Part shown: positions 1 through 64,000 of the stretch, piece by piece
Layout of the letters: each line of letters opens with the position of its first letter
Position numbering within the stretch: position 1 is the stretch's first letter
DNA from: Chloroherpetonaceae bacterium
GTDB lineage: Bacteria; Bacteroidota; Chlorobiia; Chlorobiales; Chloroherpetonaceae
Direction of reading: 5' to 3'
Assembly: GCA_028277445.1 (NCBI GenBank)
Contig: JANQGG010000023.1
Coordinates: 62,001-126,000, forward strand
DNA: 64,000 nucleotides
Notes under the pieces: generated by a model
What the model was told of the DNA's origin: nothing
The model's database searches: none
What the model saw: the letters and a program-made list of their open reading frames with translations, nothing else
Position numbers and translations under genes: made by a program

Positions 1-228
1 CTTAGGGTTTTTAAGAACAAGCCTTGGATGAGGTTCAAACGTAATTAAAATACTTCTAAACCCATGCTGTTTGGCACGCTTAACCATCTTGGAAATGATT
101 TTCCTATGCCCAAGATGAACCCCGTCGTAAGAACCGATTGTAATTGCCGATCGAACGGCATCAAAATTGAGTTGTTGATGAGAATCCCAGGAATAAAAAT
201 CGTTTTTTGAATAACGAATAATTTGCAT
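1..228 (-). CDS. ribF: Bifunctional riboflavin kinase/FAD synthetase, N-terminal part (runs off window)
   Basis: Read directly on the minus strand: an ATG at 228 opens a frame that stays open to the window edge (76 codons). The peptide contains TIGSYDGVHLGHRKI and TFEPHPR, the nucleotide-binding G-x-D-G-x-H-x-G-H signature and following strand of the FAD synthetase domain of RibF. The full protein makes FMN and then FAD from riboflavin in the cytoplasm. It starts 22 bp after the truB stop, so it is the last visible gene of the rimP-nusA-infB-rbfA-truB-ribF run, a common bacterial order. The C-terminal riboflavin kinase domain lies outside the window. The family call is secure; completeness cannot be judged. 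Confidence 0.9.
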   Translation of the reverse strand, partial: MQIIRYSKNDFYSWDSHQQLNFDAVRSAITIGSYDGVHLGHRKIISKMVKRAKQHGFRSILITFEPHPRLVLKNPK

Positions 229-250
229 TGGAATAGGATTCTATACGCAT

Positions 251-970
251 TTACTGATTTAAGGACGATGAGAGGCGTAAAACTTCCAAATGTTCCTCCA
301 CGGATTTAGCGTCATCAACGGAAAACCGCCCTATTTTGGTTCGTCTCAATTTGGTTAAATAACCACCGACATTTAGCTTTTGGCCAAGTTCGTGAGCAAT
401 ACTTCGGATGTATGTGCCTTTGGAAACCTTAACATGAAATTCTACAAATGGCAATGAAATACCCGTGATTTCAAAACTATAAATTTCGATAGTCTTTGGT
501 TTTCGATCTTTTGCATCCACACCTTTTCGCGCCAGTTCATACAATCGTTTGCCTTTGTGCCATGTCGCCGAAAACATTGGCGGCAATTGCTCTTGTTTGC
601 CAATAAACGTGTTTGCTGCAAGATGTATCTCTTGATCGCTTAAATGATCAAAGGCTTTTGGATTGATCTCTTCGGTTTCCGCGTCATAGCTGGGCGTTTC
701 AACCCCCAATTTTATCTGGCCAACGTACTCTTTTTCAAGAATTTCAATCGTTGAAATTTCTTTGGTTTTTTTCCCAGTTGCTAAAATCAACAGACCGGTT
801 GCCAAAGGATCCAACGTGCCGCAATGTCCGATTTTATGATGTTTTCCGGCTTTTTTATAACCATTTCTGATTTTAGCCACAACATCAAATGAAGTCCAGC
901 CGTATGGTTTATCAACGAGTAAAAATTCACCAAGATTTTGACTCACAAATTCCTGTTGAAAGTGATACAA
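251..970 (-). CDS. truB: tRNA pseudouridine(55) synthase TruB
   Basis: Makes pseudouridine 55 in the T-loop of elongator tRNAs. The 239-residue protein has the TruB hallmarks: VDKPYGWTS at residues 19-27 and GHCGTLDPLATGLL at 48-61, with Asp54 as the expected catalytic nucleophile. KGTYIRSIAHELG in the C-terminal half is the usual KxxYIR motif. Its length is that of short bacterial TruB forms with little or no PUA extension. The longest frame starts with TTG (970), preceded by AAGGG; a GTG at 946 preceded by AGGA is an equally plausible start that removes eight residues. It lies 22 bp upstream of ribF. rbfA would normally precede it directly, but here a convergent gene intervenes. Confidence 0.95.
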   Translation of the reverse strand: MYHFQQEFVSQNLGEFLLVDKPYGWTSFDVVAKIRNGYKKAGKHHKIGHCGTLDPLATGLLILATGKKTKEISTIEILEKEYVGQIKLGVETPSYDAETEEINPKAFDHLSDQEIHLAANTFIGKQEQLPPMFSATWHKGKRLYELARKGVDAKDRKPKTIEIYSFEITGISLPFVEFHVKVSKGTYIRSIAHELGQKLNVGGYLTKLRRTKIGRFSVDDAKSVEEHLEVLRLSSSLNQ

Positions 971-1062
971 ATTGCAAAGCCCTTAATATAAAACAAAAAA
1001 TTTAAAGTCACATCATTTCAAGAAAAATCTCGTCCAAACGATTAACTGGTACCAATTAAGAG

Positions 1063-2280
1063 ATGCAAACATTGAAGCTGGTTATTGAAAATCCCGATGG
1101 CATAAAGCTAGCCACCCGTTTAGAACAACCCCTGCACGAAAAGCCAATTGCATACGCTGTTTTCGCGCACTGTTTTACGTGCTCAAAAAATATTAAAGCG
1201 GCCGTAACAATTTCCAGGGCATTGGCACAAAAAGGAATTGCCACGTTAAGGTTTGATTTTACAGGCCTGGGAGAAAGCCAGGGTGATTTTGCCGATACCA
1301 ATTTTTCGTCCAATGTACAAGATTTGGTATCGGTGGCCAGGTATCTTGAAACGCATTTCCAGGCGCCGCAGCTTTTAATCGGACACTCGTTGGGCGGAGC
1401 AGCGGTTTTGCAGACCAGTCGCCAGCTTCCTTCAATCAAAGCGGTGGTCACGATTGGCGCGCCTTCCGAACCCAGTCATGTTAATAAATTATTGACCGGT
1501 TATAAGGATGAAATTATACAAAAGGGCGAAGCTGAAGTGCTGTTGGCCGGGAGGCCATTTCGTGTAAAAAAACAGTTTTTAGATGATTTATCTCAAACCA
1601 GGATGTCAAAATCAATCCAATCGCTAGGCCGGGCATTGCTGATTATGCATTCTCCGATTGATCAAACGGTTGGCATCAATAATGCTGCCGATATATTCAT
1701 GCAGGCCAAACACCCCAAAAGTTTTATCTCGCTTGATGACGCCGATCATTTGCTGATGAATCCCGATCATTCCGTCTATGCTGCCTCGATAATAGCAGAA
1801 TGGGCCATGAAATACATTCAGGCTGAACAATTGCCCGAAAAAAGCATTCAACCGCATTATGATGATGTTCGTGTAACACTTGGTAAGGATGGACTCACCA
1901 CAGATATCCTGGCTCACGGTTTTTCAATGATTGCCGATGAACCTATCAATTACGGTGGTAACAACCAAGGGCCTTCGCCCTATGATTATTGTTTGTCCGG
2001 ATTGGGCGCTTGTACGGCAATGACCTTAAAACTTTACGCCAATCGAAAAAAATGGCATGTTGATGAGATTTCAGTGAGGCTTACACATCAGAAAATTCAT
2101 GCTGAAGATTGCATGACTTGCGAGACAAAACAAGGTAAAATCGATGAAATTTTCCGCCATATCATCGTAAACGGGGCGCTTGATGAAGATCAAAAAAAGC
2201 GTTTATTGCAAATTGCCGATAAATGCCCGGTGCATCAAACATTGGAAAACGAAGTGAAAATAAACACCACGCTGGGCTAG
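1063..2280 (+). CDS. Bifunctional alpha/beta hydrolase / OsmC family protein
   Basis: A 405-residue fusion. Residues 1-255 form an alpha/beta hydrolase with the nucleophile elbow GHSLGG (Ser109), a candidate acid Asp200 (HSPIDQT) and His229 (DDADHLL). Residues 265-405 form an OsmC/Ohr-like domain with both redox cysteines present: Cys317 in GLGACTAM and Cys388 in KCPVHQTLE. OsmC proteins reduce organic hydroperoxides with a Cys pair; the hydrolase substrate is unknown, possibly acyl or peroxy esters. This fusion architecture recurs in many bacteria. The gene runs opposite to the surrounding rbfA-truB block, and its TAG stop overlaps the rbfA stop tail to tail (2277-2280). It has its own start after a short spacer downstream of the truB start. 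Confidence 0.9.
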   Translation: MQTLKLVIENPDGIKLATRLEQPLHEKPIAYAVFAHCFTCSKNIKAAVTISRALAQKGIATLRFDFTGLGESQGDFADTNFSSNVQDLVSVARYLETHFQAPQLLIGHSLGGAAVLQTSRQLPSIKAVVTIGAPSEPSHVNKLLTGYKDEIIQKGEAEVLLAGRPFRVKKQFLDDLSQTRMSKSIQSLGRALLIMHSPIDQTVGINNAADIFMQAKHPKSFISLDDADHLLMNPDHSVYAASIIAEWAMKYIQAEQLPEKSIQPHYDDVRVTLGKDGLTTDILAHGFSMIADEPINYGGNNQGPSPYDYCLSGLGACTAMTLKLYANRKKWHVDEISVRLTHQKIHAEDCMTCETKQGKIDEIFRHIIVNGALDEDQKKRLLQIADKCPVHQTLENEVKINTTLG

Positions 2281-2657
2281 TCGGCTATATTGCCGGATGA
2301 AGACGCCTGATTTGAACTTTCATTGGCCTTGCGTATTAACTCATTGATACGCTCAGCTTCTTCAAACATATCGTCTTTATAAAATTCAAGCTCGGGCATT
2401 CGCCGAAATTGATTGCGAATTTTGCTCGAAAGCAGCTTCCTGAAGTGTTTGGAATCTTTCTGAATGTGGTTGATCACGGAAACGCCCATTTCTTTACTTC
2501 CGAGTACAGATATATAAACGCGGGCAATGCCGAGATCGGGCGTGACTTTAACGCCGACAATTGTGGTGAGAGCGCCATTCCTGGGGAGTTCTTTTTCAAA
2601 AATCATGCTAAGCTCGCGGTGAATTAACTCAGCAACACGCTCAGTACGAATAGACAT
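2277..2657 (-). CDS. rbfA: 30S ribosome-binding factor RbfA
   Basis: A KH-like-fold protein that helps 16S rRNA 5'-end maturation and late 30S assembly. The 126 residues include the N-terminal RVAELIHRELSMIF helix and the LGIARVYISVLG strand, and RNQFRRMPELEFYKDD holds the RbfA-typical R-x-P-x-L-x-F-x-x-D. A polar tail of about 20 residues follows. It lies 98 bp downstream of infB, as expected for this operon. Its stop codon overlaps that of the convergent hydrolase-OsmC gene, so the usual continuation into truB is broken here by an opposing gene. Confidence 0.95.
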   Translation of the reverse strand: MSIRTERVAELIHRELSMIFEKELPRNGALTTIVGVKVTPDLGIARVYISVLGSKEMGVSVINHIQKDSKHFRKLLSSKIRNQFRRMPELEFYKDDMFEEAERINELIRKANESSNQASSSGNIAD

Positions 2658-2755
2658 TGTTCGAATCCTTCAAATTATGACGGCGTTTTATGAAAGCGCC
2701 AGTAAAAAACTCAATACTAAATAGAATACAAGTTGGTGATCCATCCGGATCAATT

Positions 2756-5700
2756 TTATTCTACAACCAATTTACGTTTGGTTTCAACAGTTTCAATGGC
2801 TTCAATAACATCGCCAACTTTAATGTCATCATAACCTTTTAAGGTAATACCGCATTCATAGCCGGTATCAACCTCTTTAATATCGTCTTTAAAACGCTTT
2901 AACGAATCCAAAAAGCCTTCAAAAATCTGAATGCCGTCGCGAAGCAAGCGAACTTTGTTGTCGCGATTGATTTTGCCATCCAGCACATAGCATCCGCCAA
3001 CATTACCAATTTTAGAGATCTTAAAGACCTCGCGGATTTCAACCGTACCTGTCACTTTTTCAGTTAATTCTGGTGAAAGCATGCCTTCGAGCGCATCGTG
3101 AATGTCTTCAAGAACATGGTAAATAACGCTGTAGAAGCGAATATCAATTTCTTCTTTTTCAGCAAGCTTTTTAGCATTGAGATTCGGCCTTACCCTGAAT
3201 CCGATGATAATGGCATCAGATGCCGCTGCTAATAAGACATCGGTTTCGGTGATTTGGCCAACACCTCTATGGATAATTTCAACCTTAACTTCTTCGGTTT
3301 GAACTTTCATCAACCCATCGGCAAGCGCTTGAATAGAGCCATCCGTATCGGCTTTGATAATAACTCGAAGTTCCTGGACTTTTCCTTCTTTAACTTGTTT
3401 GGCGATATCGTTAAGTTTAACCCGACTGCTGTGTCTGAATTCATGCTCGCGACGAATAAGCTTGCGCTGCTGAGCAATTTCGCGGGCAACCCTGTCGTTT
3501 GGACTTACACTGAAAATATCACCTGCCTGGGGCAATTCTTCAAAACCCAACACTCTTACCGGCTGTGAAGGCCCTGCTTTTACAAGGCGTTTTGCACGCT
3601 CATCAAGCATTGCTCTGACACGACCCGAAGAACTTCCTGCAACAAACGGATGTCCAACTTTTAAGATACCGGTTTGAACCAGAACCGATGCCACAACACC
3701 TTTTCCTTTATCCAGCTCGGCTTCAATAACAACCCCTTTTGCATGTTTTTCAGGATTAAAATTGGCTTTTAATTCCAACAATTCCGATTCAATCAGCACT
3801 TTATCCAGCAACTCACTAACACCATCGCCTTTTTTGGCCGATATTTCCTGAGATTGAATTGTGCCGCCCCATTCTTCGATCAATATCCCAATTTCCGATA
3901 ACTGGGTTTTAATTTTATCGGGATTTGCTTCAGGCTTATCAATTTTGTTAATGGCTACAATAAGCGGTACTTCAGCGGCCTTAGCATGGTTAATCGCTTC
4001 AACTGTTTGAGGCATCACATTATCATCGGCAGCTACCACAATGATAACCACATCGGTAACCTGAGCGCCTCTGGCACGCATCGCGGTAAATGCTTCGTGA
4101 CCGGGCGTATCAAGGAATGTTATTTTCTGAGCGCTATCTAAGGTGACTTCATAAGCGCCCATATGCTGGGTAATACCCCCGGATTCTCCGGCAACAACAT
4201 TACTGTTTCGGATAAAATCAAGCAACGAGGTTTTACCATGGTCAACATGTCCCATGATGGTAACAACCGGGTGACGGGAACTTAAATCAGCAGGATCATC
4301 GGCTTCTTCCTCAATTTCCGTGGCTTCCACATCGGAAATAAATTGAACTTCACAGCTGTATTCCAACGCTAAAAGCTCAATGGTTTCTTTATCCAACCGT
4401 TGGTTAATTGTAATAAACTTGCCCAGCTTAAAACACTTTTCAATCACTTCCTTTGGCGTTACCCCAAGCATATCTGCAAATTCGTGAGTAGAGGCGAATT
4501 CAGTGATTTTAAGGATCTTATTTTCAGCTTCCTGGGCTGCAGCTTCAATTTTTTGTTCTTCCAAACGCTCTTTACGGCGAATTTTCTTGTACTTTTGCCG
4601 GGATGATGCGTCGTTGATTTCATCCATGGTTTGCATGGTCTGGCGTATGTTGCGCTCAACAACTTTTTCATCCACTTGTTTTTTAGGTTTACGTTTCGAA
4701 CTCTTTTGGTTTGTTTTTTCTTCAGTTGAATCTGGCCGTTTTTCGGATTTGTTTTTCTTGCCCTGTTTCTTTTCGTCTTTATCACTGGATTTGGATTTTT
4801 CTTTTTTAATCTCGTCCGTTCCAGCGTCATCAGGAACAAATGATTTTGTACCGAGTTCTTTGTTTAAATCTTTTGCCTGCTCTCTGAAATTCTTTTTGCG
4901 CTTTTTCTTCTTTTTTTGAAGTTCAATGTTGCCTAAAACTTTTAATCCGGCAACATTTGAGGCTTCGTTGAAACGATTGGAAATTTCATTTTGCTGACGG
5001 GTAATTTCTTCTTGAATTTCAGATTTGAGATCGTCATCTTCAGATATATCTTGGGAAATTTCTTCTTGTGCTTGAGTTATTTCCTCTGCGTCCGATCTTT
5101 CAGATAGCTCTTCAGTGGGTGGCGCTTCAGCAACACTTTCGGTTGCTTCCAATTCCGTTTCAGCCGATTCTATGGGCTGTTCTTCAGTCGGTAGTTCAGG
5201 TTGCTCGGAAGGCGTATCAGTTTCCTTTGGTTGTTCAGGTTCAACAGTTTCTTGTTCGGGCTCTTCAATTGTTGATTGCTCAGGCTCTTGGGAATGATTA
5301 GTTTCAAGCTCAGCCTTTTCTTCTTCAATGTGATCGTCTTTTGATGGCCTTGTCTCTAGTTCAACACTCTCTTCAACAACTGCTTGGGTATCTTGTGCCG
5401 GCTTTTCTTCAGGAGCTTCACCTGCTTCAAGCGTTGACACTTCAGGAGCTATTTTTTCACGATTATTTGAATCGTTACTTTCGATGGATACTGATTTTTC
5501 TTCCGAAGAAGTTGTTTCGAGCTTAAGTTGCGTTTTGGATTTAAGCGAAGCGCTAGTCGATTTTGGTGGTTTAAGCGACTCTCTTTTGGCAGTATCTAAT
5601 CGGCCTTTATTTTCAAGAGCCTGGATTTTTTTGTCTTTTTGCTCTTTTAGCTTCTTATACAATTCATGGCGGCGAACATCATCACTATAATGCTCTAATA

Positions 5701-5851
5701 TTTCCTCCATCACGCTATCGCTAACTTTTGTAGCGTTTGTGGTTTTATATCCCAATTCTTCTACAAATGAACGTATATCACCCAGTGAAACCTGAAGCTC
5801 TTCGGCAATATCCATTAATTTATGTTTTTTCTTTTCTTTATCGGCCGGCAT
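2756..5851 (-). CDS. infB: Translation initiation factor IF-2
   Basis: The GTPase that brings fMet-tRNA to the 30S subunit and promotes subunit joining. About 1031 residues: an IF2_N-type helix bundle at the start (DIAEELQVSLGDIRSFVEEL), a long low-complexity linker rich in Glu, Pro, Thr and then Lys (roughly 70-430), a second IF2_N-like segment, and the G domain from about residue 530. G1 is GHVDHGKTS at 534-542; DTPGHEAF and NKID follow, then domains II-IV. I place the start at ATG 5851 because GGAGG lies six bases upstream; a longer TTG-initiated frame from 5863 would place that GGAGG inside the coding sequence. It sits between nusA and rbfA. The linker's base composition gives several spurious antisense frames. 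Confidence 0.97.
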   Translation of the reverse strand: MPADKEKKKHKLMDIAEELQVSLGDIRSFVEELGYKTTNATKVSDSVMEEILEHYSDDVRRHELYKKLKEQKDKKIQALENKGRLDTAKRESLKPPKSTSASLKSKTQLKLETTSSEEKSVSIESNDSNNREKIAPEVSTLEAGEAPEEKPAQDTQAVVEESVELETRPSKDDHIEEEKAELETNHSQEPEQSTIEEPEQETVEPEQPKETDTPSEQPELPTEEQPIESAETELEATESVAEAPPTEELSERSDAEEITQAQEEISQDISEDDDLKSEIQEEITRQQNEISNRFNEASNVAGLKVLGNIELQKKKKKRKKNFREQAKDLNKELGTKSFVPDDAGTDEIKKEKSKSSDKDEKKQGKKNKSEKRPDSTEEKTNQKSSKRKPKKQVDEKVVERNIRQTMQTMDEINDASSRQKYKKIRRKERLEEQKIEAAAQEAENKILKITEFASTHEFADMLGVTPKEVIEKCFKLGKFITINQRLDKETIELLALEYSCEVQFISDVEATEIEEEADDPADLSSRHPVVTIMGHVDHGKTSLLDFIRNSNVVAGESGGITQHMGAYEVTLDSAQKITFLDTPGHEAFTAMRARGAQVTDVVIIVVAADDNVMPQTVEAINHAKAAEVPLIVAINKIDKPEANPDKIKTQLSEIGILIEEWGGTIQSQEISAKKGDGVSELLDKVLIESELLELKANFNPEKHAKGVVIEAELDKGKGVVASVLVQTGILKVGHPFVAGSSSGRVRAMLDERAKRLVKAGPSQPVRVLGFEELPQAGDIFSVSPNDRVAREIAQQRKLIRREHEFRHSSRVKLNDIAKQVKEGKVQELRVIIKADTDGSIQALADGLMKVQTEEVKVEIIHRGVGQITETDVLLAAASDAIIIGFRVRPNLNAKKLAEKEEIDIRFYSVIYHVLEDIHDALEGMLSPELTEKVTGTVEIREVFKISKIGNVGGCYVLDGKINRDNKVRLLRDGIQIFEGFLDSLKRFKDDIKEVDTGYECGITLKGYDDIKVGDVIEAIETVETKRKLVVE

Positions 5852-5985
5852 ACTATCCTCCAATTTAGATCAATTTAGTATCCTTTACTGTCATTTCATC
5901 TATCAGGTATCAAGCTCAGGATAAGATTTTGTTCATGCAACAACGCGTTGTCGCTAAACACATATGTTTTACAAGTCGTAATGAG

Positions 5986-7530
5986 TTAATCAGTTGATGA
6001 ATCTTCAGACCCCCCTTCATCTGAATCTTCGTTTGTTGAGGATTCTAAAGAGGCTGCGTCTTCATCAAATTCCTGACTGATCGTTTTATAGATATTTTCT
6101 GCCATTTTTCTCCAATGCCGCCGTTCGTCGTCACTCATTGGTCTAATCTGTGGTTGCTTTGACGATTTACGGCCAAATTCAAACAATTCTTCGCGTTTCG
6201 GAGATGAGATCAATGCATTTTCAACGTCGTCAACGCCAACCTCCAATATTTTCTTAGCCGTATCCAATCCATGATCAAGCAACTGGTAGATCATATCATC
6301 ACCGAAATCTTCACGGAATGAAATGATATCGATATCATCCGGATCCTCCATAGATTTATCGCTGATATCACGATAAATTTCAATTTCAAATCCCGTCAGT
6401 TTTTCAGCCAGATGAATATTGTTTCCATTTCGCCCGATGGCATATTTAATTTGATCCGGTTTCAACATCACACGCGATTTTCGCGTCTTCGGATCGGCGT
6501 ATACCGTCATCGGATCGATCTTAGCCGGTTGCAATGCTCGGGCAATATAGATTTGTGGTTCATCGCTGAAGCAAATGACATCAATATTTTCGTTGTTTAG
6601 CTCACGAACAATGTTTTGAATTCGTTTTCCACGATGACCAACACAAGCCCCAACCGGATCAATTCGGGAACTGGTGGATTCCACGGAAATTTTGGCGCGC
6701 TCGCCCGGCACTCTGGCAATGCCTTTAACGACAATCAGGCCTTCGTAAATTTCGGGTACTTCGCTATCGAAAAGCTTTTCAAGGAATTGATCATCGGTAC
6801 GCGATACAATCACTTTCATTGGCCCGTCTTCACGCTCTTTTTCAATTTCAGTGCCGTCTTCCTGTTTGATGCGGACTTTTTCACGCTCAATCCGCTTAAC
6901 AAACAATCTCATCCGCGGGGTTTTGCGCGGATTATCTTTCGGCATTTTTTCCGAAGCAGGCAAGGTAAGCTCTACTTTGTGGTTTTTAGATGTGTTGTAT
7001 GTAAAAATGCTTTCTTTTTGACGAACTTGGTAGATTTCGGCAGAAACCACTTCTCCGACTTTTTCCAGGCATTCTTCATAAATAGCCTGACGCTCGGTAT
7101 CTCGCATTTTCTTTTGAACAGCCTGCTTGATGATTTGTATGGACTTTCGGGTTAAGTAATCATCCAGTTTGATCGGGCCAACTTCGTACTCATCGCCAAT
7201 TTCCAACGAATCATCAATTTCCTGGGCTTCTTCAACCCCGATTTCAATTGAAGGTAAATCAACTTCTTCCACCACGGTTTTTAAAATATACACCTCAAAA
7301 TCACCGCGATCGGGATTTATGATAACACGTGCTTCAACTTCAGGATCATAATCCTTACGAAGTTGTTTTTGAATGGTATCGCGAAGCAAATCCACAATAT
7401 CCATTTTAACGGTATTCGGGTCAGCTTTTTTATCACGCAACCTATCGGAATGCTCTATTTCATCAAAGGCATTTAATATTTGTGCTTTTCGTTCTTCAGC
7501 TTCATTAACTTTAGCTTTTTTCTTCGCCAT
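5986..7530 (-). CDS. nusA: Transcription termination/antitermination protein NusA
   Basis: Binds RNA polymerase and nascent RNA and controls pausing, termination and antitermination. The 514 residues begin with the polymerase-binding NTD, unusually preceded by a short Lys-rich segment, followed by an S1 domain. KH1 carries DPVGACVGHRGKRIQNIV and KH2 carries AIGRNGNNIHLAEKLTG. A short helix-hairpin-helix-like region (LLDHGLDTAKKILEVG) and an acidic Ser-rich tail end the protein. No clear E. coli-type AR1/AR2 repeats are seen. It lies 52 bp after rimP and 134 bp before infB, the canonical order. E. coli NusA regulates its own operon; a terminator-like hairpin ahead of rimP here could serve such control, which is inference. 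Confidence 0.96.
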   Translation of the reverse strand: MAKKKAKVNEAEERKAQILNAFDEIEHSDRLRDKKADPNTVKMDIVDLLRDTIQKQLRKDYDPEVEARVIINPDRGDFEVYILKTVVEEVDLPSIEIGVEEAQEIDDSLEIGDEYEVGPIKLDDYLTRKSIQIIKQAVQKKMRDTERQAIYEECLEKVGEVVSAEIYQVRQKESIFTYNTSKNHKVELTLPASEKMPKDNPRKTPRMRLFVKRIEREKVRIKQEDGTEIEKEREDGPMKVIVSRTDDQFLEKLFDSEVPEIYEGLIVVKGIARVPGERAKISVESTSSRIDPVGACVGHRGKRIQNIVRELNNENIDVICFSDEPQIYIARALQPAKIDPMTVYADPKTRKSRVMLKPDQIKYAIGRNGNNIHLAEKLTGFEIEIYRDISDKSMEDPDDIDIISFREDFGDDMIYQLLDHGLDTAKKILEVGVDDVENALISSPKREELFEFGRKSSKQPQIRPMSDDERRHWRKMAENIYKTISQEFDEDAASLESSTNEDSDEGGSEDSSTD

Positions 7531-7582
7531 AATAATATTAGGATAAAAATTAATTTGACCCCAAGCCAGAATAACAGGCCAT

Positions 7583-8140
7583 TTAAAAGCTTATTTTAAC
7601 TTTTGTTTCTACAATTTGGCTAAATGCAATTGTAACATACTCAGGCGCTTTTGGCTTAACATTTGGCTTGCTCTTATCAATTTTAGTGATATTTAATGTC
7701 AGCGATCGGATATGACTATCTTCCGAATCCAACGACGTTAAAATGCCATCGGCAACCTTGTACTGACCATCTTGGGTTTTGTATTTAACCTGAAGCAACC
7801 GATTAAGATTTTTTTTGTACTGTCGCTCAAGTTTTAACGGCCGGGCCAACCCGGGTGAAGAAACATCCAAACGGTATTTATGATGCAAATAAGCATCAAA
7901 CTCACGATCCGTTTCCAATGCCTCCGATACAAAACGACTGATGGCTTTGCATTGATCAATATCAATACCTTGATCGGTATCAACATAGATAGAAATGATA
8001 TCTTCACCATGAGCATGTTTGATCTCCAGATCAACCAGGTAAATGCAATCATCTTCAGGCTTATCCTGGGAGAACTCATCCAGCACTTGCTCAAGTTTCT
8101 GTTTAATGATTGTATCGCGCTCTGAAATTGCTCTGGACAT
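7583..8140 (-). CDS. rimP: Ribosome maturation factor RimP
   Basis: RimP is needed for maturation of the 30S subunit. The 185-residue protein has the two-domain RimP layout. The N-terminal domain contains DCIYLVDLEIKHAHGEDIIS and the IDIDQCKAISRFVSEAL segment. YRLDVSSPGLARPL is the RimP signature, and an SH3-like C-terminal domain follows. It is the first gene of the rimP-nusA-infB operon. The ATG at 8140 is preceded by an AAGG at about 8143-8147. Immediately beyond that lies a T-tract and hairpin at 8154-8182, so transcription must either read through this element or initiate within about 15 bp. Confidence 0.93.
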   Translation of the reverse strand: MSRAISERDTIIKQKLEQVLDEFSQDKPEDDCIYLVDLEIKHAHGEDIISIYVDTDQGIDIDQCKAISRFVSEALETDREFDAYLHHKYRLDVSSPGLARPLKLERQYKKNLNRLLQVKYKTQDGQYKVADGILTSLDSEDSHIRSLTLNITKIDKSKPNVKPKAPEYVTIAFSQIVETKVKISF

Positions 8141-8153
8141 AAAACCTTATAAA

Positions 8154-8182
8154 CAAAAAAAGTGGGTTTCCGACCCACTCTT
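8154..8182 (-). terminator. Rho-independent terminator or attenuator before rimP
   Basis: A perfect 7-bp stem (AGTGGGT 8161-8167 with ACCCACT 8173-8179) and 5-nt loop. On the minus strand it is followed directly by a run of seven T residues (8154-8160). This is a textbook intrinsic terminator for the small gene at 8269-8469. It ends only about 14 bp before the rimP ATG, so it may instead, or also, act as a leader attenuator for the rimP-nusA-infB operon. Confidence 0.75.
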
Positions 8183-8268
8183 TCAAAAAAACTGACATCA
8201 TTTTCTTGCCGGTAATATAACATACAATCCGACAAGTTTCAACCCTAAATGTGAATTAACCCATATTT

Positions 8269-8469
8269 CTAGTTTTGATCGGATTTAATTTTACTATCAA
8301 CCTCTATAAAATCTGTTTCAGCGGCGTCATCAACCGACTTACGTTGTGAGTGAAAAGAACGGTTCTGGTTAAATTGATTTGCATTACCCGAAACAGTTTT
8401 TTGAAAAAAACGTTTCAATAACATATAAACCAAGTAAGCGGCAAATACTAGTATAAGAATTCTTAACAT
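8269..8469 (-). CDS. Small single-pass membrane protein, hypothetical
   Basis: A 66-residue protein with one hydrophobic N-terminal helix (about residues 2-18, MLRILILVFAAYLVYMLL) followed by Lys/Arg (KRFFQK) and a polar tail rich in Asn, Ser and Asp. By the positive-inside rule the tail is probably cytoplasmic. It resembles the short DUF4834-type proteins of Bacteroidota in layout, but I do not recognise it with certainty and assign no function. It is followed by the intrinsic terminator before rimP and preceded, 35 bp away, by the deoxynucleoside kinase gene on the same strand. Confidence 0.55.
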   Translation of the reverse strand: MLRILILVFAAYLVYMLLKRFFQKTVSGNANQFNQNRSFHSQRKSVDDAAETDFIEVDSKIKSDQN

Positions 8470-8504
8470 ATCAGTAGTATAAGTTTCGTAATTAGATGCG
8501 TGTA

Positions 8505-9164
8505 CTAGACACCCAAATCTTTTTCAGGATTAAAGTATTCTACTCCCGCATTATGTTTTCTGTTACAAATCAGTGAATAAATAAGCTCAAAATCATCTTC
8601 GTTAGATACGAAATCCAAAGTCGAAACATTAATGATTAATAAAGGGGTTTTTTTATAAGATGCATAAAACTGATTATAAGCTTTATGCAAATCCTCTATG
8701 TAGCGTTTGGAAATCAGTTTTTCGTAAGGGCGATTTCGTGACATAATATTTTTCATTAAACGATCCGGATCGGATTGCAAATACACCACCATATCTGGGG
8801 CTGTTAGCTTTTCGCGCAACGATTGTGATATGATTTGGTATATCCTGTATTCGTCTTGGCTGAGTGTGAGCTGGGCAAATATGTCATCTTTATCAAACGT
8901 GTAGTCGGTGATCAGGTAGTCATAAAAAAGATTATAACTGTTGAATTGCTTGAGTTGAGAGTATCGGCTAACCAGGAAAAACAATTGAGTTTGAAAGGCC
9001 AAACTGCCGGGATCTTCATAAAATTTTCTTAAAAACGGATTTCCCTCATAGGTTTCCAACACCAAATTCGAGCGAAGTCGTGTGGAAAGTTCTTTGGCTA
9101 AGCTGGTTTTGCCAACGCCAATGACGCCTTCAATAGATATGTATTTTGCAAAGGGATTATCCAC
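8505..9164 (-). CDS. Deoxynucleoside kinase (dGK/dCK/TK2 family)
   Basis: Phosphorylates deoxynucleosides for nucleotide salvage in the cytosol. The 219 residues start with a P-loop, GVIGVGKTS at 13-21. A conserved glutamate follows in VLETYEGNPFL. LAFQTQLFFLVSRYSQL is the substrate-site helix typical of the deoxynucleoside kinase family, and ITDYTFDKDDIFAQ and VVYLQSDPDRLMKNI match the remaining motifs. Start codon is GTG at 9164; the gap to the upstream glutaredoxin-like gene is only 10 bp, so they are probably co-transcribed. Which deoxynucleoside is preferred cannot be told. Confidence 0.88.
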   Translation of the reverse strand: MDNPFAKYISIEGVIGVGKTSLAKELSTRLRSNLVLETYEGNPFLRKFYEDPGSLAFQTQLFFLVSRYSQLKQFNSYNLFYDYLITDYTFDKDDIFAQLTLSQDEYRIYQIISQSLREKLTAPDMVVYLQSDPDRLMKNIMSRNRPYEKLISKRYIEDLHKAYNQFYASYKKTPLLIINVSTLDFVSNEDDFELIYSLICNRKHNAGVEYFNPEKDLGV

Positions 9165-9174
9165 AAAATTTGGG

Positions 9175-9423
9175 TTAAGAACTTTCTTTATAGAGTTTCT
9201 CTTTTAATTCCAACTCATAAATATGATGTTTGAATGCTAATCGGCCATTGATGAAAACGACCGGTATTTTATGTCCGTATTCCTGGATCAAATGAGCGTC
9301 GTCCTGAATTTTAATTTCTCGAAGTTCAAAGTCAATTTCCTTCTTGACTTTCAAAAGCACAGTTTTCGCCTCATCGCATAAGCAGCATTCATCTTTGGTA
9401 TAAATTTCAATTAATGGCAGCAT
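9175..9423 (-). CDS. Glutaredoxin-like (DUF836-type) thiol protein
   Basis: An 82-residue thioredoxin-fold protein. The redox motif is C13-C14-L-C16 (a CxxC in KDECCLCDEAK), and the cis-proline loop is KIPVVFING. It is shorter than classical glutaredoxins and has the ECCLCDEA pattern common in the DUF836 group, whose physiological partners are poorly known. The gene lies between hisS and the deoxynucleoside kinase gene, on the same strand, with short spacers of 34 and 10 bp. A role as a thiol-disulfide reductase is inferred from fold and motif only. Confidence 0.85.
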   Translation of the reverse strand: MLPLIEIYTKDECCLCDEAKTVLLKVKKEIDFELREIKIQDDAHLIQEYGHKIPVVFINGRLAFKHHIYELELKEKLYKESS

Positions 9424-9457
9424 TATATCAATGTGATTACTTTTCTTGAAAAGTAGT

Positions 9458-10738
9458 TTAAGCTATGCACAACTCAATGGCATTTAACAGTTTTGTTTCG
9501 ATGTCTTCAAGCGAAAGCGTTTCTTGCTTGGAACTTTCAAGATGTTTGAGCGCATACATTTGCGATTCCAGCTCTCTTTGACCAACAATAAGCACATATT
9601 GCGCCCCAAGTCGATTGGCTTCGCGCATTTGTGCTTTCATGCTTCGCTCCTGCAGATCAATTTCGGCGGCAATGCCTTTTACTCTGAATTGATGAACCGT
9701 TTTAAACGCCCAAGTTTTCGCTTCTTTGGTTTGCAAAACCACATACACCGTTGGCGCATTGGGTTTGATTTCACTGAAAAGATCCAGTTTATCCATTGTG
9801 ATAATCAATCGCTCAATACCGGCAGCAAAACCGACGGCGGGTACAAGCTGTTTACTTCCTAAAATCTTTGAAAGTCCATCATATCTACCACCACCTGCCA
9901 AAGCGTTTTGAGCGCCAAGTTCATTGCCGATCAACTCAAATGCGGTATGAGAATAGTAATCCAGCCCGCGAACCAAACGATGATCAATCTCAAAATCTAT
10001 GGAATAAGCCTTTAGGCACGATTGAACGTGTTGAAAGTAATTCATTGAGTCCTGATCCAATGCATCGATCAGTTTTGGCGCATCATGGATCAGGGTTTGC
10101 AAATCGGGATTTTTAGAATCGAGAATTCTTAGGGGATTGGTTTCAAACCGCACTTTTGAAATATCGTCCAGTGTGTCGAAGTGCGGTTTAAAGTAAGCTT
10201 GTAATTGTTCACGATACTTTAACCGGCTTTCGGGATCGCCCAAGCTGTTGATTTTCAGCGTTGAATGCTTTACGCCGAGCGCTTTGAAGATGGTCATCAT
10301 TAATGCGATTGTTTCAGCATCCGATTCAGGGGTTTGGCTGCCGATGCATTCCGAACCGAATTGCCAAAACTGGCGCTGCCGGCCGGCTTGGGGTCGTTCT
10401 TTTCTGAACAACTCACTGATGTAAAAAAGCTTTGTTGTAGCAGAAATGTTCGAAAGATTGTGCTGAAGATGCGCTCTCATAACTGAGGCGGTCATTTCTG
10501 GCCGAAGGGTTAAAGACGGCGAGGATTCTTCGGGCCGAAAAGAATACATTTCTTTTCCGACAATATCGGTGGTTTCACCAATCCCTCGTTGAAACAAAGC
10601 GGTTTCTTCAAAAACCGGCGTGCGAATTTCCTGATAACCAAAGCGGTGAAATAGTCGTCGGAGAGTCGTTTCGATATAGTGCCATTTGTGGATTTCGGAA
10701 GGTAGGATATCTTTGGTGCCCTTGATTGTTTTAAACAT
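9458..10738 (-). CDS. hisS: Histidyl-tRNA synthetase
   Basis: Charges tRNA-His with histidine. A class II synthetase: KGTKDILP at the N-terminus, motif 2 around FRKERPQAGRQRQFWQFGSE, the histidine-binding LVRGLDYYSHTAFE, and motif 3 near GFAAGIERLI. A C-terminal anticodon-binding alpha/beta domain follows. I place the start at ATG 10738 (MFKTIKGT), the usual HisRS N-terminus and about 426 residues; the longer frame needs a TTG at 10747. It lies 20 bp downstream of ptsN and 34 bp upstream of the glutaredoxin-like gene. Confidence 0.96.
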   Translation of the reverse strand: MFKTIKGTKDILPSEIHKWHYIETTLRRLFHRFGYQEIRTPVFEETALFQRGIGETTDIVGKEMYSFRPEESSPSLTLRPEMTASVMRAHLQHNLSNISATTKLFYISELFRKERPQAGRQRQFWQFGSECIGSQTPESDAETIALMMTIFKALGVKHSTLKINSLGDPESRLKYREQLQAYFKPHFDTLDDISKVRFETNPLRILDSKNPDLQTLIHDAPKLIDALDQDSMNYFQHVQSCLKAYSIDFEIDHRLVRGLDYYSHTAFELIGNELGAQNALAGGGRYDGLSKILGSKQLVPAVGFAAGIERLIITMDKLDLFSEIKPNAPTVYVVLQTKEAKTWAFKTVHQFRVKGIAAEIDLQERSMKAQMREANRLGAQYVLIVGQRELESQMYALKHLESSKQETLSLEDIETKLLNAIELCIA

Positions 10739-10757
10739 GAGGATCAAATAACAAGTC

Positions 10758-11228
10758 TCAAATTTCAGGAAATGCTTTTTCTTCTTTTGTGAAAATCTCT
10801 AAAATATCTTCAACGGATTTAACGGAAAATAATTGCTGGCGAATTTCATCTCTACTGGCCACTCGCGAAATTCGGCTTAATAATTTGAGATGCTGAGCTA
10901 ACATTTGTTCGGGCGTTGCCAGTAAAAATACCAGGCGTACCGGTTCGTTATCAATCGCATTAAAATCAACGCCGTTTTTTAAGATGGCAAAAGCCAGAAG
11001 CGGTTTTTTAACAGCCATGGTTTTGGCATGAGGCAAAGCAATGTTCTTTCCGATACCTGTCGACATTTCATCCTCCCGCTTTAACACATCCTTCTGAAGT
11101 TTTGAAGGATCAATTAAATGAGGATGATCTGCAACAAGATTGAGCATTGTTTCTATGATATCCGGCTTATTTTTTTTATCCAAGTCGAGGAGAATGTATT
11201 CTTTCGATAATAGATCAGAAAGCTTCAT
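10758..11228 (-). CDS. ptsN: PTS IIA-like nitrogen-regulatory protein PtsN (EIIA-Ntr)
   Basis: A 156-residue PTS EIIA type 2 (mannitol/fructose-class) domain standing alone, as in EIIA-Ntr. The phosphorylatable histidine is His67 in GIGKNIALPHAKT. FLLATPEQMLAQHLKLLSRI is the second conserved block. EIIA-Ntr proteins are regulators rather than sugar transporters; they receive phosphate from an EI-Ntr/NPr chain, and no EI or HPr gene is visible here. It lies upstream of hisS on the same strand, with a 122-bp spacer to cdsA. Confidence 0.88.
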   Translation of the reverse strand: MKLSDLLSKEYILLDLDKKNKPDIIETMLNLVADHPHLIDPSKLQKDVLKREDEMSTGIGKNIALPHAKTMAVKKPLLAFAILKNGVDFNAIDNEPVRLVFLLATPEQMLAQHLKLLSRISRVASRDEIRQQLFSVKSVEDILEIFTKEEKAFPEI

Positions 11229-11350
11229 TATGCAGTGGTTAAATTCTTACAATGAAATCAGTTACTCAAAAAAAAGTATGACCGGACAAATGGACTGATA
11301 AATAAACAAAAATATACTAAAACATCCATCAATTAATTTGAATAAATCGC

Positions 11351-12163
11351 TTAAATCAACACATTTTGATAGTATAAATAGACGAACGGGGAAACAAAGC
11401 ACAATGAATCGAACCGATCAAAAAATCCCCCATGGCCGGGTATAAATTCGGAAGAGTCTTTATGTTGGCTGTCGCGTTTAAACATAGATTCAATCAGGTC
11501 GCCGGCTGGTGAAAGAAAACCAATCATAGAACCCAACATTAATGCCTCAACGGTTGAAAATTGATTCTCGAGCAAAAATTGGTTAAGAAGGTACCCAATC
11601 CCAATACTACCTAACAGACCAAAAATGACCCCTTCCCATGTTTTCTTGGGTGAAATGCGTTCGAAAAACTTTTTTTCAATGATTTTTTGACCAAGCCAAC
11701 GCCCGCCGAAATATGCAAAGGTATCCGAGGCCCACACACACAGGAGCACGGTTATGACAAAGTAGCCGGTTTCATCCATCTGACGGAGTAATACCAGTGA
11801 TCCGAAAGAAAGCGGAATGTAAAACGTGGATAAAAGCGCCGTAGAAATATTGAATATTGGGGACTTTTGCCGTCGGAAAAGCTCCAGACCGTTAAAGCTT
11901 ATAATCGGAATAAGAACCGCAAGCCAATACTCAGTGAATTTATAATAAAAGTTCAGAAGAATTAACGCTGAAAATATCAAGACCAACCAACCAAGCGGGG
12001 TTACGGATTTTGCACGTTGCATCAGGTTAAGCTCATGAACGGAGAACAAAACAATAATCAACATAAGGCCTAAAAAATAAAGATCACCAAGTAAGATGAT
12101 CCATATCAATAGAGGCGCTCCAATAAATCCAATAATAATTCGTTTTTTAAGGTTTGAAGTCAC
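11351..12163 (-). CDS. cdsA: Phosphatidate cytidylyltransferase CdsA
   Basis: Makes CDP-diacylglycerol from phosphatidic acid and CTP, the branch point of phospholipid synthesis. The 270-residue protein has about seven hydrophobic segments. The C-terminal CDS signature is clear: SPKKTWEGVIFGLLGS, then SPAGDLIESMFKRDSQHKDS and PGHGGFFDRFDSL. The start is a GTG at 12163 with an AAGGAG eight bases upstream, one of the clearest ribosome-binding sites in the window. The CDP-diacylglycerol it makes would feed PgsA, encoded at 38.1-38.7 kb. Its neighbours on the minus strand are ptsN and a CPBP protease gene. Confidence 0.95.
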   Translation of the reverse strand: MTSNLKKRIIIGFIGAPLLIWIILLGDLYFLGLMLIIVLFSVHELNLMQRAKSVTPLGWLVLIFSALILLNFYYKFTEYWLAVLIPIISFNGLELFRRQKSPIFNISTALLSTFYIPLSFGSLVLLRQMDETGYFVITVLLCVWASDTFAYFGGRWLGQKIIEKKFFERISPKKTWEGVIFGLLGSIGIGYLLNQFLLENQFSTVEALMLGSMIGFLSPAGDLIESMFKRDSQHKDSSEFIPGHGGFFDRFDSLCFVSPFVYLYYQNVLI

Positions 12164-12300
12164 GTGTTAAACTCCTTTAAAAGAATCTCACTCACTAAAG
12201 GTATAGGTTAAAAACAATGATTTGAATTATAAATCTTATTCCAAGCTTTAATTGCGTTGAAATGAGATGATAATTCTGACATGATTCAATTATTTGAAAA

Positions 12301-13317
12301 TTAAACACTGTTCATTCGGGTGCGAACAGCCTGTAGATAATATCGAAAAGACAACAAACATAAAAACGTGGAAACTGTTATAAAAAGCATTGATTCTAAT
12401 GTAAACACAGTGTTTTGAAAGGAATCCAAGACGCCAATGTTTTGATCAAGGGTTAAAAGCATAACGACAACCGAAAAAAAGTTGTTGGCAAAATGCGCAG
12501 TCATTGAAACAGCAATGGAGTCCGATTGATATCTTAAATACGAAATGAAAACACCTAAAGCAACCAAAGGCATAAATTCAAACAGATTTAAATGAAATGC
12601 ACCAAAGATAGTTCCGGTAATGATAATGGTTGCAAATGGCTTAAGGGCTCTGGAAAAATTTTTTTGAATGTAACCTCTAAATAGCAATTCTTCACAAATT
12701 GCTGGCGTGGCTGCAATCAAACCGACAACGGCAAAAAATTCTAGCGGGGAGCGCACCTGAGTAAGCTGCTTGATTATGGTTTCAAAGGCTTTCTGGTCGG
12801 TTTTTAATTCCTCGCCGGTTCCGAATACAAAGTCAACAAACTCCAATTGAATCTCGCCGATTAAACTTAGCAAAGGGTGCAAAAGGATAATGCTTAATGA
12901 CGCAAAAAAAAGTTCATTAAGAGACGGTTTTACATTAATGCCTAGAAACGATCGATTGAGCTTTGAAAACGGATTCCACTCGCCGGTATGAAGGGGAACC
13001 AAAATCAAAATTGGCCCGGCGATGATAATAACCTGCGCTAAAAACTGAACCCAACGAATGGCGGAAAGATTTTCGTCGTTGATGATCAGTTGCAAATTTT
13101 CGGCGTTTTTTACAAATGATTCAAAACTTTTTTCCGAAGCCAAAATTGTGAATAAACTCCCGATAATGCTGTATGTGGCAAGAATAAATATTAAAACCAG
13201 CACATTAATAATGAGCGGTGAAAATCGCTCATGTTCAAAAAAACCATGGTAATGTAATGAATCGGCTGATGTTGGGTAAAATGTACGGTTGGATTCGGGT
13301 GTATCGGTATTGGCCAT
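12301..13317 (-). CDS. CPBP family intramembrane glutamic endopeptidase
   Basis: A 338-residue multi-pass membrane protein of the CPBP (CAAX protease/bacteriocin-processing, ABI) family. The conserved motifs are present: EELLFRGY (Glu209-Glu210, Arg214), GAFHLNLFEF (His242), and SMTAHFANN (His275, Asn279). These residues form the catalytic glutamate/histidine centre in Rce1-type proteases. The bacterial substrate is usually unknown, and none is indicated here. The N-terminal 30 residues are polar and cytoplasmic-looking. It lies 21 bp downstream of the DUF3108 gene, so the two may be co-transcribed. Confidence 0.9.
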   Translation of the reverse strand: MANTDTPESNRTFYPTSADSLHYHGFFEHERFSPLIINVLVLIFILATYSIIGSLFTILASEKSFESFVKNAENLQLIINDENLSAIRWVQFLAQVIIIAGPILILVPLHTGEWNPFSKLNRSFLGINVKPSLNELFFASLSIILLHPLLSLIGEIQLEFVDFVFGTGEELKTDQKAFETIIKQLTQVRSPLEFFAVVGLIAATPAICEELLFRGYIQKNFSRALKPFATIIITGTIFGAFHLNLFEFMPLVALGVFISYLRYQSDSIAVSMTAHFANNFFSVVVMLLTLDQNIGVLDSFQNTVFTLESMLFITVSTFLCLLSFRYYLQAVRTRMNSV

Positions 13318-13338
13318 AATGTTGATGTAATGAGCGCC

Positions 13339-14265
13339 TTAAAAATTCATTTTTGAGGTTAATTTGTAACGATTACCCTTAATTTCATTAATCTCAGCTT
13401 TTAAGGAACCAACAGCTACTTTAATAGCAATTCTGAGAGGGATATTGTTTTTATCATCAGTCATCCAAATCATTATTTTGCCTTCACTTTTAAACAAACC
13501 GGCGCCAAGCACCAAAGGTTCGACAACAACCGTTTTAAAAACACCCAAATCAGTTTCTATAAGGTCTCGTTTATGAATTTTTATATCAAGTTTGTAATTT
13601 TTGCGATCGCTAAAGTTCTCAAGAGTAATAATATCCCCTTTTTTATACTTTTTAAGGTTCAATGTTCGAATGTAAAAGTATGCCGATAAAATATCGTGTG
13701 TATACGGATTGATATCGAAGACTTTTTTACGATACTGAGACCACACTTTACCCTGTTCATGAAAAAACTCCAACACATTTTTTCGCTTGTAATTACCTTC
13801 GTGCACACGCCGGGTAAACCGCAATGGAAACTGGCCGGATTTATCAATAAAAGTTTCGTAGGTGTCATCAACTTTAAAGAAATTATCAAATAACGGCACA
13901 GTTCTGGCATTATACACAATATGGTAGCAGTCTCGCGAGCGAATTGTGGTATCGCCATAAACCAAAATCTCGGTATTTACCGCTTTGATCGGGCCATATT
14001 TTATGCTGTATTTGAGACTTTCACCGATTTGATAAGTGTTGTTTGGATGGGTTCTGTAGTTGAATGATTGGTGATTTTTGTGATTGAGCAGCAACGAATC
14101 CAGTCCCGAAAGTTCATCCGATGCGCTATCCAAGGTTAGTGCGGACTTAGCGTTTTGGTCGTCAGTAAATGAGCTCGGGGGCGACTCTGCATGACTTATC
14201 CCATTAGAACCCCAAGGGCTAAGTAAAAATAAACACAGGCTAAAGCGCCAAATTAAATTTTTCAT
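13339..14265 (-). CDS. DUF3108 domain-containing exported protein
   Basis: A 308-residue protein with a Sec-type signal peptide (WRFSLCLFLLSPWG core, cleavage probably near residue 25). The mature part matches DUF3108: YQIGESLKYSIKYGPIKA near the start, then VDDTYETFIDKSGQFPLRF, and a C-terminal VEPLVLGAGLFKSEGKI and MTDDKNNIPLRI. These are beta-rich periplasmic proteins common in FCB bacteria; the function is not established. It is encoded directly upstream of the CPBP protease gene. A 107-bp gap separates it from the upstream epimerase gene. Confidence 0.82.
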   Translation of the reverse strand: MKNLIWRFSLCLFLLSPWGSNGISHAESPPSSFTDDQNAKSALTLDSASDELSGLDSLLLNHKNHQSFNYRTHPNNTYQIGESLKYSIKYGPIKAVNTEILVYGDTTIRSRDCYHIVYNARTVPLFDNFFKVDDTYETFIDKSGQFPLRFTRRVHEGNYKRKNVLEFFHEQGKVWSQYRKKVFDINPYTHDILSAYFYIRTLNLKKYKKGDIITLENFSDRKNYKLDIKIHKRDLIETDLGVFKTVVVEPLVLGAGLFKSEGKIMIWMTDDKNNIPLRIAIKVAVGSLKAEINEIKGNRYKLTSKMNF

Positions 14266-14372
14266 TACAAACGTTTTTGGCGTTTCTGGTAATTAAACTT
14301 TTGGCATTTGACGACAATTGCCTGGCAATGGTTTCACGGGCATTGTGACGGGGATCAATACGCCAAGATAGC

Positions 14373-15344
14373 TTAATCCACATTTTCGGGTTTAATATAC
14401 TTTTCTTTAACCCAATCATGAAATTTTGCCATACCATCTTTAAATGGCGTGGTAACATGATAATCCAGGATGGATTGCGCTTTTTCAATGCTGGCATAAG
14501 TTTGCGGCACATCGCCGGGCTGTTCGGGCAAGGTTTCCTTCCGGGCTTGTTTGCCAAATTGAGCCTCCATAAGTTCCACCAATTCCGATAAACGCGTTGG
14601 CGTGTTGTTGCCTAAATTAATGATTTCATAACGCGAAGTCTTAAAATGCATTGCCGCCACGATACCTTGAACAATATCATCGATATAGGTGTAGTCGCGC
14701 CGTGTGGAACCATCTCCGTAGATTTGTATGGGCGATTCTTCCAGGATTTTTCGCGCAAATTTGTGAATAGCCAAATCCGGGCGTTGCCTGGGACCATAAA
14801 CCGTAAAGAAGCGTAGTCCAATAAATCGTATATCGTAAAGATGGCTATAGACATGCCCCAGAAGTTCCCCGGCTACTTTTGAAGCGGCATATGGGCTGAT
14901 TGGCATAAGCACATGATCGTCTTCATGCCAGGGGACATTTGGATTTACGCCGTAAACGCTGCTCGAAGAGGCAAAAACAAACTGCTTGCAACCGGCATGT
15001 TTAGCCAGCTCTAAAAGATTTTGCGTACCCTGAACATTCACCTGTTGATACGTGACCGGATCCTGAATGCTTGGTCGAACTCCGGCTTTTGCTGCTAAAT
15101 GAACCACCACCTGAAAATCCAGAGGTAATTCTTGCATCAGGGCGTTTTGATCGCGAATGTCCAGTTCATAGAGTGTGTAATTGGGATGAATGCGATGATG
15201 GTGAATATTTTCTTCTTTTATGGCACGATCGTAAAACGGATCGAAATTATCAATACAGCTTACTTTCCAATCTTCTTCGAGCAGCTTATCAATTAAATGA
15301 CTTCCGATAAAACCGGCGCCGCCGGTAACTAACGCATGTTTCAT
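14373..15344 (-). CDS. NAD-dependent nucleotide-sugar epimerase (UDP-glucuronate 4-epimerase-like)
   Basis: An extended short-chain dehydrogenase of 323 residues. The NAD-binding motif GGAGFIGS starts at residue 8. The catalytic S/Y-xxx-K is in SPYAASKVAGE, and RFFTVYGPRQRPD and GDGSTRRDYTYIDD are the substrate-domain motifs. IDNFDPFYDRAIKE near the N-terminus is typical of UDP-glucuronate 4-epimerases, which make UDP-galacturonate for surface polysaccharides. UDP-galactose 4-epimerase activity cannot be excluded. It starts 5 bp after the stop of the MsbA-like exporter gene, suggesting co-transcription. The product could supply the glycosyltransferase locus that diverges just upstream. Confidence 0.88.
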   Translation of the reverse strand: MKHALVTGGAGFIGSHLIDKLLEEDWKVSCIDNFDPFYDRAIKEENIHHHRIHPNYTLYELDIRDQNALMQELPLDFQVVVHLAAKAGVRPSIQDPVTYQQVNVQGTQNLLELAKHAGCKQFVFASSSSVYGVNPNVPWHEDDHVLMPISPYAASKVAGELLGHVYSHLYDIRFIGLRFFTVYGPRQRPDLAIHKFARKILEESPIQIYGDGSTRRDYTYIDDIVQGIVAAMHFKTSRYEIINLGNNTPTRLSELVELMEAQFGKQARKETLPEQPGDVPQTYASIEKAQSILDYHVTTPFKDGMAKFHDWVKEKYIKPENVD

Positions 15345-15349
15345 AAGTA

Positions 15350-17284
15350 TTAGTTTAGAAAGGATTCGGTTTGGTTGTTATTCTGAAATTGCATCTCATA
15401 GAGGCGTTTGTATATTCCATCCAGATGAAGAAGTTCGTCGTGACGACCAGTTTCTAAAATAATGCCTCGGTCAAGAACAACAATTTTATCCGCATTTTTA
15501 ATGGTAGATAATCGATGAGCGATCACAATGGATGTTCGGTTTTCCATGGCTTGATCAATAGCCTCTTGAACAATCTTTTCAGATTCGTTATCCAGTGCGC
15601 TGGTAGCTTCATCGAAGATTAAAATCGGTGGATTTTTCATCATTGCTCGTGCAATGGAAATGCGCTGGCGCTGACCGCCAGATAAGCGCAGGCCACGATC
15701 GCCGATATTGGTTTTGTACTGATCAGGGGTGTCTTCAATAAAATGATGTGCATTGGCAATTTTTGCCGCATCCAAAATCAACTCTTCTTTGAACTCTTTA
15801 GGCGAGCCATAAGCAATGTTTCCAGTAATGGAGTCGTTGAACAAAATCACTTCCTGACTAACTACACCGAAAATCTTGCGGAACTGTTCAATATCATACT
15901 CACGAATGTCTTTGCCATCAACTTTAATAGAACCTTCATCCACATCATAAAAACGAAGAATCAAATCCACAAGGGTTGATTTTCCCGATCCTGATGATCC
16001 AACAAATGCAACCGTTTCCCCTTTTTTAATCTCAAGTGAAATATTTTTGAGCACATAGCCATCTTCCAGATTTTTATTGTACCGAAACGATACATTATCC
16101 AATTGAATTGAGCTTCGGAATTCCGAGATTGACTCAGCGCCGTTTTTCATGTTCGGTTCAATGTCTAAAATATTAAAGAGTTTTTTTGCTGAACCAATGC
16201 CTTCCTGAATTTTGGTGTTTGCTTCGGCAATGGATTTTATGGGGCTCATGGTTGAAAAAAGCGCAAAGGCAAAAACGATCAGTTCAAGCGATGAAAGCTC
16301 GCCTTTAAAGACTTGCAAGCCGCCAAACCATAAAGCCAGCGCAATGGCCGAAACACCCAGAGTTTCGTTCAATGGGCCAATTATACCTCTTAAAGACGCT
16401 GCCTTGAGTTCGGTTCTGCGAAGGTCGTTGGTAAAATGTCTGAACTTTTCGGACTCACGGATTTCCATTGCATTGGTTTTGACAAGCTTAATGCCGTTAA
16501 AAACCTCTTGCAATCGTGAGTTTATGGTACCTAATCGGGATTGAATAGAAATGGCGTAGTTTCGGATTTTCTTACCAAATATTCGTATGCTAATCAGGCT
16601 GAAAATGGATACTAAAAATGCAAAAACGGTCAGTTTCCAACTAATAATAACCAAAACAACAATGTAGAAGAAAACCAGAAACGGGTTACGTATAATATTG
16701 ATAAACGTAGAACTAATGGCACGATTCACCACGCTAACTTCATGATGCACATAGTTCATTAATGTACCGACGCGGTTTTCATTAAAATATGAAAGTGGCA
16801 TGTTGAGGATTTTGGTAAAGACATCATCCCGCAATTTTTTGGCGGCCTTCGTTTGTATGCGTATGACCAACTGATTATTCAGGTAAAGAAAGAAGTTTTT
16901 TAATACGAACGCCGCAACCAAAAAGAGGCAAATGTTTAAAAGCGTTTGTTCTTTGGAGTTGGCTTGTAGCGCATCATTAAATAGCTCTTTGACTGTTTCT
17001 TTATAAGAATCCATGTTAAAAGAACCCATCATGTCTTTTGGGCTTTCAACGCTAAGTGATGCATCTTGGTTTTTCTCTTCTTCGGGCACCGAACTCATGT
17101 TTTGTTGAGGTGCAACTTGTTCGGTTTTTTGGGTATCGGCGTCGAAGACGGTTCTCAGCAAAGGCAGAATCGTATAGATAGAAACAACGCTGAGTAATGA
17201 AGTTATAAGGCTTGCAACTACAGTCAGAACAATCTGATGTTTGGCAGGAGCCAGGTATTTTAAAATTCGAATATATAATTTCAT
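15350..17284 (-). CDS. MsbA-like ABC exporter (fused membrane and ATPase domains)
   Basis: A half-size ABC exporter of about 644 residues. Six transmembrane helices lie in the first 350 residues, with a long periplasmic insertion after helix 1 rich in Gln, Glu and Lys. The C-terminal ATPase has Walker A GSSGSGKST, signature LSGGQRQRISIARAM, Walker B ILIFDEATSALD and the H-loop IAHRLST. By family and by position between sugar-nucleotide and glycosyltransferase genes, it probably flips lipid A or another lipid-linked glycan across the inner membrane. I prefer ATG 17284 (MKLYIRILKYL) as start; an upstream ATG at 17320 adds 12 residues. It is divergent from the GT9 gene at 17460. Confidence 0.9.
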   Translation of the reverse strand: MKLYIRILKYLAPAKHQIVLTVVASLITSLLSVVSIYTILPLLRTVFDADTQKTEQVAPQQNMSSVPEEEKNQDASLSVESPKDMMGSFNMDSYKETVKELFNDALQANSKEQTLLNICLFLVAAFVLKNFFLYLNNQLVIRIQTKAAKKLRDDVFTKILNMPLSYFNENRVGTLMNYVHHEVSVVNRAISSTFINIIRNPFLVFFYIVVLVIISWKLTVFAFLVSIFSLISIRIFGKKIRNYAISIQSRLGTINSRLQEVFNGIKLVKTNAMEIRESEKFRHFTNDLRRTELKAASLRGIIGPLNETLGVSAIALALWFGGLQVFKGELSSLELIVFAFALFSTMSPIKSIAEANTKIQEGIGSAKKLFNILDIEPNMKNGAESISEFRSSIQLDNVSFRYNKNLEDGYVLKNISLEIKKGETVAFVGSSGSGKSTLVDLILRFYDVDEGSIKVDGKDIREYDIEQFRKIFGVVSQEVILFNDSITGNIAYGSPKEFKEELILDAAKIANAHHFIEDTPDQYKTNIGDRGLRLSGGQRQRISIARAMMKNPPILIFDEATSALDNESEKIVQEAIDQAMENRTSIVIAHRLSTIKNADKIVVLDRGIILETGRHDELLHLDGIYKRLYEMQFQNNNQTESFLN

Positions 17285-17459
17285 ACAAAGGATAATAATC
17301 GATCTAAATTGCGCATGCAAACCTGAGTATTATCGGATCATCAAAACTTTAAATATAGTTAATCTATGTTGAAATTGAGATATTCTTTTACGATTAATGT
17401 TATATTAAAAGTTTATGCGGTTTACAAAAAGCATTTTGCTGTTTAATTAGCTCAATAGG

Positions 17460-18428
17460 ATGAGTTCTGAAAAAAAACTTCTGGTTATTTCCGAAAAAGG
17501 ATTGGGCGATGCTCTGACCTTATTGCCAAGTCTGCGCGCGCTTAAATATATCCGACCGGAACTTTGCATTCATATGTTTGCACCAGGTTTAAAGCATTTA
17601 GCGCAAAATGTTCGGCATATTGCAAACATCCTCGATCAACAGATCATTTCTGAACAATCGTCTGACCGGCTTCATGATTGGCTAAAATCGGAAGATTATA
17701 CATGGATTTGGAATACGGAAAATCAGCACTCCTTGTGGCGCCCAATTCTCAAATCATTTGATAATCCAAATTGGATATCGTCGTTACCGCACAGAAAATG
17801 GCCAAAAAAGGATGTGCTTCAGATTCGAAAGCAACAGTTAAAAATGCTTTTTCCTGAGCTCATGGAGTGCCCGGAATCGTTACTGCCGTTATTGCAAAAT
17901 CAACTTCTTGAAAAGCAGAGGTTTAAGGGTGAGTTTTTGCATGCTCATAAGCTTATTGCTGTTCAGCCCGGCGGCGCAGATCCTAACAAAGTGTGGCCTG
18001 CGGAAAATTATTGTGAATTAATCACTGAACTGGTCAAGGACAAGAATCTAGCGCTTGTGCTTTTTCTGAGTCCATCGGAAAGTCATTTTTTGGAACCCGG
18101 ATTTTTGCCGCAATCCCAAAATTTAATCATCATACAGGACAAGCTGAATGATTTGTTGCCAAAATTGGCGGCATGCGATCTATACCTTGGGAATGATAGC
18201 GGATTTTATCATTTGGCCTATGCGTTAAAAGTCCCCGTAATCGGCCTTTACAGCCGGATAAAAAGCGTTCGGGTTTGGTCATATAAATCGTATCGGGCAA
18301 AATCCCTGGTGAAACGATTGCCTAAACCAATGGTTCGGAAGTGGAAAACCTGGCTTAAGGTACAGGACGTGTATCAAGCGGTTCAGCATTGGAATAACGG
18401 GCAAGCCCGAAATCTTGTTGGCCGATAG
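17460..18428 (+). CDS. Glycosyltransferase family 9 (heptosyltransferase-like)
   Basis: A 322-residue GT-B enzyme of family GT9. It has the N-terminal ISEKGLGDALTLLPSLRAL start, the AVQPGG-x-D-x-N-K-V-W-P phosphate loop, and the C-terminal GNDSGFYHLAYALKVPVIGLY motif that defines GT9. GT9 enzymes such as WaaC and WaaF add heptose or related sugars to the LPS core. The sugar used here is unknown. It is the first gene of a tightly packed five-gene run (17460-22783). It starts 140-176 bp from the divergent exporter gene (17284 or 17320), so the shared intergenic region should hold promoters for both directions. Confidence 0.9.
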   Translation: MSSEKKLLVISEKGLGDALTLLPSLRALKYIRPELCIHMFAPGLKHLAQNVRHIANILDQQIISEQSSDRLHDWLKSEDYTWIWNTENQHSLWRPILKSFDNPNWISSLPHRKWPKKDVLQIRKQQLKMLFPELMECPESLLPLLQNQLLEKQRFKGEFLHAHKLIAVQPGGADPNKVWPAENYCELITELVKDKNLALVLFLSPSESHFLEPGFLPQSQNLIIIQDKLNDLLPKLAACDLYLGNDSGFYHLAYALKVPVIGLYSRIKSVRVWSYKSYRAKSLVKRLPKPMVRKWKTWLKVQDVYQAVQHWNNGQARNLVGR

Positions 18429-18434
18429 GATGCT

Positions 18435-19514
18435 ATGAACATTTTAATTTTAAATTCCGCCAAATCATGGGGAGGTAATGAGAAATGGTCGTTGATGGCC
18501 GCAAATGCTTTAAGTGAGCGTCATAATGTTTATGTGGCGTATCAAAATGATGTATATGGCAATCGGTTTAAAGCGCCCAAGGCGAAGCTTCTGTTTCTGG
18601 CCGAAATTGATCCCTTAACGATTATCGCTTTGATTGGCCTCATTCGCCGATACAAGATTGATGTTTTACTGCCCACCAAACGAAAAGATTATGTGCTGGC
18701 TGGCATTGCTTCAAAACTGGCCGGGAAAAAAAATATACTCAGACTTGGCATTGTCAGGGATTTGGGCGAGCGTTTTTTCAACAACCTGGTTTATCATAAA
18801 CTCGCCGATGGCATTATTGTAAATGCAAAGCAAATCAAGAATGTCTTGCTCGGTTCATCGTTTATGAAGGCCCAAAACATTCGGGTTATTTACAACGGGC
18901 TTGGTGTTAAAAAACTTCGGGAACAAGCGGCTGCCGAAACCTTTACCAAACCTTTCGAATTTGTGGTTTCTTCAATGGGGACATTAAATGAGCGAAAGGG
19001 ATTTGATTTTTTGATACGGGGATTTGCCCATTTTTTAACCCTTTCCGATGCCGATAACGCAGGGCTCATGATTATTGGCGAAGGCCCGAAATATGAAGAA
19101 CTGCAAAAACTAACTCAAAACTTGGGTATTGCTCAAAAGGTTATTTTTACTGGATTTCTTGAAAATCCTTATCCATGCATAGCCGTAAGTGATGCGTTTG
19201 CAATGACTTCTAACAACGAGGGGTTTGCCAATGCGCTTTTGGAAGGCATCGCGCTTGGCAATGCGCCTGTTACAACGCAGGCTGGTGGCGTTCAGGAGGT
19301 TTTGTGCCATGAAAAAAGCGCCTTAATGGTTGAATTTAACGATTCCAAAACGCTGGGCGAGCATATTTATAGACTGTATAGAAACCCATCTGAAAAACAT
19401 ACGCTTCATGTGGAAGCGTTCAAGGTCATTCAAGACGTCTTTTCAGTACAGACGATGACAACAGAGCTTGAACAATTTTTAGCGGACGTTGTTCAAGGAG
19501 AAAAAAAACATTGA
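18435..19514 (+). CDS. Glycosyltransferase family 4
   Basis: A 359-residue GT-B retaining glycosyltransferase. The N-terminal domain begins ILNSAKSWGGNEKW, where a Gly-rich loop follows the first strand. The C-terminal GT4 domain has MGTLNERKGFDFLIRGF, the nucleotide-sugar site, and the EX7E region NNEGFANALLEGIALGN. It follows the GT9 gene by 6 bp and its stop overlaps the next start by 4 bp. Its start closely resembles that of the next gene (ILFLNSIGRDKFGGGEKW), suggesting an old tandem duplication. Donor and acceptor are unknown; LPS core or O-chain assembly is inferred from the locus. Confidence 0.88.
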   Translation: MNILILNSAKSWGGNEKWSLMAANALSERHNVYVAYQNDVYGNRFKAPKAKLLFLAEIDPLTIIALIGLIRRYKIDVLLPTKRKDYVLAGIASKLAGKKNILRLGIVRDLGERFFNNLVYHKLADGIIVNAKQIKNVLLGSSFMKAQNIRVIYNGLGVKKLREQAAAETFTKPFEFVVSSMGTLNERKGFDFLIRGFAHFLTLSDADNAGLMIIGEGPKYEELQKLTQNLGIAQKVIFTGFLENPYPCIAVSDAFAMTSNNEGFANALLEGIALGNAPVTTQAGGVQEVLCHEKSALMVEFNDSKTLGEHIYRLYRNPSEKHTLHVEAFKVIQDVFSVQTMTTELEQFLADVVQGEKKH

Positions 19515-20611
19515 TGAATATTTTATTTTTGAATTCCATTGGCCGCGATAAATTTGGCGGGGGTGAAAAGTGGATGATAAAGGCGGCAAAAGGATTAAGC
19601 GATCGTGGGCACCACGTGATTTTGGCCAGCCGAAAACAATCGCGAATCGTTGAAGCGGCTAAACATCTGGGGATACGAACCGAAATCATAGAAATTCATG
19701 GCGATTTTAGTCCCTTGAAAACCTGGCAAATTGCAAAGTTTCTAAAAAAAGAAGCCATAGATATTTTAATCTGCAATCTTAACAAAGATGTTCGGGTGGC
19801 TGGGCTGGCAGCCCGATTAATCAAGAAACCGGTGGTTTTAGCCCGGCATGGGATTCAACTAGCCGGTAATAAGTGGCGACACAAACTTACGCTTACAAAC
19901 CTGGCCGATGGCATTATCACCAATAGCAAAACCATTAAACAAGCTTATAAAGAATACGGATGGTTTGATGACAATTTTGTGAGGGTGATTTATAATGGCA
20001 TTGAACCCAAAATTGGGATTGAACCATTTGATTTCAAGACGCAGTTTGGCCATAAAAAAGTGATTTTCAGCGCCGGAAGATTGGCCGAACAAAAAGGATT
20101 TAATTATCTCATAGATGCAGCATCCATTCTAATAAAAGAAAGGCAGGATTTAGCATTTGTGATCATGGGCGAAGGAAAATTAAAGCATGAGTTAAATGAT
20201 TATATCAATGAAAAAGGTTTACAAAAATCTTGCCAAATATGGGATTTTCAACCCAACATTGATGCGTATTTAAAAGGCTGCGATCTCTTTGTGCTGGCAT
20301 CGCTTTATGAAGGCATGCCAAATGTTGTCATGGAAGCTATGGCCGTTGGAAAACCGGTTGTGGCTACGGATGTCAATGGCGCCAGGGAGCTTATGGTTGA
20401 TGGTAAAACAGGGTTAATTGTTCCGCCAAAGGATCCACAAGCGCTTGCCGGCGCTATTCAAATCCTCTTGGATGATCCTGCTCAAAGCCAAAAGTTCGGC
20501 AATAATGGCATGGAGCGGGTCAGGCAAGAATTCACGATTGAAAGAATGGTTCGGCATCTTGAAGATTATTTTGCTGAAAAGCTTGCGCAAAAAAAAGCTA
20601 CAAGGTTATGA
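19511..20611 (+). CDS. Glycosyltransferase family 4
   Basis: A 366-residue GT4 enzyme. The N-terminal loop is GRDKFGGGEKWMIKAA; the acceptor domain has ARHGIQLAG. The C-terminal domain has SAGRLAEQKGFNYLIDA and the EX7E motif in YEGMPNVVMEAMAVGKPVVA, all expected active-site parts. The gene overlaps the previous one by 4 bp and the next by 4 bp, consistent with translational coupling in one operon. It is related to the gene just upstream, by the shared GGxEKW start and general layout. The transferred sugar is unknown. Confidence 0.9.
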   Translation: MMNILFLNSIGRDKFGGGEKWMIKAAKGLSDRGHHVILASRKQSRIVEAAKHLGIRTEIIEIHGDFSPLKTWQIAKFLKKEAIDILICNLNKDVRVAGLAARLIKKPVVLARHGIQLAGNKWRHKLTLTNLADGIITNSKTIKQAYKEYGWFDDNFVRVIYNGIEPKIGIEPFDFKTQFGHKKVIFSAGRLAEQKGFNYLIDAASILIKERQDLAFVIMGEGKLKHELNDYINEKGLQKSCQIWDFQPNIDAYLKGCDLFVLASLYEGMPNVVMEAMAVGKPVVATDVNGARELMVDGKTGLIVPPKDPQALAGAIQILLDDPAQSQKFGNNGMERVRQEFTIERMVRHLEDYFAEKLAQKKATRL

Positions 20612-21642
20612 GAAAAGATCAGCGACGGCGTTTGTTGGCTACCATTTTACGCGCCATTACACCCACGAAATCATCTCAACCGGTTTTTCAGGGAACACCG
20701 GAGCGTGTGGTAATTCTGGCTCAGGAAAAACTTGGCGATGCTATTCTTTTAACCCCGCTATTCAAAAATTTAAAAACGCATTTTCCAAACCTTTGTATTT
20801 GCGTGGCCACGTTTGGGAAAAATGATGCGATCCTTCGCCAAGACCCAAATGTTGATAAGGTTTTGGTACTTCGTCATTTCGGGAGAGAAACTTACAATTT
20901 GATGTTCAGGGAATCATTTGATCTGTTGTTTAACACCAAAGACCATCCGTCATGGACATATCTTCTGTACTCTAGTTTGATTCGTGCAAAGATAAAGGTT
21001 GGTATTGATCATGAGTTTCATAAAGGTCTTTATCATCATTTGTTGGGCATTGATTTTCAAAAACACATTGTAGAAAAGAATTGCGCATTGCTTGCTTACC
21101 TGGGCTGCAAGGTTTCAGCAGAGGATTGCAGGCCCACGTTGAACATTTCCAGCGCATCGAAACAAATTAAGGACTTTGCACAAATGCTTGAGCGCGGTAA
21201 GCTAATCGGAATAAATTTAAGCGCTGGGGAAGCGAGCCGGGAATGGCCTTTTGAGAAGTATGAGCGCTTAATTGGTTTAGTTCAAAGCCCGGTTATTGTT
21301 TTTTCAATGCCAGAGAGACTTGGTGAAAAAAAGCGGTTGGAGCAAACCTTTGAGCAGGTCAAGCCATCACCGGTAACCAAATCGCTGTTTGATGTCGGCG
21401 CTTTGCTCAAACAACTCACGCTTTTAATAACGCCGGATACGTCGTTAGTGCATGTCGCCTCGTGTTTTAATATCCCGGTTGTCGGATTATACCGCGCCGA
21501 TGCCGTGCATTTATCGCGTTTTTCGCCTTATCTCACCAACCATGTTCAATTGATATCACCATCTTCAACGATTCGTGATATTGAGGTTGAATCGGTATTA
21601 AACGCTGTAAAAAAATTACATCAAGATTATGAATCCGGTTGA
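20608..21642 (+). CDS. Glycosyltransferase family 9 (heptosyltransferase-like)
   Basis: A 344-residue GT9 protein. After a basic N-terminus it has VVILAQEKLGDAILLTPLFKNL, the GT9 start. LIGINLSAGEASREWPFEKY is the donor loop, and TPDTSLVHVASCFNIPVVGLY the C-terminal signature. A second GT9 in the same operon as the one at 17460 suggests two successive transfers in an LPS-core-like structure. It overlaps the preceding gene by 4 bp and the following by 14 bp. Donor specificity cannot be read from sequence. Confidence 0.88.
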   Translation: MRKDQRRRLLATILRAITPTKSSQPVFQGTPERVVILAQEKLGDAILLTPLFKNLKTHFPNLCICVATFGKNDAILRQDPNVDKVLVLRHFGRETYNLMFRESFDLLFNTKDHPSWTYLLYSSLIRAKIKVGIDHEFHKGLYHHLLGIDFQKHIVEKNCALLAYLGCKVSAEDCRPTLNISSASKQIKDFAQMLERGKLIGINLSAGEASREWPFEKYERLIGLVQSPVIVFSMPERLGEKKRLEQTFEQVKPSPVTKSLFDVGALLKQLTLLITPDTSLVHVASCFNIPVVGLYRADAVHLSRFSPYLTNHVQLISPSSTIRDIEVESVLNAVKKLHQDYESG

Positions 21643-22783
21643 TATTGTCATTTTTTCCGAAGATTTCCCACCGAAGGATGGCGGCATTGCCCAGTGGGCA
21701 ATGGGGGTGGCCAGAAGCTTCCACAAGCTTGGTTTGCGGGTTCATCTCTTAACGCGCTTTTGGAATGAAAATTTTCAGCGGATACAGGAAAAAGAGCCTT
21801 ACAGGCTGGTTCAGGTTAAAGGTAAGAATTGGAAGCGTTTTCGGAGCATATATGCAACCAAGGCATTACGCAAGCTATTGGATGATGGCCTAAAACCCAA
21901 GGTCATTATTGCAACTACCAGCAATATTGCTCGTGGCCTCGTCGGTTTGGCAAAATCATCCCAGAGCGAATTGGTGATTATTGTTCATGGTTTGGAAGTC
22001 ACCCGGAAAATGAGTTGGTTCAAGCATCAAGTGATCAAACGAACCTTGAATGCGTCGCATTTGGTGGTTGCTGTCAGCCGGTTTACGGCATCGGTTGTTG
22101 AAGAGCGATATCAAGTGCCGGCCAACCGGATTAAGGTTTTGCCGAATGGTGTTGATCCGGATTTATTTTACCCGGAAGAACCTGCAGAAGCATACAAACA
22201 AGAACTAGCCATTGAACGCAAAAAAGTGATTTTAACGTTGGCAAGACTTCAGGAGCGAAAGGGCCATGATAAAGTCATTGAAGCATTGCCTGAGGTTCTT
22301 AAAAACGTGCCCGACGCCATATACCTGGTGAGTGGAAAAAAAGAGGGCGAGTATTACGAGCGATTGAAAATGTTGGTTCAGCGCCTGGATTTGGAAAATG
22401 CAGTGCGGTTTGTGGGCTACATTCCTTCGGATGAGCTTAACCGGCTCTATAACGCCTGCGATGTCTATATCATGCCAAGCCGAGAGCTTGAAAACAGTGG
22501 TGATACGGAAGGGTTTGGGATTACGTATTTGGAAGCGAACGCCTGTGGAAAACCAGTTATCGGTGGCCGGTCAGGCGGGGTTGTTGATGCGATTGATGAT
22601 GGCGTTAATGGCTTTTTGGTTGATCCGAAAAGCGCTGATGAAATTGCCTCACGTTTGATTCAACTACTCTCTGATAACGCGCTGGCCGAACGAATTGGGG
22701 CGCAAGCACGAGCACGTGTTTTAGAACGATTTACTTGGGATGCCATCGGTAAGAATTTGGCCCAAGAATTGGGGCTTGATTAA
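21629..22783 (+). CDS. Glycosyltransferase family 4
   Basis: A 384-residue GT4 enzyme starting IVIFSEDFPPKDGGIAQWAMG, here cut into the DFPPxxGGI motif typical of PimB/PelF-like GT4 proteins. The C-terminal half has LTLARLQERKGHDKVIEALP and the EX7E motif in EGFGITYLEANACGKPVIG, preceded by the unusual SRELENSGDTEGFG stretch. A close relative is encoded at 28701-29888 in the same locus, sharing SREL-x-x-SGD-x-EGFGIT and GHDxVIKALP-type sequences. It is the last gene of the five-gene run and its stop overlaps that of a convergent GT4 gene. Confidence 0.9.
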   Translation: MNPVDIVIFSEDFPPKDGGIAQWAMGVARSFHKLGLRVHLLTRFWNENFQRIQEKEPYRLVQVKGKNWKRFRSIYATKALRKLLDDGLKPKVIIATTSNIARGLVGLAKSSQSELVIIVHGLEVTRKMSWFKHQVIKRTLNASHLVVAVSRFTASVVEERYQVPANRIKVLPNGVDPDLFYPEEPAEAYKQELAIERKKVILTLARLQERKGHDKVIEALPEVLKNVPDAIYLVSGKKEGEYYERLKMLVQRLDLENAVRFVGYIPSDELNRLYNACDVYIMPSRELENSGDTEGFGITYLEANACGKPVIGGRSGGVVDAIDDGVNGFLVDPKSADEIASRLIQLLSDNALAERIGAQARARVLERFTWDAIGKNLAQELGLD

Positions 22784-23922
22784 CTATTGCGTTGGTTAAT
22801 AATCTCTTTATAGGCCTGATAATTGATTTGAGCCAGCGATTCCCAACTGAAGCATTTGGCGCGTTGAAACCCGTTTTCAATTAAATCTTTTTTTAGATTC
22901 GGCTGGGATAAAACCATGCGCAATTTTTCCGAGAGGTCTTTGGCATTTTTTTCCTGAAATATCAGACCGGCTTGTTGAATGGTTTCGGGTATCGACCCTG
23001 ATGATGAGCCAATAACTGCAACGCCGCAAGCCATGGCTTCAATAATCACTCTGCCAAATGATTCTTTCCATTTGGCCGTAGTCTCAGATGGAATCACCAG
23101 CATATCCATTAAATTGTAATAGTCAGGTAAGGAAGATTGATCCTGGTGACCCATCATGATTACTTTCTGCTCCAAACCGTTGTCTTTGATATAAGTTTCA
23201 ATAGTCGGTTTTAAACCGCCAGAGCCGATGATGATAAGCGCTAGGTTATCATCGTCAAGTGTTGAAAAGGCGTTAAGCAATGTCATGATGCCTTTAGCCG
23301 ATTTTAGCTTTCCAACGTAGCCGATCACCCTCTTGCCTTCAAGCCTGTATTTGGTTTGAAAGGATTTGCTGCTGTGTGGTTTAAAATGGGTTAAGTCAAT
23401 GCCATTGCCGCTTATAAAAATGGGTTTGTTAAACTGTTTTGCCTGTAAAATTGACTTTGCATCGGAATTTCTTACAATAGCACCATCAGCATGATGAAGA
23501 ACATAGCGTTGAATGCGCTCAAAAAAGGGTTTATAAACCGACTCAATATTATGCGCGGTGTGAAAAATAACCGGAGCATTAAGCTTTAACAGTTTTCGAA
23601 ACCAAATCACCTGAGCAGTTACCAGGGCTGAAGGTTCTTCTTCAATATCAATGACATCGGGTTTGATTGAGGACATAACCTGAAGCAATTGATGCAAAAA
23701 TACATATTTGCGGATGTTATTTTTATATAAAATAGGTGCGGTTATAATCCTGAAATTACTATCTATGGATGAATCAAAGCTGTAGCGGACATCTTTGCCG
23801 GCTTCATACCATGAATGTGGGATAAGTAATGTTAAATCAACATCTTCAATATTAGATATTGCCTTGATTTTTTTTCGGTATTCTGCCAGCACTGCTGCAT
23901 GCCAGATTCTTAATACTTTCAT
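22780..23922 (-). CDS. Glycosyltransferase family 4
   Basis: A 380-residue GT4 enzyme on the opposite strand. The N-terminal domain has IKPDVIDIEEEPSALVTAQ, a pattern seen in many GT4 enzymes (E-E-P in the acceptor side). The C-terminal domain has IGYVGKLKSAKGIMTLLNAF and the EX7E motif in KESFGRVIIEAMACGVAVIG. It is convergent with the GT4 gene at 21629 (stops overlap by about 4 bp) and divergent from the AT-rich insert beginning at about 24.0 kb. It marks the left border of that insert. Confidence 0.88.
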   Translation of the reverse strand: MKVLRIWHAAVLAEYRKKIKAISNIEDVDLTLLIPHSWYEAGKDVRYSFDSSIDSNFRIITAPILYKNNIRKYVFLHQLLQVMSSIKPDVIDIEEEPSALVTAQVIWFRKLLKLNAPVIFHTAHNIESVYKPFFERIQRYVLHHADGAIVRNSDAKSILQAKQFNKPIFISGNGIDLTHFKPHSSKSFQTKYRLEGKRVIGYVGKLKSAKGIMTLLNAFSTLDDDNLALIIIGSGGLKPTIETYIKDNGLEQKVIMMGHQDQSSLPDYYNLMDMLVIPSETTAKWKESFGRVIIEAMACGVAVIGSSSGSIPETIQQAGLIFQEKNAKDLSEKLRMVLSQPNLKKDLIENGFQRAKCFSWESLAQINYQAYKEIINQRNS

Positions 23923-24031
23923 CTATTTTGTTAAGTTCCAGCCTGTTTTTTATGAATAGTCTTTACCATAATCTACTTATAAAATCTTGAATTGATTAAT
24001 CTTAAAATAGCGTTTCGTTAAAATTTATTTT

Positions 24032-24274
24032 ATGAAAATATCAGTTGTTATCTCAAATTTCAATTATAGCCATTACATTGAAGATGCAGTTGAAAGCATT
24101 TTATCAAACGATAAAGAGTATTTAAAAGAAATAATAATAGTTGATGATGGCTCAATCGACGATTCACACGTGGTTTTAGAGCAATTACATCAGAAGCATG
24201 ATAAAGTAAGATTAATTAAGAAAGAAAATGGTGGTCAATTTTCATGTTTTAGAAAAGGGATTGAGGTTGCTTAA
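24032..24274 (+). pseudogene. Truncated family 2 glycosyltransferase (N-terminal fragment)
   Basis: An 80-codon frame matching only the first part of a GT2 (GT-A fold) enzyme: ISVVISNFNYSHYIEDAVES, then IIIVDDGSIDDSH and the lead-in LIKKENGGQFSCFRKGIEVA. Complete GT2 proteins continue with the DSDD metal-binding motif about ten residues later, but here a TAA follows. The next 180 bp show no continuation in any plus-strand frame that I could find. It is therefore a decayed or truncated gene with no expected transferase activity. It sits at the left edge of an AT-rich segment, which suggests that segment arrived or was remodelled by recombination. Confidence 0.75.
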
Positions 24275-24456
24275 ACGTGATTTCAATATTTAAAAGTAAA
24301 GGATAAGTAGGCACGTGAGTCTTGTTTAAAAGCATCTAAAATGATGAAAATATTGTTATTAGGAAAGCTTTGATTTGCAATGCCAATTAGTAAGGGTTGT
24401 TATTATAAAGATAATGAAAAGTTGATGTTATAATAAATGATTGCAATAATTGTTAC

Positions 24457-25170
24457 ATGTGTATGATAAATTTATTATGGACAGGAGGTTGGGATTCAAC
24501 ATATAGGTTGCTTTATCTGATCATAGTTGAGAACCAGCACGTTCAGCCGTATTATCTCATTGACCCAGATCGTAAATCGACCAAAGAAGAAATGGCGGCA
24601 ATGAATGATATTCGAAAATTACTTAGAAAGAAAGATCAGCTATTGTCTGAACTTTTGTTTTCAACAAAAATTGTAAAAGTTCAATCACTTAATGACCATC
24701 AGGAGATTTCTGATAAATACATGAGTTTAAAGTCGCGGTTTCATATTGGGAGTCAATATGAGTGGCTTGCTAAGTTTGCACATGAGTATCAGATCAAAAA
24801 TTTAGAAATAGGTATAGAAAAGGATGTTATCGATAGAAGTCCTTTTTTTAAATATCTAAGTGAGTTTATGCAGATTGAGGGGAAAACGATATCATTGTCA
24901 AAAAAATTACCTGATTTTAATCTTTCGTTTCTACAAGATTTTCATTTTCCGGTATTTTTTTTGACTAAGTTAGATATGAAATACAATGCTAAACATTATG
25001 GGTTTTATGATATACTTAAAAAAACATGGTTTTGTCATACGCCGAAGAATGGCAAACCTTGTGGTTGGTGTAATCCATGTAAGGCTATAATGATTAGTGA
25101 TGTTAAAGATCGAATGCCTTTATATGGGAAAGCTAGGTATTATCTGTATCGAATGATAAAAAATAAATAA
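24457..25170 (+). CDS. QueC-like PP-loop ATPase of a glycan locus
   Basis: A 237-residue protein of the adenine-nucleotide alpha-hydrolase (PP-loop) superfamily. The ATP-pyrophosphatase loop is TGGWDST at residues 9-15, a variant of SGGxDS. Near the C-terminus, C-x8-CGWCNPC matches the four-cysteine zinc site of QueC (7-cyano-7-deazaguanine synthase). No queD, queE or queF is nearby, so a queuosine role is unlikely. QueC-like proteins outside that pathway are known in defence systems (Qat, some CBASS). Here the neighbours are an ATP-grasp enzyme 6 bp downstream and a glycosyltransferase, so I infer activation or modification of a carboxylate on a sugar, glycan or protein. Either of two close ATGs (24457, 24463) may be the start. 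Confidence 0.75.
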   Translation: MCMINLLWTGGWDSTYRLLYLIIVENQHVQPYYLIDPDRKSTKEEMAAMNDIRKLLRKKDQLLSELLFSTKIVKVQSLNDHQEISDKYMSLKSRFHIGSQYEWLAKFAHEYQIKNLEIGIEKDVIDRSPFFKYLSEFMQIEGKTISLSKKLPDFNLSFLQDFHFPVFFLTKLDMKYNAKHYGFYDILKKTWFCHTPKNGKPCGWCNPCKAIMISDVKDRMPLYGKARYYLYRMIKNK

Positions 25171-25176
25171 GTTTAT

Positions 25177-26205
25177 ATGATATATTTTCTTACCACATCG
25201 AAGCATCAATATACAATTAACGCTTTTTTAAATGATTGGGCGCCGGAATTAAAAAATATAGTTTTTATTAAATCTTACGATGAAATTTTTAATCAAAAAA
25301 GTTTTAATTCGGGATTATATTTTTTTACCGATATTGAAAGATTGTCGCCGCATATGGTAATATTGGCTGAAGAATTATGGGATAAACTTCATAATAACAC
25401 CTCAATACGTTTATACAACCATCCTACAAAGTCAATGCGGCGTTATGAATTGTTAAAAACGCTATATGATTTTTCAGAAAATTCATTCAGGGTATTTAGA
25501 ATTTCAGATAGTAAAAAAGGCCTTAAATTCCCAGTATTTATAAGAGGGGAAAACGATCATTACGGAAGTCTTTCAGGTTTAATATATAATCGCAAAGAGC
25601 TGAATTTAGCCTTAAAAAAAGCCGTAAAAAAAATAAGAAAGGTAAGTGAACTTCTAATTGTTGAGTTTTTGGATACTTCAGATACCAGAGGTGTTTATAG
25701 GAAGTATTCATCGTTTATTTTAGGTGAAAAAGTTATCCCTCGTCATATTTTATATGGCAACAAATGGATGGTGAAATATCCTGATATTGAAAGAGTGGAT
25801 GATGATTATACTGAAGAAGCTTTTTATTTGGAAACGAACCCTCATGAAAATAAGCTTAAGTCAATTTTTAAAAAAGCCGGAATTGAATATGGTAGGATTG
25901 ATTATAGCCTATTAAATGGTAAACTTCAGGTCTGGGAGATAAACACGAATCCTATTGTTTTAAGGCCAATGAAAGAATATAAAGAAGATTATCAACCGCT
26001 TCAATGGGTTTTCGCAAATCAATTTAAAAATACTTTGCTTGAGATCAATCGAATGATAATTAATAAGAATGATATAAACATAAATATAAAGCATACTACC
26101 TATTTAAAATCTAAAATTGTAAAATATAATGATAAATTTAATCAAAAAATGTATAGGTTGATCCCAAATGAATTTAAGCCATTCCTTTTAAAATCATTGA
26201 GATAA
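25177..26205 (+). CDS. ATP-grasp family ligase-like protein
   Basis: A 342-residue protein not matched to a named family. The C-terminal half has ATP-grasp features: FPVFIRGENDHYGS (118-131) in the place of the lysine-bearing strand, LLIVEFLDTSD (159-169) as the E-x-x-x hinge strand, and GIEYGRIDYSLLNG followed by WEINTNP (Asp242, Glu254, Asn256) as the Mg-ATP site. ATP-grasp enzymes form amide or thioester bonds via acyl-phosphates. It starts 6 bp after the QueC-like gene and precedes a glycosyltransferase by 25 bp, so the three are probably one transcript. Substrate unknown; ligation of an amine or amino acid to a sugar acid is a reasonable guess. Confidence 0.7.
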   Translation: MIYFLTTSKHQYTINAFLNDWAPELKNIVFIKSYDEIFNQKSFNSGLYFFTDIERLSPHMVILAEELWDKLHNNTSIRLYNHPTKSMRRYELLKTLYDFSENSFRVFRISDSKKGLKFPVFIRGENDHYGSLSGLIYNRKELNLALKKAVKKIRKVSELLIVEFLDTSDTRGVYRKYSSFILGEKVIPRHILYGNKWMVKYPDIERVDDDYTEEAFYLETNPHENKLKSIFKKAGIEYGRIDYSLLNGKLQVWEINTNPIVLRPMKEYKEDYQPLQWVFANQFKNTLLEINRMIINKNDININIKHTTYLKSKIVKYNDKFNQKMYRLIPNEFKPFLLKSLR

Positions 26206-26230
26206 TAATATCCTCAGATATTGAGTTAAT

Positions 26231-27208
26231 ATGTCAAAAAATATAATATTACGGCCTGTTTTTAATCGACCTGAAATGCTACAGCTCTCAATAGAATATG
26301 AGATTCGTGCAAGAAAAAAATCAGGTATAAAAGATCATGAGTTTCTAACGCTCTTCCTCATTGAATATGGGGCATTACATAAGACAAGGCAAATTGTAAA
26401 ATCATACCCTTTTCCGGCCAAGTATGTGTTTCGGAAACGTGAATATGAATCAATAGATATCTTGAAATTAGTCAAAAATCAAAAATTGTACTTTCGTTAT
26501 GGATTAAGTAGGAACCTCATGGAAGGAATGAAAGAAGCCTTTACGTTAAGCGATGACTATGTATTAATAATTGAAGATGACATCTTAATTCATGAAACAT
26601 ATTTTCATTACCTAAAAACATTATTAGCAATATCTGAGGTATATCCATATAGTTCGATTTCAGCTTCAAAACATGGTATGTTTTCATGGTCTGCTAAAAC
26701 CGCTGAATTGAATAATTCAGGGGATTTATCAATTGTTAGGCAAGGTCATGATTATTCACCTTGGGCAAGTGTTATCAGTAAATGGTTTTTTGATAACTAC
26801 GTATTGCCTTATGCAAATGAAAATTATTATGAGAATCGTGAAAAAGTTGTTTTAGCCATTAATGATAAGTACAAAGAACTCAATCAGAAAGGATATAAAT
26901 ACACCGATAATAAACATATTGAACAAGCCGGTTTAATAAATCGTCTTGTGGATGTTGCTATGATTAAAGATAATGCATTTGTTTTAACCCCTGATGTTGA
27001 TAGGCAAATGCACATCGGGTATTATGGGGCAAACCGTGGACGAAATAAAATTAAAGGATGGGGCTTTAAACAACGTGTTGAAACACTGCGCAAGATTATA
27101 GATAACAAGCAATTGTATGATAATGCCAAACGAAAACATCATAAGGATTACAGGTACTTTAATGATAATTTAAATTCTTGGAATGGAATTTTAAAGTTGG
27201 TAGAATAA
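26231..27208 (+). CDS. GT-A-like glycosyltransferase, specificity unknown
   Basis: A 325-residue protein. The N-terminal NIILRPVFNRPEMLQLSIEY resembles the first strand and helix of GT-A glycosyltransferases. YVLIIEDDILIHETYFHYL (IIEDDI at 113-118) is a DxD-type acidic motif as in GNT-I/GT2-like enzymes, where it binds the metal and nucleotide sugar. SPWASVISKWFFDNY may form the acceptor side. It is the third gene of the AT-rich operon-like set with the PP-loop and ATP-grasp genes. No transmembrane segment is seen. It could transfer the sugar that its neighbours modify; that link is inference. Confidence 0.65.
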   Translation: MSKNIILRPVFNRPEMLQLSIEYEIRARKKSGIKDHEFLTLFLIEYGALHKTRQIVKSYPFPAKYVFRKREYESIDILKLVKNQKLYFRYGLSRNLMEGMKEAFTLSDDYVLIIEDDILIHETYFHYLKTLLAISEVYPYSSISASKHGMFSWSAKTAELNNSGDLSIVRQGHDYSPWASVISKWFFDNYVLPYANENYYENREKVVLAINDKYKELNQKGYKYTDNKHIEQAGLINRLVDVAMIKDNAFVLTPDVDRQMHIGYYGANRGRNKIKGWGFKQRVETLRKIIDNKQLYDNAKRKHHKDYRYFNDNLNSWNGILKLVE

Positions 27209-27524
27209 CGATTAGTGAAATAAAAGTAAGCGTTTTAATATTTTGATGATATAATAATATCAAATGCTTTTATAATAATTTTTTTCTATAAAATTTTCAG
27301 ATAGTTTTTTTTACCGGATAATCCATGAAACCATATGTAATTCGGATTATTAATTTCTTTGGGAGCCTGTTTAAAAATTGAATATCCATTTCTATATAAT
27401 GCACCTCTGATATATTTTGAGCGGTTTTTGACATTACCACTTTCGCTGGTAAAAAAATTTTTTTGAATCATTTAGTAATTTTTTCTAACCTTGTGTTTTA
27501 TAAATACAAAGAAAATATACCCAT
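27209..27524. other. AT-rich intergenic stretch with a possible gene remnant
   Basis: A very AT-rich gap of about 316 bp between the GT-A-like gene and the next GT4 gene. A 61-codon minus-strand frame (27286-27471) encodes a lysine- and asparagine-rich peptide (KYIRGALYRNGYSIFKQAP in its middle). It reads like the N-terminal lead of a FkbM-type methyltransferase or glycosyltransferase but stops abruptly. I treat it as a likely remnant rather than a gene. No terminator or repeat was recognised here. The stretch forms the right edge of the AT-rich insert. Confidence 0.4.
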
Positions 27525-28679
27525 TTGAGTTTGAAAATTGCATACGATGTGATGAAGGTTTCCGGATTTAGTGGAAACCAGGTTTATACCACTGAGTTAA
27601 TCCAGGCCTTAGTAAAAACCAACCCCGGCAATCAATATCAACTCATTACAAATTGGCATACTAGGCAAACGACTCAAAAGGTTTTTGGTAATTCATCATC
27701 AGTCGCATATAGGAATATTCTACCCGGGCAGTTGATGTTAGGGAAAGCATTTAAAACAGCAATTGCGGAATTAAATCAATCTATTCAGGGATGGATTTCT
27801 GGTTCATTTGATTTGTATCATTGCACAAATCCCATGAGGTTTCCTAAAAAGGTCGGTAATGTAGTCGTAACATTACATGATTTAATCGCTTTAAGTAAAG
27901 AAGCATGGGCGAAAGAAGGAACAAAAAAGTTTTATCAATCACATATTGAGCAAATTTTAAACAAAGCCAAAGTAATATTTACGGTTTCAAATTTCACTAA
28001 AAGCGAGGCTTTGAATTATTTCCCGGCTTTGGAAAATAAGATTGTAGTAACCCCATTAGGATTTAATCAACAGTTTGTGAAACGATCCCCCAACCGAGAA
28101 TTTTTAAAAAAATATGGTATAAGCGATATAAGAAAGCCATATCTCTTATATGTTGGGGAATTACAACCTCGAAAGAACATTTTTTCGATGCTTAGGGTAT
28201 ATAATTCATTACCTAATTCGATCCAAAAAGCAATTAGTTTTATCATAATTGGCAGGGCAAAGAGCAAAGCCATTCAAGAAGAATTTGATCGGTTTAAAAA
28301 TTCATTACGTGTTGAATCGCAAATTTATCAGTTTTCCGGTGTTCCTATTGAAGATTTAGTTCAATTTTATAATGCCGCAGAAGCCTTTGTTTTCGTGTCC
28401 CTTTCCGAAGGTTTTGGTCTGCCAGTTTTAGAAGCAATGGCCTGTGGTTGTCCTGTACTTACCTCAAATACAACATCTTTGGCGGAAGTGGCAGGTAATG
28501 CGGCTATTACAGTTGATCCTAAAGATCAAAATGCAATAGAGGAAGGACTCTTAAAATTACTGGATGATTCGGTTTTAAGAGATAAGTTAAAGCAGCGAGG
28601 ATTGGAACATGCAAAGACATTTTCTTGGGAAAAAACCGCACAATTGACCATGCAGGGTTATAAAATGGCCGTTTCTTGA
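27525..28679 (+). CDS. Glycosyltransferase family 4 (mannosyltransferase-like)
   Basis: A 384-residue GT4 enzyme. It starts KIAYDVMKVSGFSGNQVYTT, followed by VVTLHDLIALSKEAW, the HD-x-x typical of WbaZ/MtfB-like mannosyltransferases. The donor domain has LYVGELQPRKNIFSMLRVY and the EX7E motif in EGFGLPVLEAMACGCPVL. The start is probably TTG at 27525 (or TTG at 27531); there is no ATG upstream in frame. Base composition is intermediate between the AT-rich insert and the flanks. It begins a second same-strand GT4 run with 21- and 25-bp spacers. Confidence 0.88.
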   Translation: MSLKIAYDVMKVSGFSGNQVYTTELIQALVKTNPGNQYQLITNWHTRQTTQKVFGNSSSVAYRNILPGQLMLGKAFKTAIAELNQSIQGWISGSFDLYHCTNPMRFPKKVGNVVVTLHDLIALSKEAWAKEGTKKFYQSHIEQILNKAKVIFTVSNFTKSEALNYFPALENKIVVTPLGFNQQFVKRSPNREFLKKYGISDIRKPYLLYVGELQPRKNIFSMLRVYNSLPNSIQKAISFIIIGRAKSKAIQEEFDRFKNSLRVESQIYQFSGVPIEDLVQFYNAAEAFVFVSLSEGFGLPVLEAMACGCPVLTSNTTSLAEVAGNAAITVDPKDQNAIEEGLLKLLDDSVLRDKLKQRGLEHAKTFSWEKTAQLTMQGYKMAVS

Positions 28680-28700
28680 TGGTCGTCATATGAGTTTGAG

Positions 28701-29888
28701 ATGAAAAAAAACCAACTAAAAAACATTGCCATTTTGACCGATAATTTTCCACCTTGTTCGGGTGGTGGTATAGCAGAATGGGCGTTGGGCGTTGCTGAAA
28801 GTTTAGTTGCTATGGACTATAAGGTCAATGTTCTTTCGCGTTGGAGAAAGCAAGTCAGCACGAGTGATCATGATCAAAAAGATTATGAATTAACCTGCAT
28901 GTATGGTCGCGACTGGAATACCTACCGCTATTGGTACGTGTTATACTACCTTTGGAAATTTTTGAAGAAAAATCCCCGGTGCATTGTTATTGCAACAACC
29001 TGGGAGCTTGGCAGCCCTATGGTGTTTTTAAGACGTTTTTTCCCACAAGCAAACCTTGTCATCATAGCCCACGGCAGGGAAGTCACCAAACTAAAGAGCG
29101 CTAAAGAACTCAGGACGTTTGAAAAAACCATCAGGCATGCCGTTTTAACCATTGCCGTAAGCCGATTTACCAAAGAGGAAATCTTAAACCGATTAAGCAC
29201 TAACAATTCTTCGGTAGAATTTTTACCAAATGCGGTCAATATTGATCGTTTCTATCCTGTTGAAGATTTCCGGACAATTCAGAACAAACTCGGTGTAAAT
29301 AAACGCAATAAGGTTATTTTAACCCTGGCCAGAGTGATTGAGCGAAAAGGGCATGATACCGTTATCAAAGCATTGCCTGATATCATCAAGCAATACCCGG
29401 AAACTGTTTATGTGATTGCTGGGCCATGGAAAGAGCCTTTTTATCAAAAATTACAAACACTTATTGACGATCTGGATTTGAGAGAACATGTGGTGTTTTC
29501 AAGTTTCGTTTCCGATGAAGACCTCACAAAGTACTACAGCATGAGCGATGTGTATGTAATGGTCAGCAGAGAGCTGGAAAAAAGCGGTGATTCGGAAGGT
29601 TTTGGGATCACGTTTTTGGAAGCCAATGCATGCCACTGTCCCGTTATCGGGAGTTACTCCGGTGGCATTCCTGATGCCATAGAGGACGGTGTAAGTGGGT
29701 ATTTGATTGAACCAGATGATCCAAAGGCGCTGAGCCAAAAAATCCTTTTACTCTTTAATGATCAAAAGTTAAGAGATGAGATGGCCATGCAGGGACGAAA
29801 ACGCGTTGAAGAAAATTACACCTGGCAAAAAATCACATTAAAATTAATCAATCACATCGAAAACTCATTACAGCAAGTAAGCCATTAA
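28701..29888 (+). CDS. Glycosyltransferase family 4
   Basis: A 395-residue GT4 enzyme with TDNFPPCSGGGIAEWALG at the start, LTLARVIERKGHDTVIKALP in the donor domain and the EX7E motif in EGFGITFLEANACHCPVIG, preceded by SRELEKSGDS. These features repeat almost motif for motif in the gene at 21629-22783, so the two are paralogues that probably perform related transfers. It is followed after 25 bp by another GT4 gene. The sugar donor is unknown. Confidence 0.9.
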   Translation: MKKNQLKNIAILTDNFPPCSGGGIAEWALGVAESLVAMDYKVNVLSRWRKQVSTSDHDQKDYELTCMYGRDWNTYRYWYVLYYLWKFLKKNPRCIVIATTWELGSPMVFLRRFFPQANLVIIAHGREVTKLKSAKELRTFEKTIRHAVLTIAVSRFTKEEILNRLSTNNSSVEFLPNAVNIDRFYPVEDFRTIQNKLGVNKRNKVILTLARVIERKGHDTVIKALPDIIKQYPETVYVIAGPWKEPFYQKLQTLIDDLDLREHVVFSSFVSDEDLTKYYSMSDVYVMVSRELEKSGDSEGFGITFLEANACHCPVIGSYSGGIPDAIEDGVSGYLIEPDDPKALSQKILLLFNDQKLRDEMAMQGRKRVEENYTWQKITLKLINHIENSLQQVSH

Positions 29889-29913
29889 ACCTAAACATAT
29901 TACACCAAACTCA

Positions 29914-31080
29914 ATGCGTTTAGTTTACCTCAATAAAGTTTTTGTAGATAGCCCCTTACCGGCAGTTAATTTTTCAATTGCCAATGCCTATGGATTGGCT
30001 GAAGCCGGATCAGAAACAGTTCTCATGGTGCAGAAAAAAAGTGAAAAGCTCACAGCTACGAAACTTTTAGAGTCGTTCCATTTAAAGCCATTATCGAATT
30101 TTCATGTTCATTTAAATCTTGAAAAAAAGGTTCTGGGGATTAAAACCAACCAATGGTTTTACATTAAAGCGTTTAAAGAAATTAAGAAGCTTCACCAAGA
30201 AAAACCCATAGATGCTGTTATTTCAAGAGATCCGGGGGCGTTGCCTTATTTGGCAAAATTAAAGAAAACCCGGGGGATTAAGGTATTTTATCAGCCCCAT
30301 AATTTTTATGTTGATCTTTCCCGGCGGCCCGATGTTAACCCCACTAATGCAAAAAAATATCATCTCTTAGAGAAAAATTACATCTCAAAAATTGATGGCG
30401 TGCTTTGTTTGCAGGAAGCGCAGGCCGAGTTGTTCCGAAATGAATTTCCCGATCAAACCGTTTTAGTGGCTAAACCGGGATTGCTGCGAATAAAGCCTTA
30501 TGCGCCGGCAGGTTTTTACCGCAAATTGATTGGATATGTTGGCAGCTTACAGCTAAAAAAAGGGATCAATACGCTTCTGGAGGCTTTCAAACTGGTGGGT
30601 AAAAATGAATTTAAAGTTATTTTAGTAGGCGGCAGAAGTCAGAAGGAAATTGCTGAGGTAAAGCAACGAATATTCGAATTAGGTCTGGAAGACCGGGTTT
30701 TAATTACAGGCTGGGTTTCTTATGAACAAGTTGAAGTGTATCTTGAAAAAATATCCGTTGGCATTATCCCTCTGACGGATGAGTTTTACAATCAGCATTT
30801 AACGGCTCCAAATAAGTTTTTTGATTATTTATCGCATGGTATTCCTGTGGTTGCCTCCGATCTGCCATCAACGCGCAGTTTTATGAATCCCAATGAAGGT
30901 GGGTTGTTTGTACCAACAGGAGATCCTGAAAAACTGGCGCAAGCCATTAAAGAGGTCTTTAAAACAGAAGATGGTTATAATACATTCAGAGAATCGGCCC
31001 ATGCAAAAGCCAAAGACTATTTGTGGAAAAACCAAGCCAAATCAATGATTGAGCTGATTCGGGAAGTTGTACCTAAATAA
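29914..31080 (+). CDS. Glycosyltransferase family 4
   Basis: A 388-residue GT4-type protein. The N-terminal part has PLPAVNFSIANAYGLAEAG and VFYQPHNFYVDLS; the donor domain has IGYVGSLQLKKGINTLLEAF and APNKFFDYLSHGIPVVASD. The EX7E glutamate pair is less standard here, with N-K-F-F-D-Y replacing the usual E-G-F-G, as in several GT4 subfamilies that act on LPS or capsule. It closes the glycosyltransferase locus. It is followed by a 217-bp spacer holding an 87-bp palindromic element and then the YfhO-type gene. Confidence 0.85.
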   Translation: MRLVYLNKVFVDSPLPAVNFSIANAYGLAEAGSETVLMVQKKSEKLTATKLLESFHLKPLSNFHVHLNLEKKVLGIKTNQWFYIKAFKEIKKLHQEKPIDAVISRDPGALPYLAKLKKTRGIKVFYQPHNFYVDLSRRPDVNPTNAKKYHLLEKNYISKIDGVLCLQEAQAELFRNEFPDQTVLVAKPGLLRIKPYAPAGFYRKLIGYVGSLQLKKGINTLLEAFKLVGKNEFKVILVGGRSQKEIAEVKQRIFELGLEDRVLITGWVSYEQVEVYLEKISVGIIPLTDEFYNQHLTAPNKFFDYLSHGIPVVASDLPSTRSFMNPNEGGLFVPTGDPEKLAQAIKEVFKTEDGYNTFRESAHAKAKDYLWKNQAKSMIELIREVVPK

Positions 31081-31180
31081 CATTTAGAAGAATTTCCTTT
31101 TTTAAGTTACCTGAAAACATATGCTGGTAATGTTAGTTTGCTGCAATAGCAGTTAACAAACAGTTAGAAGGCAAAGGAAT

Positions 31181-31267
31181 AATGACGGGCGTTATCCGCA
31201 GCTGGCGGAGGCGGCTTCGAAAACAAGGGGTTGCAACCCCTTGTTATAACTGTGCTCATAGGTCATT
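31181..31267 (-). repeat. 87-bp palindromic element, copy 1
   Basis: Bounded by AATGACG (31181-31187) and GGTCATT (31261-31267). It contains a perfect 24-bp palindrome at 31222-31245 (AACAAGGGGTTG plus its reverse complement). On the minus strand it aligns with the two other copies at 56703 and 59072, all exactly 87 bp. It encodes no protein; a mobile REP/MITE-like nature is inferred. Confidence 0.85.
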
Positions 31268-31297
31268 GGAAGTTTTAAAAATCGTTAAACGCATTTT

Positions 31298-33877
31298 ATG
31301 TCGAAGAAATCCAAACAAAAAACCAAATCAACTCTCGCACAAACTCAGACTGAGCAGCAAAACAAACCCAAGCAAATTAATGCGTTGCTTGGCAACAATG
31401 CGTTTAAGTTTGATCTGTATGCCATTTTAGCGCTGCTCTTTTTAGTGATCATCTATTTTTGGCCGGTATTGATTGATGGCAAAGTGTTTTTGGTTCCTGA
31501 TAATACCACTTCGTTTAGCAGTCGATCGTTAGTTGCCCAGGCCAATGAGGAGGGAATTTTCCCGCTTTGGACGCCTTATATCTTCAGTGGCATGCCATCG
31601 TATGGAAGTTTAATGGTTGCTGGAGATCGGTCTTATGATTTTTTCAATCTGATAACCCAAAAGCTCATCCGGTTTTTAACCTTTGTTTTTGAGTCCGATA
31701 GCGCTTACATCATTAACTATTACTTCTTTTTAGGATTAGGCATCTATTGGCTGTTGAGATTGAAAAACGCTTCTCAGCTTACAGCATTGTTTAGCGCTAT
31801 TGGCGTTACATTTTCAACGCTATCGTTGGTTTGGATTACTGTTGGGCACAATACCAAGATCATTACGATAGCCGTCATTCCTTTTTTATTGCTTTTGGCT
31901 GAAAAAGTGCGTCAGGAAGGGCATTGGAAGCAAATACTTCTCAATACCGCTTTGTTGGGACTATTATTTCAAATGCTCTTTCGCTCAACCCATGTGCAAA
32001 TGATTTATTACACAGCCATGGCGCTAGCCATCTTTTTCCTGTTTGATTTAATATCGTCTCTCATTAAAAAGTCACCAATCTCCATTTGGTTAAGGAGTGT
32101 GGGTAGTTTTGCAATTGCGGCATTGATAGGACTATCTATGTCGGCAGATACCTATCTTTCCATTTTGGATTATACCCCGCATTCGATACGAGGCTCGGAA
32201 AGCATTACCAAAACCTATCCGGAGTTATCAACCGGCGCCAATGTGGATAAAGCCTCTGCAGAATCCGGTTTGAGCTACGACTATGCGACTAATTGGTCGT
32301 TTCCGCCCTCCGAGATCATCACATTTTTAGTGCCGTCTTTTTATGGCTATGGCGATCAAACGTATTGGGGTGAGCAGCTTTTCACGCATTCGCCGAATTT
32401 TTTTGGCGCGTTAATTTTAATCCTTGCCATAATAGGCTTTATTTATAATCGCTCAAATCATTTTGTTCAGGCGCTTGGTTTAATTGCCATACTGTCCTTA
32501 TTGATATCCTTTGGAAAACATTTTTCCTTGATTTTTGATCTTTTGTTCTACTATCTCCCGTTTTTCAATAAGTTCCGGGCCCCGTCCATGATCTTGATCC
32601 TTGTTCAGATCGCCTCATGTGTGTTGGCAGGTTATGGACTGAAGTCATTGATTGAGTTGTATAAGTCAAATGATGCGGAGGCCAAAAAAGTATTTACGTA
32701 TTTAGCGCTTGGCTCAGGCATTTTGTTTGTAATAAGTTTGGTTGGGATTAACCTCTTGCAGGATGCTTACTTTAGCGGCATCGCAAAAAGCAATATCGGC
32801 AAGCAACTGCTGGCCAAATATGGCGGACAGGTTCCTAATGTGATTGAGCGATATGGACAGCCGATTTTTGATATGATGAAAACCGATGCGTTTATCACTT
32901 TATTTCTAATCGCCACACTTTTTACCGGCGCTCATTTTTTATTGCAGCAAAAACTCTCTCCGGTTTTGTTCCAAATGGCGCTAATTCCAATGCTCATTGT
33001 TGATCTGGGACGTGCAGATATGAAGCTGTTGAAAAATCTGAATGATCCGCAAGAACAGGTGAGCTTTTTTAAATCCACCCCTGATATCGAATTTCTTCAA
33101 ACTCAGCAGCAGGATTCTAAATTCAGGATTTTACCGTTAACGCCGGATCGTAAATCATCCTGGTATGCGTATTTCAATTTGGAGTCTGTTGGCGGGTATC
33201 ATGCGGCCAAGATGCGTCTTTATCAGGATTTGATAGAAGTTGTGGGTGGCGGTTCAACCGAGTATCCGGCATTCTATAAAAGTCCGGCAATGATGGATTT
33301 GTTAAACATCCGGTACATTATATTGAATCAACAAGCCAGTTTGCCCGGTTATACCGAAGTCTTTGCCAATGGAAAGGTCATCCTTGAACGAAACAATTGG
33401 ACAAAGCGCGCATGGTTTGTGGATTCTCTAGCCGTTAAACCGCCAAATGAAATCATTACGGCTATTAAAGCCTCCTCGTATGATCCTAAGCGGTTGGCGT
33501 TGGTAGAAAATGAATTGGCGCAAAATGTCGTTAAGCCCGATTCAACGTCCTATGTTAAGCTAGTGGATTCGGGCATTCATCATTTGACTTTTGAGGTTAA
33601 AGCATCGGGCAGGCATTTTATGAATTTAAGTGAAATCTACTACCCGCCTGGTTGGTTGTGCACTGTTGATAATGAGCAAACGCCAATTATAAAAACCAAC
33701 TATGCGTTTCGTGGTATTGTTGTCCCGGAAGGAAAACATAACGTAAAATTTGAATTTAAACCGGCTTCATTTACCCTGGGCAAAACCATTTCTTTGGTAA
33801 CGAATATTTTGGTATTGCTGGTATTTGTCTTTTTGGCAGCCGATAAGTTCAGGGATATGAAAAAATCCAATCCATAA
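31298..33877 (+). CDS. YfhO family multi-pass membrane protein
   Basis: An 859-residue protein with a Lys/Gln-rich cytoplasmic N-terminus of about 35 residues, about 12-14 hydrophobic segments and a large C-terminal periplasmic beta-rich domain followed by a last helix and KFRDMKKSNP. GIFPLWTPYIFSGMPSYGSL early on and FRAPSMILILVQIASC in the middle are typical of the bacterial YfhO/DUF2298-like family. Gram-positive YfhO glycosylates lipoteichoic acid as a GT-C-type enzyme using a lipid-linked donor; here a polyprenyl-phosphate-sugar-dependent role is inferred. It follows the glycosyltransferase locus and precedes dprA by 12 bp. Confidence 0.82.
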   Translation: MSKKSKQKTKSTLAQTQTEQQNKPKQINALLGNNAFKFDLYAILALLFLVIIYFWPVLIDGKVFLVPDNTTSFSSRSLVAQANEEGIFPLWTPYIFSGMPSYGSLMVAGDRSYDFFNLITQKLIRFLTFVFESDSAYIINYYFFLGLGIYWLLRLKNASQLTALFSAIGVTFSTLSLVWITVGHNTKIITIAVIPFLLLLAEKVRQEGHWKQILLNTALLGLLFQMLFRSTHVQMIYYTAMALAIFFLFDLISSLIKKSPISIWLRSVGSFAIAALIGLSMSADTYLSILDYTPHSIRGSESITKTYPELSTGANVDKASAESGLSYDYATNWSFPPSEIITFLVPSFYGYGDQTYWGEQLFTHSPNFFGALILILAIIGFIYNRSNHFVQALGLIAILSLLISFGKHFSLIFDLLFYYLPFFNKFRAPSMILILVQIASCVLAGYGLKSLIELYKSNDAEAKKVFTYLALGSGILFVISLVGINLLQDAYFSGIAKSNIGKQLLAKYGGQVPNVIERYGQPIFDMMKTDAFITLFLIATLFTGAHFLLQQKLSPVLFQMALIPMLIVDLGRADMKLLKNLNDPQEQVSFFKSTPDIEFLQTQQQDSKFRILPLTPDRKSSWYAYFNLESVGGYHAAKMRLYQDLIEVVGGGSTEYPAFYKSPAMMDLLNIRYIILNQQASLPGYTEVFANGKVILERNNWTKRAWFVDSLAVKPPNEIITAIKASSYDPKRLALVENELAQNVVKPDSTSYVKLVDSGIHHLTFEVKASGRHFMNLSEIYYPPGWLCTVDNEQTPIIKTNYAFRGIVVPEGKHNVKFEFKPASFTLGKTISLVTNILVLLVFVFLAADKFRDMKKSNP

Positions 33878-33889
33878 AATTCATCAGCA

Positions 33890-35065
33890 ATGAATCCAAT
33901 TGAATGTAAGACCCCGACTTCAAAGGATGAACGGATACTTTCGTGTTTGATATTGGCACAACTTGCTGGGGTTGGCTCGCAACGAGTCATCAAATTGCTG
34001 GAAACATTTGGTTCGATTGATAACATCAGGCATGCCAAAGAATATGAGTTGTGTGAAATTTCAAGGATTGGTCAATCGCTTGCTCAAGAGATCAAATCAG
34101 CCCTGCAATCTTCTGCAAAATATGAGGCATTAATTGGCGAGGCCAAAACTCAGTTGGAGCGCGCTCAAAAGTTGGGCGCATCTGTTGTGACATATTGGGA
34201 TGAAAAGTACCCGGCCTTGCTTAAAGAAATTTATGATTCACCGGCTTTTTTGTTTGTTAGGGGAGAGCAACGCGTTCTTCAAAACAAATCTATTGCCATT
34301 GTTGGGACGCGGTTGAATTCCGAATATGGAAAACAAGTAACCCGGCGCCTGTGTGAAGGATTGGCTGATGCCGGCATAACGATTGTCAGCGGCCTGGCTT
34401 ATGGCATTGATAGCATCGCCCATAAAACAGCCATTGAAAAGCAATCGCCAACAATTGCCGTGCTGGCCGGTGGGGTTGATTACATTTACACCGATCCAAA
34501 AGGTCACATTTATCCTAAGATTATTGAAAACGGGGCATTAATTTCCGAAGAATTCATCGGTACAAAAGCCACATCCGATAAATTTCCAAAACGCAATCGA
34601 ATAATATCGGGACTTTGTTTAGGCACGTTGATTGTTGAATCGGATATCAATGGCGGGGCTTTGATAACAGCATCATATGCACTGGATCAAAACAGGGACG
34701 TGTTTGCCGTACCTGGAAATATATTTTCTAAAAAGTCTCATGGAACCAATCAATTGATTCGGGATGGCAGAGCAAAACTGGTACTTTCTGCGGATGATCT
34801 TTTAAATGAGCTTCAAACGCCAATAAGACCGGATCAGACTGCAAAAAATGATAACGATCTATCGCTGTTTTCAGACCTTTCGGAACTAACCAAAGAAGAT
34901 CAGGCCATCTTATCGTGTTTGAATCACCAGCCGATACATATTGATGAGCTGGCGATTCGTTGTGAAATAGATATCTCGGATTTACTGGCAATGTTATTTG
35001 AATTGGAACTTAAGGGCATAATTGAGCAACTGCCTGGCAAGCTTTTTCAACGTAAGTTGAAATAA
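33890..35065 (+). CDS. dprA: DNA-processing protein DprA
   Basis: Loads RecA onto incoming single-stranded DNA during natural transformation. The 391 residues have an N-terminal SAM/HhH-like region, the Rossmann-fold core with IAIVGTR, SGLAYGIDSIAHKTA, LAGGVDYIYTDPKGHIY and FPKRNRIISGLC, and a C-terminal winged helix (DELAIRCEIDISDLLAMLFE). All core motifs look intact. No other competence gene is visible. It starts 12 bp after the YfhO-type gene and is followed 29 bp later by the first skp/ompH gene. Confidence 0.96.
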   Translation: MNPIECKTPTSKDERILSCLILAQLAGVGSQRVIKLLETFGSIDNIRHAKEYELCEISRIGQSLAQEIKSALQSSAKYEALIGEAKTQLERAQKLGASVVTYWDEKYPALLKEIYDSPAFLFVRGEQRVLQNKSIAIVGTRLNSEYGKQVTRRLCEGLADAGITIVSGLAYGIDSIAHKTAIEKQSPTIAVLAGGVDYIYTDPKGHIYPKIIENGALISEEFIGTKATSDKFPKRNRIISGLCLGTLIVESDINGGALITASYALDQNRDVFAVPGNIFSKKSHGTNQLIRDGRAKLVLSADDLLNELQTPIRPDQTAKNDNDLSLFSDLSELTKEDQAILSCLNHQPIHIDELAIRCEIDISDLLAMLFELELKGIIEQLPGKLFQRKLK

Positions 35066-35094
35066 AAAACACCTTACGATTTATTTTAATCATT

Positions 35095-35631
35095 ATGAAA
35101 CACATTGGGCTCGTCATATTTTTTTTATTCGTTGTGCCAAACGCCTATGCACAACAAAAAATCGGATACATTGATTCGGAAAAAATTTTTGCGGAAATGC
35201 CGGAGTATAAGGATGCGCTTAATAGGCTTGAGACGCGCTCATTGGCATGGAAGAAAGTAATTGCACTGAAAAAGCAATCGTTGGATAGTTTGTTTAAAGA
35301 CTATCAATCCAAGGAAATTCTCTACACCGACGAGATCAAACAAGAAAAGCAGAAAATTATCATTGAAAAAGAAAAGGAGATAGCGGCGTATCAAAATCAA
35401 AAATTTGGCGTAAATGGTGATTATTTTTCCGAGCAATCAAAATTAATGAAACCGATTCAAACCAAAGTGTTTAATGCACTAAAAACGCTTGCCAGCCAAG
35501 AGGATTACGACTTTATTTTTGATCGTTCATCCGAAGTCATGCTTTTGTATGCAAATACAAAGTACAATCTCACTGAAAAGGTTCTGGATATAATAAAAGG
35601 GAACACCATTTTAGAAGAAATAATAAATTAG
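35095..35631 (+). CDS. OmpH/Skp family periplasmic chaperone, copy 1
   Basis: A 178-residue exported protein. A signal peptide (LVIFFLFVVPNAYAQQ, cleavage after Ala-Gln region near residue 20) is followed by IGYIDSEKIFAEMPEYKDA, the OmpH/Skp N-terminal signature. A long Lys/Glu-rich helical region then forms the coiled-coil tentacles. Skp holds unfolded outer-membrane proteins in the periplasm on their way to BamA. A second, related gene follows 69 bp later. The C-terminal DFIFDRSSEVMLLYANTKYNL corresponds to the closing strands. Confidence 0.9.
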   Translation: MKHIGLVIFFLFVVPNAYAQQKIGYIDSEKIFAEMPEYKDALNRLETRSLAWKKVIALKKQSLDSLFKDYQSKEILYTDEIKQEKQKIIIEKEKEIAAYQNQKFGVNGDYFSEQSKLMKPIQTKVFNALKTLASQEDYDFIFDRSSEVMLLYANTKYNLTEKVLDIIKGNTILEEIIN

Positions 35632-35700
35632 GCGAAACCCTAAATCATCATTATATTCGGCAATCAAAATTTAAATAACCAAAACAATCCAGTTAAAATT

Positions 35701-36258
35701 ATGTTTCAATTTAAAGAAACTCAAACGTATATCTTAAAAGGATCAATTGTTGCACTGCTATTAAGCGTTATGTTTTTGCCCGCCGATGTGTTTGCTCAAA
35801 AGAAATCTCAAAAAATTGGCTATGTTGAATCTGAAAAGATCATCGCACAAATGCCGGAAGCTAAAAAAGCCGAAGCTAAGTTGAAAACAATTACTGAAAA
35901 GTGGGATGCGGAGTTTAATCAGCTCAAAAAAGACTATGAAGCCTCTATTGCGGATTACGAACGAAAAAAAGCAACCATGACTTCATCAGCAAAATCCAAA
36001 AAAGAAAGTGAAATTTTACAAAAACAACGTATCATTCAGGAATTTCAGGCAAAAAAATTAAGTCGTGGCGGCGAATATGATCAAAAACAAGCTGAGCTTT
36101 TAAAACCAATTCGCAAAAAAGTTTTAACGACGATTCAAAAAGTGGCTAAAAAATATGGATACTCCATGATTTTAGAAAAAGGTGGCTTGGCTGGCGTTGT
36201 ACTATATGGCGATAAAAAAGATGATTTAACCTTTAAGGTTTTGGATGAATTGAAATAA
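35701..36258 (+). CDS. OmpH/Skp family periplasmic chaperone, copy 2
   Basis: A 185-residue paralogue of the preceding gene. Signal peptide with the hydrophobic core IVALLLSVMFLPADVFAQ, then IGYVESEKIIAQMPEAKKAE, a highly charged coiled-coil middle and a C-terminal SMILEKGGLAGVVLYG. Same family and same expected role as the copy upstream, but with a more Lys/Ala-rich coiled coil, so the pair may form mixed trimers or serve different clients. The gene is followed by an intrinsic terminator, suggesting the run ends here. Confidence 0.9.
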   Translation: MFQFKETQTYILKGSIVALLLSVMFLPADVFAQKKSQKIGYVESEKIIAQMPEAKKAEAKLKTITEKWDAEFNQLKKDYEASIADYERKKATMTSSAKSKKESEILQKQRIIQEFQAKKLSRGGEYDQKQAELLKPIRKKVLTTIQKVAKKYGYSMILEKGGLAGVVLYGDKKDDLTFKVLDELK

Positions 36259-36285
36259 TTAAGCTTGATCAGATGAAAACTCAAG

Positions 36286-36319
36286 GCGTGTAACTTCTTT
36301 TTTACACGCTTATTATTTT
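36286..36319 (+). terminator. Rho-independent terminator after skp/ompH copy 2
   Basis: An 8-bp perfect stem, GCGTGTAA (36286-36293) with TTACACGC (36302-36309), loop of 8 nt, then a T-rich tail TTATTATTTTA. It lies 28 bp after the stop of the second skp/ompH gene and just before the GTG start of lptC. Confidence 0.7.
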
Positions 36320-36324
36320 ATGTT

Positions 36325-36885
36325 GTGCGTTTATTATCTATCCTTGTAACCGGTCTGTTCTATGGTTGGCTAAGTTGGGGTTGTTCTACGGATAAAGACA
36401 GGCCAGGTATTCAAACAACCTATATTGGCGACGATCACCCGGTTCAAGAAACCTGGAACGGGTGGGTTACGTTTAGCGATTCGGGTTATGTTAAAGCGCA
36501 ATTAACATTTAAACACAGCGCTCAGTTTAAAAAAGGCAATCAACAAGATCGGGAATTGAACGGGGGATTAAGGGTTGATTTTTTAAGCCGCGATGGCGAT
36601 ACAACAACCGTGCTTACAGCTAAGCGAGCCATTATTCGTCCGAATAACGATATGGAAGCGTTTGAAGATGTGGTTATTGTATCTAACGATTGCACAAAAG
36701 TTGAAACCGAGTATATGAAATGGCTCAACAATGTTAAAAAAATATATTCCGATAAATTTGTTACGATTACAAAGCCAACTGAAATAATTCGAGGATATGG
36801 TTTTGAAAGTGATCAAAACATGAAGAATTATCGTATTTTTAAAGTTAGCGGGGAAGCAAAAATTAATAATGCTTCTGATGAATGA
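36325..36885 (+). CDS. lptC: LPS export ABC transporter periplasmic protein LptC
   Basis: A 186-residue lipoprotein. The N-terminus has a hydrophobic segment ending in a lipobox-like LSWGC (Cys20), then an LptC beta-jellyroll with TETEYMKW-like and IIRGYGFESDQNMKNYRIF motifs (the latter the diagnostic G-x-G-F-x-S-D). LptC passes LPS from the LptBFG transporter to LptA. The start is GTG at 36325, very close to the preceding terminator tail. None of lptA, lptB, lptF or lptG is visible nearby. Lipoprotein form of LptC is common in FCB bacteria. The gene supports an LPS-bearing outer membrane. Confidence 0.85.
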   Translation: MRLLSILVTGLFYGWLSWGCSTDKDRPGIQTTYIGDDHPVQETWNGWVTFSDSGYVKAQLTFKHSAQFKKGNQQDRELNGGLRVDFLSRDGDTTTVLTAKRAIIRPNNDMEAFEDVVIVSNDCTKVETEYMKWLNNVKKIYSDKFVTITKPTEIIRGYGFESDQNMKNYRIFKVSGEAKINNASDE

Positions 36886-36931
36886 AATGGGTTATTGGTA
36901 AGTTAAGCATAACATTATAAACAGGATAAAA

Positions 36932-37339
36932 ATGAGATTACATGTTTTTAAGTCAAAAATTCATCAGGCAATTGTCACGAATGCTGATTTGAATTATGAA
37001 GGAAGTATTACCATAGACATGGATTTGGTGGATTTGGCTGGAATGATTCCGAATGAAAAAGTTCAGGTGGTCAATAACAATAATGGCGCACGATTTGAAA
37101 CATACATTATTGAAGGTAAACGAGGTTCGGGCACGATTCAATTAAATGGCGCTGCTGCACGATTAGCAACGATTGGCGATGAAATTATCATAATCACATA
37201 TGCTGAAATGGAGCCCGAAGAAGCACGTGTGCATAAACCAACGGTGGTTTTGGTCGATAAAAAAAACAGGCCAAAACGTGTTTTCAAGTATGGTGAAGAA
37301 AATCAGGATCAGAAAGAGTTTAATTTTCAATCCAATTAA
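36932..37339 (+). CDS. panD: Aspartate 1-decarboxylase PanD
   Basis: A pyruvoyl enzyme that makes beta-alanine for pantothenate and coenzyme A. The 135 residues show the self-cleavage site Gly24-Ser25 in NYEGSITID, where Ser25 becomes the pyruvoyl group. [20 protein letters not shown] and [19 protein letters not shown] are further conserved blocks, and Tyr58-region residues are in place. Length matches the family. It lies 46 bp after lptC and 33 bp before the GlmU-like gene. No panB or panC is visible. Confidence 0.96.
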
Positions 37340-37372
37340 TAATTATTGGGATTAACACACTAAAAACCGTTT

Positions 37373-38116
37373 ATGTCGTTAGCAGTTACCATCATGGCTG
37401 CCGGTAAAGGCACGCGAATGAAATCCTCAAAAGCAAAAGTACTTCATGAGTTAAATGGCCTCACTCTTATAGAGCATGTGTTGAATGCCGCAAAAAAACT
37501 TAATCCCGAGAAGATCGTTTTAATTGTTGGTCATCAGGCCGATATGGTTAAACAAGCAACCAATCGGTATGAGCTTAAGTATGCACTTCAGGAGCCTCAG
37601 CTCGGTACAGGTCATGCCGTAATGCAGTCAAAAGAACCATTAGCTGGTTTTGAAGGACATGTGCTCGTGCTTTCAGGAGACGTGCCTCTGGTAACCTTTG
37701 AAACATTAAACAATTTATTATCCCATCATATAAATGCACAAGCCACTGCAACGGTTTTAACAACGGAACTTGAGGATCCTACCGGGTATGGACGTGTTGT
37801 TCGCAACGACGAGGGTACGGAAGTTATAAAAATTGTTGAACACAAAGATGCTACGGAAACTGAAAAAGCCATTAAAGAAATAAATTCGGGCATATATGTG
37901 TTCAAAAAATCCGAGCTATTCGATGCTTTACATCAAGTGGATAATAACAATGCCCAAGGGGAGTATTATTTGCCGGATGTATTTAAGCTTTTCTTTAAAG
38001 CGCAATTAAAAGTCTCAGCAGTTAAAACCAAAAATTTCAATGAAATTAGAGGCATCAATACAGTTGAACAACTAATGGAAGCTGAACAAATCTTGCTCTC
38101 TGTGAGTAATTTATAG
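37373..38116 (+). CDS. GlmU-type N-acetylglucosamine-1-phosphate uridylyltransferase (N-terminal half only)
   Basis: A 247-residue nucleotidyltransferase with the GlmU start MAAGKGTRMKSSKAKVLH (residues 8-25). QEPQLGTGHAVMQS, LSGDVPLV, PTGYGRVVRN, EINSGIYVF and NAQGEYYLPDV, all motifs of the GlmU uridylyltransferase domain, follow in order. It ends after RGINTVEQLMEAEQ, where GlmU normally continues into its left-handed beta-helix acetyltransferase; that half is absent. It should make UDP-GlcNAc (or a related UDP-sugar) from an already acetylated sugar phosphate. Its stop overlaps the convergent pgsA gene by 6 bp. Confidence 0.88.
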   Translation: MSLAVTIMAAGKGTRMKSSKAKVLHELNGLTLIEHVLNAAKKLNPEKIVLIVGHQADMVKQATNRYELKYALQEPQLGTGHAVMQSKEPLAGFEGHVLVLSGDVPLVTFETLNNLLSHHINAQATATVLTTELEDPTGYGRVVRNDEGTEVIKIVEHKDATETEKAIKEINSGIYVFKKSELFDALHQVDNNNAQGEYYLPDVFKLFFKAQLKVSAVKTKNFNEIRGINTVEQLMEAEQILLSVSNL

Positions 38117-38668
38117 ATTTGTGTAAGATTTGCCCCGAATAATATTTAGCATTCTCCATAAGTATTGAACAAAAGAAACCATTAATAAAACAGTTGTGAT
38201 TACGATGCAAACGTCTTTAAGTAAAAGAGTCGTTGAAGAAGGATTTGGCCAGATAATCCAAACAAAAATTAACGACAAAAATCCTACGGCCCATTTTCCA
38301 ATGGGAAGTGCAGTGGTTAACACTTGATATCGGTACTTTAAGAATATCCCGCCAAAAAAAATAGCCACATCCCTTACAACCACAATCAAGACAAACCATA
38401 ACGGTAATTCATTTTTCCAAAGGAAATAGCCTACCGCAACCAACGCGCATATTTTATCGGCAACCGGGTCCAAAACTTTACCTAATTCTGAAACGGTATT
38501 TGTTCGCCTGGCAACTTGACCATCAAACCAATCCGTTGAAATTGCAATTAAAGCAATTATAAATGCTATATATCGGTAATCCTCCTCATAGAAATAGATG
38601 AATGGAAAAAGAAGCAATATTCGGGAAATGCTTAAAAAGTTTGATATGGTTATAATGTTCGATTTCAC
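38111..38668 (-). CDS. pgsA: CDP-diacylglycerol-glycerol-3-phosphate 3-phosphatidyltransferase
   Basis: Makes phosphatidylglycerophosphate, the first committed step to phosphatidylglycerol. The 185-residue membrane protein has the CDP-alcohol phosphotransferase motif complete: D46-x2-D49-G50-x2-A53-R54, then G63, D67 and D71 (DWFDGQVARR and GKVLDPVADK). TISNFLSISRILLLFPF at the start is the typical PgsA lead. Hydrophobic segments predict about five or six helices. PssA (serine transferase) is less likely from the N-terminal pattern. It converges with the GlmU-like gene. Confidence 0.88.
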   Translation of the reverse strand: MKSNIITISNFLSISRILLLFPFIYFYEEDYRYIAFIIALIAISTDWFDGQVARRTNTVSELGKVLDPVADKICALVAVGYFLWKNELPLWFVLIVVVRDVAIFFGGIFLKYRYQVLTTALPIGKWAVGFLSLIFVWIIWPNPSSTTLLLKDVCIVITTVLLMVSFVQYLWRMLNIIRGKSYTNL

Positions 38669-38743
38669 AAGGAATTGGACTTATTAAAATGATCAAAATG
38701 ATGTGAATGTTAGTACATCAACAAACTTACTAAAATTGTAGAA

Positions 38744-39040
38744 ATGATGTTAAATAAATATACAGCGCTTGAACGATTGCAACTATTTAAATCAGTTGCT
38801 TCCTATGGCGTAATCAAGGCGGCTTTGATTGAAGAAAGTGATTTATCAGGTGAGTCTTGTAATGATCCTGATGATGATATGATTTGTGAGTTTGCCAGTT
38901 TAATCGGCTATGCTAAGTGCGAAAATAAAGACTGCGATTTATGGTTTAATGAACATAGAGCGTGCTTTTATGTGCATGAAGGATCAAAAATTTGTAGAAT
39001 GTGCTGTAAAACAATGGGAATAACCGTCGACTTTGATTAG
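38744..39040 (+). CDS. Small cysteine-rich protein, unrecognised
   Basis: A 98-residue protein that I do not recognise. The N-terminal 40 residues look helical (YTALERLQLFKSVASYGVIK). The rest has eight cysteines; a CxxxxC-x(n)-C-x(n)-CxxCC arrangement around KCENKDCDLWFNEHRACFY and ICRMCCKT suggests a small zinc-binding fold. Acidic stretches (DPDDDM) flank it. It stands alone between divergent pgsA and the convergent UDP-sugar dehydrogenase gene. The last ten codons form the left arm of a long hairpin terminator. Whether it is DNA-, RNA- or protein-binding cannot be told. Confidence 0.6.
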   Translation: MMLNKYTALERLQLFKSVASYGVIKAALIEESDLSGESCNDPDDDMICEFASLIGYAKCENKDCDLWFNEHRACFYVHEGSKICRMCCKTMGITVDFD

Positions 39041-39060
39041 CGACGGTTATTCCCAATAAT
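39015..39060. terminator. Bidirectional hairpin terminator overlapping a coding end
   Basis: A 15-bp perfect stem: 39015-39029 (TGGGAATAACCGTCG) pairs with 39041-39055, with an 11-nt loop that contains the last codons and TAG stop of the Cys-rich gene. A-rich and T-rich flanks lie on both sides. It separates that gene from the convergent UDP-sugar dehydrogenase gene, whose stop is at 39067. Confidence 0.75.
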
Positions 39061-39066
39061 TTAAAC

Positions 39067-40383
39067 TTAAGAGTTGCCTGAGCCCAGCAACGAAATATTA
39101 CGTTTTGATGAAATGTTTTTTGTGGCGTTTCTTGTATCAACAATACATTTGGCATGTTTTGAAATCATTTCATAATCAAAATCGCTATGAGCGGTTGTGA
39201 TGATAACCAAATCAGCCTTTGAAACAACCTCAGGATTTATCTCAACGGCTTTTAAATGGATACCATCTTCATTTAATTCAGGTACATAAGGATCGCAGTA
39301 GTTGATATGTTTTGCCCCTTCTTTCATTAAAAGCTCAATCACTTTTAGAGCCGGTGAATGACGCGTATCATCAACATCTTGTTTAAAGGCCACACCTAAA
39401 ATCAGAAAATTGGCATCAATTAAACTTACAGGCATTTTAGCAAGCTCGTGCCAAATCATATCTCTAACATAAAACGGCATATTTTCATTGGTTTCAGCCG
39501 CAAGGGTAATAAACTTGGTTTGGAAATCATGCTCGCGCGCTTGCCAAGCAAGGTAATACGGATCAATTAAGATACAGTGCCCGCCAATACCCGGGCCAGG
39601 ATAAAATGGCATAAAACCAAAGGGTTTTGTAGACGCAGCTTCAACTACTTCCCATATATTAACACCGCCCATTCTATCGCAAAGCATCGCCAATTCGTTA
39701 ACCAATGCAATATTAACGCTTCTGAAAATATTCTCTAAAAGCTTTTCCATTTCAGCAACTTTCGGCGAAGAAACTTTATGCACATGTGATAGAATTTCCA
39801 GATTTGCTATGGATGCAAGTTCTGTACAGGTTTCCGTAACGCCGCCTACTACAATCGGCGTGTTTCGAGTATTCCATTTTTTATTACCAGGATCAATACG
39901 CTCAGGTGAAAAAGCAAGAAAGTAATCTTTCCCAACCATTAGACCGCTTTCATTTAAAATCGGCAAAACATATCCTTCAGTGGTATTTGGAAATGTTGTG
40001 CTTTTAAGAATTATGAGCTGGTCTTTTCTGAGATGTTTTGAAATCTCTTTAGCTGAAGAAACAATGTACGAGATATCAGGTTCTTTATTTGGCGTGAATG
40101 GAGTCGGCACGCAAATATAGATCACATCGCATTCGCCAATTCTGCTATAATTATCTTCGGCTCTGAATCCGTTATCAAAAGCTTCCTGAAACTCGTCGGA
40201 TTTAATATCTAAAATGTAATTGTCGCCATTGTTGAGTCGTTCTACTTTCTGTGAACTTAAGTCGATGCCTAAGGTTTTAAAGCCTTTTCTGGCAAATTCA
40301 ACGGCTATGGGCAGGCCGACATAGCCTAATCCTACAACGCCAATGGTTGCGGTTTGATTTTCAATTTTGGTTTTTAAAGACAT
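39067..40383 (-). CDS. Nucleotide-sugar dehydrogenase (UDP-GlcNAc/ManNAc 6-dehydrogenase type, WbpA-like)
   Basis: Oxidises C6 of a UDP-sugar to a uronic acid using NAD. The 438 residues have the Rossmann motif GVVGLGYVGLPIAVEFARKG, VPTPFTPNKEPDISYI, LKSTTFPNTTEGYVLPIL (with S-T), FSPERIDPGN, and the catalytic cysteine in GPGIGGHCILIDPYYL. The pattern fits WbpA/TviB-type enzymes acting on UDP-GlcNAc or related amino sugars. I use ATG 40383 (MSLKTKIENQTATIG), because a longer frame to 40494 would run through the end of rfbB. It lies 19 bp after rfbB, so the two are probably one transcript supplying surface polysaccharide precursors. Confidence 0.88.
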   Translation of the reverse strand: MSLKTKIENQTATIGVVGLGYVGLPIAVEFARKGFKTLGIDLSSQKVERLNNGDNYILDIKSDEFQEAFDNGFRAEDNYSRIGECDVIYICVPTPFTPNKEPDISYIVSSAKEISKHLRKDQLIILKSTTFPNTTEGYVLPILNESGLMVGKDYFLAFSPERIDPGNKKWNTRNTPIVVGGVTETCTELASIANLEILSHVHKVSSPKVAEMEKLLENIFRSVNIALVNELAMLCDRMGGVNIWEVVEAASTKPFGFMPFYPGPGIGGHCILIDPYYLAWQAREHDFQTKFITLAAETNENMPFYVRDMIWHELAKMPVSLIDANFLILGVAFKQDVDDTRHSPALKVIELLMKEGAKHINYCDPYVPELNEDGIHLKAVEINPEVVSKADLVIITTAHSDFDYEMISKHAKCIVDTRNATKNISSKRNISLLGSGNS

Positions 40384-40402
40384 GGATTTTTTGATTATGA
40401 TT

Positions 40403-41416
40403 TTAACGAGCCGAGTATTGAAGCTTATAATAATCCATATAGACCCCAGAACGAATGCGCTCCCACCATTGCGTGTTTGATAAATACCACTCAATTGTTT
40501 TTTCTATTCCGGTATCAAACGTCTCTTTTGGTCGCCATCCCAACTCGTTTTCGATTTTTGAAGCGTCAATGGCGTAGCGTCGATCATGGCCGGGTCTATC
40601 CTTAACAAATTCAATCAAGCTTTCAGGTTTATTGAGCTTATTCAAGATTAACTTTACAATATCGATATTCATTTTTTCATTATTCCCGCCAATATTGTAG
40701 ACTTCTCCAAACGAACCCTTATGTAAAACCGCATCAATGGCTTGGCAATGATCTTCAACATATAACCAATCTCTGATATTTTTTCCATCGCCATATACTG
40801 GCAAAGATTTGTCTTCCAACGCGTTTGCAATCATCAGCGGGATAAGTTTCTCCGGAAATTGGTACGGTCCATAATTATTGGAACATCGGGTGGTTATGCA
40901 TGGGAGACCAAATGTTTCATGATAAGCCCTTACAAGTAAATCTGCCCCGGCTTTACTTGCTGAGTAAGGTGAATTGGCCATTAATGGCGTTGTTTCGGTA
41001 AAATAACCGCTAGGGCCTAAAGAGCCATAAACTTCATCGGTTGATATCTGAACGAATTTTTCAATCCCGATATTTTTCGATACATCCAAAAGCGTTTGAG
41101 TACCGATAACATTGGTTTCAACAAATACTCTGGCGCCAAGAATGCTTCTATCTACATGAGATTCCGCGGCAAAATTTATGACAACATCGATATTGTGAGT
41201 TTTAAAAACTTGCTCAACATCATTCAGCGAACCAATATCGCCTTTTACAAATGAATAATTTGGATGATGTTCAATATCAAGCAAATTTTCCAAATTTCCA
41301 GCGTAAGTTAGCGAATCAAAATTAACGATATGATAGTGATCATATGTTTGAAGCATATGCCGAACAAAATTACTTCCAATAAATCCGGCGCCACCGGTAA
41401 CAAGGATATTTTTCAT
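40403..41416 (-). CDS. rfbB: dTDP-glucose 4,6-dehydratase
   Basis: Converts dTDP-glucose to dTDP-4-keto-6-deoxyglucose. The 337 residues show NILVTGGAGFIGSNFVRHM, FAAESHVDRSI, STDEVYGSL, the catalytic YSASKAGAD, TRCSNNYGPYQFPEKLIP and DRPGHDRRYAIDASKI, a full set of RfbB motifs. The other dTDP-rhamnose genes (rfbA, rfbC, rfbD) are not in the window. Its partner in the transcript is the UDP-sugar dehydrogenase just downstream. Both feed the glycan machinery encoded at 17-31 kb, by inference. Confidence 0.95.
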   Translation of the reverse strand: MKNILVTGGAGFIGSNFVRHMLQTYDHYHIVNFDSLTYAGNLENLLDIEHHPNYSFVKGDIGSLNDVEQVFKTHNIDVVINFAAESHVDRSILGARVFVETNVIGTQTLLDVSKNIGIEKFVQISTDEVYGSLGPSGYFTETTPLMANSPYSASKAGADLLVRAYHETFGLPCITTRCSNNYGPYQFPEKLIPLMIANALEDKSLPVYGDGKNIRDWLYVEDHCQAIDAVLHKGSFGEVYNIGGNNEKMNIDIVKLILNKLNKPESLIEFVKDRPGHDRRYAIDASKIENELGWRPKETFDTGIEKTIEWYLSNTQWWERIRSGVYMDYYKLQYSAR

Positions 41417-41495
41417 ATCAATAGTTTTGTGATTGCATCGATTTTAAAAACATATTGGGGCTACCTAAGAATTAACTAATCTCATAGATTTGCGA

Positions 41496-42080
41496 TTAAC
41501 CGGAAATGATTCGGTGAGCGTTAGTTTCAACATAACGCGACCATGATTCTGATTGCCTTGATTTGTGACGCTTTGTCGTTCGATGATTTTCATATTGGGT
41601 TAAATAAGTTTCTTTGGATTTAAGGGCCTGGCATACAGCCAATGCCAAACCATCGGAAGCATCAAACGGTTTGGGAAGCTCCTCCAGGCTGAGTATTGAT
41701 TTAATCATATAAGCAACATGCTGTTTGGTGGCAGAACCCTTACCGGTTACAACTTTTTTAACTTCCCTTGGGGAAAACTCAACAAAATCAAGATTGTGGT
41801 TTTTAGCAAAAACAATGATCGCCCCGCGAACCTGGCCCAGTTTCAAAGCTGATTGTGCATTTTTTCCATAATAAGAGGTTTCCAGAGATAAAATAGATGG
41901 TTGATATATATTGATTAATTTTGCCAATTCATCATAGATGCACTTTAGCCTATCAGGAAGTTCTTTATGTTTTGGCAGATGGATCACATGGTGAGCAATG
42001 TGTCTTAAGCCATCTTGAGAGAGTTCAATAAAACCAAGTCCGGTTTTTAAACTTCCGGGATCGACCCCTACAATAACCAT
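41496..42080 (-). CDS. ruvC: Crossover junction endodeoxyribonuclease RuvC
   Basis: Resolves Holliday junctions with RuvAB. The 194-residue protein has the catalytic acids: Asp7 in GVDPGSLKTGLG, Glu in LSLETSYYGKNAQSAL, and the C-terminal pair in FDASDGLALAVC. A polar tail of about 25 residues extends beyond the usual 165-175, rich in Arg, Ser and His. The gene lies 21 bp downstream of the yebC-family gene, a pairing often seen in bacteria (yebC-ruvC). No ruvA or ruvB follows. Confidence 0.94.
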   Translation of the reverse strand: MVIVGVDPGSLKTGLGFIELSQDGLRHIAHHVIHLPKHKELPDRLKCIYDELAKLINIYQPSILSLETSYYGKNAQSALKLGQVRGAIIVFAKNHNLDFVEFSPREVKKVVTGKGSATKQHVAYMIKSILSLEELPKPFDASDGLALAVCQALKSKETYLTQYENHRTTKRHKSRQSESWSRYVETNAHRIISG

Positions 42081-42101
42081 ATTCTGCTTATAATGGCCAA
42101 G

Positions 42102-42851
42102 TTAATTTAATTTTGAAAGTGTTTCTTCTGAAAGTTCAAGATTAGAAAAAACAGTTTGAACATCATCATTATCTTCAAGCGCTTCGATTAATTTCAAAGC
42201 TTTTAAGGCTTCTTCGCTATCAAGTTGAAGTGTGTTGTCCGGTATCATATCAATTTTGGCGTCTTCATAAGCAATACCATTTTCATCAAGGGCTTTTTTT
42301 ATGGACTCCAAGTCTTTGATGTCGCATAAGATGATGTAGTAATCATCGTCGTCCGTTTTTAAATCTTCCAAGCCTGAATCAATCAAAAGATCCATAAGCT
42401 CGTCTTCGGTTTTAGCAGACTTGGCAACACTCACGCTTCCTTTTTTCTTAAAACTCCAGCTTACACTTCCTGTTTCGCCCAACGACCCGCCATTTCGGCT
42501 CATAATGTGTCTTATTTCAGCAACGGTGCGGTTTCTATTGTCGGTAGCCGTGTCAATGATAATGGCAATACCGCCAGGGCCATAGCCTTCGTAGGTAATT
42601 TCATCATAACTGACGCCCTCAAGTTCGCCGGTTCCTCGTTGAATGGCGCGTTTGATATTATCGGCAGGCATGGAATTTGCCTTGGCATTATCAACTGCTA
42701 AACGCAGCCTTGGGTTAGCTTCGGGATCGCCTCCGCCAATTTTAGCCGCAATGGTAATTTCTTTGACGAGTTTGGTAAATAAATTGCCCCGTTTTTGGTC
42801 TGTTGCAGCTTTTTTACGTTTAATGGTTGACCACTTGCTATGTCCTGACAT
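42102..42851 (-). CDS. yebC: YebC/PmpR family DNA-binding regulatory protein
   Basis: A 249-residue YebC/TACO1 family protein: [20 protein letters not shown] at the start, [36 protein letters not shown] and the [19 protein letters not shown] block, all diagnostic. YebC proteins have been described as transcription regulators and, for TACO1-type and some bacterial members, as translation factors that help ribosomes through proline stretches. It precedes ruvC by 21 bp. The divergent pheA gene begins 195 bp upstream, and that AT-rich spacer probably holds both promoters. Confidence 0.94.
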
Positions 42852-43046
42852 AATCTAAACTAAATTAATAAGACGATATGAACTGAACTTATCGAAATAA
42901 AATAAATCGTTTTCGCTTTGAAAATTAAAATTCTCTCTAAATGAGTTGAGTAAAATAGACGTTTAGCTAAAAAATATAAAAAGTGTTATGTCTTTTTAAT
43001 TAAAAGTTTTATCTAATTAAAAATCAACCTAATAATCAGTTTTACT

Positions 43047-43877
43047 ATGAATAATCAACGTGTCGGTTACCAAGGCGAACCCGGTGCATATAGCGAAATT
43101 GCAGCTATGCGTTTTGCGGAAAATAACAAACCTTTTGAAGATTTTAAACATATCTTTCAAGCTGTTGTGGATGGCAGTTTGGACTATGGTGCGATTCCAT
43201 TGGAGAATTCACTTGGCGGCAGCATTCATCAGAATTACGATTACCTCATGGAGTTTCCCGTAAATGTTATCGCCGAAACATATGTCAATATAGAGCACTG
43301 TTTGATGGGATTGCCCGGTTCACAATTAGAGAAAGCCACACATGTTTTATCGCACCCCCAAGCCTTAATGCAATGTAAAGATTTTTTGGATGCGCACCCG
43401 AATTTAAAAGCAGAAGCCACTTACGATACTGCGGGAAGCGCTAAGTTAATTGCTGAAACAAAATCCTTAAATCAACTGGCAATAGCGTCTAAACGGGCGG
43501 CTGAGTTGTATGGTTTGAATATTATCAAGACCGATTTGGCTGATGCCGATTGGAATATTACCCGCATTGTTTGTATTGCAAAAAAAGACGTCGCTATTCA
43601 TCCGTCGGTAAAATCCTCTGAAAGAAAAACATCGCTCGTTTTTCTAATGCCAAATGAGCAAGGGTCGTTGTTTACTGCGCTGGCTACAATGGCATTGAGG
43701 AAAATAGATTTAACCAAAATTGAATCCAGGCCGTCACGAAAAAAAGCCTTTGAGTATTTGTTTTACGTCGATATTATTGGAAGTCCCACTGAACGCAATG
43801 TTAAAAATGCACTCGCACATTTAGAAGAGATATCGCCAATGGTGAAAGTTTTGGGTTGTTATGGTAAAATCGAGTGA
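43047..43877 (+). CDS. pheA: Prephenate dehydratase
   Basis: Converts prephenate to phenylpyruvate, the committed phenylalanine step. The 276 residues start RVGYQGEPGAYSEIAAMRF; IPLENSLGGSIHQNYDYL, HVLSHPQALMQCKDFL and ADADWNITRI complete the catalytic PDT domain (the T-R-F/I region). The C-terminal ACT domain has SLVFLMPNEQGSLFTALATM and the regulatory ESRPSRKKAFEYLFYVDI, so feedback inhibition by phenylalanine is likely. No chorismate mutase domain is fused. The stop overlaps an in-frame GTG of the polA reading frame. Confidence 0.95.
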   Translation: MNNQRVGYQGEPGAYSEIAAMRFAENNKPFEDFKHIFQAVVDGSLDYGAIPLENSLGGSIHQNYDYLMEFPVNVIAETYVNIEHCLMGLPGSQLEKATHVLSHPQALMQCKDFLDAHPNLKAEATYDTAGSAKLIAETKSLNQLAIASKRAAELYGLNIIKTDLADADWNITRIVCIAKKDVAIHPSVKSSERKTSLVFLMPNEQGSLFTALATMALRKIDLTKIESRPSRKKAFEYLFYVDIIGSPTERNVKNALAHLEEISPMVKVLGCYGKIE

Positions 43878-43903
43878 TTCGGTTTTACTGTCGCTTAAAT
43901 CCA

Positions 43904-46729
43904 ATGCAACAAGATTCATCTAACTTTATCACGTCTGAACATATGCCAACTAACTCATCGGAGTCTAAACCATCCATCTTTCTTATCGATGGTATGGCTA
44001 TTATTTTCCGCTCGTATTATGCGTTGATGTCTGCACGAATGCAAACCAAATCCGGTTTTCCGACCGGTGCGATTTATGGCTATCTGAATACCATCATTAA
44101 AATCATAGAAACGTATCACCCCAATTACATTGCGTTGGCGTTCGATAGCAAAGAAAAGACCTTCAGACACGAAAAATATCCCGATTATAAAGCCAATCGA
44201 CCAGAGCCGCCGGAAGATTTAATTCTCCAGCTTCAAAAAATTTATGACATCACGGAGTGCTTAGGGATAAAAACCGTTAAAATTCCAGGTTTTGAAGCTG
44301 ATGATATCATAGGATCCATAACGAAGGCGTTTGATCAATCCTGTCAGCTGTTTTTAGTGACGCCCGATAAAGATTTTGCGCAACTTGTTCATGATGATGT
44401 GAAACTGCTCAAACCCTCAAAAAAGAATGATGCATTTGATCTTTTTGGGCCTGAAGAAGTCAAAACGCAATTCGGCGTATATCCCGATCAGTTTAAAGAT
44501 TTGTTGGCTTTAATGGGCGATAGTTCCGATAACATTCCCGGCATTCCGGGTATTGGCCCGAAAACCGCAGCAAATCTCCTGAATCAATACCAAACTATTG
44601 AAAACATCTATGACCATCTTAATGATCAAAAACCAAAAATTCAGAGCAATCTGAAGGAGAACCGGTCGTTGTTGGAGATGTCGCGTTTTTTGGTTGAGAT
44701 CAAAACGGATATGGATTTAAATCTTTCATTATCGGATATGGTCTTAACCCCGCCGGATTTATCGCGCCTGATGCCAATGCTTGAAGAATTGGAGTTTAAA
44801 AGTTTGCAAAAGCGATTTCAAGGCAATGAATTGGTTAAAGATGCGGATTTGGGTTATGAGGAAGACGAGGTTGAATTTAACTTTGGCGCAAACGTAGATC
44901 CCGAATTTGAGTTTATAAAAAAAGCCCCCAAGGATCAGGGTGAATACCATATGATCACCACGAAAGAGCAATTGCTTGAGTTAATTGAGAACGCTAAAAC
45001 ACAACATGAAATTGCGTTTGATACCGAGACAACGAGTTTGAACACATTAGATGCAGAGTTGGTGGGCATATCGTTTGCATTCAAAGAAAAACAAGCGTTT
45101 TTCATTCATTTTCCTGAGCATGAATTAGAACCCAAAGAAATAACATCGCTTTTGAAACCGATTTTTGAAAACCCGAATAGTTTAAAAGTTGGTCAAAATT
45201 TGAAGTACGATATTTTGGTCTTAAAAAATTACGGGATTGATGTTGACTCGAATTGCTTCGATACGATGCTTGCCAGTTACGTGCTCAATCCCGATAACAC
45301 ACACAATTTGGATGAATTGGTATTAACTCTGCTGGATTTAACAACGGTGAAGTATAGTGATCTGGTCGGGAAAGGCAAATCGCAATTGTCAATTTTTGAT
45401 GTTGATCCAAAAACACTTTCTGATTATGGATGCCAGGATGCCGATGTTGCCTTACAAATCAAACATATTTTTGATGGTAAGTTGGAAGAAGAAAAAAAGC
45501 TTAAATCTATTTGTGAGGAAATTGAATTTCCATTGCTTTCAGTACTTTCAGATATAGAATTAGAAGGGGTTAAACTAGATATTGAAGCCCTTTCAAATAT
45601 GTCTGTAAAATTGCAAAACGATCTCGAATTCCTATCAAATAAAATATTCGATAGCGCTGGAAAAACCTTCAATTTGGATTCTCCCAAGCAGCTTGCCGAA
45701 GTGCTTTTTGAAAAACTTCAATTACCGGTTAAGCGAAAGACAAAAACCGGTTATTCTACCGATGTCAGGGTATTGGAGGAATTGGCTGCTGAGTACCCAA
45801 TCGCCAGTGACATTTTGGAGTACAGGCATTTGCAAAAGCTTAAAACAACATACATTGATGCCCTGCCCAAACTGATTCATCCAAAAACAGGACGAATCCA
45901 TACTTCTTTCAATCAGCATATTGCAGCTACCGGTAGACTCTCATCTACCAATCCGAACTTGCAAAATATTCCCATACGCACGCAGCTTGGAAAAGAAATC
46001 CGAAAAGCCTTTGTAGCCGGTGATGATAGCACAAAGCTTGTCTCTGCCGATTATTCTCAAATTGAACTTCGTATTGCCGCTGAATTTTCAGAAGACCCAA
46101 TAATGATAGCCGCGTTCAATAATGCGGAAGATATTCATCGCAAAACCGCCGAGCTGATTTTCAATACCAAAGAAGTAACCGGCGATATGCGTCGCAAAGC
46201 TAAAGAAGTAAACTTTGGCGTGCTTTATGGTATCATGCCATTTGGTTTGGCGCAACGCCTTGATATTTCTCAGGGTGAAGCCAAGCAAATTATCGATGAA
46301 TACAAAGCCAAGTATCCCAAAATTTTCGAATATTTAAATAGAATGATTTCAAAAGCCAAATCGCTGGGATATGTTGAGACTTCAATTGGACGAAGACGTT
46401 ACATCAGAGACATCAACAGCAAGAATTTTGCGATACGATCAGGAGCTGAGCGTGCAGCTATTAATTCACCCATACAGGGAACTGCCGCCGATATGATTAA
46501 AATGGCAATGATTGATATACACCATGAGTTCAAAGCGAAGAATTTTCAATCCAGGATGGTACTTCAAGTTCATGATGAACTGGTGTTTAATGCTAAAATC
46601 AATGAATTAGATAGCATTACCCCAATAATTCAATCAAAAATGATTGAAGCTGCCCAAAAGGTAGGCGTTAGAAAAGTTCCGATTGATGTTGAAATTGGCG
46701 TAGGGGATAACTGGCTGGAAGCTCATTGA
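43904..46729 (+). CDS. polA: DNA polymerase I
   Basis: Fills gaps and removes RNA primers. About 941 residues in three domains. The 5'-3' exonuclease (FLIDGMAIIFRSYYAL onward) includes GDSSDNIPGIPGIGPKTA. The 3'-5' proofreading domain keeps its metal ligands (AFDTETTSLN, NLKYDILVLKNYG, CQDADVALQ). The polymerase has DYSQIELRIAAEF, RRKAKEVNFGVLYGI and QVHDELVFN. All catalytic acids look intact, unlike some PolA with a dead proofreading site. The start is uncertain: GTG 43874 (overlapping the pheA stop), ATG 43904 or ATG 43943; the conserved sequence begins only after the last. Confidence 0.96.
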   Translation: MQQDSSNFITSEHMPTNSSESKPSIFLIDGMAIIFRSYYALMSARMQTKSGFPTGAIYGYLNTIIKIIETYHPNYIALAFDSKEKTFRHEKYPDYKANRPEPPEDLILQLQKIYDITECLGIKTVKIPGFEADDIIGSITKAFDQSCQLFLVTPDKDFAQLVHDDVKLLKPSKKNDAFDLFGPEEVKTQFGVYPDQFKDLLALMGDSSDNIPGIPGIGPKTAANLLNQYQTIENIYDHLNDQKPKIQSNLKENRSLLEMSRFLVEIKTDMDLNLSLSDMVLTPPDLSRLMPMLEELEFKSLQKRFQGNELVKDADLGYEEDEVEFNFGANVDPEFEFIKKAPKDQGEYHMITTKEQLLELIENAKTQHEIAFDTETTSLNTLDAELVGISFAFKEKQAFFIHFPEHELEPKEITSLLKPIFENPNSLKVGQNLKYDILVLKNYGIDVDSNCFDTMLASYVLNPDNTHNLDELVLTLLDLTTVKYSDLVGKGKSQLSIFDVDPKTLSDYGCQDADVALQIKHIFDGKLEEEKKLKSICEEIEFPLLSVLSDIELEGVKLDIEALSNMSVKLQNDLEFLSNKIFDSAGKTFNLDSPKQLAEVLFEKLQLPVKRKTKTGYSTDVRVLEELAAEYPIASDILEYRHLQKLKTTYIDALPKLIHPKTGRIHTSFNQHIAATGRLSSTNPNLQNIPIRTQLGKEIRKAFVAGDDSTKLVSADYSQIELRIAAEFSEDPIMIAAFNNAEDIHRKTAELIFNTKEVTGDMRRKAKEVNFGVLYGIMPFGLAQRLDISQGEAKQIIDEYKAKYPKIFEYLNRMISKAKSLGYVETSIGRRRYIRDINSKNFAIRSGAERAAINSPIQGTAADMIKMAMIDIHHEFKAKNFQSRMVLQVHDELVFNAKINELDSITPIIQSKMIEAAQKVGVRKVPIDVEIGVGDNWLEAH

Positions 46730-46836
46730 GCCATATTTGGTTAAACTTACAAATTTGTTTACTTTAACTAAGTTTATTGTTAGGTAAGCGCTATGAATTA
46801 ATAAGATGATGTTTTTATAATTACTAAAAGAGAGAG

Positions 46837-47814
46837 ATGAAAACAGTTACCCAAAGTGTTAGGAAAAAACCTGAAAACCCGAGAAACATGTTTAATCAAT
46901 CTGAGTTTCATTATTCTGAAGAAGAGTGTTGTTTTGTACCAAAAAAACGAAATATTAAATCCATTACTTTTAAATTGGCTTCCGTAGTGTTGCTATCGGT
47001 TGCCTTATCTGCAGTTGTTATAAAATTTTATGGCCAGGATATCTTTTTAAATGAGACTGAAAAGCAAATGCTTTCTGAAATCTCACATTTAAAACAGCAT
47101 TTGAATCTTTTAAACCAACGTTATAATCAATTGGCCGAATCCGACGACTTATTGCGCGCTGAAGTTAATCTTCCGATGCTTGATCACGAAGAAAAGGAAT
47201 TAGGAATAGGCGGTTCGCGCGAAGCTTTCTTAAATATGGAAAGTTCAAATATGGATGCGGTTCTTAAAACATCTGAAAAACTTGCTGAGCAACTTTCCAA
47301 AAAAATTGAGCTGCAACGAACCAGTTATATGGAAATCATGCGTCAGTATGAAAACAATGAGGAGATGTTCAAATGCATGCCCGCTATACAGCCTGCTGAA
47401 GGACGAATTACCAGTGGTTTTGGAATGAGAATCCATCCGATTTTTAAAGTTCGTCGTTTTCATGCCGGTATCGATTATTCGTCACGAGTTGGCAGTCCGG
47501 TGTATGTAACCGGTGATGGTAAGGTGGATTTTGTAGCAACCAATGGCGGTTATGGAAAAGTAGTTCGTGTTGATCATGGTTTCGGGTATAAAACAGTTTA
47601 TGGGCATTTATCTGAGTTTAAAGTAAAAAAAGGAGATCGTGTTAAACGAGGAGATATAATTGCGCTTTCTGGCAATTCGGGAATTTCCGACGGGCCACAT
47701 GTTCATTATGAAGTGATTAAGAACGGAATAAAAATGAATCCGTTGAATTTTATATTTGATGATTTCAGTCCAACAGAATATATTGCAGCCGCAAAAGTAA
47801 ATGGCATTAATTAA
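46837..47814 (+). CDS. M23 family metallopeptidase with N-terminal membrane anchor
   Basis: A 325-residue inner-membrane-anchored peptidoglycan hydrolase-like protein. Residues 1-41 are polar and cytoplasmic, a single helix spans about 43-64, a coiled-coil region follows (75-180), and the LytM/M23 domain is C-terminal. Zinc ligands are present: His209 and Asp213 in HAGIDYSS, His288 and His290 in GPHVHYEV. It should therefore be an active endopeptidase rather than a degenerate EnvC-type activator. GRITSGFGMRIHPIF is the usual domain start. The gene stands alone 107 bp after polA; an AGAGAG lies close to its ATG. Confidence 0.93.
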   Translation: MKTVTQSVRKKPENPRNMFNQSEFHYSEEECCFVPKKRNIKSITFKLASVVLLSVALSAVVIKFYGQDIFLNETEKQMLSEISHLKQHLNLLNQRYNQLAESDDLLRAEVNLPMLDHEEKELGIGGSREAFLNMESSNMDAVLKTSEKLAEQLSKKIELQRTSYMEIMRQYENNEEMFKCMPAIQPAEGRITSGFGMRIHPIFKVRRFHAGIDYSSRVGSPVYVTGDGKVDFVATNGGYGKVVRVDHGFGYKTVYGHLSEFKVKKGDRVKRGDIIALSGNSGISDGPHVHYEVIKNGIKMNPLNFIFDDFSPTEYIAAAKVNGIN

Positions 47815-47867
47815 TAGTAATTAATGAATTTCATTTCACATTAAATTATACATTTTGGCGTATTCTT

Positions 47868-48095
47868 ATGTACTGGAATTTAGATTTAGCGCGATATCTT
47901 GTTGATGCTCCTTGGCCTGCAACAAAAGAAGAGTTAATCGATTATGCTGGTAGAATAGGCGCTCCTCAGGAAGTTCTTGAGAATCTAAACGAACTTCAAG
48001 ATAATGATGAGCAATATGAAGGCATTGAAGAATTATGGCCTGATTTCCCAACTGACGAAGATTTTTATTACAACGACGAAGATTCGGATTTTTAA
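47868..48095 (+). CDS. DUF2795 domain-containing small protein
   Basis: A 75-residue acidic protein. ARYLVDAPWPATKEELIDYA and GAPQEVLENLNELQDNDEQYE match the DUF2795 pattern, a small helical domain widespread in bacteria, of unknown function. The C-terminal 15 residues are almost all Asp, Glu, Tyr and Phe. No membrane segment or cysteine is present. It lies between the M23 peptidase gene (53 bp upstream) and the BamA/TamA gene (56 bp downstream), all on the plus strand. Confidence 0.75.
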   Translation: MYWNLDLARYLVDAPWPATKEELIDYAGRIGAPQEVLENLNELQDNDEQYEGIEELWPDFPTDEDFYYNDEDSDF

Positions 48096-48151
48096 ACTCT
48101 CATCTTTTTTTCGCTACGACTTGTTTTAACATATTATTATCAAAACTATTA

Positions 48152-50497
48152 TTGCAAACGGTTTTCAAAGCCAGAACGACGAGAAAGTTTTATTTATTTT
48201 TTCTTCAGCTTTTTGTCGTATGGCTTTCGTTTAGCCCATATCAAGATTTAACGGCACAACCTTCAGTATCAACCAATACGATTTTAGTAGACCGATTAGA
48301 AATTGTTGGTAATGATGTTTTAAGTCAAGACGAATTGTTGGCGGAAATGCAAACCAAAGAGAACACAACCTATTTTGGTTTTTTCAAGCCATGGTTAGGT
48401 GTGTATAACTTTGCTCGGTTTATGTTTTCAGATACCAGCAAGGCCTCCTATCATTTTAAAAAACCTCTCGCTTCAGACAGTGGCAGCGTTCAACGTTGGA
48501 TTCAGAATTCGCTTGGCGAACAGCCACGGCTGTTTAATCCTAAAGATTTCAATCTGGATATCACCCGGCTAAAAGCGTTATACAACTATTATGGTTACCA
48601 TTCAGTTATAATAAAAACCAACATCGAGTATTCTGAAAATAGAAACAATGTATCTTTAAAGATTAATATTGATGAAGGCAAGCCTACCCGGATAGATTCA
48701 ATAGTATTCAATGGTTTAAATGAGGCTAAGGCGTTTAACCTGAACAAATTTTATGATCAATCCTTATTGAAAGTAGGTGATATCTGTCATATTGGCACCA
48801 TTCTATCGGAACGAGACAGAATCCTTAGCTATTTTAAAAACAGGGGGTACTATTTTTTTTCTCCCGATAGCGTGTTGGTTACTATTGATACCATGGATTA
48901 CAAAGCCGGTGTTACTTATGATATTCATCTTCCCGAACAAATTAAGTACGAAAACATTGATGTTGTTGTTCATAATGCCTTTGGCGCCGATAAAGCAGCC
49001 GATCTCAAAACCAGTTCAAACGATGGTATTCGAGTAAGCGTTTTTAATAACGACCGCCTTTCACACAAGTTAATTTATAATGCTATTGATTTAGTCCCCG
49101 GAAAATACACACAGGAGAAACTAAGAAACACGACCATTCAAAAACTTGGAAATACCGGTATTTTTGAATCAATCTCCATTCGAAACGATTCATTGATGGG
49201 TGATCAACTTTACTCGAGCATTCACCTCGACTTGCTTCCCCAACATCAAATAAAACCGGAAATTTTGATTGATAACCGCTACAATGCACCCTTTATCGGC
49301 TCTTCTTTAGGTTATTTAAACCGAAATTTATTCGGAGGCGCTGAAAGTTTTAATCTCTCAACAAGTATTGGCGCTCAGCTATCGTATAACAAAGCGCTCC
49401 TGGAAGATATCAACAGCAATATAAGTTCGGCATTGCCCTACAATATTGATGTGAGAATGGTATATGGACTTTCAAATGTCATTGGTGAGCGTTTTACGAC
49501 AACCTTACAATATTCGTTCAATCAGTTGCCTATACTCTTGCAGCAGCAAAGCGCACTTTTGAGGTTTAGATCAAATTTATCCGCAAATCGCTTTCAACGA
49601 ATCACCCTGGACTTTCTGGAGCTTGAACTGGTTTTGTCTGACACCTTAACCGGCTTTAACGAGCTGTTTACCGAAAAGATTGCCAGTAATCTTGATGTGG
49701 ATCCAACCAATCCCGAAGCGGTAGAGTCATCAATAGATAGTTTGTTGCAAAAACGCTTAAACCCGATTATCCGATTTGATTACCTCTACAATGAGTTTCA
49801 TGACAAAATTGGTCAGTATAGTTTCAGATGGAATTTTCTGGCGGAAGAATCCGGTTTGATGGCCTATCTCATCGATCGATATATTGATAAAAAAACGCCG
49901 AAAGGTTTTACGGATGATGATGCTCAGATTTTTGGTTTACCATATTCGCACTATCTTAAATTCAGCTCATTTTTAACCTTTTCAAAAAAAGCTTCGCGGC
50001 GCGAAACACTTGCGTTCAAACTATTTTTGGGTTGGATGTTTCCATATGGCAAGGCTGAAAATACCCCGCAAGAAAGACGCTTTTATTCAGGCGGCGCAAA
50101 CAGTCTTCGAGGGTGGCCGTTTAATTCTATTGGACCAGGCAGAAACCAAAGCGAAACGGTTTCTAACCTAGGGGCGGATATTAAAATCGAAACCAGCCTT
50201 GAATACAGGATTAATTTTTTTACTTTTTTAAAACAGAAATCCGGCATTGTGCTATTTACCGATATCGGCAACATTTGGAACAGGGAAGGTGAAAATGCTT
50301 TTTTATTTGATTCCTGGTATAAAGAAATGGCGTGGGATGGCGGTTTAGGCTTGAGGATCGGAACGCCGATCGGGCCAATAAGATTGGATTTTGGGTATAA
50401 ACTTTACGATCCTTCAGAACAAGGAAATAAATGGGTGATTTCTGATTTGACACCCGGCGATTTTAATTTTAGCTTTGCCATTGGCGAGGCGTTTTAA
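48152..50497 (+). CDS. BamA/TamA family outer-membrane protein (POTRA + beta-barrel)
   Basis: A 781-residue Omp85 protein. A signal peptide (YLFFLQLFVVWLSFSPY core) leads to POTRA repeats in the first 370 residues: DRLEIVGNDVLSQDELLAEM, then KINIDEGKPTRIDSIVFNGL. A C-terminal 16-strand surface-antigen barrel follows, with FYSGGANSLRGWPFNSIGPG as the L6 loop R-G-W signature and IGPIRLDFGYKLY near the end. The final residue is Phe (IGEAF), as expected for outer-membrane barrels. The few POTRA units and the divergent sequence suggest TamA-like or secondary Omp85, not the main BamA. The start is TTG at 48152; no ATG lies nearby in frame. Confidence 0.88.
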   Translation: MQTVFKARTTRKFYLFFLQLFVVWLSFSPYQDLTAQPSVSTNTILVDRLEIVGNDVLSQDELLAEMQTKENTTYFGFFKPWLGVYNFARFMFSDTSKASYHFKKPLASDSGSVQRWIQNSLGEQPRLFNPKDFNLDITRLKALYNYYGYHSVIIKTNIEYSENRNNVSLKINIDEGKPTRIDSIVFNGLNEAKAFNLNKFYDQSLLKVGDICHIGTILSERDRILSYFKNRGYYFFSPDSVLVTIDTMDYKAGVTYDIHLPEQIKYENIDVVVHNAFGADKAADLKTSSNDGIRVSVFNNDRLSHKLIYNAIDLVPGKYTQEKLRNTTIQKLGNTGIFESISIRNDSLMGDQLYSSIHLDLLPQHQIKPEILIDNRYNAPFIGSSLGYLNRNLFGGAESFNLSTSIGAQLSYNKALLEDINSNISSALPYNIDVRMVYGLSNVIGERFTTTLQYSFNQLPILLQQQSALLRFRSNLSANRFQRITLDFLELELVLSDTLTGFNELFTEKIASNLDVDPTNPEAVESSIDSLLQKRLNPIIRFDYLYNEFHDKIGQYSFRWNFLAEESGLMAYLIDRYIDKKTPKGFTDDDAQIFGLPYSHYLKFSSFLTFSKKASRRETLAFKLFLGWMFPYGKAENTPQERRFYSGGANSLRGWPFNSIGPGRNQSETVSNLGADIKIETSLEYRINFFTFLKQKSGIVLFTDIGNIWNREGENAFLFDSWYKEMAWDGGLGLRIGTPIGPIRLDFGYKLYDPSEQGNKWVISDLTPGDFNFSFAIGEAF

Positions 50498-50525
50498 TAC
50501 AGGTGAATATTAATGCATTATCAAC

Positions 50526-51203
50526 ATGGAAAAACAATCAAATGTCTTAGTTGCCCCTTCAATTTTGTCAGCGGATTTTACAAAACTTCGTTCGGAAGTT
50601 GAACTTGCCGAAAAAGCAGGCGCGGATTGGATTCATTGTGATGTCATGGATGGCATGTTTGTCCCCAACATATCATTTGGCCCAATGATTGTTGAAGCAG
50701 TTCGGCGTTGTACGGATATGATTATTGATACCCATTTGATGATCGCCGATCCTGATCGGTATATCAAAGAGTTTGTGGCGGCAGGTTCGAATCAAGTGAC
50801 GGTTCACCAGGAAGAGTGCAAACATTTGCACCGGACGATTGATTTTATAAAGTCGTGCGGGGTGAAAGCCGGGGTTTCGTTGAACCCATCAACAAGCGTT
50901 TCCATGTTGGATGAAATATTGCCGGATCTGGATTTGGTGCTCGTAATGTCGGTAAACCCAGGATTTGGCGGACAGAAGTTTATCAAAAACGCCATTGAAA
51001 AAATAAAGAAGATTGATCAGGCGCGCCAGGAAGTTAATCCGGATTTGGTGATCGCTATTGATGGCGGGATCAATCCTGACAATGCACCATCGGTTGTGGA
51101 AGTTGGGGCAACAGCTTTAATTGCCGGTTCAGCATTTTATAAAGCGCCTGATCCGTTTGAAGTGGTTACAAAATTCAAATCCATATCCGTACCGACGTTT
51201 TAG
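50526..51203 (+). CDS. rpe: Ribulose-phosphate 3-epimerase
   Basis: Interconverts ribulose 5-phosphate and xylulose 5-phosphate in the pentose phosphate pathway. A 225-residue TIM barrel with APSILSADFTKL, WIHCDVMDGMFVPNISFGP (metal-binding His and catalytic Asp), DTHLMIADPDRYI, LVMSVNPGFGGQKFI and AIDGGINPDNAPSV, all conserved Rpe motifs. The gene follows the Omp85 gene by 28 bp and converges with trpC; an imperfect inverted repeat lies between them. Confidence 0.96.
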   Translation: MEKQSNVLVAPSILSADFTKLRSEVELAEKAGADWIHCDVMDGMFVPNISFGPMIVEAVRRCTDMIIDTHLMIADPDRYIKEFVAAGSNQVTVHQEECKHLHRTIDFIKSCGVKAGVSLNPSTSVSMLDEILPDLDLVLVMSVNPGFGGQKFIKNAIEKIKKIDQARQEVNPDLVIAIDGGINPDNAPSVVEVGATALIAGSAFYKAPDPFEVVTKFKSISVPTF

Positions 51204-51215
51204 CGTATTTTTATA

Positions 51216-51256
51216 ATCGGTTTAAAACAGTCGTTTTTGGCTGCTTTAAACCCGAT
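51216..51256. terminator. Imperfect inverted repeat between convergent rpe and trpC
   Basis: ATCGGTTTAAAACAG pairs with CTGCTTTAAACCCGAT with one mismatch and one bulge around a T-rich loop. It lies between the two stops and could terminate both transcripts, although no clear T-tract follows on either strand. Confidence 0.4.
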
Positions 51257-51258
51257 GA

Positions 51259-52032
51259 TTATTTCCAAGGATAGGATTTTAATTGATCCGAAATCAGCCC
51301 TTCCCCGATTAACACCGCATCAAATCCGTGTCTGGAAAGCAGATGCAGATCGTCCTCAGTTTTAATACCACTTTCAGAAACCGAAATCACATCATCCGGG
51401 AAATGCATTTTTAAATCGCACGATGTTTGAATATTTACTTGAAAAGTTTTTAAATCCCGATTATTGACGCCTACAATCTTGGCGTCGCTCATTAAGGCTG
51501 TTTCAAGCTCATGATGGGAATGGACTTCAACCAAGGCTTGCATACCCAAACTTTCGGCAAGTAAGCGAAAGTCTTTGAGTTCTCCAGGCTCCAAAGCGGC
51601 AACAATCAGTAAAATGGCATCAGCGCCGATTAAACGAGCTTCGTAGATTTGAGAGTCGTCAATAATAAAATCTTTACGAAGAATGGGTAGATCAAACGAG
51701 CGGCGTACCGATTCCAAATACTTGGCGTGGCCTTGAAAAAAACGCTCATCGGTAAGGATAGAGAAGGCTGTGGCGCCAAGGGCTCGATACGATTTGGCTA
51801 TTTCAACCGGCCGGAAATCTTCAATTAATACGCCACGCGAAGGAGATGCTTTTTTGAGCTCGGCGATCAGATTTAATGCATGATCAGGAGACGTTCGTTT
51901 TAATGCCGCATAGAAATCGTTTGTTGGGGAACTGTTAAGATCGATATCTTGAAGCCTGTGTTTTAAATCGGTTTTATCGTAATGGGCAATTTCCTCACGT
52001 TTGTAGGCTAAAATTTTATCCAAATAATTCAT
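51259..52032 (-). CDS. trpC: Indole-3-glycerol phosphate synthase
   Basis: Catalyses ring closure in tryptophan biosynthesis. The 257-residue barrel has YLDKILAYKREEIA, the catalytic Lys in NLIAELKKASPSRGVLIEDF, AFSILTDERFFQGH, LRKDFIIDDSQIYEARLIGA, VGVNNRDLKTFQVN and VSESGIKTEDDL, a complete motif set. It is monofunctional: no TrpF domain is fused. It lies 67 bp downstream of the half-length carB gene on the same strand, away from any other trp gene in the window, so the pathway genes are scattered. Confidence 0.96.
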   Translation of the reverse strand: MNYLDKILAYKREEIAHYDKTDLKHRLQDIDLNSSPTNDFYAALKRTSPDHALNLIAELKKASPSRGVLIEDFRPVEIAKSYRALGATAFSILTDERFFQGHAKYLESVRRSFDLPILRKDFIIDDSQIYEARLIGADAILLIVAALEPGELKDFRLLAESLGMQALVEVHSHHELETALMSDAKIVGVNNRDLKTFQVNIQTSCDLKMHFPDDVISVSESGIKTEDDLHLLSRHGFDAVLIGEGLISDQLKSYPWK

Positions 52033-52099
52033 CTAAACAAAACAAAGTACTGTTAATTAAGCTAAATCAGATCAGCACAAACATTCAGCAAGAGAGGTT

Positions 52100-53578
52100 T
52101 TACTCACTATCAGCCAAATCCCTGAGTTCAAGTTCAAAATCCACAATTTGCTTAATATTGGTTAAAAACCATGGATCGATATGCGTGGCTTCATAAATAT
52201 CATTAATTGAAACCCCTGCAAGAAATGCGTGACGAATATAGAAAATTCGGTCGGCTTTCGGGATTTTTAGTTTTTCAATAATATCCTCTCTGGCAACCAA
52301 GCGTTGCTCAGGCGTCATGTAAAGGATGTTGAGAATATCTTTGCCGTCAGCGCCAAGACCGGCACGGCCAACTTCTAATGAACGCAAGGCTTTTTGCAGC
52401 GCTTCTTTGAAGTTGCGCCCGAACGCCATGACTTCGCCCACCGATTTCATTTGAACGCCAAGTTGCGAGTCAACATTTTTGAATTTTTCAAAATCCCATC
52501 GTGGAATTTTCACCACACAATAATCTATGGAAGGCTCAAAACTGGCCGGCGTAGATTTTGTAATGTCGTTTTGAATTTCATCCAGGCTGTAGCCCACGGC
52601 AAGTTTGGCAGCAACCTTAGCAATCGGGAAACCGGTGGCTTTTGAAGCAAGCGCAGAGCTGCGGGAAACACGCGGGTTCATTTCAATAACAACCATTCGC
52701 CCGGTTTGTGGATCAACCGCAAACTGGATATTGCTACCCCCGGTTTCAACGCCAATTTCACGAATAATTTTAATAGAAGCATCGCGCATGATTTGGTATT
52801 GACGGTCAGTTAAGGTTTGAGTGGGCGCTACGGTAATGCTATCGCCGGTGTGAATCCCCATGGGATCAAGATTTTCAATCGAACAAACAATGATGACATT
52901 ATCGGCGAGATCTCGAATGACTTCAAGCTCATATTCTTTCCAACCAATTAAGGACTCTTCAACCAGCACTTCATGGATTGGGCTTTCCATTAAACCTCGG
53001 CGAACCGAATCAAAATAATCGTCTTCGGTTTCTGAAAAACCGCCGCCCGTTCCACCCAGCGTAAAGGACGGGCGAACAACAATCGGAAGGCCAATTTTTG
53101 CAAGTGCGTCGCGAGCTTCGGCTTCACTTCGTACAAAATATCCCTGAGCCATTTCGAGCCCGATTTTTTTCATGGCTTCATTAAAAAATTCACGATTTTC
53201 AGCTTTGCGAATCGCACGCAATTTTGCGCCGATGAGCTCGACGCCATAGCGTTCCAAAACGCCACTTTCGGCAAGCTTAACGGCAACATTAAGCGCGGTT
53301 TGCCCGCCCATGGTTGGCAAAAGGGCATCGGGTTGTTCCTGCTCTATGATCTTTTCAACATATTCCGCTGTGATGGGTTCAACATAAGTGCGGTCGGCCA
53401 TTTCTAGATCGGTCATGATCGTGGCCGGATTGCTATTGATTAAAACAACACGGTAACCTTCACTTTTTAATGCCAGGCAGGCCTGGGTACCGGAATAATC
53501 AAACTCGCAAGCTTGTCCAATTACAATTGGTCCAGCTCCGATAACTAAAATGGTTTTGATATCTGTTCGTTTTGGCAC
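52100..53578 (-). CDS. Carbamoyl-phosphate synthase large subunit, N-terminal half
   Basis: A 492-residue protein matching only the first half of CarB. The N-terminal preATP-grasp domain has [19 protein letters not shown] and [23 protein letters not shown] and [13 protein letters not shown] follow, and the ATP-grasp site has [24 protein letters not shown] (here split). It ends inside the oligomerisation domain after [24 protein letters not shown]. coli CarB continues for almost 600 residues with the carbamate-phosphorylating half. The half present performs bicarbonate phosphorylation and carbamate formation. Split carB genes are known in some archaea and Aquifex; the second half is not in this window. 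Truncation by deletion next to trpC is the alternative. Confidence 0.85.
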
Positions 53579-54443
53579 GATTTAATCATCTTGTTTGAAA
53601 AGCTACATTGACCTGTAAGATACGAAAATGGATTTTTAGCTGTGAATTCTTATTGAACTTTTTTCCAAACCTTTTTAAGAAAATAAGTTACAATATTTTA
53701 ATCTGGAGAGCTCAGCGAGGCTCTGCCTCAGGGTAGTTTATTTTGAGCAGAACAATTAACCCAAATCGGTCATTAGAAGTCCGGCATTTTGAAGAACAAA
53801 ACACAAATGGGTAATGACAAATTTTTCCTCTCACGGTCTACCAGTAGTAGTGCAGACTTTAGGCAAAGGAAGCAAAAACATAAATATGTAATGACGAATT
53901 TTTCCTCTCCCGGCCTATCGGCCACCCTCTCAGAGAGAGGGACAATAAAACACAATTCGGTATTAGAATTTGTGACTTCAATAAATTATCCTCACGCTCT
54001 GGGAGGTGGCTTCGAAGAAGCAGGAGGTGGAAAAATTTATGCGTAATATCTAAAAATTTTTATTGTCAAATCCATCATTAGTAATGCCTGCGGCGTTCAC
54101 AATAACGTAAAAATTCCAGTTCCCTGAGTGCTTATTGAGAGGTATGCTAAGCGTAGTCGAAGCATTACCGAAGCGCTACCAAAGGGAACAAGACTTTCAA
54201 AATCGTGCTTCGGCTCCGCTCAGCACAAATGTTTCAGTTCTGCTCAACACATGCATTTCGGCAAGCACCTTTGCCCGATTTTGTTTTCTGAAGCTACAAA
54301 GCCCTCCGACTCAAAAAGAATGCAGCGAATGAGCCGCAATTTGGGCTTATTTTTTACTTATGTACGTCGGTTACATTAGCATTGCTCATTAAAATGGTGC
54401 GATTTGCATCTCATTCATCTCCTTTCAGTAAAAAACCAATGCT
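53579..54443. repeat. Repeat-rich non-coding stretch
   Basis: About 865 bp with no supported gene. It holds two direct copies of a GTAATGAC-A/G-AATTTTTCCTCTC unit (about 53811-53833 and 53888-53910). A 50-bp module bounded by GTCATT (53769) and AATGAC (53818) recurs in inverted orientation at 56784-56834. Further on are a GGCCTATCGGCC hairpin (about 53913-53924), an Arg/Ser-coding GC-rich repeat around 54128-54260 shared with 56.5 kb, and the leader of the GLUG/T9SS gene. Short frames here are products of repeats. Confidence 0.75.
54196..54228. repeat. 33-bp repeat shared with 56546-56578
   Basis: The sequence beginning TTCAAAATCGTGCTTCGGCT at 54196 is repeated at 56546 with one mismatch over 33 bp. 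At the second site it forms the right arm of a 17-bp stem; here the left arm is changed, so this copy is probably decayed. Confidence 0.7.
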
Positions 54444-56294
54444 ATGAAAAAAACTGTATTACTGATTATTGGCATTTTATTCTTGAATATGAATGCAATT
54501 GCTCAAACAGAGGTTGCGCCAAGCGTTGGCGACGGCTCGGAAGGCAGCCCGAATGAAATTGCCACATGGGAAAACCTGTACTGGATTTCCCAAAATTCCA
54601 GCGAGTGGGGTAAGCATTACAAACAAACGGCGGATATTGATCTTTCGGCCGCTTCGCCGTCTATTAACACATGGGATAGTAATCAAGGCTGGACACCGAT
54701 CGGGAACAGCACAACTAAGTTTGCGGGTAATTATGACGGTCAGGACTTTACGATCAGCGGGTTGTACATTAGTCGCTCCTTAACAGATAATGTCGGACTG
54801 TTTGGTTATGTGAACGGTGGCACAATCTCAAACCTTGGGCTTACAAATGTAGATATCACCACGCGCAATAAAGTTGGCGGCCTTGTGGGGCTTAACAATA
54901 ACGGCACGATACAAAACAGCTATAGTACCGGTTCTGTAAGTGGAAGCACCCTGGTTGGCGGTCTTGTGGGGTATAATGCCAGTAGCACGATACAAAACAG
55001 TTATAGTACCGGTTCTGTAAACGGAAGCGACGATCGTGTCGGCGGACTTGTGGGGTCTAATTCCGGCGGCACGGTAACCAACTCATTCTGGGATAGTGAA
55101 ACTTCCAACCAAAGCAGCAGCGACGGCGGAACGGGCAAAACCACCGCCGAGATGCGAACCCAGACCGCCTTCACCGATGCCGGCTGGGATTTTACTGACG
55201 AAACCGCTAACGGAACGAATGATCATTGGGACTTTAACGGCTCTATTTCCGGTTATCCATTTTTGGCCTGGCAAAACAGTATGAATAATACCATCCCCGC
55301 CCTTAATACCGACCAGCAAAGTTTTGCCGCCGCCGGCGCATCGGTGCAATTTACCGTTGGCAACGCAGGGGCCATTGAGCTGAACATGGTTAAAACCGAA
55401 TCCGAGCCAAATATTGTAGGATCGCTTCCTGGAAGCGTTCAAAACCTCTCGCAGCGCTATTGGAGCGCAACCGTGACTTCCGGTACGGTTACGGGCACAT
55501 ATAATATCACCTTGGATTTAACCGGCGTTTCCGGCATTAATGACTGCTCAACACTTTATGTTCTAAAACGCGATAACAGCAGCTCTCCCTGGCAAGATGT
55601 TGTGGCTGATTTAGGCGCAACCCTGAACCGAAACGATTGTCCGAATTCCATTACCATTCAAGGGTTAACCGGTTTTTCAGATTTTGTGATTGGCGGCGGC
55701 AATGATAATCCATTGCCGGTTGAATTGGCGTCTTATACTTTGGAAAATCAGGACAATGCTGTAAAGCTTAACTGGAAAACCGCCGCAGAAGTTGATAACC
55801 AAGGGTTTATTCTGGAGCGCTCGACGAAACCGAACCAAGGATTCGAGCAAGTGGCGTCGTATCAAAGCTCATCAAATTTAAAAGGTCAGGGAACAGTATC
55901 GCAGGAAACAAGCTATGAGTATTTGGATTATGGCAAGTTCAAGCATGGAGAGACCTATTACTATCGTTTGTCGGATGTGGATATTGCCGGTAACAGAAAT
56001 GTATTGGAGACGAAAGCCATTACCCGGCCGGATGCATACAGTTTAGAACAAAACTATCCGAATCCGTTTAATCCGGTAACGACGATAACGTTTAGTTTGC
56101 AAAAGCCAGGTAAAACCGTGTTGGAGGTGTATAACATATTAGGGCAAAAAGTGAAAACATTATTAAATGATGAGTTAAAAGCCGGAATGCATATTCAGAG
56201 ATGGGATGCCAGAGGGTATGCGTCAGGGGTATATTTCTACCGATTGCAAAGTGGAAGCTTCACCCAGATCAAGAAAATGATGCTGGTGAAGTAA
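54444..56294 (+). CDS. Secreted GLUG-repeat protein with T9SS C-terminal sorting domain
   Basis: A 616-residue exported protein. Signal peptide 1-21 (LLIIGILFLNMNAIAQ). From about 120 to 205 it has GLUG-type repeats of about 27 residues ending VGGLVG (LNNNGTIQNSYSTGSVSGST, then YNASSTIQNSYSTGSVNGS); two are 81 bp apart and nearly identical in DNA (54905, 54986). A Ser/Gly-rich middle and a fibronectin-like segment (LPVELASYTLENQDNAVKL) follow. The last 86 residues form a Por-secretion sorting domain starting SLEQNYPNPFNPVTTITF. T9SS cargo is moved across the outer membrane and often anchored. GLUG domains occur in adhesins and proteases; no catalytic motif is seen here. The gene is flanked by repeats on both sides. 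Confidence 0.85.
   Translation: MKKTVLLIIGILFLNMNAIAQTEVAPSVGDGSEGSPNEIATWENLYWISQNSSEWGKHYKQTADIDLSAASPSINTWDSNQGWTPIGNSTTKFAGNYDGQDFTISGLYISRSLTDNVGLFGYVNGGTISNLGLTNVDITTRNKVGGLVGLNNNGTIQNSYSTGSVSGSTLVGGLVGYNASSTIQNSYSTGSVNGSDDRVGGLVGSNSGGTVTNSFWDSETSNQSSSDGGTGKTTAEMRTQTAFTDAGWDFTDETANGTNDHWDFNGSISGYPFLAWQNSMNNTIPALNTDQQSFAAAGASVQFTVGNAGAIELNMVKTESEPNIVGSLPGSVQNLSQRYWSATVTSGTVTGTYNITLDLTGVSGINDCSTLYVLKRDNSSSPWQDVVADLGATLNRNDCPNSITIQGLTGFSDFVIGGGNDNPLPVELASYTLENQDNAVKLNWKTAAEVDNQGFILERSTKPNQGFEQVASYQSSSNLKGQGTVSQETSYEYLDYGKFKHGETYYYRLSDVDIAGNRNVLETKAITRPDAYSLEQNYPNPFNPVTTITFSLQKPGKTVLEVYNILGQKVKTLLNDELKAGMHIQRWDARGYASGVYFYRLQSGSFTQIKKMMLVK
54905..55060 (+). repeat. In-frame 81-bp tandem repeats in the GLUG region
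   Basis: CACGATACAAAAC at 54905 and again at 54986 start two successive 81-bp units encoding near-identical 27-residue GLUG repeats (TIQNSYSTGSV). A third, more diverged unit follows. Their near identity points to recent unit duplication. Confidence 0.8.
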
Positions 56295-56320
56295 AATGAT
56301 GAATGATAAGTGATGAATTG

Positions 56321-56349
56321 GGACCGGCGGAAATGCCGGCCTTTTTTTT
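56321..56349 (+). terminator. Rho-independent terminator after the GLUG/T9SS gene
   Basis: CCGGC (56324-56328) pairs with GCCGG (56335-56339); the flanking GG and CC can extend the stem with a bulge. A run of eight or more T residues follows at 56342. It lies 27 bp after the stop codon. Confidence 0.8.
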
Positions 56350-57180
56350 GGGTAAAACCAGACTGCTAAGGGTAACCAATGCAGGAGATCAATTCATGTT
56401 GACCCTACAACAATTTGTTCTTAATCCCCATCCAAATTCAAAAAATTTCGGATATACAGTTTTCGGGCACCTAACCTCCAATGACAATATTATTGTTCGC
56501 AGAGCGCTTGCTGAGAGGCATGTTGAGCGGAGCCGAAACGTTACCTTCAAAATCGTGCTTCGGCTCCGCTCAACACAAGCATTTCGGTTTCCAATAACGA
56601 ATTTATAATTGAGCATATGTCTATGAAGTCATTGCGATAAGCGCAGCGAAGAAGCAATCCAGATGCATTTTCTGGGTCGCCGCACGCCTTCCAGGCGTTT
56701 CCAATGACGCATTAGTATCAGCTATAACAAGGGGTTGCAACCCCTTGTTTTTGAAGTTACATTCGCTAGCACAGGAAAAATTCGTCATTACATATTTGTG
56801 TTTTTGGCTTTCAAAATGCCGGACTTCCAATGACACATTTACGTTATTGGTCACCCTGAATTAATTTCAGGGTCTCAGATAATACCAATTTGGTTGAGAT
56901 GCTGAAACAAGTTCAGCATGACTACCCACTTTACTCGTCATTCTCTGTTTGTCTTTTTGGCTTCCATTGCCAAAAATTTTCACTCAGCATGACTAAGAAA
57001 AAAGAGTGTCATTTTCTATTTGTTTATTGCCAAATATTTTAGCTCGCGATGACCTGTTAAAAAATAATTCGTCATTTCTTTTTTGTGTTTGGCTTGTCCA
57101 AATAATTAACTGGCAATGCACGATTTTTTTAGAAAACATCAACGATTCTGATTCCTAGACTATAAACATCGGATTAATAT
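56350..57180. repeat. Mosaic of short palindromic repeats
   Basis: About 830 bp without a gene, built from short palindromic modules. In order: a 17-bp perfect stem (56521-56537 with 56559-56575); an 87-bp element (56703-56789); a module at 56784-56834 that shares the preceding GTCATT end; hairpins CCCTGAA/TTCAGGG (56854-56872) and ATGCTGAA/TTCAGCAT (56899-56919). Then come GTCATT...ATGAC modules at 56937-56993 and 57008-57053 and a decayed one from about 57071. Most modules begin GTCATT or end (A)TGAC. The last piece before 57180 shows no recognisable motif. Confidence 0.75.
56703..56789 (+). repeat. 87-bp palindromic element, copy 2
   Basis: Ends are AATGACG (56703-56709) and CGTCATT (56783-56789), perfect inverted ends. 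The 24-bp palindrome is at 56726-56749, identical to the other copies. The right end is shared with a neighbouring 51-bp module. Confidence 0.88.
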
Positions 57181-57216
57181 AAGCCCGATTTCTTTAGTGA
57201 AATTGGGCTTTTTTGT
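57181..57216 (+). terminator. Strong intrinsic terminator with no gene upstream
   Basis: AAGCCCGATTTC (57181-57192) pairs with GAAATTGGGCTT (57199-57210) over 12 bp with one G-T pair, followed by TTTTTTGTTTTT. The nearest upstream plus-strand gene ends at 56294 and already has a terminator, so this one may end a small RNA or a lost gene. Confidence 0.75.
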
Positions 57217-57272
57217 TTTTAAAGGATTATTTTGAGAAAAGTTTAACACACCTATAATAAAAGTAAATTTTA

Positions 57273-58127
57273 ATGTTAGGTTGGTCGGTTACCCGTTACG
57301 ATACGTTTACTTTCTGTAAGCGGTTGTATTATTATCAATATTATGGCAATTACGATCACGAGTACTCGCGTCATGAGATCAACACATTGAAAAAACTGAC
57401 CACCATTCCACTCGAAATTGGCAACATTGTCCATGATATTCTGAAAACATTTTTAGAGCGTCTGCAACGATCCGCTAAGCCCATCGACCAAAATCGGTTT
57501 TTTGCGTATTCAAAGCAATTAACCCAGCGTTACTCCGATGCAAAAAAATTTTTTGAGACCTATTATGGAGAGTATGAATCCATTGAGTCTTTGGAAATGC
57601 TTTACCCCAAAGTTGAACAATGTTTGATTAATTTTTTAGAGTCTGAACGAAGTGATTGGTTAATATCAAGACCCGAAGAAGAAAAATCCAAATGGGTCAT
57701 TGAACCGCCAGGGTATGGAAAAACAACAATCAATGGTTACAAAGCCTATTGCAAGGTTGATTTTTTGTTTCCCAGTGGAAAAAATCTTCAGATCATGGAT
57801 TGGAAAACGGGTCAGCCTCATATGGAAAAGCATAAAAAACAACTTACGGCCTATTCTTATTGGGCATCGGATAAATTCAATCATAATCCGGCCCTGATCA
57901 ATTGCAGTTCGGCGTATCTCTTCCCGGAATACCATGAAATGGATATGAGCCTTTCGCATGAGGATATTTTGGCATTTTCGAAGATCGTCCAAAACGAAAC
58001 GTTTCAGATGTGGGAATACTGTATTGATGTTGAGCAAAACCTGCCAAAACCCAAAGATGCATTTCCAATAACCGTGTCAATCAATAAATGCAACACGTGC
58101 AATTTTAAACAATTATGTCGTCGTTAA
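57273..58127 (+). CDS. PD-(D/E)XK nuclease with Fe-S cluster motif (AddB/Cas4-like)
   Basis: A 284-residue RecB-family nuclease standing alone. The catalytic motifs are His54 (GNIVHD), Asp163 (KVDFLF), Asp176-Trp-Lys178 (IMDWKTG) and Gln190...Tyr194 (QLTAY). Four cysteines, Cys15 in FTFCKRLYYY and Cys273, Cys276, Cys282 in CNTCNFKQLC, match the [4Fe-4S] arrangement of AddB, Cas4 and related exonucleases. It is probably a DNA exonuclease in repair. No cas genes or CRISPR repeats are in the window, and no helicase domain is fused. Its last 13 bp overlap the start of the TIGR04282 gene. Confidence 0.85.
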   Translation: MLGWSVTRYDTFTFCKRLYYYQYYGNYDHEYSRHEINTLKKLTTIPLEIGNIVHDILKTFLERLQRSAKPIDQNRFFAYSKQLTQRYSDAKKFFETYYGEYESIESLEMLYPKVEQCLINFLESERSDWLISRPEEEKSKWVIEPPGYGKTTINGYKAYCKVDFLFPSGKNLQIMDWKTGQPHMEKHKKQLTAYSYWASDKFNHNPALINCSSAYLFPEYHEMDMSLSHEDILAFSKIVQNETFQMWEYCIDVEQNLPKPKDAFPITVSINKCNTCNFKQLCRR

Positions 58128-58825
58128 AATCATCTCACCAGGCGATAATCCTTTTTTTTAAGTGGCCGGTTGCAGGCCAGGTAAAAACCAGGCTGATTCC
58201 ATGTTTAGGTGAAAAAAAAGCGGCCGATTTTTATGAAGCGTTTATAAAGGACACGATAACCAAACTGGGTGATCTTGATGGCGTAACAATCATTGGATTT
58301 TCAGGCAATCAGCGTCCGAAAAACTCTTGTGGTGATTTGCACGCATTTTTTGCCAAACATCACTTGCAAGTATTGGAGCAGGAAGGGCGTGATCTGGGCG
58401 CTCGAATGAAGCATGCTATGAACGATGTGTTTCAAAAGGGATACACATCAGTTGTGCTGATTGGAACGGATTCCCCGGATTTACCTGCAACGGTGATTCG
58501 TAAAGCGTTTGAAGTGTTGCAGTACGAACCCGGATCGTGCTGTATTGGGCCAAGTGAAGATGGCGGTTACTACCTGATCGGGATGAATGCCATGTTTGCA
58601 GAAGCTTTCGAGAATGTTGGGTATAGCCAATCCGATACTTACCTTCAAACTATTAAAGCCCTGACCAAAAGCCAATGTAACATTTACACCCTTAAACGAT
58701 GGTACGATATTGATGATGCTGGAGATTTAAAAACACTGCTGAAAAACAAAGATGCCTTAGTTTGCCCTCACACTAGCAAACAACTTGATCGAATTCCAAC
58801 AGCATTTTGTTCTGAGTCACACTGA
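58115..58825 (+). CDS. TIGR04282-type glycosyltransferase (CofC-like fold)
   Basis: A 236-residue nucleotidyltransferase-like glycosyltransferase. ILFFKWPVAGQVKTRLIPCLG, here cut to its FFKWPVAGQVKTRL core, is the family's K-x-P-x-x-G-x-V-K-T-R-L start; IGTDSPDLP and GPSEDGGYYLIGM are the other signatures. The family is annotated for arsenosugar-type biosynthesis in some bacteria but is widespread without arsenic genes, and none is seen here. It overlaps the nuclease gene by 13 bp, implying co-translation. It is followed by repeats. Confidence 0.85.
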   Translation: MSSLKSSHQAIILFFKWPVAGQVKTRLIPCLGEKKAADFYEAFIKDTITKLGDLDGVTIIGFSGNQRPKNSCGDLHAFFAKHHLQVLEQEGRDLGARMKHAMNDVFQKGYTSVVLIGTDSPDLPATVIRKAFEVLQYEPGSCCIGPSEDGGYYLIGMNAMFAEAFENVGYSQSDTYLQTIKALTKSQCNIYTLKRWYDIDDAGDLKTLLKNKDALVCPHTSKQLDRIPTAFCSESH

Positions 58826-59517
58826 ATCCCATGAAAGTTTTGGATATTGCAATAAGTTTATTAAAAGTTGGATTTATTAGGAAAACGGGTATTCTGCTTT
58901 ACGGTTCAATACCCCGCACCTTGCTCTGGAATCGTCATTTCGGCGCAGGCCGGATCATCCATTATAATAGATTCCATATCCAGTCCCCTGAACCATGTGC
59001 TGAACTGGTTTCAGTATTGTTTCAGGGTCTTAGACAAAGGAGAGCTGTTAGAGATGCTGAATCGAGTTACTAATGACGCATGAGTATAAGCTATAACAAG
59101 GGGTTGCAACCCCTTGTTTTTGAAGCAATATTCGCCCGCGGAGGGCAAACGCATCATTACCTGTTTGTTTATTTTTTAAATATTTAAACTTCCAATGACG
59201 AGGTTTTGTTTTTGTCGCTCCTGCGAAAGAAGGAGCCTATGGATGCCTGCCTGCGCAGGAATGGGTTGGTTGATGAACTTTAAATTAATGAATTCGTCAT
59301 TTCTTTGTTGCTTTTTGGCTATCTACGCCAAAAATTTGCAGCATGACTAAAACATGGTTATGCTTTGGATGCCGGATCGGGTCCGGCATGACATTTGGTA
59401 CCCAGAGGTAAGCAATGTGGTCGTTCGTTAGGGAAATGAGTATGGGTTTTAAAAATAAAGACTCTCTGACAATTGCTCAACCCCCAAGATCAATTGCCAG
59501 AGATGCTTGAATAACCT
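58826..59517. repeat. Repeat-rich non-coding stretch
   Basis: About 690 bp without a supported gene. It contains a GTCATTTCGGCGCAGGCCGG module (from about 58938), a CCTGAAC/TTTCAGGG-type module (about 58988-59030) related to one at 56.85 kb, the third 87-bp element (59072-59158), a GCTCCTGCG/CGCAGG-type module (about 59217-59261), a GTCATTTC...GCATGAC module (59296-59347) and an ATGCCGGA/TCCGGCAT hairpin (59369-59389). The 80-codon frame at its start is formed by these repeats and is not taken as a gene. Confidence 0.7.
59072..59158 (+). repeat. 87-bp palindromic element, copy 3
   Basis: Left end AATGACG (59072-59078), right end CATCATT (59152-59158, one mismatch to the other copy). The 24-bp palindrome at 59095-59118 is unchanged. 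The first 55 bp are nearly identical to copy 2; the right part differs and is closer in base composition to copy 1. Confidence 0.85.
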
Positions 59518-60540
59518 TTAAGACTCGCGCTTCATAATCATTGCTGCAAAATCAATCAGCGCTTTTCTACCTTGACTGCTTGGCAATTGATTGGCCAATT
59601 CTTTAGATTCATCAAAGTTTTTGTTGATCATATCCTTTGCTTCAGTTAAAACCCCGCACCTTTCATAAATCGCTTTTACCTTGGGAACATTATCCTGAGT
59701 TGTACCATGGTTATCTACGATCTTTTGCAGAATATCTCGGTCTTCACCTGAAGAGAGCTCAATGGCTCTGAGTAACAAAAATGTTTTCTTGCCCGTCATG
59801 ACATCGCCACCGGGAACTTTACCGAATTTTTTGTCGTCGGCCATAATATCCAGAAGATCGTCCTGAATTTGGAATGCCTGTCCAATGAGTTCGCCAAATT
59901 TGCTTAGGGATTTAAACTGTTCGGGTGAAGCCTCGGCAGCAAGCCCGCCGATTTCTAATGAAGCCGCAATCAATCGTCCGGTTTTTTTGGAAATCATGTC
60001 TAAATATTCCGAAATGGTAACATCGTGGCGCGTTTCAAAATCCAAATCCAATGTCTGGCCTTCACAAATGGTTATTGTGCTTTGGGTGATGATGCTTAAA
60101 ATCTGATGGAGATTTTTAAGCGGGCGCAATAGGGCAAGCTCGTAAGCAAATGCCAGCATCATATCACCAGATAAAATCCCAATATTATCGTTCCACTTTT
60201 TATGAACCGTATCGCGACCATGTCTTAAATCGGCACGATCCATAATGTCGTCATGAATCAGTGTAAAGTTATGCAAAACCTCCACCGATAAAGCCAGGTC
60301 TAAAAGATTATCATAATGGCCCAGAATTGATTCTGCGCCAAGCAATACCAATACCGGTCGTATGCGTTTACCTTTCCCTTCTAAAATGTATCGGCCAGGC
60401 GCATAGAGCGATTCTGGGGTTTTATTAACTAAGCAAGTTTTAAGTTTCTGATTAATGGAAGCATGCATTTCAGCATATTTTTGCTGAATCTCTGAATATT
60501 CTGATTGGTTATGAAATGTAGTCATTAAACTTCGTAGCAT
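59518..60540 (-). CDS. Polyprenyl (geranylgeranyl-type) diphosphate synthase
   Basis: Condenses IPP units onto an allylic diphosphate to give longer prenyl diphosphates for quinones or lipid carriers. The 340 residues show the first Asp-rich motif DDIMD (97-101) with HDDIMDRADLRHGRDTVH, and the second DDLLD (227-231) in QAFQIQDDLLDIM. GKGKRIRPVLVLL carries the IPP-binding Lys-Arg. Product length cannot be read reliably. It may start at ATG 60540 or ATG 60525 (MTTFHNQ). The type 2 IPP isomerase gene lies 38 bp upstream on the same strand, so precursor supply and elongation are probably co-expressed. Confidence 0.93.
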   Translation of the reverse strand: MLRSLMTTFHNQSEYSEIQQKYAEMHASINQKLKTCLVNKTPESLYAPGRYILEGKGKRIRPVLVLLGAESILGHYDNLLDLALSVEVLHNFTLIHDDIMDRADLRHGRDTVHKKWNDNIGILSGDMMLAFAYELALLRPLKNLHQILSIITQSTITICEGQTLDLDFETRHDVTISEYLDMISKKTGRLIAASLEIGGLAAEASPEQFKSLSKFGELIGQAFQIQDDLLDIMADDKKFGKVPGGDVMTGKKTFLLLRAIELSSGEDRDILQKIVDNHGTTQDNVPKVKAIYERCGVLTEAKDMINKNFDESKELANQLPSSQGRKALIDFAAMIMKRES

Positions 60541-60578
60541 TAAAAGTTATTAAAAACAAAAAACTAAAAGCGATGTTA

Positions 60579-61691
60579 TTAAGATGAACCGATTTTCCGG
60601 AGGGGTGCCGAGCGAAGCGCCTGTATATTTTTAGCGCCAACCAAAAACATAGCGGCTCTCAGGTCGTTCATCCAAGTTAAAATTGTGTTTTCGAGGTTTT
60701 GTTGGGCGTGATCGGGGTAGGTTAAGAGTGATTTCAAAAACGGTTTTGCAGCCGCGCCAATCTGAGCGCCTAATGCCAACGATTTTGCTAGATCTAATCC
60801 ATGCGAAAGCCCACCGGAGGAAACGATTTCAACGTCGTCGAAGCCGCCGCTCTCCAAATTATAGCGTTGGATATCGGCTAAGCAATCAGCCGTAGTGATA
60901 CCCCAGTTCAGCAGTTCGTTCATTGCTCCCGGCGAAAAACGCTGGTCGCGAGCGAAGCGTTTTATATAACGAACTTCTTCCACTTTTTGCCAACTGGTGC
61001 CGCCCGAGCCGGCAACATCAATCGCATGCACGCCACAATCCACCAATTGTTTGGCAGCGGTTGCCGAAATGCCAGAGCCAACTTCTTTAACGATGACCGG
61101 CACATCCAAACGTTTTACTACCTGCCTGAGCTGATAAAGAAATCCGCTAAAATTTGTATTTCCTTCGGGTTGAAACAGCTCCTGGGCCGGATTTAAATGG
61201 ATGATCAGGCCATCTGCCCGAATCATATCGATTAATAAATTTAGTGCATCATGGCTTAAGCCTTGCGCTACTTCAGGAGCGCCGATGTTTGAAAAGATTT
61301 GTATATCGGGAGCCGCTTGCCGGACTATGGCAAAGCTTTCCTGGTGCGTTTCTTCTTCCAACGCCTGACGCATGCTGCCAACGCCCAGCGGTATAGTTAA
61401 TTTTTGGCAAACTTCCGCCACCATACGATTAACAAACTCAGCGCCTTGAAAGCCGCCTGTCATTGAAGAGATCATCAATGGAAAAGATATGGTGCGGCCT
61501 AAGAAAGTTGTTTTTAAATCTATATCTTTGTGGTTTATTTCAGGGATAGCATTATGGGTAAATCGATAGGCTTCGAAACCAGCGGTATTGTCGAAATTGA
61601 TGGGCTCGTTCATGCAAATATCCACATGACTTTGTTTTCGTTCAACAATCTCACTGGCGATTTGCATTAAGGTATCCGGTTTGGTTGTCAT
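60579..61691 (-). CDS. fni: Isopentenyl-diphosphate delta-isomerase, type 2
   Basis: An FMN-dependent TIM-barrel enzyme interconverting IPP and DMAPP, unrelated to type 1 Idi. The 370 residues contain ERKQSHVDIC, MISSMTGGFQGAEF, GVGSMRQALEE, VIVKEVGSGISATAAKQL, DVAGSGGTSWQKVE and SSGGLSHGLDLAKSLALGA, a full motif set with the FMN and phosphate sites. It lies 38 bp before the polyprenyl synthase gene. Its presence hints at dependence on an isomerase, as in mevalonate-pathway or IspH-balanced organisms; no mevalonate or MEP genes are visible. Confidence 0.95.
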   Translation of the reverse strand: MTTKPDTLMQIASEIVERKQSHVDICMNEPINFDNTAGFEAYRFTHNAIPEINHKDIDLKTTFLGRTISFPLMISSMTGGFQGAEFVNRMVAEVCQKLTIPLGVGSMRQALEEETHQESFAIVRQAAPDIQIFSNIGAPEVAQGLSHDALNLLIDMIRADGLIIHLNPAQELFQPEGNTNFSGFLYQLRQVVKRLDVPVIVKEVGSGISATAAKQLVDCGVHAIDVAGSGGTSWQKVEEVRYIKRFARDQRFSPGAMNELLNWGITTADCLADIQRYNLESGGFDDVEIVSSGGLSHGLDLAKSLALGAQIGAAAKPFLKSLLTYPDHAQQNLENTILTWMNDLRAAMFLVGAKNIQALRSAPLRKIGSS

Positions 61692-61813
61692 AGCGAATGC
61701 ATCTAAATGCGTTTTGGAAAATTAATACAATAATTTACAACGAGTTACCTAATTTGATCTATCCGTGGCTTAATATACAATGTTAGTTGATAATTATAAG
61801 GATATAAAAACCC

Positions 61814-63082
61814 ATGTTTAAAACCATTTTTCAGATAGCAATCGGACACCTTGTCGGAAGAAAACGGCAAACCATTACAACGGTGGTTGGCGTTGCGGTC
61901 AGTACAATGGTTTTAATTACAACAATTTCTCTAATGCGAGGCTTGGTGGACTCGTTCTCCGAAACCATTATTGATATTGCGCCTCACATTGTGATCCGTG
62001 GTGAAAAGGTTGTGCCTAGACCCATTGATGTTATTTCAGATCAATCCAAAAATATACAAGCCTTTGTAGTGGATAATGTTCAAAAACAAGAAGAGGAAGA
62101 AATTACCAATTACCGCCAGATTCTATCGCTGATTGAAGAAAATCCCTACGATAAACTGCTTTTCGTGGCCTCGCCATTTATATCCACCGAGGTGATGGCC
62201 ATAAAAGGAACGGCCAATCAACCCATTCAAATTAATGGCGTGTTGATAGAGCGGGAAAATAAAGTGGCGCGACTTGAAGGCACATTAATCAGTGGAAGTT
62301 TGGAATCGTTGCAAAAAACACCCAATGGTATTTTGGTTGGCGAACCTCTTGTTGAGGATTTGGAAATTGAACTGAATGATGAAATGATGCTTGTGGCTTC
62401 AAGTGGGGTTTCTCAGCAGGTGAAGGTGGTTGGTATTTTTTCAACGGGTGTGAAATCCATTGATAGCAAAGGTTTTGTGAATTTAAAAATCGGTCAGCTC
62501 TTAACTCAAATGCCGTCTAATAAAGTTACCGGTATTAATTTAAAGGTTAAAGACCTCCTCGCGAACACCCGTCTTGCCAGAGAGCTTGAACGTGTAACCG
62601 GCTACAAGTGCGAAACCTGGCAGGAAGCTAACGAAACCATCATCGGATTATTTACACGAATTGGTAATATTGTCTATTCCTTAGTGGGGTTTGTAGCTTT
62701 GGTGTCGGGATTTGGCGTGGCTAATATTCTTGTGACCACGATTTATGAAAAAACGCGCGATATTGCCATCATGAAATCCTTTGGGTTTAAAGCCAATCAG
62801 ATTGTCGGATTATTTGTTTTGGAAGGTGTGATCGTCGGTTTGATCGGTGCGATTATCGGCGCAATTCTAGCCATCGGTACCACCAACCTGATGGCGTCTA
62901 TCCCAACGCAAACCTCGCAGGGCGCTGTTCGCCAAACCGGGTTTGCCATGTCGCAAAGCCCGTATTATTACTTGATTGCCGTATTTTTAACTTCAACCAT
63001 CAGCACCATAGCCGCAACCATTCCGTCACGAAAAGCGGCTAAATTAGAACCGGTCCAAGTGCTCAGGGATGCCAATTTGTAG
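61814..63082 (+). CDS. ABC transporter permease, FtsX/MacB-PCD type (LolC/E-like)
   Basis: A 422-residue inner-membrane protein with the four-helix FtsX layout: one helix near the N-terminus (about 15-45), a large periplasmic domain (50-270), and three C-terminal helices with the FtsX motifs GFGVANILVTTIYEKTRDIA and MKSFGFKANQIVGLFV, ending SRKAAKLEPVQVLRDANL. Such permeases pair with an ATPase to release lipoproteins (LolCDE) or run efflux and hydrolase regulation (MacB, FtsEX). No ATPase gene follows within the window. The next gene is on the opposite strand. It is divergent from the fni gene. Confidence 0.88.
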   Translation: MFKTIFQIAIGHLVGRKRQTITTVVGVAVSTMVLITTISLMRGLVDSFSETIIDIAPHIVIRGEKVVPRPIDVISDQSKNIQAFVVDNVQKQEEEEITNYRQILSLIEENPYDKLLFVASPFISTEVMAIKGTANQPIQINGVLIERENKVARLEGTLISGSLESLQKTPNGILVGEPLVEDLEIELNDEMMLVASSGVSQQVKVVGIFSTGVKSIDSKGFVNLKIGQLLTQMPSNKVTGINLKVKDLLANTRLARELERVTGYKCETWQEANETIIGLFTRIGNIVYSLVGFVALVSGFGVANILVTTIYEKTRDIAIMKSFGFKANQIVGLFVLEGVIVGLIGAIIGAILAIGTTNLMASIPTQTSQGAVRQTGFAMSQSPYYYLIAVFLTSTISTIAATIPSRKAAKLEPVQVLRDANL

Positions 63083-63148
63083 GGAGGTGTTGAATTTTTC
63101 TTAGGGTAACGGTTCTGTCTATAGCCTTCGTTGTGGCCGGAGCTTTTA

Positions 63149-64000
63149 TTACCTTTTCGTCAATATCTCAAATAATTCTTCGTTGATATAGTAATTCCCT
63201 GTTCCTAATTTATTCTTTCTCAGCATATTATCGTCCGACAGCTTATTTAAATAATTTGCAGCGGTGAGTCTGGAAACACCTAAGTCATTAACAACAAATT
63301 CAATCTTAGTTGCACCCATCTTTTTAATTTGTTTTTCGCAAGAAGTACAATATTTTGGTCCATCTTTTAATCCGACAAGAATATCTGACATATTATTATC
63401 AAAATCCATAATACAGCCTCTTGTTTCATCATGTGCTTCTAAACCTATACCAGTCGAAATTACATGTATAATTGATTGATAAATCATATCAAGGATTGAT
63501 GAATCATTAGGAGTTCTTCCTTGAGATAGAAGTCTCATAAATTGAAGAGAAATAGTCGATGTATTGGGGGGTTCTTCGTAATATTCAGTACCAGAAGCAA
63601 ATAATTGATAATATTGACCTCCATATAATCTTTTTTCACAAAATTGAATTATACCATCATCTTTTAAAAATCCAGCTTCTTCTCTAATTTTATCGGCTAT
63701 TGTAGCAGTCTCATCTTCACTAATTGAACCTGATGAAAGTAATTTAGTTTCTAATAAACGGGAGGGACGAATTAAATTAAATGAGATATGTTTTTGTTGC
63801 TCATTCCACAAGTTCACTATTTTATTTAATTCTTGTGAGAAATCTGGATGGGAATGGACAATAACGGTAAGTTCAGGTTCAGTTTTTTGTATAGTTACTA
63901 TATTCTCTTTTTGTTTTTTAATAAAATATCTATCGCGAATATCAGGATATTCATTGATAATTTTGTCCAAATCATTTTTTGCCCAAAAAGTAGCTGAAAA
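63149..64000 (-). CDS. Unrecognised protein with C-terminal winged helix (5' end outside window)
   Basis: At least 283 codons on the minus strand; the frame stays open to the window edge, and the residues before the first TTG (63970) read like protein (FWAKND), so the true start is probably outside. I do not recognise the family. A middle segment has LEAHDETRGCIMDFDNNMSD, then DGPKYCTSCEKQIKK with a C-x2-C pair. The C-terminal 50 residues look like a winged helix-turn-helix (VSRLTAANYLNKLSDDNMLR, then TGNYYINEELFEIL), similar to the tail of Fic-type and other toxin or regulator proteins. Base composition is more AT-rich than the preceding permease gene. Confidence 0.6.
   Translation of the reverse strand, partial: FSATFWAKNDLDKIINEYPDIRDRYFIKKQKENIVTIQKTEPELTVIVHSHPDFSQELNKIVNLWNEQQKHISFNLIRPSRLLETKLLSSGSISEDETATIADKIREEAGFLKDDGIIQFCEKRLYGGQYYQLFASGTEYYEEPPNTSTISLQFMRLLSQGRTPNDSSILDMIYQSIIHVISTGIGLEAHDETRGCIMDFDNNMSDILVGLKDGPKYCTSCEKQIKKMGATKIEFVVNDLGVSRLTAANYLNKLSDDNMLRKNKLGTGNYYINEELFEILTKR

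Follow-up and report, generated by a model that had tools for sequence, protein, structure and literature searches.

A candidate carboxyl-activating pair of a QueC-like PP-loop enzyme and a putative ATP-grasp ligase in a bacterial surface-polysaccharide locus

We asked whether three AT-rich genes inside a glycosyltransferase cluster of a Chloroherpetonaceae bacterium could encode one route of surface modification. The genes lie in a window of 64,000 nucleotides (contig C43, positions 62001-126000, of a 3.42-Mb genome that is 99% complete; "window" below means this whole stretch), and an initial annotation had read them as a module of a PP-loop enzyme, an ATP-grasp enzyme and a glycosyltransferase (GT). 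The ORF coordinates agree with the gene structure that it described, i.e. three genes on the same strand with spacers of exactly 6 bp (first to second) and 25 bp (second to third), and all of the motifs that it named (TGGWDST, C-x8-CGxCxxC, GRIDY, WEINTNP and IIEDDI) were found. The three genes are indeed AT-rich: the PP-loop, ATP-grasp and GT genes have GC contents of 31.9, 28.9 and 32.2%, whereas the other tested genes of the window average 40.8% (sd 3.1); in GC3 the three genes are 2.2-3.0 sd under those others. The AT-rich stretch is nevertheless wider than had been described, as it extends from ∼24000 to ∼27500 (Table 1). It includes a truncated GT2 gene, probably a remnant, whose reading frame stops at TAA without a long continuation. 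This island is set within a cluster of GT4- and GT9-type genes and was likely acquired horizontally. No flanking repeats resembling element ends were found at the island, and a promoter and terminator scan of the sequence revealed nothing remarkable.

Table 1. Features of the locus in window coordinates
Feature	Position	Strand	Basis
AT-rich island	24000..27500	.	∼30% GC vs 41% GC in the surroundings
Truncated GT2 gene, N-terminal 80 aa only	24032..24274	+	PF00535 7.9e-16, profile positions 1-77 of 168
QueC-family PP-loop enzyme, 237 aa	24457..25170	+	PF06508 2.9e-7
PP-loop WTGGWDST (TGGWDST, residues 9-15)	24478-24501		
Zn-type Cys site, C-x8-C-x2-C-x2-C	25033-25080		C193-x8-C202-G-x-C205-x2-C208
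ATP-grasp ligase-like protein, RimK/Ddl-like, 342 aa	25177..26205	+	motifs, sub-threshold matches
Likely Mg-ATP site of the ATP-grasp protein (D242, E254, N256)	25900-25944		GRIDY, residues 239-243; WEINTNP, residues 253-259
GT-A-like glycosyltransferase, 325 aa, EDD motif (IIEDDI)	26231..27208	+	homologues match PF00535
Apparently non-coding	27209-27524		
UDP-glucose/GDP-mannose dehydrogenase family gene	39067..40494	-	PF03721 1.5e-43, PF00984, PF03720

Is the first gene simply another queC? The PP-loop protein passed the gathering score of Pfam PF06508 (30.6 bits, gathering score 22) and scored 25.8 bits against the QueC equivalog model TIGR00364, far under its cut-off of 150.3. A full canonical QueC, 18% identical to the window protein, is encoded on contig C69 of the same genome. 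All 21 relatives searched have a match to PF06508 over the cut-off, in nearly every case a full-length QueC. According to a survey of PF06508, canonical QueC carries SGGxDS, YxQxHxxE, VPxRN, YPDC and C(x)8CxxCxxC, and YPDC, VPxRN and YxQxHxxE are located at its substrate/ATP site (PMC13329287). The window protein resembles QueC in the PP-loop ATP site, in C(x)8CxxCxxC, in the conserved P and K before the cysteine site and in its length of ∼230 aa. Unlike QueC, it has WTGGWDST instead of SGGxDS (the first residue of the PP-loop being T, not S) and YxQxHxxE, VPxRN and YPDC are all three absent; moreover, members of its family lie in polysaccharide loci or in phages, not with queD/queE. YPDC was present in 0 of 25 family members versus 12 of 12 QueC proteins from relatives, and the Cys site, with a variable first spacing, was kept in 25 of 25. 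The signature of the family in a 21-member alignment is WTGGWDST[FY]R ... V[QN]P ... E ... QY ... E ... P....K ... TWFC..P...PCGxCxPC. In a profile comparison the family and QueC still aligned almost end to end (E 3e-5). In a maximum-likelihood tree, in which QueC was represented by proteins from relatives of the window genome, the 25 family members grouped together (93/91, with a bootstrap of 93), apart from the QueC proteins, which had a branch of their own (100/99). Score, motifs and tree thus rule out a true QueC paralogue, in line with the initial annotation. To judge from its sequence, the protein belongs to a distinct and so far undescribed lineage of the QueC family. As the nucleobase-recognising residues are absent, its substrate is probably something other than 7-carboxy-7-deazaguanine.

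An AF2 model of the PP-loop protein (pLDDT 75, pTM 0.75, from 5 sequences) matched viral proteins annotated as QueC, the best being an iridovirus protein (TM 0.57/0.70, 22% identity). Its matches in the PDB (best E 2.2e-4, TM ∼0.45), which include Cap9 and ArtA, were weak, and the fold assignment therefore rests on sequence. The top PDB match was YcfA from Erwinia amylovora, which we take to be part of thioguanine biosynthesis, and PP-loop enzymes often transfer sulfur. This raises the question of whether the nucleophile could be sulfur instead of nitrogen, i.e. whether the protein is a thiolation or thioamide enzyme. We consider this very improbable: the Foldseek match to YcfA is weak (TM ∼0.45, 13% identity), the spacing of the four cysteines is that of the zinc site in QueC, and neither a sulfur carrier nor a cysteine desulfurase was recognised adjoining the PP-loop genes.

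Homologues of the PP-loop protein are sparse; apart from phages and one actinomycete (Actinomycetales bacterium SN12), they come from the phylum to which the window belongs. They were detected in 9 of 395 genomes (4 of 171 genera) of the phylum and, at the level of the order, in 4 of 98. Within one family of this phylum, 8 of 92 genomes carry them, with tandem and multiple copies (as many as 7 matches in a single genome, of which some are halves of one gene), and two further groups contributed 1 of 248 and 1 of 397 genomes. Homologues also occur in three distinct IMG/VR lineages; the plasmid collection contained none, and the named-phage collection none at useful similarity.

Which genes accompany this lineage? 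ATP-grasp genes were directly adjacent to the PP-loop gene in 7 of 8 genomes (1.5 expected at random) and at most two genes away in 8 of 8 (2.6 expected), where the models that recognised ATP-grasps were themselves built on neighbours of the PP-loop gene and covered families first seen there. None of 20,000 shuffles reached these counts when surface-polysaccharide loci, one per genome and with tandem copies merged, were compared to random placement inside the same loci; with all loci included the count was 8 of 12 (p = 0.0001). A looser ATP-grasp scan added one weak candidate in locus L022 and one in L024, and the picture was unaltered. The general commonness of ATP-grasps in polysaccharide loci counts against reading adjacency as coupling.

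The neighbouring ATP-grasps come from four ATP-grasp families. In the actinomycete, the PP-loop gene has an ATP-grasp on either side, one TupA-type and the other sugar-transfer-associated (ATPgrasp_ST). Three genomes from the order of the window have a TupA ATP-grasp two genes off, with an unclassified protein of 314-333 aa between them. TupA-type genes neighbour the PP-loop gene in loci L007, L018-L020 and L022 (directly adjacent in L022), ATPgrasp_ST adjoins it in L058, L059 and L060 and is present as an array of five genes in L024, and L025 has an ATP-grasp_3 type protein. Thus, the pairing that the initial annotation had suggested recurs in glycosyltransferase clusters of unrelated genomes, well above shuffled order, but without a single conserved ATP-grasp partner, as four families fill the slot.

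In addition, the two activities are joined in one protein of 601 aa, encoded on large-phage contigs of 134-145 kb from IMG/VR (L075 and L076; truncated in L077). The N-terminal side of this fusion corresponds to the ATP-grasp type of the window (BLASTP, 31% over 103 aa, E 9e-13, a single comparison) and the C-terminal side to the PP-loop enzyme (29% over 220 aa, E 5e-21), and the fusion scored 31 bits against PF06508. Immediately upstream is a UDP-glucose/GDP-mannose dehydrogenase gene (PF03721 8e-59), and downstream a gene whose product resembles the large subunit of a phage terminase (24.5 bits, just under the cut-off of 25.6). The contigs are near-identical in this region and therefore represent one event. 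No other single observation argues as strongly as this fusion that the PP-loop and ATP-grasp activities belong together. Taken with the recurrent adjacency, the fusion makes a coupling of the two well supported, and we conclude that they are very probably linked in function.

Counting against the pairing, the PP-loop enzyme can also occur without an adjoining ATP-grasp: the gene stands alone behind a regulator-like gene in L021, L023 and L061, and in two phage contigs it follows a large tail-type gene (in L028 a LamG-like gene of 761 aa; in L074 an M14-carboxypeptidase-like gene of 947 aa, itself behind a tail lysozyme). As the preceding gene in L028 and L074 is of tail or receptor-binding type and Cap9 was among the PDB fold matches, we considered whether the enzyme modifies a surface or tail protein, like Cap9, which attaches CDG to an N-terminal glycine, or as in the reaction proposed for QatC. 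The window family shares with Cap9 and QatC the reuse of the QueC fold, and the amine from which Cap9 forms its amide is not ammonia. However, Cap9 retains YPDC-like residues, and this nucleobase-recognition motif is found in no member of the window family, although QatC is without YPDC as well (PMC13329287). QatC further differs in its length of ∼400 aa with extra domains, and both Cap9 and QatC are found in defence operons; no CD-NTase or Qat genes were recognised among the listed neighbours of the PP-loop genes. Most members instead belong to clusters of glycosyltransferase genes in which no one protein partner recurs. Modification of a protein is thus unlikely. A defence system of the Qat or CBASS kind was ruled out, since PADLOC yielded no QatC match in the window and only 0.005 (15 bits) with its QueC model, and the neighbours are glycosyltransferases.

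For the putative ATP-grasp protein of the window, the match to Dala_Dala_lig_C was sub-threshold (0.08), as was every other ATP-grasp profile match, those from a PDB profile search included, and a profile comparison with another ATP-grasp family was uninformative (probability 10%). The protein aligned (24% over 217 aa) with a protein annotated as a RimK family ligase, which has no Pfam match of its own at 1e-3. The D, E and N of the likely Mg-ATP site are invariant across the 7-member family alignment, and we regard membership in the ATP-grasp superfamily as likely, though not proven. The AF2 model (pLDDT 40, 2 sequences) was not used. Relatives of this protein mostly sit elsewhere, beside a sodium:dicarboxylate symporter-type gene (G049, G203, G357 and G337; PF00375 7e-72 in the one checked), and a dicarboxylate/amino-acid symporter as neighbour would suit a ligase that joins amino acids. 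One relative, on a Paracoccus plasmid, is part of a polysaccharide locus, between flippase and O-antigen ligase genes.

Does the glycosyltransferase belong to the same unit? The window GT has no Pfam match. Of its homologues, three from phage contigs (aligned identity 39-47%) hit Glycos_transf_2 (PF00535), with values as low as 8e-7, and two close homologues exceed the cut-off of that family (29.6 and 26.0 bits), so the GT-A-like assignment holds. No relatives were found among 248 genomes of the phylum. Relatives do occur in phage GT arrays on IMG/VR contigs, without a PP-loop or ATP-grasp gene in the flanks examined; a role of the GT in the pair is therefore unsupported. Its position as a conserved third member, as initially proposed, did not hold up, and the glycosyltransferase link is local to this window only. 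A single conserved three-gene operon is ruled out, as neither the GT nor the exact ATP-grasp family is conserved as a partner.

All three genes might simply be phage or island cargo that landed together, with separate functions and no common pathway. The AT-rich island with its truncated GT remnant fits this explanation, as do the PP-loop relatives, GT relatives and fusion on IMG/VR contigs and the GT relatives that lack the other two genes in the flanks examined. On the other hand, all three frames are intact, and joint transfer can hardly account for recurrent adjacency with different ATP-grasp families plus a fusion. We therefore hold cargo to be an improbable account of the three genes together, while for the GT gene it stays likely.

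What could the PP-loop and ATP-grasp proteins do together? We propose that they act as a functional carboxyl-activating pair in a surface-polysaccharide locus, by the chemistry set out below, and put the probability of this at roughly 0.5. In this scheme, a sugar with a carboxylate (e.g. a uronic acid) or with an attached amino acid would first be made. The dehydrogenase gene further along the window could possibly supply a uronic-acid carboxylate, a link that we infer; the genome carries two full genes of the UDP-sugar-dehydrogenase family, the second on contig C38. The ATP-grasp would then convert a carboxylate to an acyl phosphate and couple an amine. Next, the zinc-bearing PP-loop enzyme would adenylate a carboxylate, either on that sugar or on the amino acid just attached, and ammonia or an amine would attack this adenylate to give an amide; a second ATP-dependent round of the PP-loop enzyme might, as in QueC, yield a nitrile. 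Finally, the GT-A enzyme would transfer the modified sugar or build on it. What we observed is the gene order, the separate lineage, the loss of the QueC substrate motifs, the repeated adjacency to ATP-grasps and the fusion; the substrate, the product, the order of steps and the part of the GT are all conditional in this scheme. Two successive ATP-dependent acyl activations, as initially suggested, are a reasonable reading. Both enzymes fit into one pathway most simply if the ATP-grasp adds an amine or amino acid to a carboxylate and the PP-loop enzyme turns a carboxylate into an amide or nitrile. By analogy with known QueC-fold enzymes, which turn carboxylates into amides or nitriles (QueC; Cap9: PMC13279940), amide-type chemistry on a carboxylate has about an even chance, and nitrile formation by the PP-loop enzyme seems improbable.

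Several known systems bear on this proposal. WbpG and PseA (cluster 5 of PF06508) are PP-loop enzymes in surface-glycan loci too. If the PP-loop enzyme were of this type, ATP would activate an N-acyl sugar at its amide oxygen, ammonia would give an amidine and the ATP-grasp would be separate. In O-antigen loci the known PP-loop enzyme is WbpG, and the window family resides in the same kind of locus. However, WbpG/PseA act on the N-acetyl group, and WbpG-type proteins have 300-400 aa and CxxC(x)6CxC (PMC13329287), in contrast to ∼240 aa and the QueC-type C(x)8CxxCxxC of the family described here; the listed PP-loop neighbours included no recognisable glutaminase partner. We thus judge a WbpG/PseA-type reaction unlikely.

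Closer to the proposed pair, the TupA-type ATP-grasp Cj1438C of the Campylobacter jejuni capsule amidates GlcA at its C6 carboxylate (PMC11800379). The ATP-grasps discussed here likewise lie in surface loci, with TupA-type genes neighbouring the PP-loop gene in five loci; the window ATP-grasp, by contrast, is from another ATP-grasp family, and the passages of its description consulted mention no PP-loop partner for Cj1438. The nitrile synthetases PesC and ArtA/NitB are comparable in performing ATP-dependent amide/nitrile chemistry outside queuosine; PesC is asparagine-synthetase-like, has a peptide substrate and uses glutamine, and ArtA/NitB carry out only the step from amide to nitrile (PMC13060819).

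The initial annotation could not match the locus to a described pathway, and neither could we. A literature search for QueC-like proteins with ATP-grasps and polysaccharides found nothing relevant. The PF06508 survey describes QatC, Cap9, LarE, PfkB-associated, WbpG-type amidotransferase, GMP synthase and archaeal groups, it has no polysaccharide- or ATP-grasp-associated group, and "polysaccharide", "glycosyltransferase" and "ATP-grasp" have 0 occurrences in it (PMC13329287). As 98.5% of the family falls into the ten clusters of the survey, the new lineage may be among the small unanalysed ones (PMC13329287).

The QueC scaffold was recently shown to work outside nucleic-acid metabolism, in protein modification in phage defence. 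In the boldest and still doubtful form of our proposal, the QueC fold would have one more role in physiology, besides making nucleobases and deazaguanylating proteins: it would serve in an ATP-dependent, amide- or nitrile-forming tailoring step on surface glycans, coupled to an amide ligase, tandem-duplicated in some bacteria and carried by phages, with perhaps nitrile-bearing or doubly amidated uronic acids in a bacterial polysaccharide as products. The natural fusion and the two-gene pair make this chemistry directly testable in vitro. The new lineage points to unrecognised carboxyl chemistry on bacterial surfaces, the contact zone of phages and immune systems.

Side-by-side PP-loop genes of the QueC-family lineage occur in four loci (L024, L056, L057 and L060; 2–3 copies per array), which may point to a set of related substrates or subunits, and in some of these loci neighbouring copies belong to different sub-branches. 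The frames in L020 and L025 that lack the PP-loop motif are probably decaying copies; an in-frame TGA is present at the copy in the L020 genome.

In three genomes from the same taxonomic order as the window (L018, L019 and L020), the protein encoded after the PP-loop gene (314–333 aa) had no match in Pfam or NCBIfam and by eye appears acyltransferase-like. In the polysaccharide loci L057 and L058, PP-loop genes are accompanied by acyl carrier protein, KAS III, short-chain dehydrogenase-like, polysaccharide deacetylase and PGA_cap-type genes. In four genomes (L068–L071), a symporter-type gene (PF00375 established for L069) lies directly 5' of a relative of the window's ATP-grasp, the two genes forming a recurrent pair.

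Upstream of the 601-aa ATP-grasp/PP-loop fusion lie UDP-glucose dehydrogenase, methyltransferase and radical-SAM genes, and together they make up a sugar- or metabolite-modification island, apparently carried by a large phage. A divergent QueC-like protein that carries the annotation 7-cyano-7-deazaguanine synthase is encoded by Pseudomonas jumbo phages, PA1C and PS119XW among them; it lacks YPDC, one of the substrate motifs of canonical QueC, and the tree places it outside QueC. At the two phage loci with tail-linked PP-loop genes (L028 and L074), no ATP-grasp gene lies beside them; these enzymes may modify tail proteins or host surface glycans.

Coordinates (locus-internal) of PP-loop genes and associated features
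Locus	Position	Feature	Source
L024	9135-10726	tandem PP-loop genes	
L056	8721-10227	tandem PP-loop genes	
L057	8145-10012	tandem PP-loop genes	
L060	8750-11033	tandem PP-loop genes	
L020	8996-9568	frame without N-terminal PP-loop motif	
L025	9131-9814	frame without N-terminal PP-loop motif	
L018	7832-8809	unclassified, directly 3' of PP-loop gene	
L019	9730-10731	unclassified, directly 3' of PP-loop gene	
L020	8055-8999	unclassified, directly 3' of PP-loop gene	
L057	2410-6751	acyl carrier protein, KAS III, related genes	polysaccharide locus
L058	10871-16982	acyl carrier protein, KAS III, related genes	polysaccharide locus
L075	4861-6666	natural ATP-grasp/PP-loop fusion, 601 aa	large IMG/VR contig
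L076		same fusion	large IMG/VR contig
L077	3-1394	partial fusion	IMG/VR contig
L107	3989-4726	divergent QueC-like protein	Pseudomonas jumbo phage
L028	5983-6702	PP-loop gene directly 3' of large tail-type gene	phage
L074	6001-6741	PP-loop gene directly 3' of large tail-type gene	different phage from L028
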